The translations under genes and the position numbers were made by a program. From assembly GCF_003797945.1 (NCBI RefSeq), contig NZ_RKKU01000014.1:31631-95630 (forward strand): a DNA stretch of 64,000 nucleotides, in the 5' to 3' direction. The notes beneath the pieces are model-generated. The model saw only the letters and a list, made by a program, of their open reading frames with translations. It did no database searches and had not been told where the DNA came from. The DNA is from Pseudomonas neustonica (lineage in GTDB: Bacteria; Pseudomonadota; Gammaproteobacteria; Pseudomonadales; Pseudomonadaceae). Positions 1-64,000 of this stretch are shown in pieces. How positions within the stretch are numbered: the stretch's first letter is position 1; each line of letters opens with the position of its first letter.

Positions 1-293
1 AGATGATGGAATTGGTAAACAAAGCCAAGATCTGCATTTCGCAGTCGACCACGCTGGGTTTCCTGCATGGCAGACAGCTGCTGCCCAGCCAACCACACCT
101 CGCCTTCGCTTGGCGTATCCAGACCACCCAACATATTTAGCAGGGTCGTTTTACCCGAGCCAGAACTGCCGACGATGGCAATACGCTCGCCACGATGCAA
201 AGAAAAATGCACCTGATCCAGCACCCGCAGACGCTGCGGGCCAACGGCGTATTCCTTACTCAGGTTACGACACTCAAGAACGACATCAGTCAT
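1..293 (-). CDS. lolD: LolD, lipoprotein-releasing ABC ATPase (partial)
   Basis: This is the N-terminal part of the ATPase that powers release of outer-membrane lipoproteins from the inner membrane to LolA. The gene runs off the left edge, leaving about 97 residues. Translating the minus strand from the ATG at 293 gives [15 protein letters not shown], then a Walker A motif GSSGSGKTT, then [19 protein letters not shown] and the Q-loop region FVYQFHHL, which is typical of the LolD/MacB ATPase class. The start overlaps the end of lolC by 8 bases, so translational coupling is likely. The signature and Walker B motifs lie outside the window. Confidence 0.93.
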
Positions 294-1530
294 AACGCAG
301 GGCCTCCGCTGGCTCGGTTCGCGATGCCCGCCAGGCGGGATAAAGGGTGGCCAGGAAGCTCAGGCTGAGTGCCGCACCACAGATAATCAAAACATCACTC
401 CAGATTAGCTCCGAAGGCAGGTAACTGATGAAGTAAACATCGGAGCTGAGGAACTGAATGCCCAGGGTATGCTCAAGCCAGGCAACGCCCTGCGATACAT
501 TCAAGGCAGCAAGTACCCCCAGTACACAACCACTCAGCGTGCCAACCACCCCGATTACCGAGCCCTGAACCATGAAAATACCCATGATCGACAGGCGCGT
601 AGCACCCAGGGTGCGCAGAATAGCGATATCTGCCTTCTTGTCGGTTACCACCATCACCAGGGTGGAGATAATATTGAATGCCGCTACCGCAACAATCAGC
701 ATGAGTAACAGACCAATCATGGTCTTCTCCATCTTGATCGCTGCAAACAGGTTGCCGTGCGTACGAGTCCAGTCCTGCGCGTAATAGTCGCCCGGTAGCT
801 GAGAGACCAGATCCCAGGCAACCCTGGGGGCCTCAAACAGGTTATCCAGTTTGATACGTACACCCTGTACTTGTCCCGGCTGCCAACGATTCAGCTTGGC
901 TGCATCATCCAGGTTGATCATCGCCAGCGAGCTATCCAGCTCGGCGCCGACCTTGAATACACCGGCCACGGTGAAGCGCTTCAAACGCGGGAAAACACCG
1001 GCTGGCGTGACCGAGGCTTCGGGAAGTACGAACGTCAGCTTATCCCCGACCTCGACATTGAATCGCTTGGCAATCAGCTCGCCGATCACGATGCCAAAAT
1101 CCCCGGCAGTCAGGTTATCCAGTGAGCCGCTCTGCATATGGTTTTCGATAATGGAAACCGTTTTCTCCGCCTCCGGCTCGACCCCGGTGACCAGCACAGG
1201 GGCTACACTGCCATCGTGCGTCAGCATGCCCTGCAGCTGAATAAAGGGCGCGGTCGCGACTACCTTTGGGTTAGCAATCAACTTGTCCGACAACGACTGC
1301 CAATCACTGATCGGCTGGTAGCCGTTGATGGTTGCGTGCGGCACCATGCCGAGAATGCGCGTCCGCAGTTCTCGATCAAAGCCGTTCATCACCGACAGAA
1401 CCAAAATCATGACCATTACGCCGAGGGTAAGACCCAGCATGGAAATCAGTGATATGAAGGAGATAAAGTGGTTACGGCGCTTGGCCCGCGTGTAGCGCAA
1501 TCCAATAAAAAAGGGTAAGGGTCTGAACAT
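286..1530 (-). CDS. lolC: LolC/LolE-family lipoprotein-releasing permease
   Basis: This is the membrane subunit of the LolCDE complex, which extracts mature lipoproteins from the inner membrane. The 414 residues have the family layout: a cytoplasmic start ([20 protein letters not shown]), one transmembrane helix near residues 25-50, a periplasmic domain of about 200 residues, and three C-terminal helices (about 270-300, 320-345 and 375-400) ending in a typical FtsX-like tail ([19 protein letters not shown]). lolD follows with an 8-base overlap. LolC and LolE are paralogues. I chose LolC because the gene directly precedes lolD, matching lolC-lolD-lolE order, but lolE itself is not in the window. 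Confidence 0.9.
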
Positions 1531-1640
1531 GAAAAGCAGGTTACCTTATAAGCCGGGCTCAGCCGGTGAATTTTGAGCGACATGTTACACTGAACTGCAG
1601 CCATTGGTCAGCGCTGGTGCGGCGCCAAACGAGATAAGCC

Positions 1641-2216
1641 ATGCAAACAGACAATGAAGATAAGCGTGAGTTCTTTCGCATCCAAGATCAGATGGTACTG
1701 GATTTCAAACCAATCGATGGGCCTGATGCGGACTTGGGCAGTCAACATGGCGTGCTCTTTGATCTACTCACTGAGATGCACTTGCTCGACTACGAATCGC
1801 AACATCTGTTGCGGCAGATTTCTGAGCGTGACCGGGCACTGGCCCAGTATCTCAAGATCATCAACAAACGCATGGATCTACTTGGCAAAACCCTTGCTAT
1901 AGAGCTCTCTGGCGACTTCGGTGAGCCAATGGACGTCACTATCAGCGAGGGAGGCCTGTCATTCGAGTCGAGCGAAGCATACCCCGTCGACTCCTGGCTT
2001 GCCTTGCGTATGATTCTGCTGCCCGCGCCTTTAGGGCTTGCCCTGCCGGTCCGCGTCTTGCGCTGTGACCGTAACGACAGGAACGAAGGTTGGACCCTGG
2101 CAGTCAACTTCGATGTACTCACCGACGCACAACGACAGTTGCTGGCAAGGCACATATTGCAAAAACAGGCGCAGGAAATACGCGCAGCCAAATCGACCGA
2201 AAGGAATTCAGAATGA
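1641..2216 (+). CDS. PilZ-domain protein
   Basis: This 191-residue protein begins with an RExxR-like stretch (DKREFFRIQDQMVLDF). A helical segment follows, and the region from about residue 95 (MDVTISEGGLSFESS) resembles the PilZ D/NxSxxG core that binds cyclic di-GMP. The C-terminal half (LRMILLPAPLGLALPVRVLRC) fits the PilZ beta barrel. It is probably a cytoplasmic c-di-GMP effector; its partner is unknown. It starts a plus-strand cluster: its stop overlaps the next start (ATGA), and the glycerophosphodiesterase follows. The same order beside the lol genes is, as I remember, present in Pseudomonas aeruginosa. Confidence 0.8.
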   Translation: MQTDNEDKREFFRIQDQMVLDFKPIDGPDADLGSQHGVLFDLLTEMHLLDYESQHLLRQISERDRALAQYLKIINKRMDLLGKTLAIELSGDFGEPMDVTISEGGLSFESSEAYPVDSWLALRMILLPAPLGLALPVRVLRCDRNDRNEGWTLAVNFDVLTDAQRQLLARHILQKQAQEIRAAKSTERNSE

Positions 2217-2509
2217 AAAGCCTCGCTTATACCCTGCTATTGCTTAGCAGCACCCTGACCATCACAACGCTACACGCAGACACCCTGCGCATTCCGGTAG
2301 GCGAACAGAACAGCACTCAGGCCAGCCCCCTACCGCAGCGTGGAGCCACCTTTGACGCTGTCAGACGCGGCTGGGGTGAACCTGTAACCCGCCACGCAGC
2401 CGTCGGCCAGCCGCCAATTACCCGCTGGGACTACAACGGCTTTAGCGTCTATTTCGAATACAGCAAGGTTATTGATAGCGTACGTCAGCATTCAGCAAAG
2501 GCGCCCTGA
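2213..2509 (+). CDS. Small secreted protein, unknown function
   Basis: I do not recognise a named family. The ATG at 2213 overlaps the stop of the PilZ gene, and a GAAAGGAATTC stretch upstream provides a ribosome binding site. The 98-residue product has a clear signal peptide (MKSLAYTLLLLSSTLTITTLHA, probable cleavage after HA). A short mature domain follows, with GWGEPVTRHAAVGQPPITRW and a YNGFSVYFEYSKVI end, suggesting a small periplasmic beta-rich domain. It is coupled to PilZ upstream and separated by one base from the glycerophosphodiesterase, so the three are probably co-transcribed. No function is claimed. Confidence 0.75.
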   Translation: MKSLAYTLLLLSSTLTITTLHADTLRIPVGEQNSTQASPLPQRGATFDAVRRGWGEPVTRHAAVGQPPITRWDYNGFSVYFEYSKVIDSVRQHSAKAP

Positions 2510-2510
2510 T

Positions 2511-3242
2511 TTGAAACCACTGATATATGGGCATCGCGGTGCACGCGGCGAAGCTCCGGAAAATACCCTGCCCAGCTTTCAGAAAGCACTCGACACCGGC
2601 GTGACCCGCGTAGAGCTTGATCTGCACCTGTCCGCAGACCAGCAACTAATGGTGATTCATGACCCGACCCTGAAACGCACCACCGGCCGACGGGGCAAAG
2701 TAGCTCAGCACAATGCAGCAGACCTGATGCAGATGGATGCGCGACGGGCCATCCCCGGTTGGGCAGAAAGCTGCCCTATACCCAGTCTTGATCAGCTATT
2801 CAGTCGCTTTCCGCAGATGCAGCATTATCAACTGGAAGTTAAGAGCGGTTCCGTGCGGCAGTCACGTATTGTTCTGGCAGCGGTAAAGGAACTGGTCGAG
2901 CGCTATCAGTTGCAGGATAAGGTGGTCATCACCTCCAGCAGCCGAACACTATTGAAATACGCCAAAGCATCGGGCTTTAACCTGCCTACCGGCCTGGTAG
3001 AAGAGTACGCATTACTCAATCCCGTAAAAGCCGCCAAGCGTTATGGCTGCAGCCACCTTATTCTGAACTGGAAATTATGCACAGCCGAACGCGTCGAGCG
3101 AGCACAGCAGGCTGGACTGCATGTGTCAGTGTGGACGGTAAATGAAGAAGCGAAAATGCTGAAACTCGCCGACATGGGAGTCGACAGCATTATTACCGAC
3201 TACCCAGCCCGGGCGACCAGGTTGTTTGAACGTAGCGCCTGA
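2511..3242 (+). CDS. Glycerophosphodiester phosphodiesterase
   Basis: This enzyme hydrolyses glycerophosphodiesters from phospholipid turnover to glycerol-3-phosphate and an alcohol. The product has 243 residues, with the GDPD hallmark IYGHRGARGEAPENT near the start, the metal-binding VELDLHLSADQQLMVIHDPTL, and LEVKSG further in. It ends with SVWTVNEEAKM and DSIITDYPARA, the usual TIM-barrel C-terminus. I take a TTG start at 2511 because it places KPLIYGHRG at the expected N-terminus and lies one base after the upstream stop; the longer frame back to 2472 overlaps that gene. No signal peptide is seen, so it is probably cytoplasmic. Confidence 0.88.
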   Translation: MKPLIYGHRGARGEAPENTLPSFQKALDTGVTRVELDLHLSADQQLMVIHDPTLKRTTGRRGKVAQHNAADLMQMDARRAIPGWAESCPIPSLDQLFSRFPQMQHYQLEVKSGSVRQSRIVLAAVKELVERYQLQDKVVITSSSRTLLKYAKASGFNLPTGLVEEYALLNPVKAAKRYGCSHLILNWKLCTAERVERAQQAGLHVSVWTVNEEAKMLKLADMGVDSIITDYPARATRLFERSA

Positions 3243-3256
3243 GGCCAGGCGCTAGA

Positions 3257-4654
3257 TCAGAACAGCCGATTGAGGCCGTCCAAGGCAGCTACCCGATAGG
3301 CTTCAGCCATGGTCGGGTAGTTGAAGGTGGTATTAACAAAGTAGTTGATGCTGTTGGCTTCGCCCTTCTGGCTCATGATTGCCTGACCAATGTGCACAAT
3401 CTCTGATGCCTGGTCGCCAAAACAGTGAATACCTAACACCTCCAGCGTGTCTCTATTGAAGAGAATCTTCAGCATACCTACTGGCTCACCACTGATCTGG
3501 GCGCGCGCCATACTCTTGAAAAAGGCCTGACCAATTTCGTAGGGTACTTTCTCCGCCGTTAACTCTTGTTCAGTTTTGCCCAAAGAGCTGATTTCCGGGA
3601 TGGTATAAATCCCAGTAGGCACATCATCAACAAAACGCCATGCATCGTTGCTGACAATATTGCCGGCAGCAGAGCGACCCTGGTCAAAAGCCGCACTCGC
3701 CAAGCTGGGCCAGCCGATAACATCACCAACCGCGTAAATATTAGGTACTGCCGTACGGTAGTTCTCGTCAACACTAAGCTGGCCACGACCATTTGGATGT
3801 AGACCGATATTCTCAAGACCCAGGCTGTCGGTGTTGCCGGTACGACCGTTACACCAGAGCAACGCATCAGCTTTGAGCTTTTTGCCAGACTTGAGGTGTA
3901 ACACCACACCCCGGTTATCGGTGCCTTCTATTTTTTCGTATTCTTCGTTATGCCTAATCAGCACGCTGCTGTTACGCAGGTGATAACTCAATGCATCGGA
4001 TATCTCGTCATCCAGAAAGCTAAGTAGCCGCTCACGGTTGTCGATCAAATCCACCTTTACACCCAAACCGCAAAAAATCGACGCGTATTCGCAGCCAATA
4101 ACCCCTGCCCCATAGATGATCAGGGTACGAGGAGTGTGGTTCAAGCGCAGAATGGTATCGCTATCATAGATACGTGGATGACCAAAGTTTACGTCGGCGG
4201 GACGATAAGGGCGTGAGCCAGTGGCGACAATAACCTCTTTGGCGATCAGCTTTTCTACTACACCGGTGTTGTTGACCAGTTCGATTGTATGCTCATCGGC
4301 AAAGCTACCCTTACCGAAGAATACGTCCACTCGGTTGCGCGCGTAATAGCTGGTGCGCGATGCAACCTGCTTGGCCATGACTTTTTCCGCACTTTTCAAC
4401 ACATCCGGAAAGGGGAACCAGCGGGGATCGCCAATCGCGCGAAACATGGGATTGGTGTTGAACTGAATGATCTGCTTGACCGAATAACGCAACGCTTTTG
4501 ACGGGATAGTGCCCAGGTGAGTGCAATTACCACCAACTTCCTTGCGCTCTTCCACAACGGCCACTTTACGACCGTGCTTGGCTGCATTCATCGCAGCCCC
4601 TTCACCCGCAGGGCCTGAGCCCAGCACCACTACATCGTAGTTATATACAGCCAT
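3257..4654 (-). CDS. sthA: Soluble pyridine nucleotide transhydrogenase
   Basis: This FAD enzyme interconverts NADPH+NAD+ and NADP+ + NADH, balancing the two pools. The 465 residues show an N-terminal FAD dinucleotide fold ([21 protein letters not shown]), an NAD(P) fold ([20 protein letters not shown]), the [16 protein letters not shown] flavin motif, and a C-terminal dimerisation domain. The disulfide position reads [15 protein letters not shown]: the second cysteine of lipoamide-dehydrogenase-type CxxxxC is threonine, which distinguishes SthA from its disulfide relatives. The length is that of the family. It converges on the GDPD gene with only 14 bases between them. Confidence 0.96.
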
Positions 4655-4709
4655 TCATTCAGTTCCTTGTATCACGCGTAAAGAGGATGCCACAGACAGC
4701 AAACCGACC

Positions 4710-4952
4710 CTAGTCGACCTTGGTGGCATCTCGGGCAAGGTCAAACTCCTGGCTGCGCGGTTCTACACCGGCATTGACGGTCGACTCTTCGCACTTGGTG
4801 ACATCACCACCACAAATACCACAGGACTTATCCAAGCCAGTAGCACCTATACCACCGCAGGAACCAGCGATCGGCTTTCGACCCATCATCACGCCAACGG
4901 CCATACCGGCAACAATCAGCAGCATCAAGGGAAACACCAGAAGCCAAACCAT
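4710..4952 (-). CDS. nqrM: NqrM, Na+-NQR maturation protein
   Basis: This is a small membrane-anchored protein needed to assemble Na+-translocating NADH:quinone reductase, probably for delivering iron to the membrane cluster between NqrD and NqrE. The 80 residues begin with one transmembrane helix (MVWLLVFPLMLLIVAGMAVGVMM). Next comes a cysteine-rich stretch (SCGGIGATGLDKSCGICGGDVTKCEE), the expected NqrM metal-binding signature. It is the last gene of the nqr operon, three bases after apbE, and that placement strongly supports the call. Confidence 0.9.
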   Translation of the reverse strand: MVWLLVFPLMLLIVAGMAVGVMMGRKPIAGSCGGIGATGLDKSCGICGGDVTKCEESTVNAGVEPRSQEFDLARDATKVD

Positions 4953-4955
4953 GGT

Positions 4956-5978
4956 TTACTCCTCGCTCTTTGCAAGAGCATTAAATTGAGGAGTGCCTTT
5001 GGACACAAAAGCCTCCCCTTTGCGAATGACGAAAAACGCCGGAATTTCATGCGCAACAGCATAATCCCAGCCAGTATCCTCGCCCATGATCATCAGTAGC
5101 GTCGACAGACCATCTGCCTCAGCCGCCGATTCATCAAGGACCGTGACCGCAGCGAGTTTATGCATAACCGGGTGCCCGGAACGGGCATCAAAAGTATGTG
5201 AAAACCGCTGACCATTCACTTCATAATAGTTGCGATAATCACCCGAGGTGGAAACGCCTTCGCCATCCAGCGCCAGAATCATCTGCGCGACACGCTCATC
5301 ATCTCGCGGCTCTTCGATGGCAATGCGCCAAGGGCGATTACCAGGCTTATGGCCTGCGGCCTTTAGCTCACCCGTTATTTCCACCATATAATTGGTGACA
5401 TCGTAGGTCGCCAGACGTTCCACGACACGATCAACCATGTAACCGGCGCCGACGCTGCTAATGTCTAGCGTAAGCGCGACGTCCTTACAGAGTTGATTGT
5501 TTGCGTCTATGTGCAGGTGCTGCTGACCGACCTCCGCCATTACTTGCTGCAAATGCTCGGGATCAGGAACCTGGTGTTGTTCGCCACCATGGAATCCCCA
5601 GAGCTTAAGCAATGGTGCCACCGTAATATCGAAGGAGCCCTCACTGTCGCTGTAGAGATGATCGGACAAGCGGACCATATCCAATACCGACTCTGGCATT
5701 GGCATGCAGGTATTAGCTGCAGCCGCATTGAACCGAGCCAGGTCCGAATCGTGGCGCCAGTTTGATGCCTCGCTATCAAAGCGAGCAAACATAGCTTCGA
5801 TCTCTTCCTGAAGCACTTCGGGTTCGGGCGACTGTTCTGACGGAACCCACTTGATCGAATAGGTGCTACCCATGGTAGCGCCGTACATCTCGGAAACCGG
5901 GTCAACAGAATTGAAACAGCCCGTTAGGGCTGTTGCCAGAGCAACAGCTATAACGGGCCAGGTAACGCAACGGGGCAT
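4956..5978 (-). CDS. apbE: ApbE, FMN transferase lipoprotein
   Basis: This periplasmic flavin transferase attaches FMN from FAD to threonines of NqrB and NqrC. From the ATG at 5978 the product has 340 residues. Its lipoprotein signal (MPRCVTWPVIAVALATALTGC) ends in a lipobox with Cys21. The ApbE domain follows: MYGATMGSTYSIKW, LDISSVGAGYMVDRV, HTFDARSGHP, and AAEADGLSTLLMIMG. A longer reading frame reaches back to 6023 inside nqrF, but the 5978 start gives a proper signal peptide and lies just downstream of the nqrF stop. Position between nqrF and nqrM matches its role. Confidence 0.94.
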   Translation of the reverse strand: MPRCVTWPVIAVALATALTGCFNSVDPVSEMYGATMGSTYSIKWVPSEQSPEPEVLQEEIEAMFARFDSEASNWRHDSDLARFNAAAANTCMPMPESVLDMVRLSDHLYSDSEGSFDITVAPLLKLWGFHGGEQHQVPDPEHLQQVMAEVGQQHLHIDANNQLCKDVALTLDISSVGAGYMVDRVVERLATYDVTNYMVEITGELKAAGHKPGNRPWRIAIEEPRDDERVAQMILALDGEGVSTSGDYRNYYEVNGQRFSHTFDARSGHPVMHKLAAVTVLDESAAEADGLSTLLMIMGEDTGWDYAVAHEIPAFFVIRKGEAFVSKGTPQFNALAKSEE

Positions 5979-5979
5979 A

Positions 5980-7203
5980 TTAACCGCCAAAGTCATCAAG
6001 CAGAATATTCTCAGGTTCAACACCCAGATCCTGCAGCATTTTGACCACGGATGCGTTCATCATAGGCGGCCCACACATATAGAACTCGCAGTCTTCCGGA
6101 GCGGGGTGCTCCTTCAGATAGTTCTCAAGCAATACATTGTGAATGAAGCCCGTAGGACCGTCCCAGTTGTCTTCCGGCAAGGGATCAGACAGCGCCAAAT
6201 GCCACTCGAAATTCGGGTTGGCTTCAGCCAGCTGGTCATACTCATCAACGTAGAAAGCCTCACGCAAGGAGCGCGCGCCGTACCAGAATGAGATCTTGCG
6301 GGTGGAATGCAGACGTTTGAGCTGATCAAAAATGTGCGAGCGCATAGGCGCCATACCCGCGCCACCACCGATGAAGACCATCTCTGCATCGGTATCCTTG
6401 GCAAAAAACTCACCGAAGGGTCCATACACAGTGACCTTATCGCCAGGCTTAAGGCTAAAGACCCAGGAAGACATCTGACCCGGTGGCAAATCGTCACGAC
6501 CAGGGGGCGGTGACGCCACACGGATGTTGAATTTAACCAGACCGCGCTCTTCCGGATAGTTAGCCATCGAGTAGGCACGAATAACCGTTTCATCAACCTT
6601 TGAAACATAGCGCCAAAGATCAAACTTGTCCCAGTCACCGCGGAATTCCGGCTGAATATCGAAATCCTTGTAGTTCACGGTGTGCGGTGGGCACTCCAGC
6701 TGTACATAGCCACCGGCGCGGAAGTCGACGTTTTCACCCTCGGGCAGCTTCAGCGTTAGCTCTTTGATGAAAGTCGCGACGTTGGGATTTGACTCGACCG
6801 TACACTCCCATTTCTTAACGCCAAATACCTCTTCAGGCACTTCGATCTTCATATCCTGCTTGACCGGAGTCTGGCAGGACAGGCGCCACCCTTCCTTGGC
6901 TTCGCGCTTGGTAAAGTGCGACTCCTCAGTAGGCAACATCTCACCGCCGCCGCTTTCGACGATACATTTGCACTGGGCACATGTACCGCCGCCGCCACAG
7001 GCGGACGACAGGAAAATACCATTGGCAGACAGGGTGTTCAGCAGTTTCGAGCCAGCCGCCACAGTCACTGTACGCTCACCATTAACCTCAATGGTGACGT
7101 CGCCACTGCTTACCAGCTTGGAACGAGCAATCAGAATGACGGCAACCAGCGACAACACGATGGCTGTAAACATCCCGACGCCCAGAAAAATTTCCATGTT
7201 CAT
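5980..7203 (-). CDS. nqrF: NqrF, NADH-oxidising subunit of Na+-NQR
   Basis: This subunit takes electrons from NADH and passes them via FAD and a [2Fe-2S] cluster into the Na+-pumping complex. It has 407 residues: an N-terminal membrane anchor (about residues 3-26), and a ferredoxin domain with [12 protein letters not shown] plus a later cysteine (LSCQT). A ferredoxin-reductase module follows, with the FAD motif RAYSMANYP, the NAD motif [12 protein letters not shown], and the C-terminal [13 protein letters not shown] and LDDFGG. The length and order are those of the family. Sixteen bases separate it from nqrE. Confidence 0.97.
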
Positions 7204-7219
7204 CAGTTACAGCTCCTCT

Positions 7220-7831
7220 TTACAGTTGCACGCCGGAAAAGGACATGAAACCCAGTGACATCAAGCCAACAGTGATGAAGGTGATGCCCAGGCCACGAAG
7301 CCCATCAGGTACATCGCTGTACTTGAGCTTTTCCCGGATACCCGCCAAGGCGATGATGGCCAGCGCCCAGCCGATACCGGCACCAGCGCCATAGACCACA
7401 CTCTCACCGAATGCGTAATCACGCTCTACCATGAACAGCGATGCCCCCATGATGGCGCAGTTTACGGTGATCAGCGGCAAAAACACGCCCAGTGCGTTGT
7501 ATAGCGCAGGTACGAATTTATCGAGCAGCATTTCAAGAATCTGCACGATCGCAGCGATCACACCAATGTAACTAAGCAAGCCAAGGAAGCTCAGATCCAC
7601 ATTCGGCAGGCCTGCCCAGGCAAGCGCGCCATCTTTCAGCAGGTAGGTGTAAATCAGGTTGTTGGCCGGGGTAGTAATAGCCAGTACAACAACCACCGCT
7701 ACACCCAGACCAATGGCCGTCTGCACCTTCTTTGAGATGGCGATGAAGGTACACATCCCCAGAAAGAAGGCCAACGCCATGTTTTCAACGAAGATCGCCC
7801 GAACCAGCAGGCTTATGTAATGTTCAATCAT
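7220..7831 (-). CDS. nqrE: NqrE, membrane subunit of Na+-NQR
   Basis: This 203-residue integral membrane subunit is homologous to RnfA. Six hydrophobic helices can be traced. It contains [13 protein letters not shown] near the N-terminus and [17 protein letters not shown] in the middle; in this family such a cysteine belongs to the half-membrane pair that, together with NqrD, holds an iron centre. It overlaps nothing and lies 3 bases after nqrD. Assignment to Nqr rather than Rnf rests on the surrounding operon with nqrA, nqrF and apbE. Confidence 0.96.
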
Positions 7832-7834
7832 GGC

Positions 7835-8506
7835 TTACATAGCCTCCTTCATGGCACGAGTCTGCGGCGCCATTTTGAATTCCGGCGCTTCAACCTGATC
7901 GGTCTTCCAGGAACGCAGTCCCCAGATAATCAAACCGATGATAAAGAACGCCGAGGGTGGCAGCAGCAACAAACCATTGGGCTGATACCAGCCGCCCGCG
8001 TTAACAACCGGCAGGATTTCGATACCAAACAGGCTACCCGCACCCAGCAATTCACGCACGGTTGCAACGCAGATCAGGATGAAGCTGTAACCCAGGCCAT
8101 TACCAATACCGTCAAGGAAACTCATGTGCGGTGGATTCTGCATGGCGAAGGCTTCAGCGCGGCCCATCACAATACAGTTGGTAATGATCAAGCCAACGAA
8201 AACCGACAGCTGCTTGCTGATGCTGTAGGCATAGGCCTTCAGCACCTGATCTACCACGATTACCAGTGATGCAATAATCACCATCTGCACGATCATGCGA
8301 ATCGAGCTGGGGATTTGGTTGCGGACCACAGAGATAAACAGGTTTGACAGCGCGGTTACCGAGGTCAAAGCGATACACATAACCAGGGTAACGTTAAGAC
8401 TGGTGGTGACCGCCAGCGCAGAGCAGATACCCAGTATCTGCAGCGCAATCGGGTTATTACTGAAAATGGGATCAAAGAGCACCTGTTTGGCGCTTGCCTT
8501 AGCCAT
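7835..8506 (-). CDS. nqrD: NqrD, membrane subunit of Na+-NQR
   Basis: This 223-residue integral membrane protein is homologous to RnfE and pairs with NqrE in the Na+ channel of the complex. It begins with a short hydrophilic part ([34 protein letters not shown]), followed by six predicted helices. [20 protein letters not shown] carries the conserved cysteine and the family loop. Two bases separate its start from the upstream nqrC stop, consistent with one tightly packed transcript. Confidence 0.96.
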
Positions 8507-8508
8507 GA

Positions 8509-9288
8509 TTATGCCTCCCCTGCGCGAAGATGATCGAGGAACTCGCCAAAGCCGTCTTGACCCAGCCAGAAGCGCACCAGGTTTTCTACGCCCCGACTGG
8601 TCAGGGTCGCACCGGCCAATGCATCAACCTGATGCTCGGCATTCGGACTATTGCTGTCTACGCCGCCCTTGATGACGCTGATATCAACGTCGCCAGACTC
8701 GTCATAAACCACTTTGCCAGTCCACTGTTTCTTCCAGTTCGGGTTGTCTACCTCACCGCCCAGACCGGGGGTCTCGGCGTGTTGGTAAAAGCCCAGACCA
8801 ACGACGGTCTTCAGATCGCTTTCCAGCGCCATGAAACCGTACAGGGTAGACCAGAGACCATAACCGTGAATCGGCAGGATCAGCGTTTCGATCTCGCCCT
8901 GCTCGTCTTCAACCACATATACCGTGGAATAGTACGACTGACGACGAATACTGGCGATATCAGCTTCAGGATCCAGACGCTCAGAGGTCGCCGGGTCCTT
9001 GGATGCTTTCTGCTGATCGAAGGTCAGCGGATCCCTGGCATCGCTAAATTCGCCAGTACGCAGATCAACCAGACGCGGAGTGATCTGCTTGAACTGATCC
9101 TGAACACTGACACCTTCCTTATATAGGCCGGCGATCTGCAAAATGTTGCGCTGCTTATCCTGCAACTGGTTGGTTACCTGAACTGGCTTAAGTGCTACCG
9201 CAGCGGCAGACACCACGACAGAGCAAACCAGGCAGACCAGAAGCGCAACCGTAAGAGTGCGGAGAACGGATTCTTTCTTACTGGACAT
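8509..9288 (-). CDS. nqrC: NqrC, FMN-carrying subunit of Na+-NQR
   Basis: This subunit holds a covalent FMN on the periplasmic side. From the ATG at 9288 the product has 259 residues: one N-terminal transmembrane helix ([23 protein letters not shown]) and a periplasmic FMN-binding domain containing [25 protein letters not shown] and [18 protein letters not shown]. The threonine in GATLT is the expected flavinylation residue, modified by ApbE. The reading frame extends 24 codons further upstream into nqrB, but MSSKKESV is the usual NqrC start. It overlaps the nqrB end by 11 bases. Confidence 0.95.
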
Positions 9289-10492
9289 TGCGTGCAAGCC
9301 TCCGTTTGATATTGGCCTGGACCACAAAGTGGTCGATGAGCGGAGCGAACAGGTTGGCAAACAGGATTGCCAGCATCATCCCTTCAGGGAAGGCCGGGTT
9401 GACCACCCGAATGAGGATAACCATCAAACCTATCAACGCGCCAAACATCCACTTGCCGGTATTGGTCATCGACGCAGACACCGGATCAGTCGCCATGAAA
9501 ATCATACCGAAGGCAAAACCGCCCACCACAAGATGCCAATACCAGGGCACCGAGAACATCGGATTGGTATCCGAACCGATAGCGTTGAACAGCAGGCTGG
9601 TAGCAACCATACCAATCATCACACCAGCAACGATCCGCCAGTTGGCGATTTTGGTCATCAGCAGCACTGCGCCGCCAATGAAAATGGCCAGCGTGGAGAC
9701 CTCACCCATTGAACCCTGAATGTTGCCGTAGAAGGCATCCCACCAGGTAATGCCCTGCGCAACGACCTGATCGATACCGCCTGACGCCGCCATGCTCAGC
9801 GCGGTCGCGCCAGCAAAACCATCGACTGACGTCCATACTGCGTCACCCGACATCTGCGCCGGGTAGGCGAAGAACAGGAACGCTCGGCCAGTCAGCGCCG
9901 GGTTAAGGAAGTTCTTACCCGTACCGCCGAAGACTTCCTTACCGATAACCACACCAAAACTGATGCCGAGCGCCACCTGCCACAGCGGAATGCTGGGCGG
10001 TACGATCAGGGCGAACAGGATGGAGGTAACGAAAAAGCCTTCATTGACTTCGTGCTTACGCACGGATGCAAAGACAACTTCCCAGAAGCCGCCGACCAGA
10101 AAGGTCACTGCATACACTGGCAGAAAGTAAGCCGCGCCGTGGATCAGGTTGTCCCACAGGCTGTCGGGGCTAAAGCCGGCAAACAGCGAGATCAGCGCAA
10201 TACGCCAGTTATCCTGTGCCGCCAGCAAATCTGCATTGCCTGCATAGATGCTGTTGGCCTGATAACCAATGTTGTACATACCGAAGAAAATGACCGGAAA
10301 GGTACAAAGCCATACGGTAATCATCATGCGCTTGAGGTCGAGACCATCTCGCACGTGAGCAGTCGTCTTGGTGACGCTGCCTGGACGATAGAAGAAGGTA
10401 TCAACGGCTTCGTACAGGGCATACCACTTTTCGTGCTTGCCGCCCTTTTCGAAGTTGTGTTCTATTTTGTCGAGGAATGCACGTACACCCAT
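9278..10492 (-). CDS. nqrB: NqrB, quinone-reactive and FMN subunit of Na+-NQR
   Basis: This 404-residue polytopic membrane subunit carries a covalent FMN and takes part in ubiquinone reduction and Na+ movement. The hydrophilic N-terminus ([35 protein letters not shown]) is characteristic. The FMN attachment segment reads [13 protein letters not shown], with threonine in the GAT motif. [19 protein letters not shown] and [19 protein letters not shown] are also family hallmarks. About ten hydrophobic helices can be counted. It lies 3 bases after nqrA and overlaps nqrC. Confidence 0.97.
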
Positions 10493-10495
10493 GAC

Positions 10496-11842
<1,347 letters not shown>

Positions 11843-11974
11843 CTAATCACTAGTTTGGAATCTTTAAGGGCGGGCTGCCCGTGCGGAGCACAACAAGCTC
11901 TGGCGGAATGGCTCTTGGCAACAGACACTAAATCAGGGCGAGGTAGCAGCAAACCCCCATCAAAAATCCCGCTA

Positions 11975-11980
11975 AGTATA
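11975..11980 (-). promoter_or_regulatory. Candidate -10 element for nqr operon
   Basis: Read on the minus strand this is TATACT, a good match to a sigma-70 -10 hexamer, about 140 bases before the nqrA start. I see no convincing -35 hexamer at the right spacing, so the assignment is weak. The 11834-12126 gap holds no gene. Confidence 0.25.
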
Positions 11981-12126
11981 AAGTTCCTGCCCCACCATTG
12001 CTACTCGGCCCCTTGGTTTTTTCGGGTTTTTAATAGCCTGCATTGATGAAATCTATGACCAAGCACACCGCGACCACCCTACTCTGCTCTAGACTAGCGT
12101 ATCCCAATACAAAATGGAGAAACCGC

Positions 12127-12687
12127 ATGCGACCACAAGCCCTGCTGCTTGCCGCCCTTCTGCTACCAGCCACAGCCTATGCTGACAGCGCCCCTAACAG
12201 CCAGAGCGAATTCACTGAGAGCGTGGCATTGGAAAACAGTAACCAGGTATTACCGTTGCGCAATCAACATCTGCTTGAATACCTGTTTGTGGATGTATAC
12301 AGCGCTGCGCTCTACGCGCCAGACGACGCCGAGCTCAACCGGCTATTGCCTGGCGATGCGCCACTGCGCCTGGAGCTCTCCTATTACCGGTCCATTAAAC
12401 GCCAAGACGTGATAAAAGCCGCCTGGACAGCACTGAAAAGACAATACGATGAAAACGCGTTGGCACAACTAAAACCCAATATTGACGAGTTACATTCAAC
12501 CTTAAGCGATATCAGCGACGGCGACCGTTACAGCTTGACCAGAACAACCACAGGCAAGCTGATACTTCGTCACAACGGAAAGGCAACGTTCGAGTCCGAC
12601 GACCGACAACTGGCCGAAGCCTATCTGGGGATATGGCTAAACCCAAACGGCCTGTCTGATGAGCTTCGCACCGCACTACTGAACTGA
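12127..12687 (+). CDS. Chalcone-isomerase-like secreted protein
   Basis: This 186-residue protein begins with a signal peptide (MRPQALLLAALLLPATAYA). The mature part shows features of the bacterial chalcone isomerase-like family: a parental FVDVYSAALYAP segment near residue 60, LRLELSYYRSIKRQDVIKAAW, and a C-terminal FESDDRQLAEAYLGIWLNPNGLSDELRTALL close to those of plant CHI folds. The role of these bacterial proteins is not established; isomerase activity should not be assumed. I use the ATG at 12127 because a TGGAGA box precedes it and a signal peptide follows. The frame also opens further upstream at 12043. It is transcribed divergently from nqr. Confidence 0.75.
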   Translation: MRPQALLLAALLLPATAYADSAPNSQSEFTESVALENSNQVLPLRNQHLLEYLFVDVYSAALYAPDDAELNRLLPGDAPLRLELSYYRSIKRQDVIKAAWTALKRQYDENALAQLKPNIDELHSTLSDISDGDRYSLTRTTTGKLILRHNGKATFESDDRQLAEAYLGIWLNPNGLSDELRTALLN

Positions 12688-12708
12688 AGTCAGCGAGCAG
12701 CAGGCAAC

Positions 12709-12735
12709 AAAAAAGGCGCCGCAGCGCCTTTTTTG
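12709..12735. terminator. Bidirectional rho-independent terminator
   Basis: An A-run, then a GGCGC/GCGCC stem with a short CGCA loop, then a T-run. It lies between two convergent genes (the chalcone-isomerase-like gene and the GAPDH gene) and can serve both. Confidence 0.85.
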
Positions 12736-12749
12736 CATTACCCAGTCAA

Positions 12750-14204
12750 TCAGGCCGGGAAAGCCGGCGGATTAACGTGAGCCATATCTTCCAGAATGCG
12801 AACGACCTGACAGCTATAGCCAAACTCGTTGTCATACCACACGTAAAGAATGACGCGATTGTCATTACAGATAGTGGCTTCAGCATCGACCACGCCAGCA
12901 TGACGCGAACCAACAAAGTCGGATGACACCACCTCTACCGAGTTGGTGAAATCGATTTGCTTGTGCAAGTCAGAGTGCAGCGCCATATCGCGCAAGTATT
13001 CATTCACCTCGTCACGATTGGTCGACTTTTCCAGATTCAGGTTAAGAATGGCCATAGAGACGTTGGGGGTAGGCACGCGAATCGCGTTACCGCTCAATTT
13101 GCCTTCAAGCTCAGGCAGCGCCTTGGCAACGGCCTTGGCTGCACCGGTTTCAGTGATAACCATGTTCAACGCAGCACTACGGCCACGACGGTTACCCTTG
13201 TGGAAGTTATCGATCAGGTTCTGGTCATTGGTGTAAGAGTGAACAGTCTCTACGTGGCCATTAACGATACCGTACTTGTCATTGATTGCCTTGAGTACCG
13301 GCACAATGGCATTGGTTGTACAGGACGCAGCAGACACAATTTTATCTTCGGGCGTGATGGCCGCGTGATTGATACCGTGAACGATATTCTTCAGATCACC
13401 CTTACCTGGCGCCGTCAGCACAACCTGGCTCGCGCCCTTGCACTGAAGGTGCTGTGACAGACCAGCTTCATCGCGCCACACACCGGTGTTATCAACGATG
13501 AGCGCATCTTCAATACCATAGCTGGTGTAGTCGATGCTGGCCGGGTCGCTAGCGTAAATAACCTGAATCTGATTGCCGTTGGCCGTCAGCGTATTATTCT
13601 CTTCGTCAATGGTGATAGTGCCCTGGAAAGAACCATGCACGGAGTCACGACGCAGCAGACTAGCACGCTTTGCAAGATCGTTTTCGGCACCCTTACGCAC
13701 AACAATGGCGCGCAGCCGCAGACCATCACCTACACCCGCTTTTTCGATCAGAATACGCGCCAACAGACGACCAATCCGGCCGAAACCGTAAAGCACGACA
13801 TCACGACCCTGGCGACGCTCGCCGGTATGACCGATAACACTGCTCAACTCGGCACGCAGGAAGGCATCCAGATCCTCACCACCACTCTCGCGGAACTTGT
13901 TTACCAGGCGCGCCAGGTCAATTGAGGCAGGCCCCAGCTCGAGATCCAGCAACGCGCTAACCACCGGAAAGGTGTCGTGCACTGACAGCTCGGTGTCGTC
14001 GATCTGGCGAGCGAAGCGATGCGACTTCAGCAAACTGATAACCGAGCGATTAACCAGGCCACGACCATAGATGGACGTCACCACGTTATGTTCACGGTAC
14101 AGGCGACCGATCAGGGGAATCATGGCTTCAGCGGTCGCTTCGCGATCCGTCCAGCTTTCCAGACACTGCTCGAATTGGGCTTGAGTCACGGCTTTACCTT
14201 CCAA
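12750..14204 (-). CDS. Glyceraldehyde-3-phosphate dehydrogenase, N-terminally extended
   Basis: This 484-residue protein is about 140 residues longer than ordinary GAPDH (about 335). The extra part is a helical N-terminal region (residues 1-130) of unknown role. The dehydrogenase core then begins with the NAD fold VVLYGFGRIGRLLARIL. It has the catalytic cysteine in SAASCTTNAIVPVLKAI, the HSYTNDQNLIDNFHK loop, the phosphate-binding RRGRSAALNMVITETGAAKAV and the C-terminal WYDNEFGYSCQVVRIL. It corresponds to the long GAPDH located before mfd in Pseudomonas. Direction (glycolytic or gluconeogenic) and NAD/NADP preference cannot be read from the sequence. Confidence 0.9.
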   Translation of the reverse strand: MEGKAVTQAQFEQCLESWTDREATAEAMIPLIGRLYREHNVVTSIYGRGLVNRSVISLLKSHRFARQIDDTELSVHDTFPVVSALLDLELGPASIDLARLVNKFRESGGEDLDAFLRAELSSVIGHTGERRQGRDVVLYGFGRIGRLLARILIEKAGVGDGLRLRAIVVRKGAENDLAKRASLLRRDSVHGSFQGTITIDEENNTLTANGNQIQVIYASDPASIDYTSYGIEDALIVDNTGVWRDEAGLSQHLQCKGASQVVLTAPGKGDLKNIVHGINHAAITPEDKIVSAASCTTNAIVPVLKAINDKYGIVNGHVETVHSYTNDQNLIDNFHKGNRRGRSAALNMVITETGAAKAVAKALPELEGKLSGNAIRVPTPNVSMAILNLNLEKSTNRDEVNEYLRDMALHSDLHKQIDFTNSVEVVSSDFVGSRHAGVVDAEATICNDNRVILYVWYDNEFGYSCQVVRILEDMAHVNPPAFPA

Positions 14205-14386
14205 GTCTTGATAACTAAAGGGCGCATATTATGCTTTCCATGACGCCTTGAGGCAATCACCAGCCCAAAAACAACCAGAGAATGAGCACAGCGTGCCTGA
14301 CAGCGGTACACTTACCCACCTCTTAAACCGGTCTGTCTCGATGTATCGAAGCAGCACCTGCAACATGACCACCATGAGCTTATTGC

Positions 14387-17300
14387 ATGCCTGTTGATAC
14401 CACCCTACTGTCTCTTCCGCTCGCCAAAGGCCCCGGAGACAAGATGCACTGGGCCGGGTTGCACGGTGCCGCACGCGCGCTGGCAATCGCCGAGGCCGCC
14501 TTCCAACATCAGGGACTCAGCCTGGTCATCACCACCGACACCTCGGCCAGCGATAGTCTGGAGCAAGAACTTCGCTTCTTTTCGCCGACCCTGCCGGTAC
14601 TGAGCTTCCCCGACTGGGAAACCCTGCCGTACGATCGCTTTTCGCCGCACCAGGACATCATATCGCAGCGCTTGCGCACACTCTTCCAGCTGCCGCAGGT
14701 GACCCAGGGCATTCTGGTTGTGCCCATGACCACTTTGTTGCATCGCCTGCCGCCACGCAGCTTCCTTGGCGGCTCGGTATTGATGCTGGAACTTGGTCAG
14801 CGGCTGGATATCGAGCGCATGCGGCTGGATCTCGACGCAGCTGGCTATCGCTGCGTCGATACCGTCTACGAACACGGCGACTACGCGGTGCGGGGCGCGC
14901 TGCTTGATCTGTTCCCAATGGGCAGCAAGCTTCCCTACCGTATCGACCTGTTTGACGATGAAATTGAAACCCTGCGCACCTTTGACCCTGAGAGCCAGCG
15001 CTCCATCGATAAAGTGGAGCGCATCCACCTCTTGCCGGCAAAGGAGTTCCCGCTCGACAAGTCGGCACTCACAGGCTTTCGTGCGCGCTTCCGTGAGCGC
15101 TTCGAAGTAGATCACCGACGCTGCCCGCTTTACCAGGACCTTAGCGAAGGCCTGGTACCTCCTGGCATCGAATACTATCTGCCCTTGTTTTTTGAAGAGC
15201 TGAGCACCCTCTTTGACTACCTGCCGGACAGTACCCGCCTGTTTACCCTGCCCGGCATTGAAGGCAGCGCTGAGCACTTCTGGACCGATGTGCGTAACCG
15301 GCATGCCGAGCAGGGCGTTGATCCGACGCGCCCTCTGCTGCCGCCAGGCGAACTTTTCTTGCCCGTGGAAGAGTGTTTTGCGCGCATCAAGAGCTTCGCC
15401 CGGACAATCTGCCACCAGGAGCAACTGAGCGACAGCAGCCAGAGCAAGGACCTGGGATGCCTGCCAGTCCCCGAGCTGCCAATCGATAACAAGCTCGACA
15501 ACCCGCTGCAGGCTCTGCAGCAGTTCTTGCAGGCGCATTCCGGGCGCACCCTGTTCGTTGCCGAAACAGCTGGCCGACGGGAAGCACTGATAGAACTCCT
15601 GGCACGTATTGACCAGCGCCCTCAGCAGGTTGATAGCTGGCTCGACTTCGTCACGTCTGACCATCCGCTCGCGCTGACCATAGCACCACTGGACCAGGGC
15701 CTTTTGACCCAGAGCCCGGCCGTCGCCCTGATTGCCGAAAGCCAGTTATTTGGCCAGCGCGTGATGCAGCGCAGGCGTCGCGGCAAAGCGACGGATATGG
15801 GCGACGCCATCATTCGCAATCTCACCGAACTGCGTGAGGGAGCGCCGGTAGTACACATAGACCACGGCGTGGGGCGTTATCTGGGTTTGACCAACCTGAC
15901 CGTAGAAGATCAGGAAACCGAGTTTCTGGTGCTGGCCTACGCGGAAGAAGCCAAGCTCTACGTGCCGGTTGCCAACTTGCACCTGATCGCCCGCTACTCC
16001 GGCTCTGAAGATGAAAGCGCACCGCTGCATCGCCTTGGCTCTGAGCAATGGCAAAAGGCCAAACGCAAAGCCGCTGAAAAAGTACGCGATGTCGCCGCCG
16101 AACTGCTGGACGTTTACGCCCGCCGCGCGGCCCGAGCCGGATTCAGCTTCAGCGCACCCGAGCGCGACTATCAGAGCTTTGCAGACGACTTTCCGTTTGA
16201 AGAAACAGCGGACCAGGAAGCCGCAATCGATGCCGTACTGCAAGACATGACCAATCCACAGCCTATGGACCGCCTGATCTGTGGTGACGTGGGTTTCGGC
16301 AAGACCGAAGTAGCCATGCGTGCGGCTTTTTTGGCGGTGCACGGCGGCAAACAGGTCGCGGTCCTGGTGCCCACCACCCTGTTGGCACAGCAGCACTACA
16401 ATAGCTTCAAGGATCGCTTTGCCAACTGGCCGGTAAAAGTCGAAGTAATGTCACGCTTCAAGTCCGCCAAGGAGGTCAAGGCGGCCGTCGGCGAGCTCGC
16501 CGACGGCAAGGTGGACATCATGATAGGCACCCACAAGCTGCTGCAGGAAGACGTCAAGTTTCAGGACCTCGGCCTGGTAATCATCGATGAAGAACACCGC
16601 TTTGGCGTGAGACAGAAAGAGCAGCTGAAAACTTTGCGCAGTGAAGTAGACGTGTTAACCCTGACCGCGACGCCGATTCCCCGCACGCTCAACATGTCAT
16701 TCTCCGGCATGCGCGACCTGTCGATCATCGCTACACCGCCAGCGCGCCGCCTGTCGGTCAAGACCTTCGTCATGACCCAACAGAAACCGGTGTTGAAAGA
16801 AGCCATACTGCGCGAGCTGCTGCGCGGCGGACAGGTCTACTTCCTGCACAATGAAGTGCAGACTATCGAGAAATGCGCCGCCGATCTGGCCGAGCTGATT
16901 CCTGAGGCGCGCATCGGCGTAAGTCATGGGCAAATGCCCGAGCGCGCACTCGAACAGGTGATGCGCGACTTCTATCACCGCCGCTTCAACATCCTGGTGA
17001 CCACCACGATTATTGAAACCGGTATCGACGTCCCCAGTGCCAATACCATCATCATCGAACGCGCCGACAAGTTTGGCCTGGCGCAGCTGCACCAGCTGCG
17101 TGGACGCGTCGGGCGCAGCCACCACCAGGCCTACGCCTACCTGCTCACGCCAGATGGCAAAAAAGTCACCCGCGATGCAGAGAAGCGCCTGGAAGCCATT
17201 GCTGCCGCACAGGACCTGGGCGCAGGCTTTACCCTGGCCACTCACGACCTGGAGATTCGCGGCGCTGGGGAGCTACTGGGCGACGGGCAGAGCGGCCAGA

Positions 17301-17878
17301 TCCAGGCCGTCGGCTTCACGCTCTACATGGAAATGCTTGAGCGCGCGGTGAAAGCCATCAAGCAGGGCAAGCAGCCCGAGCTTGATCAACCCCTGGGCGG
17401 CGGCACCGATATCAACCTGCGTCTGGCGGCCTTGATCCCTGATGACTATCTACCGGACGTGCACGCACGCCTGATTTTGTACAAGCGCATTGCCAATGCG
17501 AACGACGACGAATCGCTGCGGGATTTGCAAGTGGAAATGATCGACCGTTTCGGCCTCTTGCCGGAGCAGGTCAAGACGTTATTCCGCGTAACAGCCCTAA
17601 AATTGCGCTGTGAACCACTCGGCATTACCAAGGTAGACGTGGGCGCTGAGCATGGCCGTATTGAATTTGGTGCACAAACCGAGATAGACCCCATGGTACT
17701 TGTGCGCATGATTCAGGATAATCCGCAGCGCTATCGCCTCGAAGGCGCAACGATGTTTCGCTTTAATGCGCCCATGGCCGGCGTTGAACTGCGACTCAAT
17801 ACCGTAGAAGCATTAATCGACCGACTGGCGCAAGCGCCACAAGATACCCCTGCTAAGGGCAAAGGAAAGAGACCATGA
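14387..17878 (+). CDS. mfd: Mfd, transcription-repair coupling factor
   Basis: This large ATPase displaces RNA polymerase stalled at DNA lesions and recruits UvrA. It has 1163 residues, close to the usual 1150. The UvrB-homology region comes first (FPDWETLPYDRFSPHQDIISQRL), then the RNA-polymerase-interaction domain (GAPVVHIDHGVGRYLGL). The RecG-like helicase motifs follow: Walker A GDVGFGKTEVAMRAAF, DEEH box IIDEEHRFGVRQKE, LTATPIPRTLNM, and the TRG region HQLRGRVGRSHHQAYAYLL. The C-terminal domain follows. It is divergent from the GAPDH gene across a 182-base gap, and its stop overlaps the next start (ATGA). Confidence 0.98.
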   Translation: MPVDTTLLSLPLAKGPGDKMHWAGLHGAARALAIAEAAFQHQGLSLVITTDTSASDSLEQELRFFSPTLPVLSFPDWETLPYDRFSPHQDIISQRLRTLFQLPQVTQGILVVPMTTLLHRLPPRSFLGGSVLMLELGQRLDIERMRLDLDAAGYRCVDTVYEHGDYAVRGALLDLFPMGSKLPYRIDLFDDEIETLRTFDPESQRSIDKVERIHLLPAKEFPLDKSALTGFRARFRERFEVDHRRCPLYQDLSEGLVPPGIEYYLPLFFEELSTLFDYLPDSTRLFTLPGIEGSAEHFWTDVRNRHAEQGVDPTRPLLPPGELFLPVEECFARIKSFARTICHQEQLSDSSQSKDLGCLPVPELPIDNKLDNPLQALQQFLQAHSGRTLFVAETAGRREALIELLARIDQRPQQVDSWLDFVTSDHPLALTIAPLDQGLLTQSPAVALIAESQLFGQRVMQRRRRGKATDMGDAIIRNLTELREGAPVVHIDHGVGRYLGLTNLTVEDQETEFLVLAYAEEAKLYVPVANLHLIARYSGSEDESAPLHRLGSEQWQKAKRKAAEKVRDVAAELLDVYARRAARAGFSFSAPERDYQSFADDFPFEETADQEAAIDAVLQDMTNPQPMDRLICGDVGFGKTEVAMRAAFLAVHGGKQVAVLVPTTLLAQQHYNSFKDRFANWPVKVEVMSRFKSAKEVKAAVGELADGKVDIMIGTHKLLQEDVKFQDLGLVIIDEEHRFGVRQKEQLKTLRSEVDVLTLTATPIPRTLNMSFSGMRDLSIIATPPARRLSVKTFVMTQQKPVLKEAILRELLRGGQVYFLHNEVQTIEKCAADLAELIPEARIGVSHGQMPERALEQVMRDFYHRRFNILVTTTIIETGIDVPSANTIIIERADKFGLAQLHQLRGRVGRSHHQAYAYLLTPDGKKVTRDAEKRLEAIAAAQDLGAGFTLATHDLEIRGAGELLGDGQSGQIQAVGFTLYMEMLERAVKAIKQGKQPELDQPLGGGTDINLRLAALIPDDYLPDVHARLILYKRIANANDDESLRDLQVEMIDRFGLLPEQVKTLFRVTALKLRCEPLGITKVDVGAEHGRIEFGAQTEIDPMVLVRMIQDNPQRYRLEGATMFRFNAPMAGVELRLNTVEALIDRLAQAPQDTPAKGKGKRP

Positions 17879-18441
17879 AGCATCTTTACAAAAAGCTGAG
17901 CCTGCTCGTGCTGGCCACACTCGTCAGCACCATGACGATGGCTCAATCAGCTGATGAGTATCTGGTAGAAGTGGTCTTTTTTGGCCAGCCCTCTGCATCG
18001 CTGGTGATGGGTACGCCACCTGATCTCGACTGGGCCGACAATGCCGTCAAACTGGATGAGACAGCCCGCAGCGACGTTCAGAGCATAGACCCAACACGCT
18101 TTCGGTTAAGCCAGGAAGCACGCAAACTAGAGCAAAACGGCTATCAGATTTATCTGCATCAGGCGTGGACGCAACCACTGGACAACGATCTGGACGTTGC
18201 GCTGAGCAAGGGCGAGGCAGACAACGGGATCTATCCGATACAGGGACTGGTTAACCTGAGCAAGGATAACCTGATGGAAATTGCCGTTTCATTCTGGCGC
18301 AACCGCAAAGCCAGTGACCTGCAGATGAGCGGCGCTTCAATTGTGTCGGAGAATCTGCACCAACGCCGCCCGCTGCGGCTGAACGAAACGCACTATCTTG
18401 ATCATCAAAGCCTGGGCATGCTGGTGCGCGTCAGCCGCTGA
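17875..18441 (+). CDS. CsiV-like periplasmic protein
   Basis: This 188-residue protein begins with a signal peptide (MKHLYKKLSLLVLATLVSTMTMAQSA). The mature part opens with DEYLVEVVFFGQ, as in the CsiV (peptidoglycan-binding, found with Mfd) family, and continues with FRLSQEARKLEQNGYQIYLHQAWTQPL and an end region resembling HYLDHQSLGMLVRVSR. In Vibrio, CsiV is required for cholesterol-dependent or polymerising functions at the cell surface; that role need not apply here. The start overlaps the mfd stop by 4 bases, so it is translationally coupled. Family name is given from context and the N-terminal motif only. Confidence 0.65.
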   Translation: MKHLYKKLSLLVLATLVSTMTMAQSADEYLVEVVFFGQPSASLVMGTPPDLDWADNAVKLDETARSDVQSIDPTRFRLSQEARKLEQNGYQIYLHQAWTQPLDNDLDVALSKGEADNGIYPIQGLVNLSKDNLMEIAVSFWRNRKASDLQMSGASIVSENLHQRRPLRLNETHYLDHQSLGMLVRVSR

Positions 18442-18452
18442 AGCGAAGCCTA

Positions 18453-18481
18453 CTGCTGCCAGCCTGCCAAGCTGGCGGCAG
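18453..18481. terminator. Hairpin between convergent genes
   Basis: An 11-base stem with one G-T pair (CTGCTGCCAGC against GCTGGCGGCAG) and a 7-base loop lies between the CsiV-like stop and the mtiP stop. No T-run follows, so terminator function is uncertain. Confidence 0.4.
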
Positions 18482-18483
18482 CT

Positions 18484-20380
<1,897 letters not shown>

Positions 20381-20381
<1 letters not shown>

Positions 20382-21385
20382 CAAACCAGGCCCAATCCTC
20401 TCAGTAATGAATAATGCATGCCCCACTCAGGACTTGCCTTGTAATCGATAGGCACAGTGCGGCGAGCCAACATGGCTGCAATATTAGCCGGTGCCTGCAG
20501 ACCTAATCGCTGCGCATGCAAAAGCCCCTCTTCCGCTGCCGCTCTATCATTGCAAATCAGCAACATGTCACAACCCGAGGCGACCGCAGCATCAATACGC
20601 TGCGGAATCCCGCCAACCGCGTGGGCACCGGCCATAGAGAGGTCGTCACTGAATATCACACCGGCGAAACCAAGCTCCTCACGCAAAACGTTTTGCAGCC
20701 AGTAACGGGAAAATCCCGCCGGCAACGAATCCACCTGAGAGTACACAACATGGGCAGGCATAATACCGCCCAATTGGCTGGCCAGCAGAGCAAAAGGCTT
20801 GAGATCCAGCTCGCGGATCTGCGCTTCGCTTCGCTCATCTACAGGCAGCGCAAAATGCGAGTCGGCTTCAGCCCAGCCATGCCCGGGAAAGTGCTTACCG
20901 GTAGCCGCCATTCCAGCCTGCGCAAGGCCATCGATGTAGGCGCTGGCAAGAAAACTCACTTGTTCCGGATTGCCGCCCAGAGAGCGACTGCCAATGACCT
21001 GACTGCGGCCGTGATCCAGATCCAGTACCGGGGCAAAGCTGATATCAATGCCGCACGCCAGCATCTCGGTTGCCATCAACCAGGCGGCACTGCGCGCCGC
21101 CGCTGCGGCTTGATCGCCGCCCTTGAACGCAATGTCTGCCAACGCAGGAAGACGCTGCACACCTCGACGCAGGCGCTGCACGCGCCCCCCCTCCTGGTCG
21201 ATAGCAATCAACATGTCGGGGCGCACCGCGCGAATGGAAGCAACCAACTCGCGTACTTGAGCGGGCGACTCCGTGTTACGTGCAAATAGAATCATGCCGC
21301 CCACTTCTGGCTGGCGCAGCAATTGCCGATCCTCAGGCTCAAGCCATAGGCCTGGCAGATCCAGCATCAAAGAACCTTGTTTCAA
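20381..21385 (-). CDS. nagZ: NagZ, beta-N-acetylglucosaminidase
   Basis: This cytoplasmic glycoside hydrolase family 3 enzyme removes GlcNAc from anhydro-muropeptides during cell wall recycling. It is 334 residues long. Features are LPGLWLEPEDRQLLRQPEVGGMILFARN, the substrate-binding LIAIDQEGGRVQRLR, the catalytic KHFPGHGWAEADSHFALP loop and IFSDDLSMAGAH. I choose a TTG start at 21385 because a strong GGAGG box lies 7 bases upstream and the resulting KQGSLMLD start matches Pseudomonas NagZ as I remember it. An ATG at 21367 is the alternative. A reading frame upstream to 21844 is not coding. Confidence 0.94.
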
Positions 21386-21422
21386 GCAACCACCTCCTGA
21401 CAAAGGGAAACGCAGCGCCTGC

Positions 21423-21911
21423 TCAGGCGGCGTCAATCTGAACAGTACAACCGACCGGTGTGCTGTCGAACAGTTCCAGCATATCTTCGTTGCGCAGCCG
21501 AATGCAGCCATGCGAAAGCGGCTCACACATCGGCTGATCATCTCCGGTGCCATGCAGGTATATGTAGCGGCGCTGCGAATCGACCTGCCCGCCTCGGTTG
21601 AAACCAGGCCGATTGCCGCACAACCAGAGAATACGCGTGAGTATCCAGTCACGCTGGGGATTAGCAGCAGCCAGCTCCGGCGTCCATACCTCGCCGGTCG
21701 GACGACGGCCGATATAAACACTACCCAGTGGCTGACCAGCACCGATGCGGGCGCGAACGCGGTGCTCACCACGCGGAGTGCATCCGGAGCCGGAGCGCTC
21801 GCCCAAGCCATTGAGCGCCGAAGAGACAGGATAGCAACAGACAACCTTACCGGCCTGAAAACCCGTGAGCTGCTGTGCTGCGATAGAGATATGAATATGG
21901 TCCAACTGCAT
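21423..21911 (-). CDS. L,D-transpeptidase (YkuD domain)
   Basis: This small YkuD-family protein would cross-link peptidoglycan stems or attach lipoproteins. The 162 residues contain the catalytic region: the histidine in YIYLHGTGDD and the cysteine in PLSHGCIRLRNEDMLELFD. I start at 21911 (MQLDHIHIS) because a GGAG box precedes it, although the frame is open to 21953. No signal peptide is visible, which is unusual for a periplasmic enzyme. It may be exported some other way or act in recycling next to nagZ. Confidence 0.85.
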   Translation of the reverse strand: MQLDHIHISIAAQQLTGFQAGKVVCCYPVSSALNGLGERSGSGCTPRGEHRVRARIGAGQPLGSVYIGRRPTGEVWTPELAAANPQRDWILTRILWLCGNRPGFNRGGQVDSQRRYIYLHGTGDDQPMCEPLSHGCIRLRNEDMLELFDSTPVGCTVQIDAA

Positions 21912-21974
21912 GATCAACTCCGTTACCAGCGCACACGATAACGGATCAGCCACCTATAGGTAAGAGCGTAAAAG

Positions 21975-22649
21975 CTAAACCACCGCGCTTTCGATCGTCT
22001 CGCGCTTTGCAGGCAGCGTATCTGCGCGCATGCCAGCAGCGAGGAAAGGCACCATCAAACGCAGCACCTGATCGACCGCACGATGCTCCGCGAACTCAGC
22101 CTCGGCTATAGCGCGGAGCGCCTTCATGCTGGACATGGTGAATGCGGCAGTTCCCAACATGAAATGCACGCGCCAGAAAAGCTCAGGCGCTGGAACATTC
22201 GGCACAGTGCCGCCAACCAGTGACATATAGCGCTGAAAGACCTTGCCATACACTTCGGCCAGATACTTACGCAGATGCCCCTGGCTCTGACTGAACGCCA
22301 ACCCCAAAAGACGCATAAAGGTAGAGAGATCATTGCCGCTACGCGGCTTGACCGTCAGCGCCTGGTCTACCAGCATTTCCAGCAAGCCTTCCAGGCTAAG
22401 TTGCCGCAGATCACCACGCTGTTCGTGTTCATCCAGCTCGCGCTCGAGACTACTCACAAAGGGATCCAGGAAACGCACAAAAACAGCTTGGATGAGCGAT
22501 TTTTTCGACCCGAAGTGATAATTGACTGCAGCGAGATTGACGCCTGCCTTGCTCGTAATCAGGCGCAAAGACGTTTCAGCAAAGCCTTTCTCTGCGAACA
22601 GCTGCTCAGCTGCATCCAATATGCGCTTAACGGTATCAGACTGCGCCAT
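21975..22649 (-). CDS. psrA: PsrA, TetR-family regulator of fatty acid oxidation
   Basis: This 224-residue TetR-family protein has an N-terminal helix-turn-helix (VKRILDAAEQLFAEKGFAETSLRLITSKAGVNLAAVNYHFGSKKSLIQAVF). It has a ligand-binding C-terminal domain. In Pseudomonas, PsrA represses fadBA and itself, activates rpoS, and is released by long-chain fatty acids. The position before lexA and its proximity to fadBA support the name. I use the ATG at 22649 (MAQSDTVKRIL) with a GGAGAG box; the frame is open to 22682 but that would need a TTG start. A matching operator lies just upstream. Confidence 0.88.
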   Translation of the reverse strand: MAQSDTVKRILDAAEQLFAEKGFAETSLRLITSKAGVNLAAVNYHFGSKKSLIQAVFVRFLDPFVSSLERELDEHEQRGDLRQLSLEGLLEMLVDQALTVKPRSGNDLSTFMRLLGLAFSQSQGHLRKYLAEVYGKVFQRYMSLVGGTVPNVPAPELFWRVHFMLGTAAFTMSSMKALRAIAEAEFAEHRAVDQVLRLMVPFLAAGMRADTLPAKRETIESAVV

Positions 22650-22679
22650 CAGGGCTCTCCAAGGTGTTGACATTTGATT

Positions 22680-22693
22680 CAAACATACGTTTA
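22680..22693. promoter_or_regulatory. Candidate PsrA operator upstream of psrA
   Basis: CAAAC-ATAC-GTTTA, a near-perfect match to the PsrA consensus G/C-AAAC-N2-4-GTTT-G/C. It lies 31 bases upstream of the psrA start and is well placed for autorepression. Confidence 0.6.
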
Positions 22694-22803
22694 AAACGAT
22701 TTAATTGTCAACCCTGTTTGGGACCACTCGGCGCAACCTTAATCGGCACAGCAAAGAATACGAAGGCTGAATATCCTAAACAGGGGTTGCCGAAGCAGAA
22801 CAA

Positions 22804-22819
22804 CTGTATATAATCACAG
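22804..22819. promoter_or_regulatory. LexA (SOS) box 1
   Basis: CTGT-N8-ACAG is an exact match to the gammaproteobacterial LexA consensus. It ends 29 bases before the lexA start, so LexA can repress its own gene. Confidence 0.92.
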
Positions 22820-22822
22820 CTA

Positions 22823-22838
22823 CTGGATAAAAAAACAG
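22823..22838. promoter_or_regulatory. LexA (SOS) box 2
   Basis: CTGG-N8-ACAG departs by one base from the LexA consensus and lies 4 bases after box 1. Two boxes are common at lexA promoters and allow tight autoregulation. Confidence 0.75.
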
Positions 22839-22848
22839 GCTCTACCCA

Positions 22849-23457
22849 ATGCAGAAGCTAACCGCAAGACAACAGCAGGTACTGGCCTTTATCAAGGAAT
22901 ATATGGATAGCAACGGCTATCCGCCCACTCGAGTAGATATTGCCAAGACATTGGGCTTCAAATCGCCCAACGCTGCAGAGGATCACTTGCGCGCCCTGGC
23001 GCGTAAAGGCGCAATCGAGATGATTCCTGGCGCCTCACGAGGCATCCGACTGCCTGAAGGCGAGCCGGAAGCCAGTGAAGACCGCCTACCGGTTATCGGT
23101 CGAGTAGCTGCCGGGGCACCAGTACTGGCACTCGAGAACATCGAAGATCATTGTCGCATTGACCCTGGTTTCTTCCACCCACGCGCGGACTTTCTGTTGC
23201 GCGTACAAGGTGAAAGCATGAAGGACATTGGCATCATGGATGGTGACTTGCTGGCCGTTCATCGCACCACAGAGGCGCGTAATGGCCAGATAGTCGTAGC
23301 GCGTATCGGTGATGAGGTCACGGTTAAGCGCTTTCAGAAGCAAGGACGCAAGGTGTCCTTGCATGCAGAGAACCCCGAATTCAAGCCGATTGTAGTCAAT
23401 CTGGCAGAACAGGAACTTACCATTGAAGGTTTGAGCGTCGGTGTAATCCGTCGCTGA
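22849..23457 (+). CDS. lexA: LexA, SOS repressor
   Basis: This transcriptional repressor cleaves itself when RecA is activated. It has 202 residues, the usual length. An N-terminal winged helix ([47 protein letters not shown]) is followed by the Ala-Gly cleavage site in [13 protein letters not shown]. The catalytic serine is in [21 protein letters not shown] and the lysine in [14 protein letters not shown]. Two LexA boxes precede it. sulA follows 10 bases later, forming an SOS operon. Confidence 0.98.
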
Positions 23458-23467
23458 GGAGCTGAGA

Positions 23468-23968
23468 ATGCAGTACGCCCGCCCTGACCAACAGACATTG
23501 ACCCAAGCTGATCTGTTTCATAACGCCTTGATGGCAACACGTATGGAGCACAACCAGTTTGCCCGTTTGCAGCAGCCCAAACCGCTGTCTTCAACAGAAG
23601 AACAGGAGTACGGCTACAGCGAAATCAGCTTGCAGGGTGCTGCCCGCCAGTGCCTGCAATGGCTTGCTCCCGTACTGCGTGATCTCAGCAACAATGCAGC
23701 CCCGTTGTGGCTTACCCTGATCGACCCACCCGCCAGCCTGAGTAATCAGTGGCTGCGCAATGCCGACCTAGACCCCGAGCGAATCATGATCGTTCGCTCC
23801 AAGCCAGGCATGGACGTCACCAAACTATGCTGCGACCTGCTCAAACTAGGTGGAAGCCATACTGTCGTCAGCTGGCTACTACCCGACAGCAGCACTGCCC
23901 CACGCCTCGGGCGTGCAGCGCAAGCCGGCCACTGCCGCAGCCTCAACATCCGACTTCAAGCCGCGTGA
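23468..23968 (+). CDS. sulA: SulA-like SOS cell division inhibitor
   Basis: SulA blocks FtsZ assembly during DNA damage. The 166 residues match SulA/RecA-like features: a variable N-terminus, then YSEISLQGAARQCLQWLAPVLRDLSN, LWLTLIDPPASLSNQWLRNADLDPERIMIVRSK, and a C-terminal SWLLPDSSTAPRLGRAAQAGHC. It sits directly after lexA, with no promoter in the 10-base gap, so both LexA boxes control it. A terminator follows immediately. The position agrees with Pseudomonas lexA-sulA. Confidence 0.9.
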   Translation: MQYARPDQQTLTQADLFHNALMATRMEHNQFARLQQPKPLSSTEEQEYGYSEISLQGAARQCLQWLAPVLRDLSNNAAPLWLTLIDPPASLSNQWLRNADLDPERIMIVRSKPGMDVTKLCCDLLKLGGSHTVVSWLLPDSSTAPRLGRAAQAGHCRSLNIRLQAA

Positions 23969-23973
23969 CAAAC

Positions 23974-24007
23974 AAAAAGGCCAGAGACATTATCTCTGGC
24001 CTTTTTA
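23974..24007 (+). terminator. Rho-independent terminator after sulA
   Basis: A 9-base perfect stem (GGCCAGAGA/TCTCTGGCC) with a 5-base loop, flanked by A- and T-runs, begins 10 bases after the sulA stop. Confidence 0.92.
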
Positions 24008-24116
24008 TTCAGCTGCGACTGGCAGAAACACGATTCAAGTCTCCAGCCAACACACTGCGGAGCGACCTAACTAGCAACGCATTAGTTGCGCTAACTCCGT
24101 GCCAGCTGAAATCCGC

Positions 24117-24356
24117 TCAGTGGAGAACACGATCCTCAGGGATATGCTCGTCCTCTTCCTCATCCATAATCTGCCCGGCTGCTTGCATACCAGCACTAAT
24201 CATGGCCTTGGCTACTTCAATGTAGTTGCCCTGAAGGTAATCTTTGGCGTCAACCGAGAACTCGATCACCAGCAATGGCTCGCCCTCTTCGTCGGAGCGA
24301 CGCAGAGCGACCTTGCCATTATCCAGCTCAACGATTTCAAGAAAGGGTGAAGGCAT
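24117..24356 (-). CDS. Small conserved protein, unknown function
   Basis: This 79-residue acidic protein begins MPSPFLEIVELDNGKVALRRSD and ends in an acidic cluster (MDEEEDEHIPEDRVLH). I know of a protein like this at the same place between sulA and topA in Pseudomonas, but no function is assigned. It is probably cytoplasmic: no signal peptide or helices in the membrane range. It is transcribed with the next minus-strand genes (order topA, DUF6586-like, this gene). A GGAGACC box precedes the start. Confidence 0.75.
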   Translation of the reverse strand: MPSPFLEIVELDNGKVALRRSDEEGEPLLVIEFSVDAKDYLQGNYIEVAKAMISAGMQAAGQIMDEEEDEHIPEDRVLH

Positions 24357-24420
24357 CTAATCTGGTCTCCTGTAGTGCAGGCGCGCAGTATACCATAGCG
24401 CACCATCTACCGCAGCCCGA

Positions 24421-24924
24421 CTACCACTCAAGCATGCCTTCCCGGTAGCTGCGCACACGCTCGTTGAGAGCAATGCAAGCTTCGTTAGCATCCTCCAAAG
24501 ACCACTCCGCTCGCTTTACCGCGGTGCTCGCAATCAGCGTCTCGGCAGGCGCAGAGGCCTCAGGAACAGGAGGCGCCTGAAGCTGCTGCCAGGCCGCAAT
24601 AAGCTTGGCTAGCCAAGTATCGCGGCTATCAGCCATTTCAGTTAACTCGGCCAGCTCCGGCCCAGGGAAGCGCGCCACCACCGCTGGAGACAAGGCAGCC
24701 TCCACTTGACGCAGTTCAACCAACGGCCAGCGATAGCGGTCAGCCACCTCATGCACCACCGCTAACACACCTCGATACAGGTGAAATATGGCGTGCTCAC
24801 GGTGGTACTGAGTCTGGCTTGACGCATCGATGGCACCGGAGTTGGCCGCTTCAGCCCAAGCATCAATAGCCCTGCGTGCAAAGAACAGGGCCTGATTGGT
24901 ACGGGTATAAACTTCATTAGCCAT
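24421..24924 (-). CDS. DUF6586-like helical protein
   Basis: This 167-residue, probably all-helical cytoplasmic protein begins MANEVYTRTNQALFFARRAIDAWAEA and contains HREHAIFHLYRGVLAVVHEVADRY; the C-terminal helix is NEACIALNERVRSYREGMLEW. It resembles a conserved Pseudomonas protein located beside topA, which I associate with DUF6586. No function is known. It starts 11 bases after the topA stop, so it is likely in the same transcript. Confidence 0.75.
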   Translation of the reverse strand: MANEVYTRTNQALFFARRAIDAWAEAANSGAIDASSQTQYHREHAIFHLYRGVLAVVHEVADRYRWPLVELRQVEAALSPAVVARFPGPELAELTEMADSRDTWLAKLIAAWQQLQAPPVPEASAPAETLIASTAVKRAEWSLEDANEACIALNERVRSYREGMLEW

Positions 24925-24935
24925 GAAGAGCCACC

Positions 24936-27557
24936 TCAGCGCTTGGGTTTCTTGCGGCCATCATCTATCGACCATTTTTTACCGTCATGAAAAGCTCGCC
25001 AGCCACTTGGCTTGCCCTCAATTTCACTTTGCACATATTGCTCTTTGGTCTTGCGACTGTAACGCACAACAGTAGGATTACCGTCCGGATCAGCGACTGG
25101 CGCGCCCATCAGGAAATGATACTTGGGGTCAATCTCGTCTTTGTGCGGCAGCAACTCTTTGACCAGGGGCGCGCGCGTTTCCCGATTTTTGGGGAACTGG
25201 CTGGCAGCGAGAAACAAACCAGAAGCACCATCGCGCAAGATATAGACGTCATCGACCTTCTCGCACTGCAGCTCAGGCATTTTGACCGGATCCATCTTGG
25301 GAGGAGCCGCTTCACCGCTCTTGAGCAGCTTGCGCGTATTCTTGCACTCGCTGTTAGTGCAACCAAAATACTTACCGAAGCGTCCTGTCTTCAGCTGCAT
25401 TTCGCTGCCGCACTTGTCACACTCCAGAACCGGACCGTCATAGCCCTTGATCTTGAACTGACCTTGTTCGATTTCAAAGCCACTACAGTCGGGATTATTA
25501 CCGCATACGTGTAGCTTACGCTTCTCATCAACCAGGTAACTGTCCATGGCCGTACTGCAGATAGGGCATCTACGCTTGGCGCGCAAAACCCGAGACTCGC
25601 CCTCATCATCATCGGCAGCGACTTCGTTACCAGGCACCAGATTAATGGTTTCCTTGCAACGCTCCTTGGGCGGCAGCGCATAGCCTGAGCAACCCAGGAA
25701 TACACCGGTAGAAGCAGTGCGAATCATCATTGGCCGACCGCATGCCTGACAGGCGATATCGGTCTGAGTGGGCTGATTGGCCCGCATACCCCGCTCGTCA
25801 TCCGTGGACGAGGCTACTTTCAGCTTGGCACTGAAGTCCGCATAAAAATCATCCAACACCTGCTTCCAGACAACCTCACCCTGAGCGACGTCATCCAGCG
25901 ACTCTTCCATGCGCGCAGTAAAGCCATAGTCCATCAGGTTCGGGAAACTCTCACCCAAACGCTCAGTGACAATATCGCCCATTTTTTCGGCGTAAAAACG
26001 TCGATTATTCAGCGTTACATAACCGCGATCCTGAATAGTCGAGATGATTGATGCATAAGTAGATGGGCGACCAATACCGCGCTTTTCCAGCTCTTTTACC
26101 AGACTGGCTTCAGCGTAGCGCGCTGGCGGCTTGGTAAAATGCTGCTTGGGCTCCAACGCCTGCAGAGCCAATACGTCGTCAACCTTGATATCAGGCAGCA
26201 CCTCATCCTCGCCACCCTTACCTTGCGGTGGCAGTACCTTGGTGTAACCGTCAAACTTGAGAATACGGCCCTTGGCGCGCAACTCAAAATCACCTGCACC
26301 AACCTGAATGCTGGTGGAAAGATATTTGGCAGGCGTCATCTGGCAGGCGACAAACTGGCGCCAGATCAGCTCATACAGACGCTCGGCATCACGTTCCATG
26401 CCCTTGAGGTCAGCCTGCTTCAGCTTTACGTCGGAGGGGCGGATAGCCTCGTGGGCTTCCTGCGCACCTTCCTTGCTGCTATAGGAATTCGGCTTCTCTG
26501 GCAGGTAATCCTTGCCGAAGGTCTTTTCAATATAGCCGCGCGCCATGGTGACCGCATCAGCTGAAAGATTGGTCGAATCGGTACGCATGTAGGTGATGTA
26601 ACCCGCTTCATAGAGCCGCTGGGCCATCATCATGGTTTTCTTCACGCTGAAGCTCAGGCGGGTACTGGCAGCCTGTTGCAGCGTGGAGGTAATAAAAGGT
26701 GCGTTGGGGCGAGAGCTGGTTGGCTTATCCTCACGCTTGAGAACGCGGTAGTCGGCTTTTTCAAGCAAAGCCAAGGCAGCATCAGCCTGCGCCTTTGCAG
26801 TCGGCCTGAAGGCCTCTCCAGCCTGCTTAACCACCTCGAAACGCACTGCTTCAGCCTTGGGCGTGTGTAGCTGAGCGTGAATCTCCCAGAACTCTTCCGG
26901 AATGAAGGCGCGAATCTCACGCTCCCGATCCGAGATGAGCTTTACGGCAACCGACTGCACCCGGCCTGCTGACAAGCCGCGGGCAATCTTCTGCCATAGC
27001 AACGGCGAAACCATATAGCCGACCACGCGATCGAGAAAACGACGCGCCTGCTGGGCATTAACACGGTTCAGATCCAGCTGACCTGGCTTGGCAAATGCCT
27101 CCTGAATCGCTTTCTTGGTGATCTCATTAAACACTACTCGCTTATAGCGACTTTCATCACCACCGATACTTTCCCGCAGGTGCCAGGCAATCGCCTCCCC
27201 CTCGCGGTCCAAATCCGTTGCGAGATAAACCGTGTCGGCGTCTTTGGCCAACCGGCGCAATTCGTCGACGACTTTTTCCTTGCCAGGCAAAATCTCGTAA
27301 TGCGCCGCCCAACCATTGTCCGGGTCAACACCCATACGTTTGACTAGTTGCGCGCGCGCTTTGGCCTGTTTTTCCTGCTCGCTGGCGGGTGCGGCCTTAC
27401 GGCCACCCTTGGGTTTGCTGTCGGTCTTGGCGCTGCCGCTAGTGGGCAGATCGCGAATATGACCGATGCTAGACTTCACAATGAAATCATTACCAAGATA
27501 CTTGTTGATTGTCTTGGCTTTGGCCGGTGATTCCACAATGACCAGTGCTTTTCCCAT
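24936..27557 (-). CDS. topA: DNA topoisomerase I
   Basis: This type IA topoisomerase relaxes negative supercoils. The 873 residues begin with the TOPRIM domain ([22 protein letters not shown], later [17 protein letters not shown] with the DxD metal residues). The active-site tyrosine is in [17 protein letters not shown], and the [19 protein letters not shown] segment follows. Several C-terminal cysteine pairs ([24 protein letters not shown]) form zinc ribbons. Length matches Pseudomonas TopA. The C-terminus ends in a lysine-rich tail (GRKKPKR). Confidence 0.98.
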
Positions 27558-27655
27558 AGGTAATCGTTTTCCTGACTCAAGCTGATTGAATGGCCCACTA
27601 AACTGCGCAGCACCATCAAAGAAAGGCTGTGGTAGCCACTCGGAGGGGCCAGAGC

Positions 27656-27874
27656 CTACACGTCTTCGCTGACAAAGGTAAAGCGCGGATATACTTTGCC
27701 GTCAACCTCTACCCTTTCTTCAAACATCGCCTGCGGCCGAACCCATAGGTCAAAATTGCCGTAAAGCGTGCGATATACAACCAACGACTCTTCGGTTTCA
27801 GAATGTGTCGCGAGACCAATAACCTCGTAATCCTTTCCTTTATAGTGCCGATAACGTCCGGGGCGCATAAACAA
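27656..27874 (-). CDS. DUF1653 protein
   Basis: This 72-residue protein matches the DUF1653 family: [52 protein letters not shown] is close to the family consensus. These proteins are small beta-rich cytoplasmic domains whose function is unknown. It stands alone between topA and fadA on the minus strand, 98 bases before the topA start. The start shows a weak box (TTGAGGAC). Confidence 0.85.
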
Positions 27875-27918
27875 GTCCTCAATTCAGTTTAGCGGGTGTC
27901 TACACAGCCGCTCAGCCA

Positions 27919-27947
27919 TAAAAAAGCCGAGGCACATGGCCTCGGCT
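27919..27947 (-). terminator. Rho-independent terminator after fadA
   Basis: A 9-base stem (AGCCGAGGC/GCCTCGGCT) with a 5-base loop, flanked by an A-run that reads as T-run on the minus strand, follows the fadBA operon. Confidence 0.85.
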
Positions 27948-27967
27948 ATGGTCACACCCTGATCTTG

Positions 27968-31321
<3,354 letters not shown>

Positions 31322-31834
31322 CAACTGATCTCCACGCTATGAAAGCACATGAGAAACACCAGTCGCCTTCGCCAGCTTGGCGCCAGCGAACAACTGATGT
31401 CATGAACGATCCCGATAATCGGGGAAACGATGAATAAAAAATTCATACGGCCGTTTGATTCGGGTGCGCACACCTTCTGTCAAAAGCCCGCTCTTGTCAA
31501 TCTGCCTGCCAATAGGCCGTATCGCGAAAAAGCCGCGAAACCAGTAACCGAGGAGTATTTTATACCTATAAAACAATAAGTTAATTGACGACACCGGCAA
31601 GCAACCAAGAATCACCAAAAAGATCAAATCAGGTACCGCAAACCCCTACTGTAGCAGGCGCCATGCACACCACAAACCACCAAGGCGCACTATAACGAAT
31701 GAAAAAAAGACGGGACTTCGAAGCACTATGCCCAGCCCTGCAACAGCGCTATGCTCAGTCATGATGTTAAGCAAAACAGGCTGCACGCAAGGCGGCAACA
31801 CTGCTAGTATCCGAAGAAAAAAGGAGAGATGCCG
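31322..31834. other. Gene-free stretch upstream of fadB and the usp gene
   Basis: These 513 bases contain no convincing gene. Open frames are short, lack ribosome binding sites and resemble no family I recognise. The stretch is AT-richer than its flanks in the middle (31420-31720). It must hold the promoters for fadBA (minus) and the universal stress protein (plus). A possible PsrA half-site pair is listed separately. Confidence 0.6.
31444..31457. promoter_or_regulatory. Weak candidate PsrA site upstream of fadB
   Basis: CATAC-GGCC-GTTTG matches the PsrA consensus with one mismatch in the left half-site. It lies 123 bases upstream of the fadB start. The known regulation of fadBA by PsrA in Pseudomonas makes it worth listing, but the match is modest. 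Confidence 0.3.
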
Positions 31835-32272
31835 ATGCTGTACTCACACGTGCTGGTGGCCGTGGATCTGATAGAAGAATGTCGCGAAGTGGCCGATCAC
31901 GCAATGAAGCTTGCGAAGGCACTGGATGCCAAGCTGTCTCTGCTGCACGTGGTAGAACCACTGGCAATGGCCTATGGCGGAGACGTGCCGATGGACCTGT
32001 CCATGCTCCAGCAACAGCAATTTGAGCAAGCCAAGGAACGGATGCAGATGTTCGCTGCCGATTATGGATTACCAGATGATCGCCTACAGATAGCCTTCGG
32101 CCATCCGCGCCAAGAGATCCATCGCGTGACGGAAGAGCAGTCCTGCGACCTGATAGTAGTGGGTAGTCACGGACGCCACGGCCTGGCCCTGTTACTGGGC
32201 TCGACAGCCAACGATGTATTGCACGGCGCACCCTGCGATGTCATAGCCGTACGCCTGGGCAAAAAAAGCTAA
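31835..32272 (+). CDS. Universal stress protein
   Basis: This 145-residue UspA-fold protein has MLYSHVLVAVDL at the start, ALDAKLSLLHVVEP in the first half, and the ATP-binding pattern VVGSHGRHGLALLLGSTANDVLHGAPCDVIAV at the C-terminus (G-2x-G-9x-G-S/T type). It is cytoplasmic. I use the second ATG (31835) because the AAGGAGAG box lies at the right distance; the first ATG at 31829 would be only two or so bases from it. It is divergent from fadB and convergent with uup. Confidence 0.9.
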   Translation: MLYSHVLVAVDLIEECREVADHAMKLAKALDAKLSLLHVVEPLAMAYGGDVPMDLSMLQQQQFEQAKERMQMFAADYGLPDDRLQIAFGHPRQEIHRVTEEQSCDLIVVGSHGRHGLALLLGSTANDVLHGAPCDVIAVRLGKKS

Positions 32273-32284
32273 AGCACGAGCCAG

Positions 32285-32305
32285 AAGCTTCAAGCTTCAA
32301 GCTTC
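32285..32305. repeat. Three tandem 7-base repeats
   Basis: AAGCTTC repeated three times head to tail, followed by a partial fourth copy. It lies just after the usp stop. Similar AAGCTTC-rich tracts are common between genes in Pseudomonas; function unknown. Confidence 0.85.
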
Positions 32306-32327
32306 AAGCCACAGCCTAAGTCAGCCT

Positions 32328-32357
32328 GCGCGACACTTACACCTGAAAGTGTCGCGC
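32328..32357. repeat. Perfect 11-base inverted repeat
   Basis: GCGCGACACTT and its exact complement are separated by an 8-base loop, between convergent usp and uup genes. There is no T-run on either side, so it is a stable hairpin that may act as a transcript end or a protein site. Confidence 0.8.
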
Positions 32358-32422
32358 AACCAGCCAATTTAAAGCTGAAACCCCAAGCCAACACCCACTG
32401 CTTGCCGCTTAACCCTGACGAC

Positions 32423-34348
32423 TTAGCCGCCAGCTTGCTCTTCCAATTCCGCCCAACGCTCCATAGCCAGATCGAGCTCCTGCTGTTTCTGCTCGACCTC
32501 TGCCAACACCTTGGCAGTAGCGTCATGCGACTGCTGATAGAAAGCCGGATCGCTAATCTGCTGCTGCAGGGCCTCAAGCTTGCTTTCCAGCGTTTCCATA
32601 ACTTCAGGCAGTGCATCCAGCTCACGCTGCAACTTGTAGCTCAACTTCACTTTGGGTTGCACTGACACTGGCGCAGCAGCTACTGGCGGCTCAGGGACTT
32701 CTGCAGCGGCCTCCGTCTGAGCATTGGCGTCCTCGCCCCACTCTGCCAATGTTTCGATGCGCCCGCCCTGACGTAGCCAATCGGCATAACCGCCGACGTA
32801 CTCGCGTACCTTACCGCCACCTTCAAATACCAGGCTGCTGGTAACTACGTTATCAAGGAACACCCGGTCGTGGCTTACGATCAACACAGTACCGTCGAAA
32901 CCGGCCAGAACCTCTTCCAACAGCTCCAGAGTCTCGACATCCAAGTCGTTAGTCGGCTCATCCAGCACCAGCATATTGGCCGGTTTACTGAACAGGCGCG
33001 CGAGCAGCAAGCGTGCGCGCTCACCACCGGACAAGGCCTTCACCGGCGTACGTGCGCGCTCCGGCGAGAACAGGAAGTCGCCCAGGTAGCTAATGACATG
33101 CCGACGATCGCCATTAATTTCAATAAAGTCGCGACCTTCAGAAATATTATCGATCACCGTCTTTTCCGGCTCCAACTGATCGCGCAGCTGATCGAAATAG
33201 GCCACTTCCAGCTTGGTGCCACTGTGGATCTTGCCGCTATCAGGCTGCAGCTTGCCGAGCAGCAGCTTGAGCAGGGTACTTTTGCCGCAACCGTTATTAC
33301 CAATCAAACCGATACGGTCGCCACGAATAACGTTGACGGACAAATCGCGCACCAGAGGCGTGCGACCTGGCCACGCAAAATTGATGTGCTCAACCTCAAT
33401 AACCCGCTTACCGGAGGAGTCTGCGGTTTCCAGTTGGAAACTCGCCTTACCCTGCCGCTCAATTCGCTGAGCGCGCTCATCGCGCATGGCCTTGAGCGCT
33501 CGCACACGACCCTCGTTACGGGTCCGCCGCGCCTTGATACCCTGGCGAATCCATACTTCCTCCTGCGCGAGCTTCTTATCAAACAACGCATTGGCGGTAG
33601 CTTCAGCGGCCAGCTGCTGCTCCTTGTGCTCAAGGAAACTACGGTAGTCGCCAACCCAGTCAATCAGCTGCCCACGATCCAGCTCAAGAATACGCGTAGC
33701 CAGCGCCTGCAGAAATTGACGGTCGTGAGTAATAAAGAGTACCGCGCCGCGAAAATCCAACAACACTTGCTCCAACCAGGCGATAGTATGAATATCCAGG
33801 TGGTTGGTAGGCTCATCCAACAGCAGCACGTCAGGTTCTGCCACCAGCGCCTGCGCCAGCAATACGCGACGACGCCAGCCCCCAGAGAGCTCCGACATGA
33901 CCTTGTCCGCTGGCAAGCCCAGGCGCGTCAGGGTGGTCTCCACCAACTGGTCAAGACGCCAGCCGTCCTTGGCTTCCAGGCGCTCTTGCACCTTCTCTAG
34001 GCGCGCAAGCTCGGCATCACCCATATCGCCCGTAATCAGATGATGATACTCAGCGAGCAAATCTCCGACACCAGCCAGACCGGCCGCGACCACGTCATAG
34101 ACCGTTTTATCGTCAGCCTTGGGTAGTTCCTGCGGCAACTGCCCAATTTTCAGACCCGGAGCAGCCCAGATTTCACCTTCATCAGCTGGCTGATCACCGT
34201 CGATCAGCCTGAACAGGCTCGACTTGCCCGCACCATTGCGGCCAATCAGGCACACCCGTTCACCTCGATCGAGCTGAAAGCTGACCTTGTCGAGTAGCGG
34301 ATTGAGGCCGAAGGCCAAGGAGACATCGGTAAAGGAAAGAAGAGCCAT
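32423..34348 (-). CDS. uup: Uup, ABC-F family ATPase
   Basis: This soluble duplicated ABC ATPase of the ABC-F class acts on ribosomes or DNA-associated processes; it is not a transporter. It has 641 residues with two cassettes: Walker A CLIGRNGAGKSSLF and IGLIGNNGCGKSTLLK, signatures ELSGGWRRRVLLAQAL and ALSGGERARLLLARL, and Walker B DVLLLDEPTNHLD and MLVLDEPTNDLD. No transmembrane helices are present. The C-terminal region from about residue 560 is a coiled coil (KLSYKLQRELDALPEVMETLESKLEAL), typical of Uup. It converges on the usp gene. Confidence 0.95.
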   Translation of the reverse strand: MALLSFTDVSLAFGLNPLLDKVSFQLDRGERVCLIGRNGAGKSSLFRLIDGDQPADEGEIWAAPGLKIGQLPQELPKADDKTVYDVVAAGLAGVGDLLAEYHHLITGDMGDAELARLEKVQERLEAKDGWRLDQLVETTLTRLGLPADKVMSELSGGWRRRVLLAQALVAEPDVLLLDEPTNHLDIHTIAWLEQVLLDFRGAVLFITHDRQFLQALATRILELDRGQLIDWVGDYRSFLEHKEQQLAAEATANALFDKKLAQEEVWIRQGIKARRTRNEGRVRALKAMRDERAQRIERQGKASFQLETADSSGKRVIEVEHINFAWPGRTPLVRDLSVNVIRGDRIGLIGNNGCGKSTLLKLLLGKLQPDSGKIHSGTKLEVAYFDQLRDQLEPEKTVIDNISEGRDFIEINGDRRHVISYLGDFLFSPERARTPVKALSGGERARLLLARLFSKPANMLVLDEPTNDLDVETLELLEEVLAGFDGTVLIVSHDRVFLDNVVTSSLVFEGGGKVREYVGGYADWLRQGGRIETLAEWGEDANAQTEAAAEVPEPPVAAAPVSVQPKVKLSYKLQRELDALPEVMETLESKLEALQQQISDPAFYQQSHDATAKVLAEVEQKQQELDLAMERWAELEEQAGG

Positions 34349-34547
34349 AGCACACCTGTGATTGAATCAGACGGGCATTCTACCTGTAGCGGCGCCACTC
34401 TGTAACAAATGCCCATTAATTCGCAGCTGCCCCTTTTTCAACACGGGGCAAAAAGCTAAGCTGTGGACCCAGGTTCGCCGTACGCAGCGACCGCCTGCGA
34501 GCACCTGAAACTCACCCGGCTATTGTTGCCCTCCTGGCAGGATCACT

Positions 34548-36497
34548 ATGTACCGCACCATCCGTTTTCGCACCGCTGTATTGCGTAGCCTCCTGGCTAC
34601 CAGTCTGTTATTCATCAGCTTTTTCGCCGAAGCTGACAAGCTGGATACTCAGCGACTGCTGTATGACCAAGCCATGGACGCCATAGAGAAAGGCGATACC
34701 AGCCGCTACCGACAGCTCGAATCCGGCCTGCGTGACTACCCACTTTACGGCTACCTGGTCCTGGCCAAGCTCAACCAAGACTTCTCTAGTGCGTCAGACG
34801 AGCAAATCACCGTATTTTTGCGCACCTATGGCGACCTGCCATTCGCCAACCGCCTAAAAGCACGCTGGCTATACCGGCTGGCGGACCAGGGGAAGTGGTC
34901 GACCTTTGAGCAGAACTACACCACAGCGGATCAAAGCGCGGGACTTGAGTGTAAAGCCACCATGCGTCGCTGGGATCAAGGCCAAAGTGCGGCGGCGATG
35001 CAAGAAGCACAAGCTCTGTGGACAGTCGGCCGCTCACAACCCAATGCATGCGATCCGCTATTCGCTCGCTGGCAGCAAGCGGGAGGGCGCACCGACGATG
35101 TTGTATGGCAGCGCATTCGCCTTGCCTTGCTCTATCGTCAGGACGGGCTGGCGCGCTACCTGACCAAGCTGATGTCCAGCAATAAGCAGCTGGCAGAACG
35201 CTTCGTTGAAACCGCCACCAAACCCACAGCATTGCGCGACAGTAGCAATTATCGGATCAGTGCAAGCCAACCCGCAGACAAGTTGGCCGACATAGCAACG
35301 GTCGCCTTACGCCGCCTCGGTCGCGACAACAGCAGTGCTGCCTTTGACATCTGGCCGCTATACAAAGACCTGCCCTATAGCGAAGAAGACCGACTCGCCA
35401 TCACGCGTGACATCGGCGTGCGCCTGGCGCGCAGAGTTCAACCTGCGGCCCTGGCCTTCATGGCGGCCAACGACCCGCAAATGAAAGACGACGACATCAG
35501 TGAGTGGCGCATTCGCCTGGCATTACGCACCAGCAACTGGGAGACAGCGCACGCACTGACTCAGCAGATGCCCGAATCCATGGGCAGCCAGAACCGCTGG
35601 CGGTATTGGAAGCTGCGTAGCGCCCAACTGGCCTCCAGCAACGCTGGCGAGCTGATCAACGAATACAAGGACCTGGCCGAGCAACGCGACTTTTATGGCT
35701 TCCTTGCAGCCGAGCGAAGCAACCAGCCCTACGCCCTTAACCACGTCAGCGCACCGGTTTCAGACCAGCTTCTGGAACGGGTCAAAGCGCTGCCAGCCAC
35801 GCAGCGCGCCTACGAGTTTCTCGCCCGCGACGAACTCACCGAGGCCCGCCGCGAGTGGTATCACGCTGGTGACAACTTCAGTCGCGAAGAGCTGATGGCT
35901 CAGGCAAAACTGGCACGTGAGATGGGTTGGTATTTCCCTGCGATCCGTGGCATCAGCATTGCCGAATATTGGGATGACCTGGATATCCGCTTCCCGATGG
36001 CTTATCGCGAGCCCATTGTGCAGCAAGCTCAGGCCCGCCAGATCAACTCAAGCTGGGTCTATGCGATTACTCGTCAGGAGAGCGCCTTTATGGCCGATGC
36101 CCGCTCGCACGCAGGCGCCATGGGCCTGATGCAGCTCATGCCAGCAACAGCGCGCGAAACAGCTCGGCAATACGACATACCCTACGGCAGATCAACCGAC
36201 GCACTGATACCTGAGCGCAACATTGCCATCGGGGCTGCGTACCTTTCTCGCCTGAGCGGTCAGTTCAATGGCAACCGTGTGCTCGCCTCGGCCGCCTACA
36301 ATGCCGGCCCCGGCCGAGTACGCCAATGGACCCGCGGTATGGGCAACTTACCAGCTGACGTATGGGTAGAGGCTATCCCGTTCGACGAAACACGCAAATA
36401 TGTGCAGAGCGTGCTGAGCTACGCCGTTATTTACGGTGAGAAGCTAGGCATCAAGCAAAGCGTGATGGACCAGCACGAGCGCTATCTGGAGTTTTAA
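34548..36497 (+). CDS. slt: Soluble lytic transglycosylase
   Basis: This periplasmic enzyme cleaves peptidoglycan glycan strands to anhydro-muropeptides. The 649 residues start with a signal peptide (about residues 1-29). A long superhelical U/L domain of helical repeats follows. The catalytic lysozyme-like domain is at the C-terminus: SWVYAITRQESAFMADARSHAGAMGLMQLMPATARETA, with the catalytic glutamate in RQESAF, then AYLSRLSGQFNGNRVLASAAYNAGPGRVRQW. The length matches Slt70. It pairs functionally with NagZ, which handles its products. Confidence 0.95.
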   Translation: MYRTIRFRTAVLRSLLATSLLFISFFAEADKLDTQRLLYDQAMDAIEKGDTSRYRQLESGLRDYPLYGYLVLAKLNQDFSSASDEQITVFLRTYGDLPFANRLKARWLYRLADQGKWSTFEQNYTTADQSAGLECKATMRRWDQGQSAAAMQEAQALWTVGRSQPNACDPLFARWQQAGGRTDDVVWQRIRLALLYRQDGLARYLTKLMSSNKQLAERFVETATKPTALRDSSNYRISASQPADKLADIATVALRRLGRDNSSAAFDIWPLYKDLPYSEEDRLAITRDIGVRLARRVQPAALAFMAANDPQMKDDDISEWRIRLALRTSNWETAHALTQQMPESMGSQNRWRYWKLRSAQLASSNAGELINEYKDLAEQRDFYGFLAAERSNQPYALNHVSAPVSDQLLERVKALPATQRAYEFLARDELTEARREWYHAGDNFSREELMAQAKLAREMGWYFPAIRGISIAEYWDDLDIRFPMAYREPIVQQAQARQINSSWVYAITRQESAFMADARSHAGAMGLMQLMPATARETARQYDIPYGRSTDALIPERNIAIGAAYLSRLSGQFNGNRVLASAAYNAGPGRVRQWTRGMGNLPADVWVEAIPFDETRKYVQSVLSYAVIYGEKLGIKQSVMDQHERYLEF

Positions 36498-36501
36498 GCC
36501 C

Positions 36502-37434
36502 TTAAGGCTCCAGCATCTGCAAACGGGCGCGCACGGTTTCTACCAGTTGATCAGGCTGGAATTTGGACAGGAAGCCGTCGCAACCCACCTTTTCAACCAT
36601 TGCCTTATTGAAGTTACCCGATAGAGAAGTATGCAGCACCACATGAAGATCCTTGAGACGCGGGTCCTTGCGAATTTCGGCGGTGAGACGATAACCGTCC
36701 ATCTCCGGCATTTCCGCATCGGTAATAACCATCAGTAAGCGCTCAGTCATATCATCACCAGCATCAGCCCAAGCCTGCAGCATGCGCAGTGCTTTGAGGC
36801 CGTCGGTGGCAACATGCATATTGAGATGAAGCTGAGCCAAAGTGGCTCGCAACTGATTGATACCTGTAGGTGAGTCGTCAACCAGCAACACCTCACGACC
36901 ATGCGCCTTGGTGAGCAGCGGGTCTTCCAACAACTCTTCACTGACGCGGGTATTAAACGGCACAATCTCCGCTAGTACTTTTTCTACGTCGATAATTTCA
37001 ACCAGACGCATATTCTCCAGCCGCGTGATCGCCGTCAGGTAATGCGCGCGGCCGGCACCCTTTGGCGGCGGCTGAACAGTGTCCCAGTTCAGATTCATGA
37101 TGCGATCAACGCTGCCAACCAAAAAGGCCTGCACGGACAGGTTGTACTCGGTGACGATGATAGTGCTGTCGGACTTCGCGGGAATGGGTTGCAGGCCAAT
37201 GGCCCCAGCCAGATCAATAACCGGGATGGTTTGTCCGCGTAAATGGATAACCCCAACAACATGGGGATGCCGCTGCGGCATCTGTGTTAACGCCGGCAGG
37301 GTCAACACTTCACGAATTTTAAAAACGTTCAGCGCAAACAGTTGGGGGCCCGATAGTTGAAACAACAAGATTTCAAGCCGGTTTTCGCCAACCAAGCGGG
37401 TACGCGAATCGACGGTATCAAGAACCCCAGCCAT
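36502..37434 (-). CDS. CheV-type chemotaxis coupling protein
   Basis: This 310-residue protein combines a CheW-like domain with a receiver domain, the CheV arrangement that couples receptors to CheA. The CheW part (residues about 20-170) includes LFALNVFKIREVLTLPALTQMP and VVGVIHLRGQTIPVIDLAGAIGL. The receiver (about 185-310) has VLLVDDSPTGINQLRATL and the phosphoacceptor aspartate in MVITDAEMPEMDGYRLTAEIR. The CheY-like lysine is in GCDGFLSKFQPDQL. I start at 37434 (MAGVLDTVDSRT); the frame is open 12 codons earlier. Its 3' end faces slt only 4 bases away. Confidence 0.88.
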   Translation of the reverse strand: MAGVLDTVDSRTRLVGENRLEILLFQLSGPQLFALNVFKIREVLTLPALTQMPQRHPHVVGVIHLRGQTIPVIDLAGAIGLQPIPAKSDSTIIVTEYNLSVQAFLVGSVDRIMNLNWDTVQPPPKGAGRAHYLTAITRLENMRLVEIIDVEKVLAEIVPFNTRVSEELLEDPLLTKAHGREVLLVDDSPTGINQLRATLAQLHLNMHVATDGLKALRMLQAWADAGDDMTERLLMVITDAEMPEMDGYRLTAEIRKDPRLKDLHVVLHTSLSGNFNKAMVEKVGCDGFLSKFQPDQLVETVRARLQMLEP

Positions 37435-37530
37435 AACTTTTGCCTCGCAACATTCATCAGCAGATAGCAAGCCGCCATCTCTTTCCCTGCAGTATAGCCG
37501 CAGTTACCCGTTACGAGACAAGGCTATCAC

Positions 37531-38115
37531 TTAATAGTAGGCATGTTCCGTAACGGTGTGATCCGTAGAGTCACGCACACCGGTCAATTCAGGAATACGC
37601 GCTACCAGGGTCTTCTCAATACCTTCTTTGAGGGTGACATCAACCATGCCACATCCCTGACAACCGCCACCGAACTGCAAAACAGCTATGCCACCCTCGA
37701 CCACGTCGAGCAATTTCACATCCCCACCATGACTCGCCAAACCGGGGTTGATCTCGGTCTGCAGCAGGTAATTGATACGTTCATTCAGCGGACTGTCTTC
37801 GTTAACCATAGGTACCTTGGCGTTAGGTGCCTTGATCGTCAGCTGCCCGCCCATGCGATCGGTCGCAAAATCTACCAGCGCCTCTTCAAGAAAGGGCTCG
37901 CTGACCGCATCAACCCATACATTAAAAGGCTCAAGAGGGATAACGCGGTCTTCCGGCTTTTCTTCACCGGGCTTGCAGTATGCGATGCAGGTTTCGGCAT
38001 AGGGCGTTCCCGGCTGGGTAATGAACACCCGAATACCGACACCGTCCGTATCCTGCTTTGACAACAGGTCAGCCAGATAGTCCTGCGCGGATTGGGTGAG
38101 AATAATGCCTGCCAT
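37531..38115 (-). CDS. nfuA: NfuA, iron-sulfur cluster carrier
   Basis: This Fe-S carrier transfers [4Fe-4S] clusters to target enzymes under stress. It has 194 residues: an N-terminal A-type-carrier-like domain ([26 protein letters not shown]) that lacks the complete cysteine set, and a C-terminal Nfu domain with the CxxC in [20 protein letters not shown] choose the ATG at 38115 ([18 protein letters not shown]), which fits Pseudomonas NfuA; the frame is open to 38184 but not needed. It is divergent from metH across 194 bases. Confidence 0.94.
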
Positions 38116-38309
38116 GAAATGCCTCTTACTCATATGACTTGGACAGCCATTGTAAGGCAAGCCCGCCCACGAATAAAGTCCCACCTTTTTACTTGGTTAT
38201 TATCGACACCCTCAGCACCCTCACTTTTACTATGCAATCGAGACAATTCAGAGTTTTTGACGCGCGTGCTATCATAGCCGGCTTTTCGGCGTGTAACTTT
38301 GGAGTACCC

Positions 38310-41300
38310 ATGTCTGACCGTACCGCTCGCTTGACCGCTCTTCATCAGGCTCTGCAACAGCGCATTTTGATCCTCGACGGCGGTATGGGTACCATGATTC
38401 AGGCCTACCAGCTTGAGGAAAGCGATTTTCGCGGCGAGCGTTTTGCCGACTGGCCCAGCGATCTCAAAGGTAATAACGATCTCCTGGTGCTCACTCGCCC
38501 TGATGCCATTGGCGCCATGGAAAAGGCGTATCTGGATGCTGGCGCCGATATTATCGAGACCAACACCTTTAACTCCACTCGCGTTTCTCAGGCCGACTAC
38601 GGCATGCAGGAACTGTCCTACGAGTTGAACCTTGAAGGCGCCCGCCTCGCTCGCCGTGTGTGCGATGAAAAGACACTGGAAACCCCTGACCGCCCGCGCT
38701 TCGTCGCCGGCGTACTCGGCCCGACCAGCCGTACCTGCTCGATTTCACCGGACGTAAACAACCCGGGTTATCGCAATATCAGCTTTGATCAACTGGTTGA
38801 AAACTATGTTGAGTCAACTCGTGGCCTGATCGAAGGCGGCGCAGACCTGATCCTGATCGAAACTATCTTCGATACGCTCAATGCCAAGGCCGCTATCTTT
38901 GCCGTGCAACAGGTATTTGAAGACGTCGGCGTAGAACTGCCAATCATGATTTCCGGCACCATCACCGACGCCTCCGGCCGGACGCTCTCTGGCCAGACCA
39001 CCGAGGCCTTCTGGAACTCAGTCAGTCACGCCAAGCCTATCTCTGTCGGTCTCAACTGCGCACTCGGCGCGAAGGACTTGCGTCCCTACCTGGAAGAGCT
39101 ATCCAACAAGGCCGGCACTTATACCTCGGCTCACCCCAATGCCGGCTTGCCAAATGAGTTTGGCGAGTACGATGAGACGCCAGAAGAGATGGCCGTAGTG
39201 GTCGAGGAGTTTGCCGCCGCCGGTTTTCTAAACATCGTTGGTGGCTGCTGCGGTACCACGCCTGGGCACATTCAGGCAATTGCCGAAGCCGTCGCCAAAT
39301 ACCCGCCACGCGCCATTCCCGACATTCCCAAAGCATGCCGCCTGTCTGGTCTAGAGCCATTCACCATTGACCGCAGCTCACTCTTCGTCAATGTCGGCGA
39401 GCGCACCAATATTACTGGCTCTGCACGTTTCGCCCGGTTAATCCGCGAAGACAACTACACCGAGGCACTGGAGGTCGCGCTGCAGCAAGTCGAAGCCGGC
39501 GCCCAGATCATCGACATCAACATGGACGAGGGCATGCTCGACTCCAAGTTGGCCATGGTCACTTTCCTCAATCTGATCGCTGGCGAGCCTGACATCTCGC
39601 GCGTACCCATCATGATTGACTCGTCAAAGTGGGAGGTCATCGAAGCAGGCCTGAAGTGCATACAGGGTAAAGGTATCGTCAACTCGATTTCTATGAAGGA
39701 AGGCGTTGATGCGTTCAAGGCACAGGCTCATCTGTGCAAGCGCTATGGTGCTGCTGTGGTAGTGATGGCCTTTGATGAAAAGGGCCAAGCCGATACCGAA
39801 GCGCGCAAGAAGGAAATTTGTCAGCGCTCCTATGACATTCTGGTCAACGAAGTCGGCTTTCCGCCAGAAGACATCATCTTTGACCCAAACATCTTCGCGA
39901 TTGCTACCGGTATTGAAGAGCACAACAACTATGCCGTTGATTTCATCAATGCCTGTGCCTATATCCGGGACAACCTGCCCCATGCACTGACGTCCGGCGG
40001 CGTTTCCAACGTCTCCTTTTCCTTCCGTGGCAACAACCCGGTGCGTGAAGCCATCCACTCGGTCTTTTTGTTCCACGCAATCAAGAACGGGCTGTCGATG
40101 GGCATCGTCAATGCCGGTCAGCTGGAAATCTATGATCAGATTCCAGCCGAACTGCGCGACTGCGTTGAGGATGTAGTACTCAACCGGACCGACAACGGCA
40201 CCGAAGCCCTGCTGGAGATCGCCGATAAGTACAAAGGCGACGGCAGCGTTAAAGAAGCGGAAACCGAGGAATGGCGTAACTGGGAAGTCAACGCTCGCCT
40301 TTCGCACTCGCTGGTCAAGGGCATTACCGCATGGATCGTTGAGGATACCGAAGAAGCCCGCCAACAAAGCAAGCGCCCGATCGAGGTAATCGAAGGCCCG
40401 CTGATGGCTGGCATGAACGTGGTCGGCGACCTGTTTGGCTCCGGCAAGATGTTCCTGCCACAAGTGGTCAAGTCTGCCCGCGTCATGAAACAGGCGGTTG
40501 CTCACCTGATCCCCTTCATTGAAGAGGAAAAGGGCGATACGCCGGAAGCCAAAGGTAAAATCCTGATGGCCACGGTCAAGGGCGACGTCCATGACATCGG
40601 CAAAAACATTGTCGGCGTAGTGCTGGGCTGTAACGGCTACGACATTGTTGACCTGGGCGTGATGGTACCGGCGGACAAGATCCTGCAAACGGCCATCGAC
40701 GAGAAATGCGACATCATCGGCCTGTCCGGCCTGATCACCCCATCATTGGACGAGATGGTACATGTCGCCCGCGAAATGCAACGGCGAGACTTTTATCTAC
40801 CGCTGATGATTGGCGGCGCCACCACCTCCAAAGCCCACACTGCGGTCAAGATTGAGCCGAAATACCAGAATGATGCCGTGATTTATGTCACAGACGCCTC
40901 ACGCGCAGTCGGCGTTGCGACCACATTGCTGTCCAAAGAACTCAAGCCGAACTACATCAAGCAGATTCGTGAAGACTACGCCGTGGTGCGCGAGCGCACA
41001 GCCAACCGCAGCGCACGCACCAGCTATCTGAGCTATGCGCAGGCAGTCGAGCAGGCTCCAAAACTGGACTGGCAAAGCTACCAGCCGCCTGCGCCGCAGG
41101 TAAAAGGAGTGCAGGTACTCGACAAGATCGATCTCAACGTATTGGCAGAGTACATCGACTGGACGCCCTTCTTCATATCCTGGGATCTGGCTGGCAAATA
41201 CCCGCGCATTCTTGACGACGAGATTGTCGGCGAAGCTGCGCGATCCCTGTTCGCCGACGCCCAGGCCATGCTCAAGCAACTTATCGACAACCAATCCATC

Positions 41301-42002
41301 ACCGCTCGCGCAGTGTTTGGCTTCTGGCCAGCCAATCAGGTCAACCATGATGACATTGAGCTCTACGATGACGCTGGCGAGCCAATGGCAACACTGCATC
41401 ATTTGCGTCAGCAAACTATCAAGCCAGACGCTAAGCCCAACTTTTCACTAGCTGATTTTGTCGCCCCTAAAGACAGTGGCAAAACCGACTACGTGGGCGG
41501 CTTTATTACCACCGCCGGGATCGGCGCAGAAGAAGTCGCCAAGGCTTATCAGGACAAGGGTGACGACTACAACTCGATTATGGTCAAAGCACTGGCTGAC
41601 CGTCTGGCGGAAGCTTGTGCTGAATGGTTGCATCAGGAAGTACGCCGCAAACACTGGGGCTATGCCCCTGACGAGGCGCTGCAAAATAACGACCTGATCC
41701 GTGAGAAATATCAAGGCATACGCCCTGCTCCCGGCTACCCAGCCTGTCCCGACCACACCGAAAAAGCGACGCTATTCAAGCTGCTCGACCCGCAGGGCGA
41801 GTCCGGCGTGACGCTTACCGAGCACTTTGCCATGTTCCCAGCAGCGGCAGTCAGCGGCTGGTACTTCGCACACCCGCAAAGCCAGTACTTCGCTGTGGGC
41901 AAAATTACGCGCGACCAGGTTGAGTCATACGCCGCTCGCAAGGGCGATAGTCAAGAAACAGTTGAACGCTGGCTGGCACCCAATCTCAGCTACGACACCT
42001 AA
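38310..42002 (+). CDS. metH: MetH, cobalamin-dependent methionine synthase
   Basis: This enzyme transfers a methyl group from methyltetrahydrofolate to homocysteine through cobalamin. It is 1230 residues long with four modules. The homocysteine module has zinc cysteines in [15 protein letters not shown] and [11 protein letters not shown]. The folate module contains [14 protein letters not shown]. The B12 module has the [25 protein letters not shown] base-off histidine motif. The C-terminal reactivation domain includes [15 protein letters not shown]. Start at 38310 follows a GGAG box; an open frame extends to 38139. A MATE gene follows after 3 bases. Confidence 0.98.
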
Positions 42003-42005
42003 TCA

Positions 42006-43340
42006 ATGGCACTGCTTCCAGATGCGAGCCGCCTAAAAAGTATCGGCATCCTCGGCTTGCCCATTATGGGCGGGATGCTCAGCCAAAGTGTTTTAAATCT
42101 GGTTGACGCCGCCATGGTGGGCAGTCTGGGCAGTCAGGCGCTCGCCGGTGTCGGGCTTGGCAGCTATGCCAACTTTATGGCCGTCGCTTTGGTCATGGGC
42201 CTGGGTGCCGGGGTGCAAGCGATGGTCGCCAGGCGCAAAGGCGAAGGCAGTACCGACCTGATCGCCGGTCCGCTGAACGAAGGCCTGTTGATCGCGTTGC
42301 TCATTGCACTACCGCTCACCCTGCTGTGCTGGACCCAAGCTGGTAACATCATCCACCTCCTGGCGGATGATCCCGCCGTTATTGGCATTGGCGCCAGCTA
42401 CTTCCAATGGCGCACCCTCGCCATCGTTGCCGTCGGATTCAATTTTGCCTTTCGCGGTTACTGGAACGGCATACATCGCTCCGGCATGTACCTGCAGATT
42501 TTGATCGTCATGCACCTGGCAAACGTATTCATTAGCTACGGGCTAATCTTTGGTCGCTTCGGCATGCCTGAATTGGGTGCAGAGGGCTCAGGACTAGGCA
42601 CTGCAATCGCCATGCTATTCGGCGCAGCGCTCTATTTCCTGGTGACCTGGCACGCAGGTCGAGAGCACGGTTTTCTCCGTGCCCGCCCCCGCTGGAAGGG
42701 CATCAGCGCCATGCTGAGATTGGCCACACCAAACTCCTTACAGCAGTTCTTCTTTGCCTCAGGCATCACCATGCTGTTCTGGATTATTGCGCAGATTGGC
42801 ACCGACGAGCTCGCAGTAGCTCATGTATTGATTAACCTGGCACTGTTTCTGATACTGCCCGGCGTCGGTCTGGGCATGGCCGCCACCACATTGGTCAGCC
42901 ATAGCCTCGGCGCACGCAAACCAGACGACGCCTACCGCTGGGGCTGGGATGTGGTGCGGGTCGCCATAGTGTCACTGTTCCTGATGGGCATACCCTTCTG
43001 GCTCGCGCCGCATCTGGTCCTGAGTATTTTCACTCAGGATCCGCAACTGATTGCACTGGGCGAGTGGCCACTGCGCATCACCGGCATTGGCATGAGCCTG
43101 GATGCCACAGCCCTTGTATTAACTCAGGCTCTACTCGGCGCTGGCGCAAGTCGTACGGTGATGAGCGTTAACCTGGGCAGTCAGTGGCTGCTGTTCTTGC
43201 CTTGCGCCTACGTTATTGGCCCGCTGCTGGGCGGTGGCCTGCTGGCTGTCTGGTTGCTGCAGACGTTATATCGCTGCATGACCTCAATCATCTTTGCCAT
43301 CATGTGGCGCCGACGTGGCTGGGTAAACATTAGAGTCTAG
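42006..43340 (+). CDS. MATE-family efflux transporter
   Basis: This 444-residue integral membrane protein has about twelve predicted helices and no signal peptide. The first lines (LPIMGGMLSQSVLNLVDAAMVGSLGSQALAGVGLGSYANFM) and the repeat in the second half (TPNSLQQFFFASGITMLFW; ALGAKKP-like LGARKPDDAYRWGW) fit the MATE fold of two six-helix bundles. It would use H+ or Na+ to export drugs or metabolites; the substrate is unknown. It follows metH by only 3 bases and so shares its transcript, but whether it relates to methionine metabolism is unclear. Confidence 0.9.
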   Translation: MALLPDASRLKSIGILGLPIMGGMLSQSVLNLVDAAMVGSLGSQALAGVGLGSYANFMAVALVMGLGAGVQAMVARRKGEGSTDLIAGPLNEGLLIALLIALPLTLLCWTQAGNIIHLLADDPAVIGIGASYFQWRTLAIVAVGFNFAFRGYWNGIHRSGMYLQILIVMHLANVFISYGLIFGRFGMPELGAEGSGLGTAIAMLFGAALYFLVTWHAGREHGFLRARPRWKGISAMLRLATPNSLQQFFFASGITMLFWIIAQIGTDELAVAHVLINLALFLILPGVGLGMAATTLVSHSLGARKPDDAYRWGWDVVRVAIVSLFLMGIPFWLAPHLVLSIFTQDPQLIALGEWPLRITGIGMSLDATALVLTQALLGAGASRTVMSVNLGSQWLLFLPCAYVIGPLLGGGLLAVWLLQTLYRCMTSIIFAIMWRRRGWVNIRV

Positions 43341-43427
43341 CGCCAACACCTCCCTTACCCTTGGACCAACCGCTGCTTAGCAACTACGCTGCAAGTCACA
43401 AGCAACTGATAACAAGGGCAGACAATA

Positions 43428-43658
43428 ATGAGCGAAAAACAAGAACAGCAAAGCCCCAGCCCGATGCGCTTTCGTGACACCTTGATGAGCGTATTAGCCG
43501 CAGCATTGGGCGTACAGAGCAATAAAGCTCGCGAGCGCGATTTCAGCCAAGGCAAGCCCAGCCACTTCATCATGCTGGGCCTAGGCTTTACCGCACTCTT
43601 TGTACTGATTGTGCTCGGCGTGGTTAAGCTGGTTTTGAAGCTATCAGGAGTAAACTGA
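43428..43658 (+). CDS. DUF2970 small membrane protein
   Basis: This 76-residue protein has a polar N-terminal half (FRDTLMSVLAAALGVQSNKARERDFSQGKPSHFIM) and one C-terminal membrane helix (LGLGFTALFVLIVLGVVKLVLKLSG). This pattern matches the DUF2970 family, whose members sit near metH/cysI in Pseudomonas. No function is known. A good ATG start at 43428 follows an AAGGGCAGAC stretch. Confidence 0.75.
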   Translation: MSEKQEQQSPSPMRFRDTLMSVLAAALGVQSNKARERDFSQGKPSHFIMLGLGFTALFVLIVLGVVKLVLKLSGVN

Positions 43659-43673
43659 TCGCCACAAGGAATG

Positions 43674-43793
43674 CTACTGACCACTCACCCAAAATACCGC
43701 TACCGCAACAGCCAGAAAAATCAGCGTGATGGCCGCAAAAGCGTCCAGTCGACTGTCCTGCTGAGTCTCACTTTGCACGTCATGCTCGGTCAT
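43674..43793 (-). CDS. Short single-helix membrane protein
   Basis: A 39-residue peptide: a polar start (MTEHDVQSETQQDSRLDAFAA) and one hydrophobic helix (ITLIFLAVAVAVFWVSGQ). I start at 43793 because an AGAGGA box lies 10 bases upstream, while the longer open frame to 43874 has none. It runs opposite to and just after the DUF2970 gene. I remember a similar small membrane protein at this spot in other pseudomonads, which supports it being real. Function unknown. Confidence 0.6.
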   Translation of the reverse strand: MTEHDVQSETQQDSRLDAFAAITLIFLAVAVAVFWVSGQ

Positions 43794-44024
43794 GGAATTG
43801 ATATCCTCTATTATTATTTTGTCTACCCCAACATAGCGGGTAACCTCAGTTAAGACCATTACCGCAGGCGCCACAAGCAGTGCGTTGCATGTGCAAAAAC
43901 AATCTAAAGATATAGATAAACATTCCTTTTGTGCATATTCAAAAACTGCTATTGTCTGCCCGCCCTAGCCTGATGGGACACAACTAGTTAAGGGGCCAAC
44001 AGCGCTCCAAGCACAGGTTTCTGC

Positions 44025-45683
44025 ATGTATATCTACGACGAATATGATCAGCAACTCGTTGAGGACCGCGTAAAGCAGTTCCGCGGCCAGACGCAACGCT
44101 ATTTGGCTGGCGAGTTAAGCGAAAACGAATTTCTGCCACTGCGCTTGCAGAACGGCTTATATGTACAGCGCTACGCGCCTATGCTGCGCGTTGCCATTCC
44201 CTATGGCCACATCTCTGCCAAGCAGATGCGCAAACTGGCCTTTATTGCCCGCCAGTATGACAAAGGCTACGCCCACTTCAGCACGCGCCAGAACGTTCAG
44301 TTCAACTGGCCTGCACTCGAAGATGTGCCCGACATTCTGGCGCACCTGGCTGAAGTCCAGATGCACGCCATTCAAACCAGCGGCAACTGCATTCGCAACA
44401 CTACGACTGATCAGTTTGCCGGCGTTGCTGCCGACGAACTGGTAGATCCGCGCCCGTGGTGCGAGATCATTCGCCAGTGGTCTACCTTTCATCCCGAGTT
44501 CGCCTTCCTGCCACGCAAGTTCAAGATCGCCGTCAATGGCGCAGAGCATGATCGTGCAGCCATCGGCGTGCATGACATCGGCTTGAACGTGATCAAGAAC
44601 GAAGCCGGCGATATCGGTTTCCGCGTACTGGTTGGCGGTGGCTTGGGCCGCACGCCCATCGTCGGCTCGCAGATTTGCGACTTTCTGCCCTGGCAGCACC
44701 TGTTGACCTATCTTGATGCCATCCTGCGTGTGTATAACCGCTATGGCCGTCGAGACAACAAGTACAAGGCGCGTATCAAGATTCTGGTCAAAGCGCTGAC
44801 GCCTGCGGTATTTGCGGAAAAGGTGAATGCCGAGTGGGCGCATACGAAAGACAATGAAACCACCTTGACCGAGCAGGAAGTTCAGCGCGTTGCCAAGCAC
44901 TTTACGGCACCGGACTACCAGCAGTTTAGCGGCGACGACGCGGACTACCTGGCCAAGCGTGATAGCGAGAAAGGCTTCAACAACTGGGCCATGCGCAACC
45001 TGCAGGCACATAAAGTGCCTGGTTACGCTGCCGTCACATTGTCCTTGAAGCCAACCGCCGTGGCGCCAGGTGATGCAACAGACAAGCAGATGGAAGCCGC
45101 AGCAGACCTGGCGGAGCGTTACAGCTTTGCCGAACTGCGCGTAACCCACCAGCAGAATCTGGTACTCGCCGATGTGCGTCAAAGTGACCTGTATGCCTTG
45201 TGGCAAGAGTGCAAGGAAATGGGCTTTGCGACGCCAAACGTTGGCCTGTTGACGGATATCATCTGCTGCCCCGGTGGTGACTTCTGCGCCTTGGCCAACG
45301 CCAAGTCGATCCCCATTGCCGAAGCCATACAGCGCACCTTCGATGATCTTGACTACCTGCACGACATCGGCGACCTCGACCTGAACATCTCTGGCTGCAT
45401 GAACGCCTGCGGCCACCACCACGTCGGCCACATTGGTGTGCTGGGTGTAGATAAAAAAGGTCAGGAGTTTTATCAGGTATCGCTGGGCGGCAACAGCGGC
45501 CGCGATGCGTCCATCGGACAGATTCTCGGGCCATCTTTCGCCGCAGATGAAATGCCGAAGGTCGTCAGCAAGGTGATCGACGTTTACGTCGAAAACCGTA
45601 CCCCCGAAGAACTGTTCCTCGATACCTTCCAACGTATCGGCATGGCACCTTTCAAGGAGCGCGTTTATGCAGCGGCTAATTAA
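44025..45683 (+). CDS. cysI: Sulfite reductase hemoprotein subunit
   Basis: This enzyme reduces sulfite to sulfide for cysteine synthesis. The 552 residues show the two-fold repeat of siroheme/[4Fe-4S] reductases: an N-terminal ferrite-binding half (GHISAKQMRKLAFIARQYDKGYAHFSTRQNVQFNW, TSGNCIRNTTTDQFAG) and the C-terminal cluster cysteines in LTDIICCPGGDFCALANAKSIP and NISGCMNACGHHHVGHIGVLG. The order cysI then DUF934 is the usual Pseudomonas sulfite reductase pair. Nitrite reductase is the alternative by family, but the partner gene supports sulfite. The DUF934 gene overlaps the end by 17 bases. Confidence 0.93.
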   Translation: MYIYDEYDQQLVEDRVKQFRGQTQRYLAGELSENEFLPLRLQNGLYVQRYAPMLRVAIPYGHISAKQMRKLAFIARQYDKGYAHFSTRQNVQFNWPALEDVPDILAHLAEVQMHAIQTSGNCIRNTTTDQFAGVAADELVDPRPWCEIIRQWSTFHPEFAFLPRKFKIAVNGAEHDRAAIGVHDIGLNVIKNEAGDIGFRVLVGGGLGRTPIVGSQICDFLPWQHLLTYLDAILRVYNRYGRRDNKYKARIKILVKALTPAVFAEKVNAEWAHTKDNETTLTEQEVQRVAKHFTAPDYQQFSGDDADYLAKRDSEKGFNNWAMRNLQAHKVPGYAAVTLSLKPTAVAPGDATDKQMEAAADLAERYSFAELRVTHQQNLVLADVRQSDLYALWQECKEMGFATPNVGLLTDIICCPGGDFCALANAKSIPIAEAIQRTFDDLDYLHDIGDLDLNISGCMNACGHHHVGHIGVLGVDKKGQEFYQVSLGGNSGRDASIGQILGPSFAADEMPKVVSKVIDVYVENRTPEELFLDTFQRIGMAPFKERVYAAAN

Positions 45684-46164
45684 GAACGGCGAGATCATCG
45701 ACGAGACCTGGCACCTACTGGACAAAGACGCCACCCTTGACGGCTTGTCTAATAGTGACGACCTTATAGTGCCATTGGGTTTGTGGCTCGAACACGCGCA
45801 CGCCCTCAAGGCTCGTGATGGCGGACTGGGGGTCTGGCTGGATAGCGATGAACAGGTCGAAGCAATTGCCGAGGATTTGCAGTATTTCCAGGTCGTGGCC
45901 CTCAACTTCCCCGTCTTCAGTGATGGCCGCAGCTACTCCAACGCGCGTCTGTTGCGAGATCGCTACCAGTACCCAGGCGAAGTTCGAGCCATCGGTGATG
46001 TACTGCGTGACCAGCTCTTCTTCATGCGGCGCTGCGGTTTCGACGCCTTTGCATTGCGCGCCGACCGTAACCCGGAAGAAGCACTGGAAAGCTTCAACGA
46101 CTTTTCCAATACCTACCAGAGCGCCACCGATCAGCCGCTACCGCTGTTTCGACGCCGCGCCTGA
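45667..46164 (+). CDS. DUF934 protein, sulfite reductase partner
   Basis: This 165-residue protein matches DUF934: VPLGLWLEHAHALKARDGGLGVWLDSDEQ, VVALNFPVFSDGRSYSNARLLRDRYQYPGEVRAIGDVLRDQLFFMRRCGFDAF, and a C-terminal FSNTYQSATD. It is paired with cysI throughout the gamma- and betaproteobacteria and is thought to help assimilatory sulfate reduction; the molecular role is not established. It begins inside the cysI end, so the two are translationally coupled. A strong terminator follows. Confidence 0.92.
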   Translation: MQRLIKNGEIIDETWHLLDKDATLDGLSNSDDLIVPLGLWLEHAHALKARDGGLGVWLDSDEQVEAIAEDLQYFQVVALNFPVFSDGRSYSNARLLRDRYQYPGEVRAIGDVLRDQLFFMRRCGFDAFALRADRNPEEALESFNDFSNTYQSATDQPLPLFRRRA

Positions 46165-46168
46165 TCTG

Positions 46169-46200
46169 CCGGGCCGGGATCCTTCCCGGCCCGGTCTTTT
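46169..46200 (+). terminator. Rho-independent terminator after cysI operon
   Basis: A 10-base perfect GC stem (CCGGGCCGGG/CCCGGCCCGG), a 6-base loop and TCTTTT follow 5 bases after the DUF934 stop. It separates the sulfite genes from the accessory triad. Confidence 0.92.
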
Positions 46201-46452
46201 CAGTTTAGCCAACCCACACTGCCCCCCTGATTCCTGACTAACTGGCTTGCTGACGTCCACTTGCCTCTCGCGCCCGATGTCATCCCCTTCCCGGCAGCCC
46301 TGCGTCTATTCCACAAGACTTGAAGCATGATCGATTTGGCATTCCCTGTAGCCAACTACTCCATAGGCTTACAATGCCTCAACCGATTGGCTAGTATCCC
46401 CACGCACTAACTTACTCACTCTGCATTTCGTTTACCGCAAAGGACAAAGAGC

Positions 46453-47127
46453 ATGTCCCACTCCACGATTCCTGGCGTCGAGTTCATCGACAACACCAAC
46501 CAACGCACGCCCTGTGTTCTTGTCCTCGATGCTTCAGGTTCGATGGCTGGTGAGCCCCTCGCACAGCTCAACGCGGGCCTGGAAGTCTTTGCCGATGAAT
46601 TGAAAAATGACGAGCTAGCAGCGCTGCGCGTCCAGGTAATGGTGATTGCCGTCGGCGGCCATGAAGACGTGCTGATTCTGCAGCCCTGGACTGATGCTAT
46701 CGATTTTCAGCCACCTAGCATCCAGGCCAGCGGCATGACCCCACTTGGCCAGGGCATGGATGTCGCATTGGACGAAGTACGCAGCCAAAAAGCCGTGTAC
46801 GACGCGAACGGCATATCAAGCACCCGCCCTTGGGTGATCATGATATCCGATGGCTCCCCTAACGATTTTGGCTGGGAAGAAGCTGCGTCCCGCTGCCGCC
46901 AGGAAGAAGCAGACAAACGCGTGGTCGTTTTCCCGATTGGAACAGAGGGCGCGAATTTTGATGCCCTCGGACAGTTTTCCAACAAGACCCCGAAGAAACT
47001 CAAGGGCCTGCAATTTCGCGAGCTATTCATCTGGCTGAGCCGCAGCATGTCGACCGTTTCTGCTAGCGTTCCGGGCGATAAAGTGCGCTTACCCGACACT
47101 GACTCCTGGGCAGCTGTAGAGATCTGA
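46453..47127 (+). CDS. TerY-like von Willebrand A domain protein
   Basis: This 224-residue protein is a single VWA domain with a complete metal-ion adhesion site: D26, S28, S30 in VLVLDASGSMAGEPLAQLN, the threonine in ASGMTPLGQG and the aspartate in VIMISDGSPNDFGWEEAASR. This form is the TerY type. No signal peptide is present, so it is cytoplasmic. Two bases separate it from the PP2C gene, followed by the kinase. Together they match the TerY-P triad, which is proposed to act in stress or nucleic-acid-related phosphosignalling. The cluster lies between cysI-DUF934 and acuI, an insertion compared with the order I recall in Pseudomonas aeruginosa. Confidence 0.85.
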   Translation: MSHSTIPGVEFIDNTNQRTPCVLVLDASGSMAGEPLAQLNAGLEVFADELKNDELAALRVQVMVIAVGGHEDVLILQPWTDAIDFQPPSIQASGMTPLGQGMDVALDEVRSQKAVYDANGISSTRPWVIMISDGSPNDFGWEEAASRCRQEEADKRVVVFPIGTEGANFDALGQFSNKTPKKLKGLQFRELFIWLSRSMSTVSASVPGDKVRLPDTDSWAAVEI

Positions 47128-47129
47128 TC

Positions 47130-47861
47130 ATGCGATTTCAATCGGTCGGTGCATGCGCTACCGGCACCTCGCACACTGAACGCGAGCAACCCTGCCAGGA
47201 CGCGTTTGAGATAGTAGACCGGGTTCATGGCTCTGTAGCCTGCGTTTGCGACGGTGCCGGCTCTGCAGCGAAATCCGAGATAGGTGCGCGCACCCTCGCC
47301 CGCCAGGTAGCGCAGCAACTGTCTCGTAACATTGAGGGTCTGGTAAGCGATCCAACTGCCCAGGCGCAGGTTGAAGACGCCATTCAAATAGCCAGAAACA
47401 AACTCAGCAGTGAGGGTGAGTTGGCTGACTACCATGCCACCTTATGCGGTGTTGTCCTGACAGCACATGGCACTCTGGTTTTTCATCTGGGGGACGGACT
47501 TATCTTTGGTATCAATCCCGATGACTGGAGCGATTATCTGGTAAGCGAGCCTGAAAACGGCGCCTTCGTAGAAACCACCTATTTCTTTACTCTGCCCGGC
47601 TGGCGCCAGCACCTGCGCGTTTTCTGTGCCCCTGCACAGTATCGTTCCTGGTTTCTGATGAGCGACGGCGCGGCCAGCTTTGCCGCCAAGAATAGTCCTT
47701 GGCGGCCCGAACTCAATTTTCTGCAGCCAATACACAACTATCTGCGCACCACCTATCAGACTCAGGCTGAAGAAGCCCTGCTAGGCACTTTGAACGATCC
47801 GCGCAGCCATCGCATCACCACTGACGACAAGACCCTGGTGTGGTTGCACCGTGCCCCATAA
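47130..47861 (+). CDS. PP2C-type protein phosphatase
   Basis: This 243-residue protein has the PP2C features: a metal-binding aspartate at D41 in ACVCDGAGSAAKSEIGA, HLGDGLIFGINPDDW, LMSDGAASFAAKNSP, and a C-terminal TTDDKTLVWLHRA with the final metal aspartate. It would dephosphorylate targets of the adjacent kinase. The gene starts 2 bases after the VWA stop and its end overlaps the kinase start by 11 bases, a tightly coupled arrangement. No signal peptide or membrane segment is seen. Confidence 0.88.
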   Translation: MRFQSVGACATGTSHTEREQPCQDAFEIVDRVHGSVACVCDGAGSAAKSEIGARTLARQVAQQLSRNIEGLVSDPTAQAQVEDAIQIARNKLSSEGELADYHATLCGVVLTAHGTLVFHLGDGLIFGINPDDWSDYLVSEPENGAFVETTYFFTLPGWRQHLRVFCAPAQYRSWFLMSDGAASFAAKNSPWRPELNFLQPIHNYLRTTYQTQAEEALLGTLNDPRSHRITTDDKTLVWLHRAP

Positions 47862-50121
47862 GGGACGCTTCACCCTCGAATTTGTCGATGGCCGAACACA
47901 ATCGCTAAACCTCTCCGGCAAAGCGCTTAATCGCGGCGCTGCGGGCGTCATCTACCGCGCGCCGGACGGCAAGACCGCCCTCAAGTTTTATCACGAGCAG
48001 AAAAAAGACCAGACTCGCCGGAACAAGGTCTGGCAGATGATTCAGCACCCGCCAGAGGATGCCCACAGCGAGCATTTTGCCTGGCCCACGGCGCTGATAT
48101 TGAACTCACGCGGCACATTCGCCGGCCTTGCCATGCCGCTCTTGCCGATCGCCAGCTACGTATCACTGGACCTGGTGCTCAGCGCGCGCGGCCGCAAAAT
48201 GCAGTCGCTGCCCGAAGCCAGCGCCTGGCGGCTGGACGTCGCGATCAATCTAGCCAAACGGGTTGCCGAGCTGCATGCCAGGGGGCATTGCATCATCGAT
48301 CTCAAACCGGCCAATCTACTGGTGCACCGGCGCAGCGCAGATGTCGCAGTAGTCGATTGCGATGGTTTCGCGATTAAAGGGGATACCCACTACTTTCCAG
48401 CCAACCAATTTACCGCGGGCTTTATCGCCCCCGAAGCCTTTCGCTCCCGCAAGACGCCGCAAGAGCTGCGCGAACCCCAGGATGCTTTTGCGCTGGCGGT
48501 CATAGTGTTCAGCCTGCTCAACGGCGGTTTGCACCCCTACCAGGGCGTGCCTAAGCGCAACCGCGATATCCCCAGTGACAATCAGAATCGAATCGCCGGC
48601 GGTTTTTATCCCTATGGCCTGAAATCTCACACGGATCTGGCACCTTCGCCTTGGAGCATCCATCAGGACCTGCCGCGCATTCTGCGCGAAACCTTTGATC
48701 GCAGCTTCAGCGAGGGCAAGCGCCCTTCGGCTCACGACTGGGCAGCGCTTTTGCAGGAGGCTAAAACAAGGCTGAAACGCTGCACGCAAGACGAACAGCA
48801 CAGCTATTGGGGCTCCCAATGCCCACACTGCGCAAGGGGCAAAACTCGGGTAAAAGTCGCTACACCACCACGTAAAAGAACGCGCTCAAATCGAGCCAGG
48901 CCCCGCCCCGTCGCGCCGCCAGTCACACCTGCCATAACGCAGCGGCCACCCAGACCGGCTGCAACCCCCGGCTTTGCTGGCGCCGGAACCTGGATATTTA
49001 TCACCATAGTAGGCGCTCTGTTGATCGCCCTCTTGGCGCACGACAATAGCTCAAGTAAATCCAGTTACTCCCCAGCCTTTACCGCGCCTCCCGAACCCGC
49101 ACCCGTTGATCCTCGATCCCTGGCATGGAAAGCCCTTGCACCAGAATCAAACCCTATCCATATCGCCCGCGTTTCCGCACCGTACGCCGAGGGCCCGGGC
49201 GCCCGATATGCCAGAAGCGGGCCTGAAATAGAGCTTGAGCCAATTCCCTTTTACCACTTTGGTGCTTTCGAACAGCCTGAATCAGTTGCGGTGCTTACCG
49301 GCAACCCGCGCAATTCGGATTTTTTAGGTCTGGCTGAGACTCAGGTAAACTTGGCAAGTTTTGACGCCACTGACTCCAGGCTAGCCCAACACGCAACCTA
49401 TACATCACTTTCTGCAGCTTATGGCCTGAGCTTCTGGCAGGCGGATCCACGCAAGGGCCGCGAGGGTATTTATTTACCGCAGTGCGGGCCTAGAAACTGT
49501 GATTTGCTACAGCGTCTTTCACCCACAGACGCCTCGGTTAACTATGAACTGCCTGAATGGCAAAGCATGAGTGCATTTGAGGGTTTCCCTCCCTGGCGTT
49601 ACCAATTGAGCCCAAAGGGTGACTTCATGGTCCTCGCCAGCGCCAGTCAGATTGCTGTGTATGGGGTCGATCAACCGAGTAGCCCGATCGCCCTCCTCGA
49701 CTTGCCTGACACCTACGCCGAATTCGTCATCGACTCTTTGTCCGTGGGTGCAGAGGCCGGCACAATAATGGTCGGCCTATCCAAACAAAAACGCTTTGGC
49801 GTCGACTTTGAAGCCGTGCTACTGGAGCTTACCCGCAACGACAGCGAATTTGATCTGGATGAAAGCTTCGCGGAAAGGGCGCGGGCAGCCGGTACCGAAT
49901 TACTAGGCTCCTATCAGACACTTAGCCTCGATGGGCAAACCTTAGCGGTCAGTGAATATCAGCAACCTGAAAATAACAGTACCGATTACAGCTGGCTGAA
50001 CCAAAAAGTCACGGTTGCCCTCGGATACCCAGCCATCAGCGTCTGGAAGCGTGACGATCAAGGAAAGTGGCAACTAAGACAACGCATTGAGTGGCAAGGA
50101 CGCAAAGGTAGCGCAAGATAA
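47851..50121 (+). CDS. Transmembrane protein kinase of TerY-P triad (3' end frameshifted)
   Basis: This Ser/Thr-type kinase has 756 residues from a GTG start. Kinase motifs: glycine loop about residues 29-40 with K45 (ALKFY), catalytic IIDLKPANLL (D150, N155), and VVDCDGF near 168-173 for DFG, then APEAF. The HRD histidine and arginine are replaced by Ile-Ile. A cysteine cluster (C311, C324, C327; CPHC) follows, then a proline-rich linker and one helix at 380-396 (WIFITIVGALLIALLA). The rest is a propeller-like sensor region with SPKGD/LDGQT repeats. The frame ends abruptly at 50121; the propeller continues in another frame at 50112-50567, so the gene is probably truncated by a one-base loss. 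Confidence 0.8.
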   Translation: MPHKGRFTLEFVDGRTQSLNLSGKALNRGAAGVIYRAPDGKTALKFYHEQKKDQTRRNKVWQMIQHPPEDAHSEHFAWPTALILNSRGTFAGLAMPLLPIASYVSLDLVLSARGRKMQSLPEASAWRLDVAINLAKRVAELHARGHCIIDLKPANLLVHRRSADVAVVDCDGFAIKGDTHYFPANQFTAGFIAPEAFRSRKTPQELREPQDAFALAVIVFSLLNGGLHPYQGVPKRNRDIPSDNQNRIAGGFYPYGLKSHTDLAPSPWSIHQDLPRILRETFDRSFSEGKRPSAHDWAALLQEAKTRLKRCTQDEQHSYWGSQCPHCARGKTRVKVATPPRKRTRSNRARPRPVAPPVTPAITQRPPRPAATPGFAGAGTWIFITIVGALLIALLAHDNSSSKSSYSPAFTAPPEPAPVDPRSLAWKALAPESNPIHIARVSAPYAEGPGARYARSGPEIELEPIPFYHFGAFEQPESVAVLTGNPRNSDFLGLAETQVNLASFDATDSRLAQHATYTSLSAAYGLSFWQADPRKGREGIYLPQCGPRNCDLLQRLSPTDASVNYELPEWQSMSAFEGFPPWRYQLSPKGDFMVLASASQIAVYGVDQPSSPIALLDLPDTYAEFVIDSLSVGAEAGTIMVGLSKQKRFGVDFEAVLLELTRNDSEFDLDESFAERARAAGTELLGSYQTLSLDGQTLAVSEYQQPENNSTDYSWLNQKVTVALGYPAISVWKRDDQGKWQLRQRIEWQGRKGSAR

Positions 50122-50567
50122 AGATCAGGCGCCCTAAACAGATGGAGTTACTCAACGGCTTGGGTATGGCGCTGATCGGCAGAAAAATCAGGGCCGAAGG
50201 TCAGGTTCACCAGGAACTGCAGTTGAGTCCTGACGGCACCCGCTTGCTCACTGGTCTGGAAGCATCCGAGTACCAGGGCTGGTTATACAGCAGCAGTTAT
50301 CTCTTCGATATTACCGGAGACTCTCCCGAAGTGCTGACGCGCCTGACCTCGGCCACTCAGACCTTTAGGACAAGCCTGAAAGCAGCCTATCCGAGTATTC
50401 GCATGTCGACCAACGGCAAATACGCGGTCATGGGATGGTTTAAATACTACGACAACGCCAAAATGCTGGAGCAATCCGTGGACATACGGGTTTTTGCAAT
50501 CCTCCAGGCAGAATCTGCGATAGAGACTGACAACGCCGCATCGCAACCTTTCACAACGACGCCTTGA
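50112..50567 (+). pseudogene. Detached C-terminal end of the kinase propeller
   Basis: An open frame with its first ATG at 50142 encodes 141 residues with no ribosome binding site. It contains LQLSPDGTRLLTGLE and MSTNGKYAVMGWFKYYD, the same type of propeller blade as the end of the kinase. The frame is open from 50112, and the kinase frame closes at 50121, so a single missing base in 50109-50121 explains the split. Sequencing error cannot be excluded. It ends with a short, polar tail (FTTTP). Confidence 0.65.
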
Positions 50568-50645
50568 GTATCTGACCAAAGCAGCGCGCAGACTTGCGCA
50601 GGATAGTAAAGCGCGACTGACGGATAAGATGAGCCGAGCAAACAT

Positions 50646-50671
50646 AAAAAACCCGCCTAAGCGGGTTTTTT
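50646..50671 (+). terminator. Rho-independent terminator after kinase region
   Basis: ACCCGC/GCGGGT stem with a 4-base loop, A-run before and T-run after; it can serve both the kinase region and the convergent acuI. Confidence 0.88.
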
Positions 50672-50694
50672 ATGTGCCAGCGACAGAGTAACAG

Positions 50695-51681
50695 TCAAGT
50701 CAGATTGACCAGCGTCCTGCCAACCATTTTGCCGCCTAGAATGCGTTCAATCTCGGCTGGCAACTCAGCCAGCGTAATCTCGCTGACCAGTTGGCTCAAA
50801 TCCAGCTTCCACTGTACCGAAAGTCGATCCCACATGGACGCTTTAACCACCAACGGCTGCTCGACCGAGTCGATCCCCAGCAGGTTTACGTTGCGCAAGA
50901 TGAAAGGAAAGACGCTGCCCTGAAACTGGCCACCGGCAGTCAACCCACAGCAAGCGACACTGCCACCGTAGCGGAGCGACTTGACCACGTTAAACAGAAT
51001 CTCACCGCCGACGGTGTCTACCGCACCAGCCCATTGCTCCTTCAGCATCGGCTTTTCCTTGCCGGCTTCCAATGTAGTGCGATCAACAATGTGCTTGGCG
51101 CCCAGCTGGGTCAGAAAGTCGGCTTTCAGCGATTTACCGGTCGCAGCTGCCACCTCATAGCCAAGGCTGGCAAGCAATGCGACCGCGATACTACCAACGC
51201 CTCCAGTAGCGCCTGTGACCAGCACAGGGCCCTGATCGGGGCTAAGCCCCGCCTGCTCCAATTTATCGACACAGAGTGCGGCTGTGAGGCCTGCTGTACC
51301 GAGTATCATACTTTCGCGCAGCGATAGCCCCTCGGGCCGCTTCAATACCCAGGCAGCGGGCACACGAATATATTGCCCAAAACCGCCCGCCGTATTCATA
51401 CCCAGGTCGTAACCGGTCAGGATGACCTCGTCACCGGCGCTCAGCTCCGCGACTGAACTGGCCTCTACGACACCTGCCGCGTCAATACCGGGGGTATGCG
51501 GGAAGTTGCGTGAAACGCCCTTATTGCCCGACGCTGAAAGTGCATCTTTGTAATTAAGTGACGAGTAATGCACTCGGATCAGCACCTCGCCTTCGGGCAA
51601 ATCATCAATGTGGCGATCCGTCACCGAAGAAACATAGTTGCCAGCCTCTTCGCTGACGACCAGGGCTTTGAATTCGGACAT
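50695..51681 (-). CDS. acuI: Acrylyl-CoA reductase-like quinone oxidoreductase (YhdH/AcuI)
   Basis: This NADPH-dependent medium-chain reductase lacks zinc ligands. The 328 residues contain HYSSLNYKDALSASGNKGVSRNFPHTPGIDAAG near the N-terminus and the NADP fold VLVTGATGGVGSIAVALLASLGYEVAAATG. The VACCGLTAGGQFQGSVFPFILRNVNLLGIDSVE region is typical of the YhdH/AcuI group. In other bacteria, AcuI reduces toxic acryloyl-CoA to propanoyl-CoA. Substrate here is inferred. It lies 9 bases downstream of sohB. Confidence 0.87.
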   Translation of the reverse strand: MSEFKALVVSEEAGNYVSSVTDRHIDDLPEGEVLIRVHYSSLNYKDALSASGNKGVSRNFPHTPGIDAAGVVEASSVAELSAGDEVILTGYDLGMNTAGGFGQYIRVPAAWVLKRPEGLSLRESMILGTAGLTAALCVDKLEQAGLSPDQGPVLVTGATGGVGSIAVALLASLGYEVAAATGKSLKADFLTQLGAKHIVDRTTLEAGKEKPMLKEQWAGAVDTVGGEILFNVVKSLRYGGSVACCGLTAGGQFQGSVFPFILRNVNLLGIDSVEQPLVVKASMWDRLSVQWKLDLSQLVSEITLAELPAEIERILGGKMVGRTLVNLT

Positions 51682-51690
51682 AATCGGCTC

Positions 51691-52716
51691 CTACCAGAAT
51701 CGTTGATTGTTTAAACGCGAAACCCAGGTCAGCAGTAACTTGTCAGCCGCCTTCGCCATACCGCCGGACAGCCGATCTTGCAGACGCTTACGCTGCTCGT
51801 AATTGAGCTCGAATACATCGGCTTCACTAACGCGCTCACTTAAGTACTGATCGCTGGTTTTAACTTCATCTGCCAGCTTGTGGTCCAACGCCTCGGTACC
51901 AAACCAAACCTCACCCGTGGCTACCGCCTCAATATCCAGAGATGGGCGATAGCGAGAAACAAAGCGTTTGAACAGTTGATGGATATTTTCCAGATCCTCC
52001 TGAAACTTTTCCCTTGCCTTGTCGTTGTTCTCACCAAACACAGTCAATGTGCGCTTGTATTCGCCAGCGGTAAGCATCTCGAAATCAACATCGTGCTTTT
52101 TCAACAGTCGATTAAAGTTGGGCAATTGCGCTACGACCCCAATCGACCCCAACATCGCAAACGGCGCTACCAGTATCCGGTCGGCAATACAGGCCATCAT
52201 GTAACCACCACTGGCTGCAACCTTGTCTACCGCGATCGTCAGCGGGATACCCGCGTCCCGAATACGCACCAACTGTGAGGCGGCAAGACCATACGCGTGA
52301 ACCATGCCGCCGCCGCTTTCCAGGCGCACCAGGATTTCATCCTGTGGCCGCGCCAGCCCCAGCACCGCAGTCACCTCGTGACGCAAATGCTCAAGCGCAC
52401 TGGCTTTGATGTCGCCATCAAAGTTAAGCACATACAAGCGACCCTTGGCATCATCGTCAGTTGCCTTCGCCTTTTTTTTCGCTTGCTGCTTGCGCTGCTT
52501 TGCCTGTGCCTTGAGTGCGCCCTTGCTCAGGACCACTTCTTCCAGGCGCTCAGCCATTCGGCTGAATCTATCATTTACCCGGACCACACTCAGGGTGCCT
52601 TCACTGCGCTTGGAGCGACCTTTGCTGGCAGCAATTACCAGCACGATGAACACCACTACAACCAGCACCGTAAGGGCTTTGGCAAGAAAGAAAAAATACT
52701 GATCAAACCATTCCAC
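51691..52716 (-). CDS. sohB: SohB, inner membrane peptidase
   Basis: This S49-family serine protease has 341 residues: an N-terminal membrane helix (FFFLAKALTVLVVVVFIVLVIAAS), a lysine-rich segment (KQRKQQAKKKAKATDD), and a ClpP-fold domain. The nucleophile serine is in AVDKVAASGGYMMACIADRI, and the lysine dyad partner is expected in the FEMLTAGEYKRTLTVFGENND loop. The SohB length and the absence of a second S49 domain separate it from SppA. acuI follows 9 bases later on the same strand. Confidence 0.93.
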   Translation of the reverse strand: MEWFDQYFFFLAKALTVLVVVVFIVLVIAASKGRSKRSEGTLSVVRVNDRFSRMAERLEEVVLSKGALKAQAKQRKQQAKKKAKATDDDAKGRLYVLNFDGDIKASALEHLRHEVTAVLGLARPQDEILVRLESGGGMVHAYGLAASQLVRIRDAGIPLTIAVDKVAASGGYMMACIADRILVAPFAMLGSIGVVAQLPNFNRLLKKHDVDFEMLTAGEYKRTLTVFGENNDKAREKFQEDLENIHQLFKRFVSRYRPSLDIEAVATGEVWFGTEALDHKLADEVKTSDQYLSERVSEADVFELNYEQRKRLQDRLSGGMAKAADKLLLTWVSRLNNQRFW

Positions 52717-52888
52717 AATTATCTCCAGGGTCAGTGCGCCATTGGCTTTCGCGCTCTAGCATACAGGATGCAAACAGGCTGAGAATATGCCGGATCACGG
52801 CAAATTCAAACGCTTGTATGATTTCTGGTTGACAGCCTTATCACTCTCATCCTAACCTCAGTGCAGATTCGCAAAAAGGCGTAACTTT

Positions 52889-53593
52889 GTGGGCAGTATC
52901 TACCTTATTCGGCACGGCCAGGCATCGCTCGGTGCGGCCAACTATGACGTGCTCTCTCCATTAGGCGTTCAGCAGTCGCGTCTGTGTGGTGAGTTCTACC
53001 AGCAGCAAGGCCTCAACTTTGACCATTGCTACGCGGGTGAGATGCAGCGCCAGATAGATACCGGCCGCCATACTCTGGCGGCGATGCAGCAGAGCGATAG
53101 ATCCATATCTATTGATGCAGCTTTCAACGAATATCACTCCGACCAGGTCGTGGCAACCTATCTGCCCAAGATCATTGCTCAGCTTCCTGAAGCCGAGTTC
53201 TATATCAAGAACGCTGGGCAGTACCGCAAGGAATTTCAACGGGTCTTCAGTAGCGCCATCACCCTATGGATTACCGATGAAAGTGGCAGCACAGACTGCC
53301 CGCCTTGGTCGGAATTTGTCGAGCAGGTGCGCAGCGGGCTGCAAAGAGTCATAGCCGCCCACACGACCCGCGGTCAGAACATCGCCATCTTTACTTCGGG
53401 CGGCACTATCACAGCCGCCCTGCAACTGATCACGCAGATGCCGGCTACCAGTGCTTTTGAGCTGAACTGGCAAATAGTGAATACCTCTGTAAGCCGACTA
53501 CAATACCGTAAGGACAAATTGAGCCTGGCTGCGTTTAATAGCCAGGCACACCTTGATGTCCACCAGAGGGCCGACTGGGTTAGCTACCGATAA
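52889..53593 (+). CDS. Histidine phosphatase family protein
   Basis: This 234-residue protein opens with IYLIRHGQASLGAANYDVLS, the catalytic RHG motif of the phosphoglycerate-mutase-like superfamily. The second histidine region comes later (AIFTSGGTITAALQLITQM, an unusual reading of the expected GH motif). Substrate is unknown; it could act on a small phosphate ester or phosphoprotein. It has a GTG start at 52889. It is divergent from sohB. The SCP2 gene follows 61 bases later. Confidence 0.8.
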   Translation: MGSIYLIRHGQASLGAANYDVLSPLGVQQSRLCGEFYQQQGLNFDHCYAGEMQRQIDTGRHTLAAMQQSDRSISIDAAFNEYHSDQVVATYLPKIIAQLPEAEFYIKNAGQYRKEFQRVFSSAITLWITDESGSTDCPPWSEFVEQVRSGLQRVIAAHTTRGQNIAIFTSGGTITAALQLITQMPATSAFELNWQIVNTSVSRLQYRKDKLSLAAFNSQAHLDVHQRADWVSYR

Positions 53594-53654
53594 CCCGGCA
53601 AGCATATTTACATGTTATATGTACCAACCTAACCACCCAGTAAAGGAACGACAG

Positions 53655-53969
53655 ATGACTAGCGTTGCAGAAATTACCAACAAGATGGAAACCAAGTTCA
53701 ATTCAGACGCTGCTGCCGGTCTGGATCTGGTTTTTCAATTTGACATTACAGACGACGAAAATTTCAACGTCACGGTAAAAGACGGCACCTGCGCCGTTGC
53801 CCAAGGCAATGCCGGTGACCCGAACGTGACACTGATCATGGACAAAGAAACCCTGATCGGCGTGATGTCCGGTGAGACCGACGGCATGCAGGCGTTCATG
53901 TCTGGCAAGCTGCGCGCCGAAGGCGACATGATGCTGGCACTCAAACTGGGTGAACTCTTCCCAGCTTGA
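53655..53969 (+). CDS. SCP2 sterol-binding domain protein
   Basis: This 104-residue single-domain protein matches the SCP2 lipid-binding fold: FNSDAAAGLDLVFQFDITDDENFNVTVKDGTCAV, NVTLIMDKETLIGVMSGETDGMQAFMSGKLRAEGDMMLALKLGELFP. Such proteins bind acyl-CoA or other lipids in the cytoplasm. The ATG at 53655 follows an AAAGGAACG box, and the longer open frame from 53553 overlaps the upstream gene. A terminator follows. Confidence 0.9.
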   Translation: MTSVAEITNKMETKFNSDAAAGLDLVFQFDITDDENFNVTVKDGTCAVAQGNAGDPNVTLIMDKETLIGVMSGETDGMQAFMSGKLRAEGDMMLALKLGELFPA

Positions 53970-53981
53970 GCCGAGGCTCAT

Positions 53982-54013
53982 AAAAAAACCGGAGCCTGGT
54001 CTCCGGTTTTTTT
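53982..54013 (+). terminator. Rho-independent terminator after SCP2 gene
   Basis: An 8-base stem (AACCGGAG/CTCCGGTT) with a 6-base loop between A- and T-runs. Confidence 0.92.
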
Positions 54014-54206
54014 ATGGCCACATAATTACCCTCATAGACCGCACCCATGGGATTGCAACACGCATTCTGATTAAAGCTCGCCAGCCTTGTTCATGCACTG
54101 TTGGCTGAATTAGATTAGGCCATTGCATCAACACCTGCATCGTTGAACTAATGGCAGGAATTCGATTGAAAGGCTGCAATTGCCAACACACAACAAGGAT
54201 CACTCC

Positions 54207-54974
54207 ATGCAAAAGACCCAATTATTTGACCTCGACGGCAAGGTTGCTCTGGTAACCGGCGCCAGCCGCGGCATCGGCGAGGCCATTGCCAAGCTACTCG
54301 CTCAACAGGGCGCTCACGTGATTGTCTCCAGCCGCAAAATCGACGGCTGCCAGGCAGTCGCAGACGCCATCACCGCCGCTGGCGGTAAAGCAAGCGCAAT
54401 GGCCTGCCATATTGGTGAGATGGAACAGATTATCGCTACCGTGGCAGCCATTCGCGAACAGTTCGGCAAGCTGGACATCCTGGTCAACAACGCCGCAACA
54501 AACCCCTATTTCGGCAATGTACTGGATACCGACCTCTCGGCTTTCCAGAAGACAGTAGACGTTAACATTCGCGGCTACTTCTTTATGTCAGTCGAAGCCG
54601 GCAAGCTGATGCGCGAAAATGGCGGCGGCGCTATCCTCAACGTAGCCTCGGTAAATGGTCTGGTGCCTGGCGAGATGCAAGGTATCTACTCCATCACCAA
54701 AGCGGCGGTAATCAACCAGACCAAGGTCTTTGCCAAGGAGTGCGCGCAGTTCGGTATTCGTTGTAACGCCTTGCTGCCAGGATTGACTGATACCAAGTTT
54801 GCCTCGGCCCTTACCACCAACGACGCCATCCTGAAAAATGCGCTGCAGCGTATCCCTCTGCGCCGCGCTGCCGACCCTTCAGAAATGGCGGGCACCGTAC
54901 TGTACCTGGTGAGCGATGCATCCAGTTACACCACCGGCACCGCAATCAATGTCGATGGCGGCATGCTGGCGTAA
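54207..54974 (+). CDS. Short-chain dehydrogenase/reductase
   Basis: This 255-residue NAD(P)-dependent oxidoreductase has the classical SDR pattern: VALVTGASRGIGEAIAKLLAQQG (TGxxxGxG), DILVNNAATNPYFG, the catalytic serine in ILNVASVNGLVPGEMQ, YSITKAAVINQTKVFAKE (YxxxK), and a C-terminal SSYTTGTAINVDGGMLA. The substrate is not clear from sequence; the FabG-like form suggests a hydroxyacyl or sugar-alcohol type. I use the ATG at 54207 (MQKTQLFDLDGKVAL) with an AAGGATC box; an upstream ATG at 54180 is possible but lacks a box. Confidence 0.9.
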   Translation: MQKTQLFDLDGKVALVTGASRGIGEAIAKLLAQQGAHVIVSSRKIDGCQAVADAITAAGGKASAMACHIGEMEQIIATVAAIREQFGKLDILVNNAATNPYFGNVLDTDLSAFQKTVDVNIRGYFFMSVEAGKLMRENGGGAILNVASVNGLVPGEMQGIYSITKAAVINQTKVFAKECAQFGIRCNALLPGLTDTKFASALTTNDAILKNALQRIPLRRAADPSEMAGTVLYLVSDASSYTTGTAINVDGGMLA

Positions 54975-54995
54975 ACAGCCAGCAATAGCAGCAAG

Positions 54996-55027
54996 AAAAA
55001 AGCCGCCTTACTCAGGCGGCTTTTTTT
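54996..55027. terminator. Bidirectional rho-independent terminator
   Basis: A stem AGCCGCC/GGCGGCT with a 7-base loop flanked by A- and T-runs separates the SDR gene from the convergent minus-strand gene. Confidence 0.9.
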
Positions 55028-55697
55028 ATTGGAAGCGCATCATGGCGGCCGTGGCGGCCGGGTTAAGCGGAACTGGCGTCAAACCGGTGGGCCCCATCTC
55101 CAGCGAGAAGCGCGCACCATCTACCAACGGAATAAAACGCACCTCGAAGGCATCGGCTTCAATTGCGCTGTGCGCCTCAATCCGGTCAATCCAGGCCCAG
55201 AGATCACGCCATGGTGGCGTAGCATGTAAATTTGGAAGCAAAGCGCTGCCCATGGCATCACTGCTGTCACGCTCCTGCTCCAAAGCAAGATAGCGCCCAA
55301 GCAAGCGATGCAGGCGATAACCATCAACCAGCCCCAGAGCCGCTGGCAACCCATGCCAGCGCAAGACCTCTACTTCAAGCTCCCACAAATCTCCGGCAAT
55401 ACGCAGAGTTTGGTTACCCTGGGCACTGGCGAGCACCGCTTCATATTGCTGATTACCTACCTTGCTGAAACTCAAGGTACCAACGGTTGCAGCCTTGGGC
55501 TCTATTTCTGCAAAGCTTTGCAGGTCCCAAGCAGCGAGCCCGAGAACAACTGATACAGCCAGCAAAGCCAACAACAGGTTGCCCTTGAGCCAACCAAGCA
55601 GCCAGCCGAAACGCCAGCCGAAACGTAGCGCAAGTAACGCCAATAGCGCCGCAATACATCCTACAAGAATCGCCAAGCCAAGATATTGCATACCCAC
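55026..55697 (-). CDS. Membrane protein of unknown function next to nudC
   Basis: A 223-residue protein with two N-terminal hydrophobic helices (LGLAILVGCIAALLALLAL and LLLALLAVSVVLGLAA) followed by a soluble domain beginning DLQSFAEIEPKAATVGTLSFSKVG. The domain includes DLWELEVEVLRWHGLPAALGLVDGYRLHRLLGRYL. I do not recognise a named family. A protein of this kind sits after nudC in Pseudomonas aeruginosa, as I remember. It lies 12 bases after nudC and shares its operon. ATG at 55691 is an alternative start. Confidence 0.75.
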   Translation of the reverse strand: MGMQYLGLAILVGCIAALLALLALRFGWRFGWLLGWLKGNLLLALLAVSVVLGLAAWDLQSFAEIEPKAATVGTLSFSKVGNQQYEAVLASAQGNQTLRIAGDLWELEVEVLRWHGLPAALGLVDGYRLHRLLGRYLALEQERDSSDAMGSALLPNLHATPPWRDLWAWIDRIEAHSAIEADAFEVRFIPLVDGARFSLEMGPTGLTPVPLNPAATAAMMRFQ

Positions 55698-55709
55698 TCC
55701 ATGGTTTGC

Positions 55710-56549
55710 TCAGACCGGAACAGGAGGAGCTTCTCGGCCCTCCCGCTGCGCGAGATAACAGTCGATCAGCCAACGCGAAATAGTGCCACGTGGCGGAATA
55801 CTCGGCAGATCGTCCACAGACCACCAATGCGCTTCTTCAATTTCCCCCGGCTGCGGCACTATGTCACCGCTGAGGTACTCAGCATGAAAACCCAACATCA
55901 GAGAGTTAGGAAACGGCCAATTCTGACTGCCAAGATAACGAAGATTGGTCACTTCCAGATTGACCTCCTCCTTCACCTCACGGTGCAGACAGTGCTCAGC
56001 CGATTCGCCCGGCTCGATAAAGCCAGCCAGCGTACTGAAGAAGCCCGGAGGAAAGTGCGGCGAACGCGCCAACAAAACCTGATCACCCTGAGTGATCAAA
56101 ACGATAATACAGGGCGCAATTTTAGGGTACTCACGACGCTCGCAGGACAAGCACTCCATTGCGCGCTCGTCGCTGCGCAGCTGCATGGCTTGGCCACAAC
56201 TACCGCAGAATTGATGGGACCTGTACCAGGCATTCAATTGCTGCGAAAAACCCAACAACTGAAATAGCTGATCATCAACCTGACCAATCAGGGTGCGCAG
56301 GCCATGCCAACTCAAACCCGGCATATCCATGCTTGCACTCAGGTAAAGCAACTCACAACGTCGACCATCGATCAGGCCCAACTTCAAACGATGCGCGCTA
56401 TCGCCAAAATAGATCGCCTGATCCATCTCGTGCAGCAAACTGCCGTCGTACATGGCGAACTGGTTTTGATAAATCACGACTACCAGTGCTTCAGAAGCAC
56501 CAATGTGTTCAAAGCTGACCGCAGGCTCAAACTGACGAAAAGATCTCAT
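55710..56549 (-). CDS. nudC: NudC, NADH pyrophosphatase/RNA deNADding enzyme
   Basis: This enzyme hydrolyses NADH to NMNH and AMP, and removes NAD caps from RNA 5' ends. It has 279 residues: an N-terminal domain, then a four-cysteine zinc ribbon (FCGSCGQAM and CLSCERREYPKIAP), then the Nudix box GFIEPGESAEHCLHREVKEEVNLEV, then SQNWPFPNSLMLGF, the hallmark that distinguishes NudC. The length is near the usual 260-280. It overlaps the upstream Hpt-like gene by 4 bases. Confidence 0.95.
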   Translation of the reverse strand: MRSFRQFEPAVSFEHIGASEALVVVIYQNQFAMYDGSLLHEMDQAIYFGDSAHRLKLGLIDGRRCELLYLSASMDMPGLSWHGLRTLIGQVDDQLFQLLGFSQQLNAWYRSHQFCGSCGQAMQLRSDERAMECLSCERREYPKIAPCIIVLITQGDQVLLARSPHFPPGFFSTLAGFIEPGESAEHCLHREVKEEVNLEVTNLRYLGSQNWPFPNSLMLGFHAEYLSGDIVPQPGEIEEAHWWSVDDLPSIPPRGTISRWLIDCYLAQREGREAPPVPV

Positions 56550-58222
56550 TCCACTGTTGACCCCGAAACTGCATAACCCAATTCAGCCAGACTCTCTTCC
56601 GCCAGCGTCAGTACATCGCCCGTGGCGACCGCCGCGCGCTCAGCCGACTCTAAATAAAACTCGATACTGGTAAGCGCATCCGCCAAGACTTCAAGCTGCT
56701 GATCCTGGGGTACCTGCTTACGCTCAAGCATGGTTTCGCGAATAAAGCTGGCCGCCATCTGGATGATACTGGCTGCGCGCCCCATACCTAAAAACACCAA
56801 CCCGCCGCGCACTGTCTCCAGAGAGGGTGGCACATTAAGCAAATGCATCGCGTCGTTACCGGATTCCATGTAAGCCGTGATAGACCGCTTGGCCAATGCC
56901 AACCCGGCCTGCGACTCTTCAATCAGCACAATACGCGCTTCTTTAAGCTCCAGCGGCTCGCTGACGCCACCGGTTGCGTTCATTCGAGCCTCACCCTCAT
57001 CACCCTGCGAATCCAGGTAATTGACGGCGGTTTCTGCGCGCAATACCGCATCAGCGACCTGTTCAAGTGCATCCAACGACTGCGGACTATCACTATTCCA
57101 GCCTGCGATCTGCCCACAGACCACTTGAATGGCTTTGGATTCCACCTGCAAATCCAGCATTCCAAGGGTTTTCCAGAGCCGCTCCAACCCGGTAGCAAGC
57201 ATCTCGAGCGAATGATCTGCATCACCTGCATTACGTGCGAGCAAATCCAGCAAATCTTTTATTGCGGTTATTTCTTCACGCAGCGCCTCTGCCACCGAGT
57301 GCATTACGTCAACGCCTGGACCGCGCAGACGACCGAAGGCGTTTTGAATTTCCAGCTCGGTAAAGCCCGGATCAGGCAATTGATAAGCTTCAGCGACCTC
57401 CTGACTGCGCGAGCAATTACCGTCCGCCAGAGCTACCAGATAGAGAAGCTCGTGCAGCAATGCCGCATTGACGCCATCAGACGCACCCTGCGCATCGCGC
57501 TTAATCTCACGGTCCAGCATTGAAAACAGTCGCTTACGCGGCGCAGACAGCTCAAGCGGGGTTTGCTCGATGGCCTCCAAAGCGGCACCCGCAACCCAGC
57601 AAAGCGTTGCCACGGGCGCACTCAGGCAGCTTTCAAAGCGTTGTAGTGCTCTCTGCATCAGCGGCGTCGCAGCAGCGGGCGCATCATCACGGATAAGGCT
57701 CAGCAGGCCCATCTGGTACATTTGGCGCAAGCGATTAAACGCCTTGGGTTCGATAGACCCTTTGCTTCCAGAACGGAGATTTGCCGGCAGGCCTGCCACC
57801 GGCAAGGGATAAAAGTGGCTTTGTGGTAACGCCGGAACCCCGGGGCGGTGCGCACGCAACTGATTGATCGTTGGCAACAGCAGCTCAGGCCGTTCGCGGC
57901 CACTTTGCCGCGCCTGATCGAGATAGCGTTCGAGCAGGAACAAAGCGTCACAGAGAGCCGATAAGGGCTCGTTACGCTCATCACCATCATGCGTTGGAAT
58001 ATCAGTCGCCAGCGCGACCATCTCGTCAAGCAACTCGGCTGCGCCTTTAAGCTCAATCAGCGCCAGGGTGCCGCGCAGTTGCTGCAGCCCTTCTATTGAT
58101 TGCTGCAAGAGGTTGCCGTTCTGACGATCATCCAGAAACTGCTGAAGCAGATTTTCCACCTCACCCATACTGGTGAAGAGCTCATCCCTAACAAGATCTA
58201 GTGACGTGGTACCGCTTAACAT
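56546..58222 (-). CDS. Hpt/ChpA-N-terminus-like helical scaffold protein
   Basis: This 558-residue, probably all-helical protein has repeated segments like those in the N-terminal Hpt-type domains of PilL/ChpA: LQQLRGTLALIELKGAAELLDEMVALA and VRGGLVFLGMGRAASIIQMAASFIRETM. There is no kinase, CheW or receiver domain, no histidine phosphotransfer motif (HxxKG) that I can see clearly, and no membrane segment. It may be a scaffold or an orphan descendant of a ChpA-like protein. A similar protein precedes nudC in other pseudomonads. No function is claimed. It overlaps nudC by 4 bases. Confidence 0.7.
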   Translation of the reverse strand: MLSGTTSLDLVRDELFTSMGEVENLLQQFLDDRQNGNLLQQSIEGLQQLRGTLALIELKGAAELLDEMVALATDIPTHDGDERNEPLSALCDALFLLERYLDQARQSGRERPELLLPTINQLRAHRPGVPALPQSHFYPLPVAGLPANLRSGSKGSIEPKAFNRLRQMYQMGLLSLIRDDAPAAATPLMQRALQRFESCLSAPVATLCWVAGAALEAIEQTPLELSAPRKRLFSMLDREIKRDAQGASDGVNAALLHELLYLVALADGNCSRSQEVAEAYQLPDPGFTELEIQNAFGRLRGPGVDVMHSVAEALREEITAIKDLLDLLARNAGDADHSLEMLATGLERLWKTLGMLDLQVESKAIQVVCGQIAGWNSDSPQSLDALEQVADAVLRAETAVNYLDSQGDEGEARMNATGGVSEPLELKEARIVLIEESQAGLALAKRSITAYMESGNDAMHLLNVPPSLETVRGGLVFLGMGRAASIIQMAASFIRETMLERKQVPQDQQLEVLADALTSIEFYLESAERAAVATGDVLTLAEESLAELGYAVSGSTVE

Positions 58223-58264
58223 AGCATTCAGTCTCCAACCATCCCTGCGTGGGCCCGAAGCCGC

Positions 58265-59077
58265 TTAGTCAGCAAACTCTGGCGTTTGCTTGCTCATGTG
58301 TGCGGCCATCGCAATCTTCATGTCTTCCGACTGCAGCATTGCGGCGTTCCATGTTGCAATGTAATTGAGACCGTCCTCAACACTGTGGTCTCGACCGAAA
58401 CGAATCATTTCTTTTGTGCCTCGAATGGCCACAGGCGACTTAGCGGCAATACTCTGAGCCACATCCATGACACCAGCAATCAGCGCTTGGTGATCAGCAA
58501 AAGTGCGGTTCACCAAACCAATACGGGCAGCTTCAACACCATAGACAGGGCGACCGGTATAGGCCATTTCCCGAACCATGCCATCACCAATCACACGGGG
58601 CAAGCGTTGCAAGGTACCCACATCGGCAGCCATGCCCATGTCGATTTCCTTGATCGAAAAGTGTGCATCCTCGGTCGAATAGCGCATATCACAGGCGGTA
58701 ATCAGGTCGATTGCACCACCGATGCAATAACCATGCACAGCGGCCAGAACCGGCTTGCGGCATTGATCAATGACGTTAAAGGAGTGCTGCAGGTGCAAAA
58801 CATGACGGCGTATAGCCTCTGCCTTGCGGGCGATATCCTTATCCATCTGCGTCGCAGCTTCACCCAGCATGGTCAAATCAATACCGGCGGAAAAGTGTTT
58901 ACCCTCACCCGATATAACGGCGCAACGAATACTGTCGGTTTCATCAACCCAGCCGAAGACCTCAATCATCTCAGCCCAAAAATCGCGATTCATCGCGTTG
59001 ATCTTTTCTGGACGGTTAATACGGATATGGGCCACTTTGCCGGTCTGCTCCACCAGCAATGTCTTGAATTCAGGCAT
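58265..59077 (-). CDS. Crotonase-family enoyl-CoA hydratase
   Basis: A 270-residue crotonase. It contains VAHIRINRPEKINAMNRDFWAEM, the oxyanion-hole segments CAVISGEGKHFSAGIDLTML and AAVHGYCIGGAIDLITACDMRYSTEDAHFSI, and KEIDMGMAADVGTLQRLPRVIGDGMVREMAYTGR. The IDMGMAADVGTLQRLP signature resembles delta-3,5-delta-2,4-dienoyl-CoA isomerases, so it may be an isomerase rather than a hydratase; acidic residues in the active site cannot be decided here. I start at 59077 (MPEFKTLL) with an AAGAAGG box; an open frame extends upstream to 59149. Confidence 0.87.
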   Translation of the reverse strand: MPEFKTLLVEQTGKVAHIRINRPEKINAMNRDFWAEMIEVFGWVDETDSIRCAVISGEGKHFSAGIDLTMLGEAATQMDKDIARKAEAIRRHVLHLQHSFNVIDQCRKPVLAAVHGYCIGGAIDLITACDMRYSTEDAHFSIKEIDMGMAADVGTLQRLPRVIGDGMVREMAYTGRPVYGVEAARIGLVNRTFADHQALIAGVMDVAQSIAAKSPVAIRGTKEMIRFGRDHSVEDGLNYIATWNAAMLQSEDMKIAMAAHMSKQTPEFAD

Positions 59078-59397
59078 ACTTGACCTTCTTTTTATGTCAA
59101 CAGAATCGTCACTGTGTCGGTTAATGCCCTGCACTACCGACCTTTTCATTTGTATGACTATATCAAGCTAAAAGCAGAACACCATAACCAATCAATGAAG
59201 AATATGGCCCAAGGTACTGAAAATTCGTATAGCTTGTTCCTTGAACTACTTTATTACTAAACCTATTCCGGTAGTATCGCCCAGCCTGATGGGTGGGTGG
59301 CGCCATGCCACATTGCCCTGAACGCAAGGAAGACCAAGAATAAGGCAGCGTACCCTGAATCTGCTTTTTCTCCTTAACACATGACAGGAACCTCACC
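59078..59397. other. Gene-free promoter region between enoyl-CoA hydratase and nhaB
   Basis: These 320 bases lie between two divergent genes and hold no convincing coding sequence. A short minus-strand frame overlaps the nhaB start but has no family resemblance. Both promoters should lie here; I cannot place them confidently. An AAGGAAGACC stretch and ACAGGAACC box precede nhaB. Confidence 0.55.
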
Positions 59398-60894
59398 ATG
59401 TCTGACGCCATGCTGCCGGCATTAGGGCAAAACTTTCTAGGCCAGGCTCCCAACTGGTACAAGCGCACCATAGTCGCCTTCCTACTACTTAACCCCGCCT
59501 TTCTCTGGTTGTTTGGCCCCTATATAACCGGTTGGGTACTGGTACTGGAATTTATTTTCACTCTGGCCATGGCGCTCAAGTGCTATCCGCTGCTGCCCGG
59601 CGGATTGCTGGCAATGGAAGCGCTGTTGATCGGCATGACCTCGCCTGAAGCGCTTTACAAAGAAGTGCTGACCAACTTCCCGGTGATATTGCTACTGATG
59701 TTTATGGTCGCCGGCATCTACTTCATGAAGGATCTGCTTCTACTGACCTTCACCAAGTTGATTCTCGGCGTACGCTCCAAATCCCTGCTGGGCTTGATGT
59801 TCAGCCTGGTCGCAGCAGTGCTGTCAGCTTTTTTGGATGCCTTGACGGTAACAGCGGTCATTATCAGCGTTGCTGTGGGCTTTTATGGTGTTTATCACAA
59901 GGTCGCCTCCGCAGGGGCAGGTACCGATAGTCAGGACGGCACTCCGGTCGAGGACCCACTGCACCGAGAGCACCTTGAAGAGTTTCGCGCCTTCCTGCGC
60001 AGCCTGCTGATGCATGGCGCTGTCGGCACCGCCCTGGGTGGTGTCTGCACACTCGTTGGCGAACCACAGAATCTGCTGATTGCCGGGGTCGCTGGCTGGG
60101 ACTTCATTGAGTTCTTCGTCTTAATGGCCCCAGTCAGCATGCCGGTACTGGTCGCTGGACTGCTTACCTGCCTGATACTGGAGAAGACGGGCTGGTTTGG
60201 CTATGGTGCTCGCCTGCCCAGGCCAGTGCGTCATGTACTGGAAGAGTTTGCGACTGCCGAGCAGCTCAAACGCAAGGCGCCACAAAAAGCCGCGCTGATG
60301 GTTCAAGCACTGGCAGCACTATTACTGGTGGCAGGTTTGGCACTGCATTTGGCCGAGGTCGGTTTCATTGGCCTGATGGTGATTATTCTTATCACCTCCT
60401 TCAATGGCATCATCGATGAGCACCAGATAGGCAAATCCTTTCAAGAGGCTCTGCCGTTTACCTCGCTCCTGATCGTCTTCTTCGCCATTGTTGCGGTGAT
60501 TCATGAACAGCACCTGTTCAGCCCAATCATCCACGCCGTACTCGCGCTACCGGCAGAGAGCCAGCCAAGTATGTTCTTCCTGGCCAACGGCTTTTTATCG
60601 ATGATCAGCGATAACGTCTTTGTTGCAACTGTCTATATATCGGAAGTAAAGGAGAGCCTCGACAGCGGCGCCATCAGCCGCGAGCAGTTCGAGCGCCTGG
60701 CCATCGCCATCAACACCGGCACCAACCTGCCCAGTGTTGCCACGCCCAATGGGCAGGCCGCTTTCCTATTCCTGCTCACCTCGGCAATCGCACCTTTGGT
60801 ACGCCTGTCCTATGGCCGCATGGTAGTGATGGCACTGCCTTACACCGTGGTACTCGGCGGTGTAGGCCTACTGGCCGTTACGCTCTGGATCTAA
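59398..60894 (+). CDS. nhaB: NhaB, Na+/H+ antiporter
   Basis: This 498-residue integral membrane protein exchanges Na+ for H+ and helps keep the cytoplasm low in sodium. It has about twelve helices and the NhaB hallmarks: [21 protein letters not shown] at the start, [16 protein letters not shown] [29 protein letters not shown] in the middle, and the C-terminal [38 protein letters not shown]. The length agrees with the family (about 500). Together with Na+-NQR it suggests active sodium cycling. Confidence 0.95.
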
Positions 60895-60900
60895 GGCAAC

Positions 60901-60931
60901 AAAAAAGGCCAGCGGTGTGAACCGCTGGCCT
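60901..60931 (-). terminator. Terminator after dnaQ
   Basis: An 11-base stem (AGGCCAGCGGT/ACCGCTGGCCT) with a GTGA loop; the flanking A-run reads as a T-run on the minus strand, so it serves dnaQ. It lacks a T-run on the plus side. Confidence 0.8.
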
Positions 60932-60959
60932 CTCGCTCTAACGCTAACAGCTTTGGCGA

Positions 60960-61718
60960 TTACTCGGCGGCTGCTGGGGCGCCTTTCCACAGCGCGAACC
61001 CAGCTGCCTTTTCTATCGCGGCCAGCCGCTCCTCATGTCCTGCCAACTCATCGGCATTGGCACGCAGCACCTGCAAGCCAGCGCGCATTGCCGGGTCCAG
61101 TCGACGGATACTGCTCGCCGAATCACTACCGTCGTCATTGCCTTGGCCGTTGGCGGCGAGTGATAACGCCGTTTGGCCACCGGTCATCAGCAGATAAACG
61201 TCAGCCAGAATTTCCGCATCCAGCAAGGCGCCGTGCAGGTCACGCTGCGAGTTATCTACCCCGTAACGTTTACAGAGCGCATCCAGACTGTTGCGCTGTC
61301 CCGGATGCTTTTCCCGCGCCATCAACAGCGTATCCAGCACACTGCAATGCTCGGCTACCAGACCATGCCCTTTGCTCAGGCGAACCAGTTCGCTATCAAT
61401 AAACCCCACGTCAAAGGCGGCATTATGAATCACCAATCGGGCGCCGCTGATGAAGTTCATAAAATCATCTGCGATATCGCCAAACAGGGGTTTGTCTGCG
61501 AGAAACTCGCTGGAGATGCCGTGAACCGCCTGCGCACCCTCATCAATCTCGCGCTGCGGGTTGATATAGACATGGTAATGCCGGCCCGTTAGGCGTCGAT
61601 CAATCAGCTCAACGCAGCCGATCTCGATAATCCTGTGACCTTCTTTGTGTTCGATACCCGTTGTTTCAGTATCCAGCACTACGTCCCTGTTACCTGAATT
61701 TTGTAATCTTATAGCCAT
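60960..61718 (-). CDS. dnaQ: DnaQ, DNA polymerase III epsilon proofreading subunit, with replaced N-terminus
   Basis: This 3'-5' exonuclease proofreads DNA polymerase III. The 252 residues contain exonuclease motifs VVLDTETTGIEHKEGHRIIEIGCVEL (D,E), LVIHNAAFDVGFIDSEL and HGALLDAEILADVYLL, and the QTALSL clamp-binding motif. The first ten residues (MAIRLQNSGN) are longer than the usual few before VVLDTETTG. They come from AT-rich codons (ATA, AGA, TTA) unlike the rest, and the start has an ACGAGG box within the mobile DNA. I infer that integration replaced the original start with sequence carried by the element. Confidence 0.95.
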   Translation of the reverse strand: MAIRLQNSGNRDVVLDTETTGIEHKEGHRIIEIGCVELIDRRLTGRHYHVYINPQREIDEGAQAVHGISSEFLADKPLFGDIADDFMNFISGARLVIHNAAFDVGFIDSELVRLSKGHGLVAEHCSVLDTLLMAREKHPGQRNSLDALCKRYGVDNSQRDLHGALLDAEILADVYLLMTGGQTALSLAANGQGNDDGSDSASSIRRLDPAMRAGLQVLRANADELAGHEERLAAIEKAAGFALWKGAPAAAE

Positions 61719-61836
61719 GCAAAAACCTCGTAACCAACTAATTTACAAAAGATAATCTATAAAAATAACTCTAAATTGACGCATAAGAAATGTAACCTAG
61801 ACTTCTACTAAAACCACACTAGACTAAAATGTAAAC
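61685..61836. other. Probable island end (attachment region) between dnaQ and the recombinase
   Basis: This AT-rich stretch starts inside the first codons of dnaQ. It holds repeated short motifs: TGTAA(CC) near 61688 (inverted), 61729 and 61791; TAGACT near 61798 and 61820; and AAATGTAA near 61788 and 61827. Such repeats are typical of recombinase arm sites. A TTGACG at 61776 could be a -35. The exact crossover point cannot be fixed without the other end of the element. Confidence 0.6.
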
Positions 61837-63039
61837 ATGAATTACAAGGTTAAACATTTCGTTACCTACGATGGTGAGCGCTTCTCGCAGCTTTACGATG
61901 CAGAAGAGGGTGGCTTTCCATTGTACTACCCCACGAGTTACATCGCCCGCTCGGTGCGCTCCCGCGCCACTCATAAAACGCAGCAAGTACACCTAGAAGC
62001 GGTCAAGCGGGTGTGTGAGTGGGAGGCTCAACAAAATATCAGACTCGCCCTACGTTTCCCAAGCAGACAATTCCTGCAACAGTTCGAAATCGACAGCTTG
62101 GTAAAACACCTAGTTAGTAGCAGAAGTGGCCGCGATTGGGACGTCATATGTCGCGATAAAGCGAACACGTACATTGCATATGCAGCGAGGTACTTGCGAT
62201 GGCTGGCATGTGAAGTAATCGGCGAGATAGGAGCAGATGTTAAAGCAGCTATCGATGAGCAGCACCATTCCCTAATATCAGCAGTCGCACGTAAGAGTGG
62301 TTCCTCGTCAGCCAGCAAGCAGCGCATTTCTGTAATGCAACTACCGAATGAGACAACGCAAGCACTGTTTGAGTTATTCAAAAACCCACTCAATGGGGTT
62401 AAAAAAGAAGGCGATCAGGGACCCCGCATGCGAAACGTCGTCATGTTGCGAATCCTGTATGAGACAGGCATGCGTCGTGGCGAATTGTTAAGTTTAAAGC
62501 TAGCAAATTTTGTCGAAGCGATCGCCGGTGAAAGCGCTAGATTACGGATCGAGCGCAACCACCACGACAAGCTCGACTCAAGGGTTCACCAGCCGGTTGC
62601 GAAGACCCTTGGGCGCATCGTCAACATATCAGCTGAGACAGAGCAGCAACTTATTCGCTATCGAGATAAATGGCGACCCAGCGACGGCAGTGACTTCTTA
62701 TTTTTGAACCACCGCGGCGGACGCTTTCAAAGTAACCCCGTAACAGAAACTGGATTCAACTCTGCGCTGGACAAACTGAAGGAAGCCTTTCCCGCGCTGG
62801 AACCGTTACACCCTCACCTTCTACGCCACGATTGGAACTACAGGTTTTCCAAGCTGGCGGACAAAGAGGGATTGGAGTTTGAAACCGAACGCACCATGCG
62901 AGAAATGTTGATGGGCTGGAAACCCAATTCAAACATGTCTTTGCTCTACAACCAACGGCACATACAAGAAAGGGTCAACGACATCGGTAGGGAGCTCGCA
63001 TCAGACACAATGCACAGAGGGCAAAAAAAATGGCCATGA
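61837..63039 (+). CDS. Tyrosine recombinase, possible GmtY (integration module)
   Basis: A 400-residue tyrosine recombinase with all catalytic residues: the first arginine about residue 211 (ETGMRRGELLSLKLANF), a lysine region KTLGRIVNI, HLLRH about 326 (HPHLLRHDWNYRF), tryptophan in MLMGWKPNS and tyrosine near 370 (SLLYNQRH). An N-terminal SAM-like domain precedes. Codon use and AT content differ from the host genes. The gene directly adjoins dnaQ and overlaps the next recombinase gene by 10 bases. The two-gene order and family resemblance recall gamma-mobile-trio modules (GmtY then GmtZ), an inference. No clear ribosome binding site precedes the ATG. Confidence 0.88.
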   Translation: MNYKVKHFVTYDGERFSQLYDAEEGGFPLYYPTSYIARSVRSRATHKTQQVHLEAVKRVCEWEAQQNIRLALRFPSRQFLQQFEIDSLVKHLVSSRSGRDWDVICRDKANTYIAYAARYLRWLACEVIGEIGADVKAAIDEQHHSLISAVARKSGSSSASKQRISVMQLPNETTQALFELFKNPLNGVKKEGDQGPRMRNVVMLRILYETGMRRGELLSLKLANFVEAIAGESARLRIERNHHDKLDSRVHQPVAKTLGRIVNISAETEQQLIRYRDKWRPSDGSDFLFLNHRGGRFQSNPVTETGFNSALDKLKEAFPALEPLHPHLLRHDWNYRFSKLADKEGLEFETERTMREMLMGWKPNSNMSLLYNQRHIQERVNDIGRELASDTMHRGQKKWP

Positions 63040-63977
63040 TCCTACCGTACGAAAACAACCCCAACTCAGATTTCGAACTTCAAAGAACGACGCGACCACA
63101 ACGGCCCTCACCAGATGTAGTTTGGGAGCAGGATGCGTTTTGCTACATTGGGTACGGTGCTGTGCATATGGCTGAGGGGCTATCTAAACTAGACCTTGCC
63201 CATAAAGAGTCATTCAAGCAAGCGGCCCTTGCTTTCTCAATAAAAGGCTCTTACACCAGAACCGCGATTATTTCCCTAATGTACGCAATTAACAAAACAC
63301 TGAAACGCACCACCGCGAGGACGCTTGACGAAACATGGATTTCTCAAGCAGTAGAATCACCAACGGTCGCAGTCAATATAAAATCAATTAGAAATTTTTT
63401 TATTTTTTGGAAAGCACAAGATCCTCTTGCGATCAGCAATGAGGCACTAGAACTGCTCATAAAGCTTCGAATCCCTCGAAACAAAAATAGGAACGTGCTA
63501 TCAGACGATCCTGAAAAAAGCTGGCTGAGTGATGAGGAGTACGAAGCGGTACTCGCTAGCGTTTGGCGGAACTACGAGGAGGGCCAATTCTCAGCCAGCC
63601 GAACCCTACTAGCTTTACTGTCAATGCAGTATGCTCGCCGCCCTGTACAGCTCGCAAATTTGAAGATCAAGGACTTCAGGATCGCAGCAAAAGGTGATAT
63701 TTCGGGCTTAACCGGGCCGTTAGTGAGCTTTCCTGGCGCCAAAGACTTGAATGCAGAGACCGGCTTTCGCGACAGTAGGTTCGAGCACCATCCCTTACCA
63801 AGCCATCTGTGGAGCTTGTTCGAGATTCACCGCAAAGAGATTCGAGCAATGATTGAACTACATCTTGGTTCTCGGCGGCGGCAAAAACTGAGTGCAACAC
63901 CTGACCTTTCCGGTACGGTGCTGCCCTATGTCTTATTCCGAACTCAGCGTTGCAGAGCGTGCCACCATTCAAGTTAG
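63030..63977 (+). pseudogene. Second tyrosine-recombinase-like gene (possible GmtZ), interrupted
   Basis: The open frame gives 315 residues. It has an N-terminal helical region, then TLLALLSMQYARRPVQLANLKIKDF about residue 195-215, holding the first catalytic arginine of the tyrosine-recombinase fold. Full homologues of this type are considerably longer, with the HxxR and tyrosine motifs near the C-terminus; these are missing. From about 63888 the frame runs into the mobile element listed next and ends at 63977. The start overlaps the upstream gene by 10 bases with an AGAGGG box. Recombination function is probably lost. Confidence 0.72.
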
Positions 63978-64000
63978 TCATGCCCAAGGCCTCAGCTTGC
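63889..64000 (+). mobile_element. IS30-family-like insertion, left end (partial)
   Basis: From 63928 a plus-strand frame different from the recombinase frame reads MSYSELSVAERATIQVSHAQ and runs to the edge; this is the start of many IS30-family transposases (ELS-ERATIQ pattern). The preceding bases from about 63889 (TGAGTGCAACACC) are a plausible left end, but I could not identify the inverted repeat with certainty because the right end is outside the window. The insertion breaks the second recombinase gene. Confidence 0.6.

Follow-up and report, generated by a model that had tools for sequence, protein, structure and literature searches.

The dnaQ locus

The window analysed here, meaning the whole stretch of 64,000 nucleotides from Pseudomonas neustonica, contains dnaQ, encoding the epsilon subunit of DNA polymerase III, at 60960..61718 on the minus strand, and ginA, encoding a tyrosine recombinase of 400 amino acids, at 61837..63039 on the plus strand (Pfam PF00589, 43.5 bits). 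The two genes are divergent, the ATG of ginA at 61837 lying 118 bases from that of dnaQ, and the AT-rich gap of 118 bp between them (61719..61836) is presumed, from its sequence and composition, to be the site of both promoters.

The dnaQ gene is chimeric, with residues 1–12 of its product being element-borne and the rest belonging to the host, as judged from NCBIfam matches and from relatives. Both PRK05711 (346.8 bits) and dnaQ_proteo (308.5 bits) match above their cut-offs from residue 10–11 onwards, and the alignment of relatives' DnaQ to the window DnaQ begins at about residue 10. The N-terminus in the window reads MAIRLQNSGNRD-VVLDTETTG. Thirty-six genomes of the same genus were searched, 35 of them gave a strong dnaQ match, and 29 of the loci were fetched (six were not); all 29 have the native N-terminus MRE-(V/I)VLDTETTG, with 27 reading MREVV and two MREIV. 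In these loci the dnaQ ATG either overlaps the rnhA stop by 8 nt (21/29) or follows it after 2–3 nt (8/29), and because of this overlap or close adjacency dnaQ is presumably read together with rnhA under normal circumstances. The window genome has no other close dnaQ, its two additional matches being at 26–29% identity.

The additional sequence is a leader comprising a start codon and 12 codons (61683..61718, minus strand), with which the attachment arm on the ginA side ends. A leader or upstream sequence of this type is present in none of the 29 same-genus loci, and the idea of a native variant was rejected on that count. The preliminary description of this DNA had characterised the front of DnaQ as about ten residues longer than usual, AT-rich and made of rare codons, with the ribosome binding site also in AT-rich DNA, and most of this agrees with what was found. 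The window DnaQ is 9 residues longer than the native MRE form, the leader and gap together (61683–61836) have 30.5% G+C, where most 1-kb bins of the window have about 55%, and a Shine-Dalgarno-like ACGAGG (61726..61731, minus strand), which may serve the new start, lies 7 bases upstream of the dnaQ ATG within this AT-rich DNA. The claim about codons stands only in part: in a comparison with the 14,759 codons of 29 long window ORFs, ATA, AGA, TTA, TCA and AGG are rarer choices (9, 4, 3, 11 and 4% among synonyms, respectively), but GCT, CAA, AAT, GGT and AAC are ordinary ones (20, 28, 43, 36 and 57%). The notion that a longer N-terminus is necessarily harmful to the enzyme was dropped, as residue 6 of the epsilon chain with the best solved match, which we take to be the E. 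coli enzyme, aligns to residue 10 of the chimera, making the chimera just 4 residues longer.

Both ends of the insertion

The sole rnhA match of the genome (RNase_H) is on contig C9 and not beside dnaQ. There, the rnhA stop is followed by ATGCGTGAAGTAGT, which is the native dnaQ start, and then by foreign sequence. Since C9 carries rnhA, the severed native start and foreign DNA, the genome has both ends of an insertion at dnaQ codons 4–6. The preliminary description had proposed that rnhA was missing from beside dnaQ, that a recombinase gene began nearby in the opposite direction, and that a mobile element sat in the dnaQ start region and restored a start; these proposals are borne out by the two junctions, the second of them next to rnhA where a matching element end is found, as well as by the further genomes and the travelling leader described below. 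It had also named two findings that would speak against it, the same N-terminus and upstream sequence in close relatives and the lack of a matching second end; both were looked for, and neither was found.

The window GinA shares 71% identity with the GinA of Vreelandella sedimenti. Downstream of ginA lies the 5' part of an interrupted ginB (63030..63887, plus strand; NF041502 integrase_1, 83.2 bits, below its cut-off), followed by the end of an insertion sequence (63888..64000, plus strand) with an inverted repeat at 63888–63900 and the start of a transposase-like ORF at 63928 (HTH_38, 23.5 bits, below its cut-off of 27). The window lies on contig C6, whose last base is window position 64000. 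A tblastn search with the Vreelandella ginB, ginC and ginD placed the 3' portion of ginB, along with ginC and ginD, on contig C37 (69% identity for ginC, 76% for ginD), and the 13-bp inverted repeat is common to the window end and the C37 end, where ginB is split. The order of contigs C6, C37 and C9 is inferred.

Other genes were noted on these contigs. Positions 4354–12745 of the C37 locus encode a phosphonate-type ABC transporter (PhnC, a substrate-binding protein and PhnE) and, by best solved match, a phosphite dehydrogenase, all lying between two identical IS4-family transposase genes; this region is likely cargo of the element, and its layout resembles that of a composite transposon for using phosphite. 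A Fic-domain gene (C37 3732–4271) adjoins the first IS4-type transposase. At the other element end, C9 begins in what appears by eye to be the tail of an IS3-type transposase, and an ORF with a HATPase_c_4 domain is present within positions 1–1248.

Recurrence in other genomes

The same dnaQ insertion was found in 14 further genomes, five from Halomonadaceae and nine from Pseudomonadaceae. One relative, V. sedimenti (Halomonadaceae), came from scanning genome contigs; its dnaQ begins MSRHFSGYRT-VILDTETTG and is followed by a divergent ginA, ginB, ginC and ginD, and the right end of the element is on another contig, together with rnhA and ATGCGTCAGGTGATC. A GinA profile built from 21 GinA sequences was positive in 5/275 Halomonadaceae genomes, all five at dnaQ, and in 13/398 Pseudomonadaceae genomes, ten at dnaQ (the window genome included) and three beside ssb, where the SSB domain was confirmed. 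The 15 carriers counted here leave out the ssb sites (G876, G893 and G841) as well as the additional element copies of G889 and G877, and a second, weaker rnhA match in G889 (L121, 46% identity) was not used. The order and class samples (1/390 and 1/369 positive, respectively) returned only the window genome, so this element lineage appears rare outside Pseudomonadaceae and Halomonadaceae in these samples. Among viral contigs, 65 stretches matched a pattern, with no GinA relative among them.

The arrangement is consistent across carriers: in 15/15 the ginA end faces dnaQ, and the far end borders rnhA and the native start. In 13 of the 15, a single contig carries the element with rnhA on one side and dnaQ on the other, at a distance of roughly 18 to 74 kb; the two genes are on different contigs in the window genome and V. 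sedimenti. ginA is close to dnaQ in 13 carriers, and lies about 0.6 kb away in G993 and about 2 kb away in G758. Among non-carriers, dnaQ starts MRQ(I/V)(I/V)LDTETTG in all 19 Halomonadaceae examined, and its motif codons fall ≤200 bases after rnhA in 11 of the 12 Pseudomonadaceae examined.

In a midpoint-rooted GinA tree (rows G913 and G993 being on long branches), the window GinA groups with the five Halomonadaceae copies with support of 98/99, at 70–75% identity, compared with 39–60% identity to dnaQ-site copies of its own family. This grouping suggests that the element may have been transferred between families. Given the three ssb-side elements among 18 GinA-positive genomes, and two further copies elsewhere, the lineage is not bound to dnaQ.

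A leader that travels with the element

An in-frame start lies 5, 10, 11 or 12 codons ahead of the junction in 15/15 carriers (14 ATG, one TTG). The leaders are alike within element lineages, with MSRHFSGYRT and its variants in Halomonadaceae and MTVYK/MTIYK types in several Pseudomonadaceae. A single 33-nt leader, without any difference in sequence, precedes dnaQ in three genomes (G877, G875 and G889); G889 also has it in front of a cupin gene (product identified by Cupin_2), and G877 carries it on a plasmid. Where the cupin gene is interrupted, its severed native frame is GEPIRSVVL and the new frame is MTIYKSNTDRVVVLETNDS. Because the leader that starts dnaQ also starts, in the same genome, a cupin gene at a second site, the leader is DNA of the element; one module is in frame ahead of two different genes and would be translated as the front of both. 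In a shuffle test on nine of the 15 upstream regions, picked as distinct leaders, the chance of an in-frame start within 14 codons was 0.29–0.72 each, with a product of about 3e-4 if independent, but this is weak evidence since viable insertions alone are seen.

In the second dnaQ-type copy of G889 (contig C1, about 1463000–1481400), ginA is split between two frames. Stutzerimonas stutzeri plasmid p1_PM101005 has a copy of the same element (about 8880–14371), again with the 33-nt leader and a broken ginA, at a third site, whose sequence GTAGTGCTGGAC resembles dnaQ. Plasmids could carry these elements between hosts.

The proposed crossover core

The proposed crossover region is the 6-bp core GTGCTG (Val-Leu) of attL at 61674..61679 on the minus strand, preceded by GTA at 61680–61682. 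The core was defined by column-by-column comparison of attL and attR in the 15 carriers (attR of G717 being read by eye), and corresponds to the Val/Ile and Leu codons directly before the catalytic Asp codon; GTGCTG is native in 6/29 same-genus loci. The two ends share a 9-nt GTNNTNCTN-type stretch that includes the core, imperfect in most copies, and it is from this sequence that the exchange is proposed. Beside dnaQ (attL), the core codes for V/I-L in 15/15 carriers, and on the rnhA side (attR) in 6/15, the other nine reading VS, MI, FP, LF, PL, RV, ML, VP and AS. The second G889 copy has GTTCTG in attL and GTGCTG in attR, the latter being the core of the dnaQ copy in that genome.

A rule of this kind is described for SEs, with a 6-bp footprint in which the donor core goes to attR and the target core to attL (accessible part of PMC10214605), and a 6-nt staggered cut has been proposed for GInts (excerpts of PMC5385486). 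The footprint seen here is SE-like in the same sense, which is a likeness and not a mark of membership. Under such a scheme, the Gin proteins would integrate the element into dnaQ by a 6-nt staggered exchange, the core left beside dnaQ would be that of the host, and the foreign 6 bp would be laid on the severed rnhA side, so that the VL-DTE motif would be spared whatever core the incoming circle carries. The V/I-L core beside dnaQ could instead reflect the survival of working genes only.

Nature of the element and alternative explanations

The gene order, the small fourth protein, the 6-nt core, the ssb-side kin and the hosts of gene 2 and 3 relatives point to a GInt. The ginABCD order, of three integrase-like genes and a small fourth, is complete in G444, G717, G690, G704 and G700, and in the window genome (G000) the gin genes are split over C6 and C37 with ginB interrupted. 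GInt/Tn6571-type islands, in the portion of PMC5385486 available, likewise have ginABCD at one end, are site-specific, use a 6-nt exchange and insert at the 5' end of a gene, with an ABC transporter gene, ssb and a ribonucleotide reductase gene as published targets; here, the same dnaQ codons are occupied in 15/18 GinA-positive genomes. The same excerpts differ from the present case in describing neither a dnaQ target nor an element-borne start codon and N-terminal leader.

Several recombinase-like proteins accompanied by a small protein are also found in SE/Tn554 elements (excerpts of PMC10214605 and PMC9345347), and it is unlikely, if not negligibly so, that the element is an SE rather than a GInt, in which case its effect on dnaQ would be identical. 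An R, HxxR and Y pattern is retained in the third protein, and the H of HxxR is missing from the second, which fits SEs, where the published large third protein is catalytic and the second is not according to PMC10214605, and the one-sided 6-bp footprint is as in SEs. By eye, in an alignment of four, the third protein has a candidate arginine (MRISE / SRGGE), and the GInt criterion is a GinC without the first catalytic arginine. Against an SE stand the matches of the GinA profile to three elements beside ssb, a published GInt site (a likeness by site), and the occurrence of gene 2 and gene 3 relatives on Rhizobium, Azospirillum and Pasteurella plasmids, where SEs were not found according to PMC10214605. 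That paper also gives SE/Tn554 elements another gene order and other protein clusters, setting them apart by description. An artefact of assembly has next to no probability: the draft has 77 contigs and its pieces break at insertion sequences, but the dnaQ–ginA junction is internal to C6, the rnhA junction is internal to C9, and equivalent junctions lie on one contig in 13/15 carriers. It is also quite improbable that dnaQ translation starts within the gene itself, with the core GTG as one possible site, such that the leader is not made. A GTG is indeed among the core codons in the window and no promoter match faces dnaQ, but ACGAGG lies 7 bases before the element-borne ATG in a gap that is otherwise non-coding, and an in-frame start is kept in 15/15 carriers with different leaders, although survivors only are seen.

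The assembled DNA directly shows the two junctions, dnaQ parted from rnhA, a new start that is in frame, the genes ginABCD and the recurrence in 15 genomes. We consider it highly probable (about 92%) that a GInt-type island splits dnaQ at codons 4–6, likely via its own Gin recombinases, that its ginA-side end joins an in-frame start and 12-codon leader to dnaQ, and that element-borne signals are predicted to drive both transcription and translation of dnaQ.

Expression of dnaQ and wider meaning

An outward promoter in the ginA–dnaQ gap would stand in for the transcription and the translational coupling that rnhA provides. This would be a further likeness to GInts, as the one in P. stutzeri DSM 4166 is reported to drive transcription outward into the gene that it interrupts (excerpts of PMC5385486). 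A sigma-70 scan of the window gap gave no match toward dnaQ and one toward ginA, a number about as in shuffles, and a promoter scan of the Vreelandella gap found none. By analogy with such published cases, it is likely that dnaQ is expressed from the element, perhaps at another level, but the promoter-scan null and the solved epsilon N-terminus, just 4 residues shorter, count against a strong effect. Control of the mutation rate by the element is less likely in this strain because an insertion sequence splits ginB. More speculatively, and with odds well against it, this could be a GInt lineage specialised on the proofreader, whose arm would be a portable module of ribosome binding site, start and N-terminal peptide, whose one-sided 6-bp footprint would protect the catalytic motif, and whose promoter back to back with ginA would tie the host mutation rate to element activity.

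An element that appears to rebuild the front of the proofreader gene, repeatedly and in at least two bacterial families, raises the direct question of whether parasitic DNA tunes the mutation rate of its host. It would also mean that one stretch of DNA can serve both as attachment site and as coding sequence, and the one-sided 6-bp footprint points to a simple explanation of how the conserved motif of the target stays intact.

No report of dnaQ as such a target was found in the literature searched, with subscription papers and supplementary files outside the search, and the GInt and SE papers retrieved make no mention of dnaQ. Parallels do exist in IMEVchUSA3 and other dusA islands, where insertion at the 5' end gives a new promoter, start and N-terminus, and where a lacZ fusion to a dusA-type island showed expression at a reduced level (accessible parts of PMC8409611 and PMC4482086). 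Those are, however, single-integrase elements of other families, and their target is a tRNA-modifying enzyme and not a proofreader. SXT in prfC is a further parallel for the dnaQ case (excerpts of PMC8409611 and PMC2791158), although it is a conjugative element with another recombinase and another target. Finally, TGTAAAC/TGTAACC motifs occur near both ends of the element (window 61791 and 61830; C9 1266, 1328 and 1426) and also in Vreelandella, and are possible candidates for recombinase or GinD binding sites.
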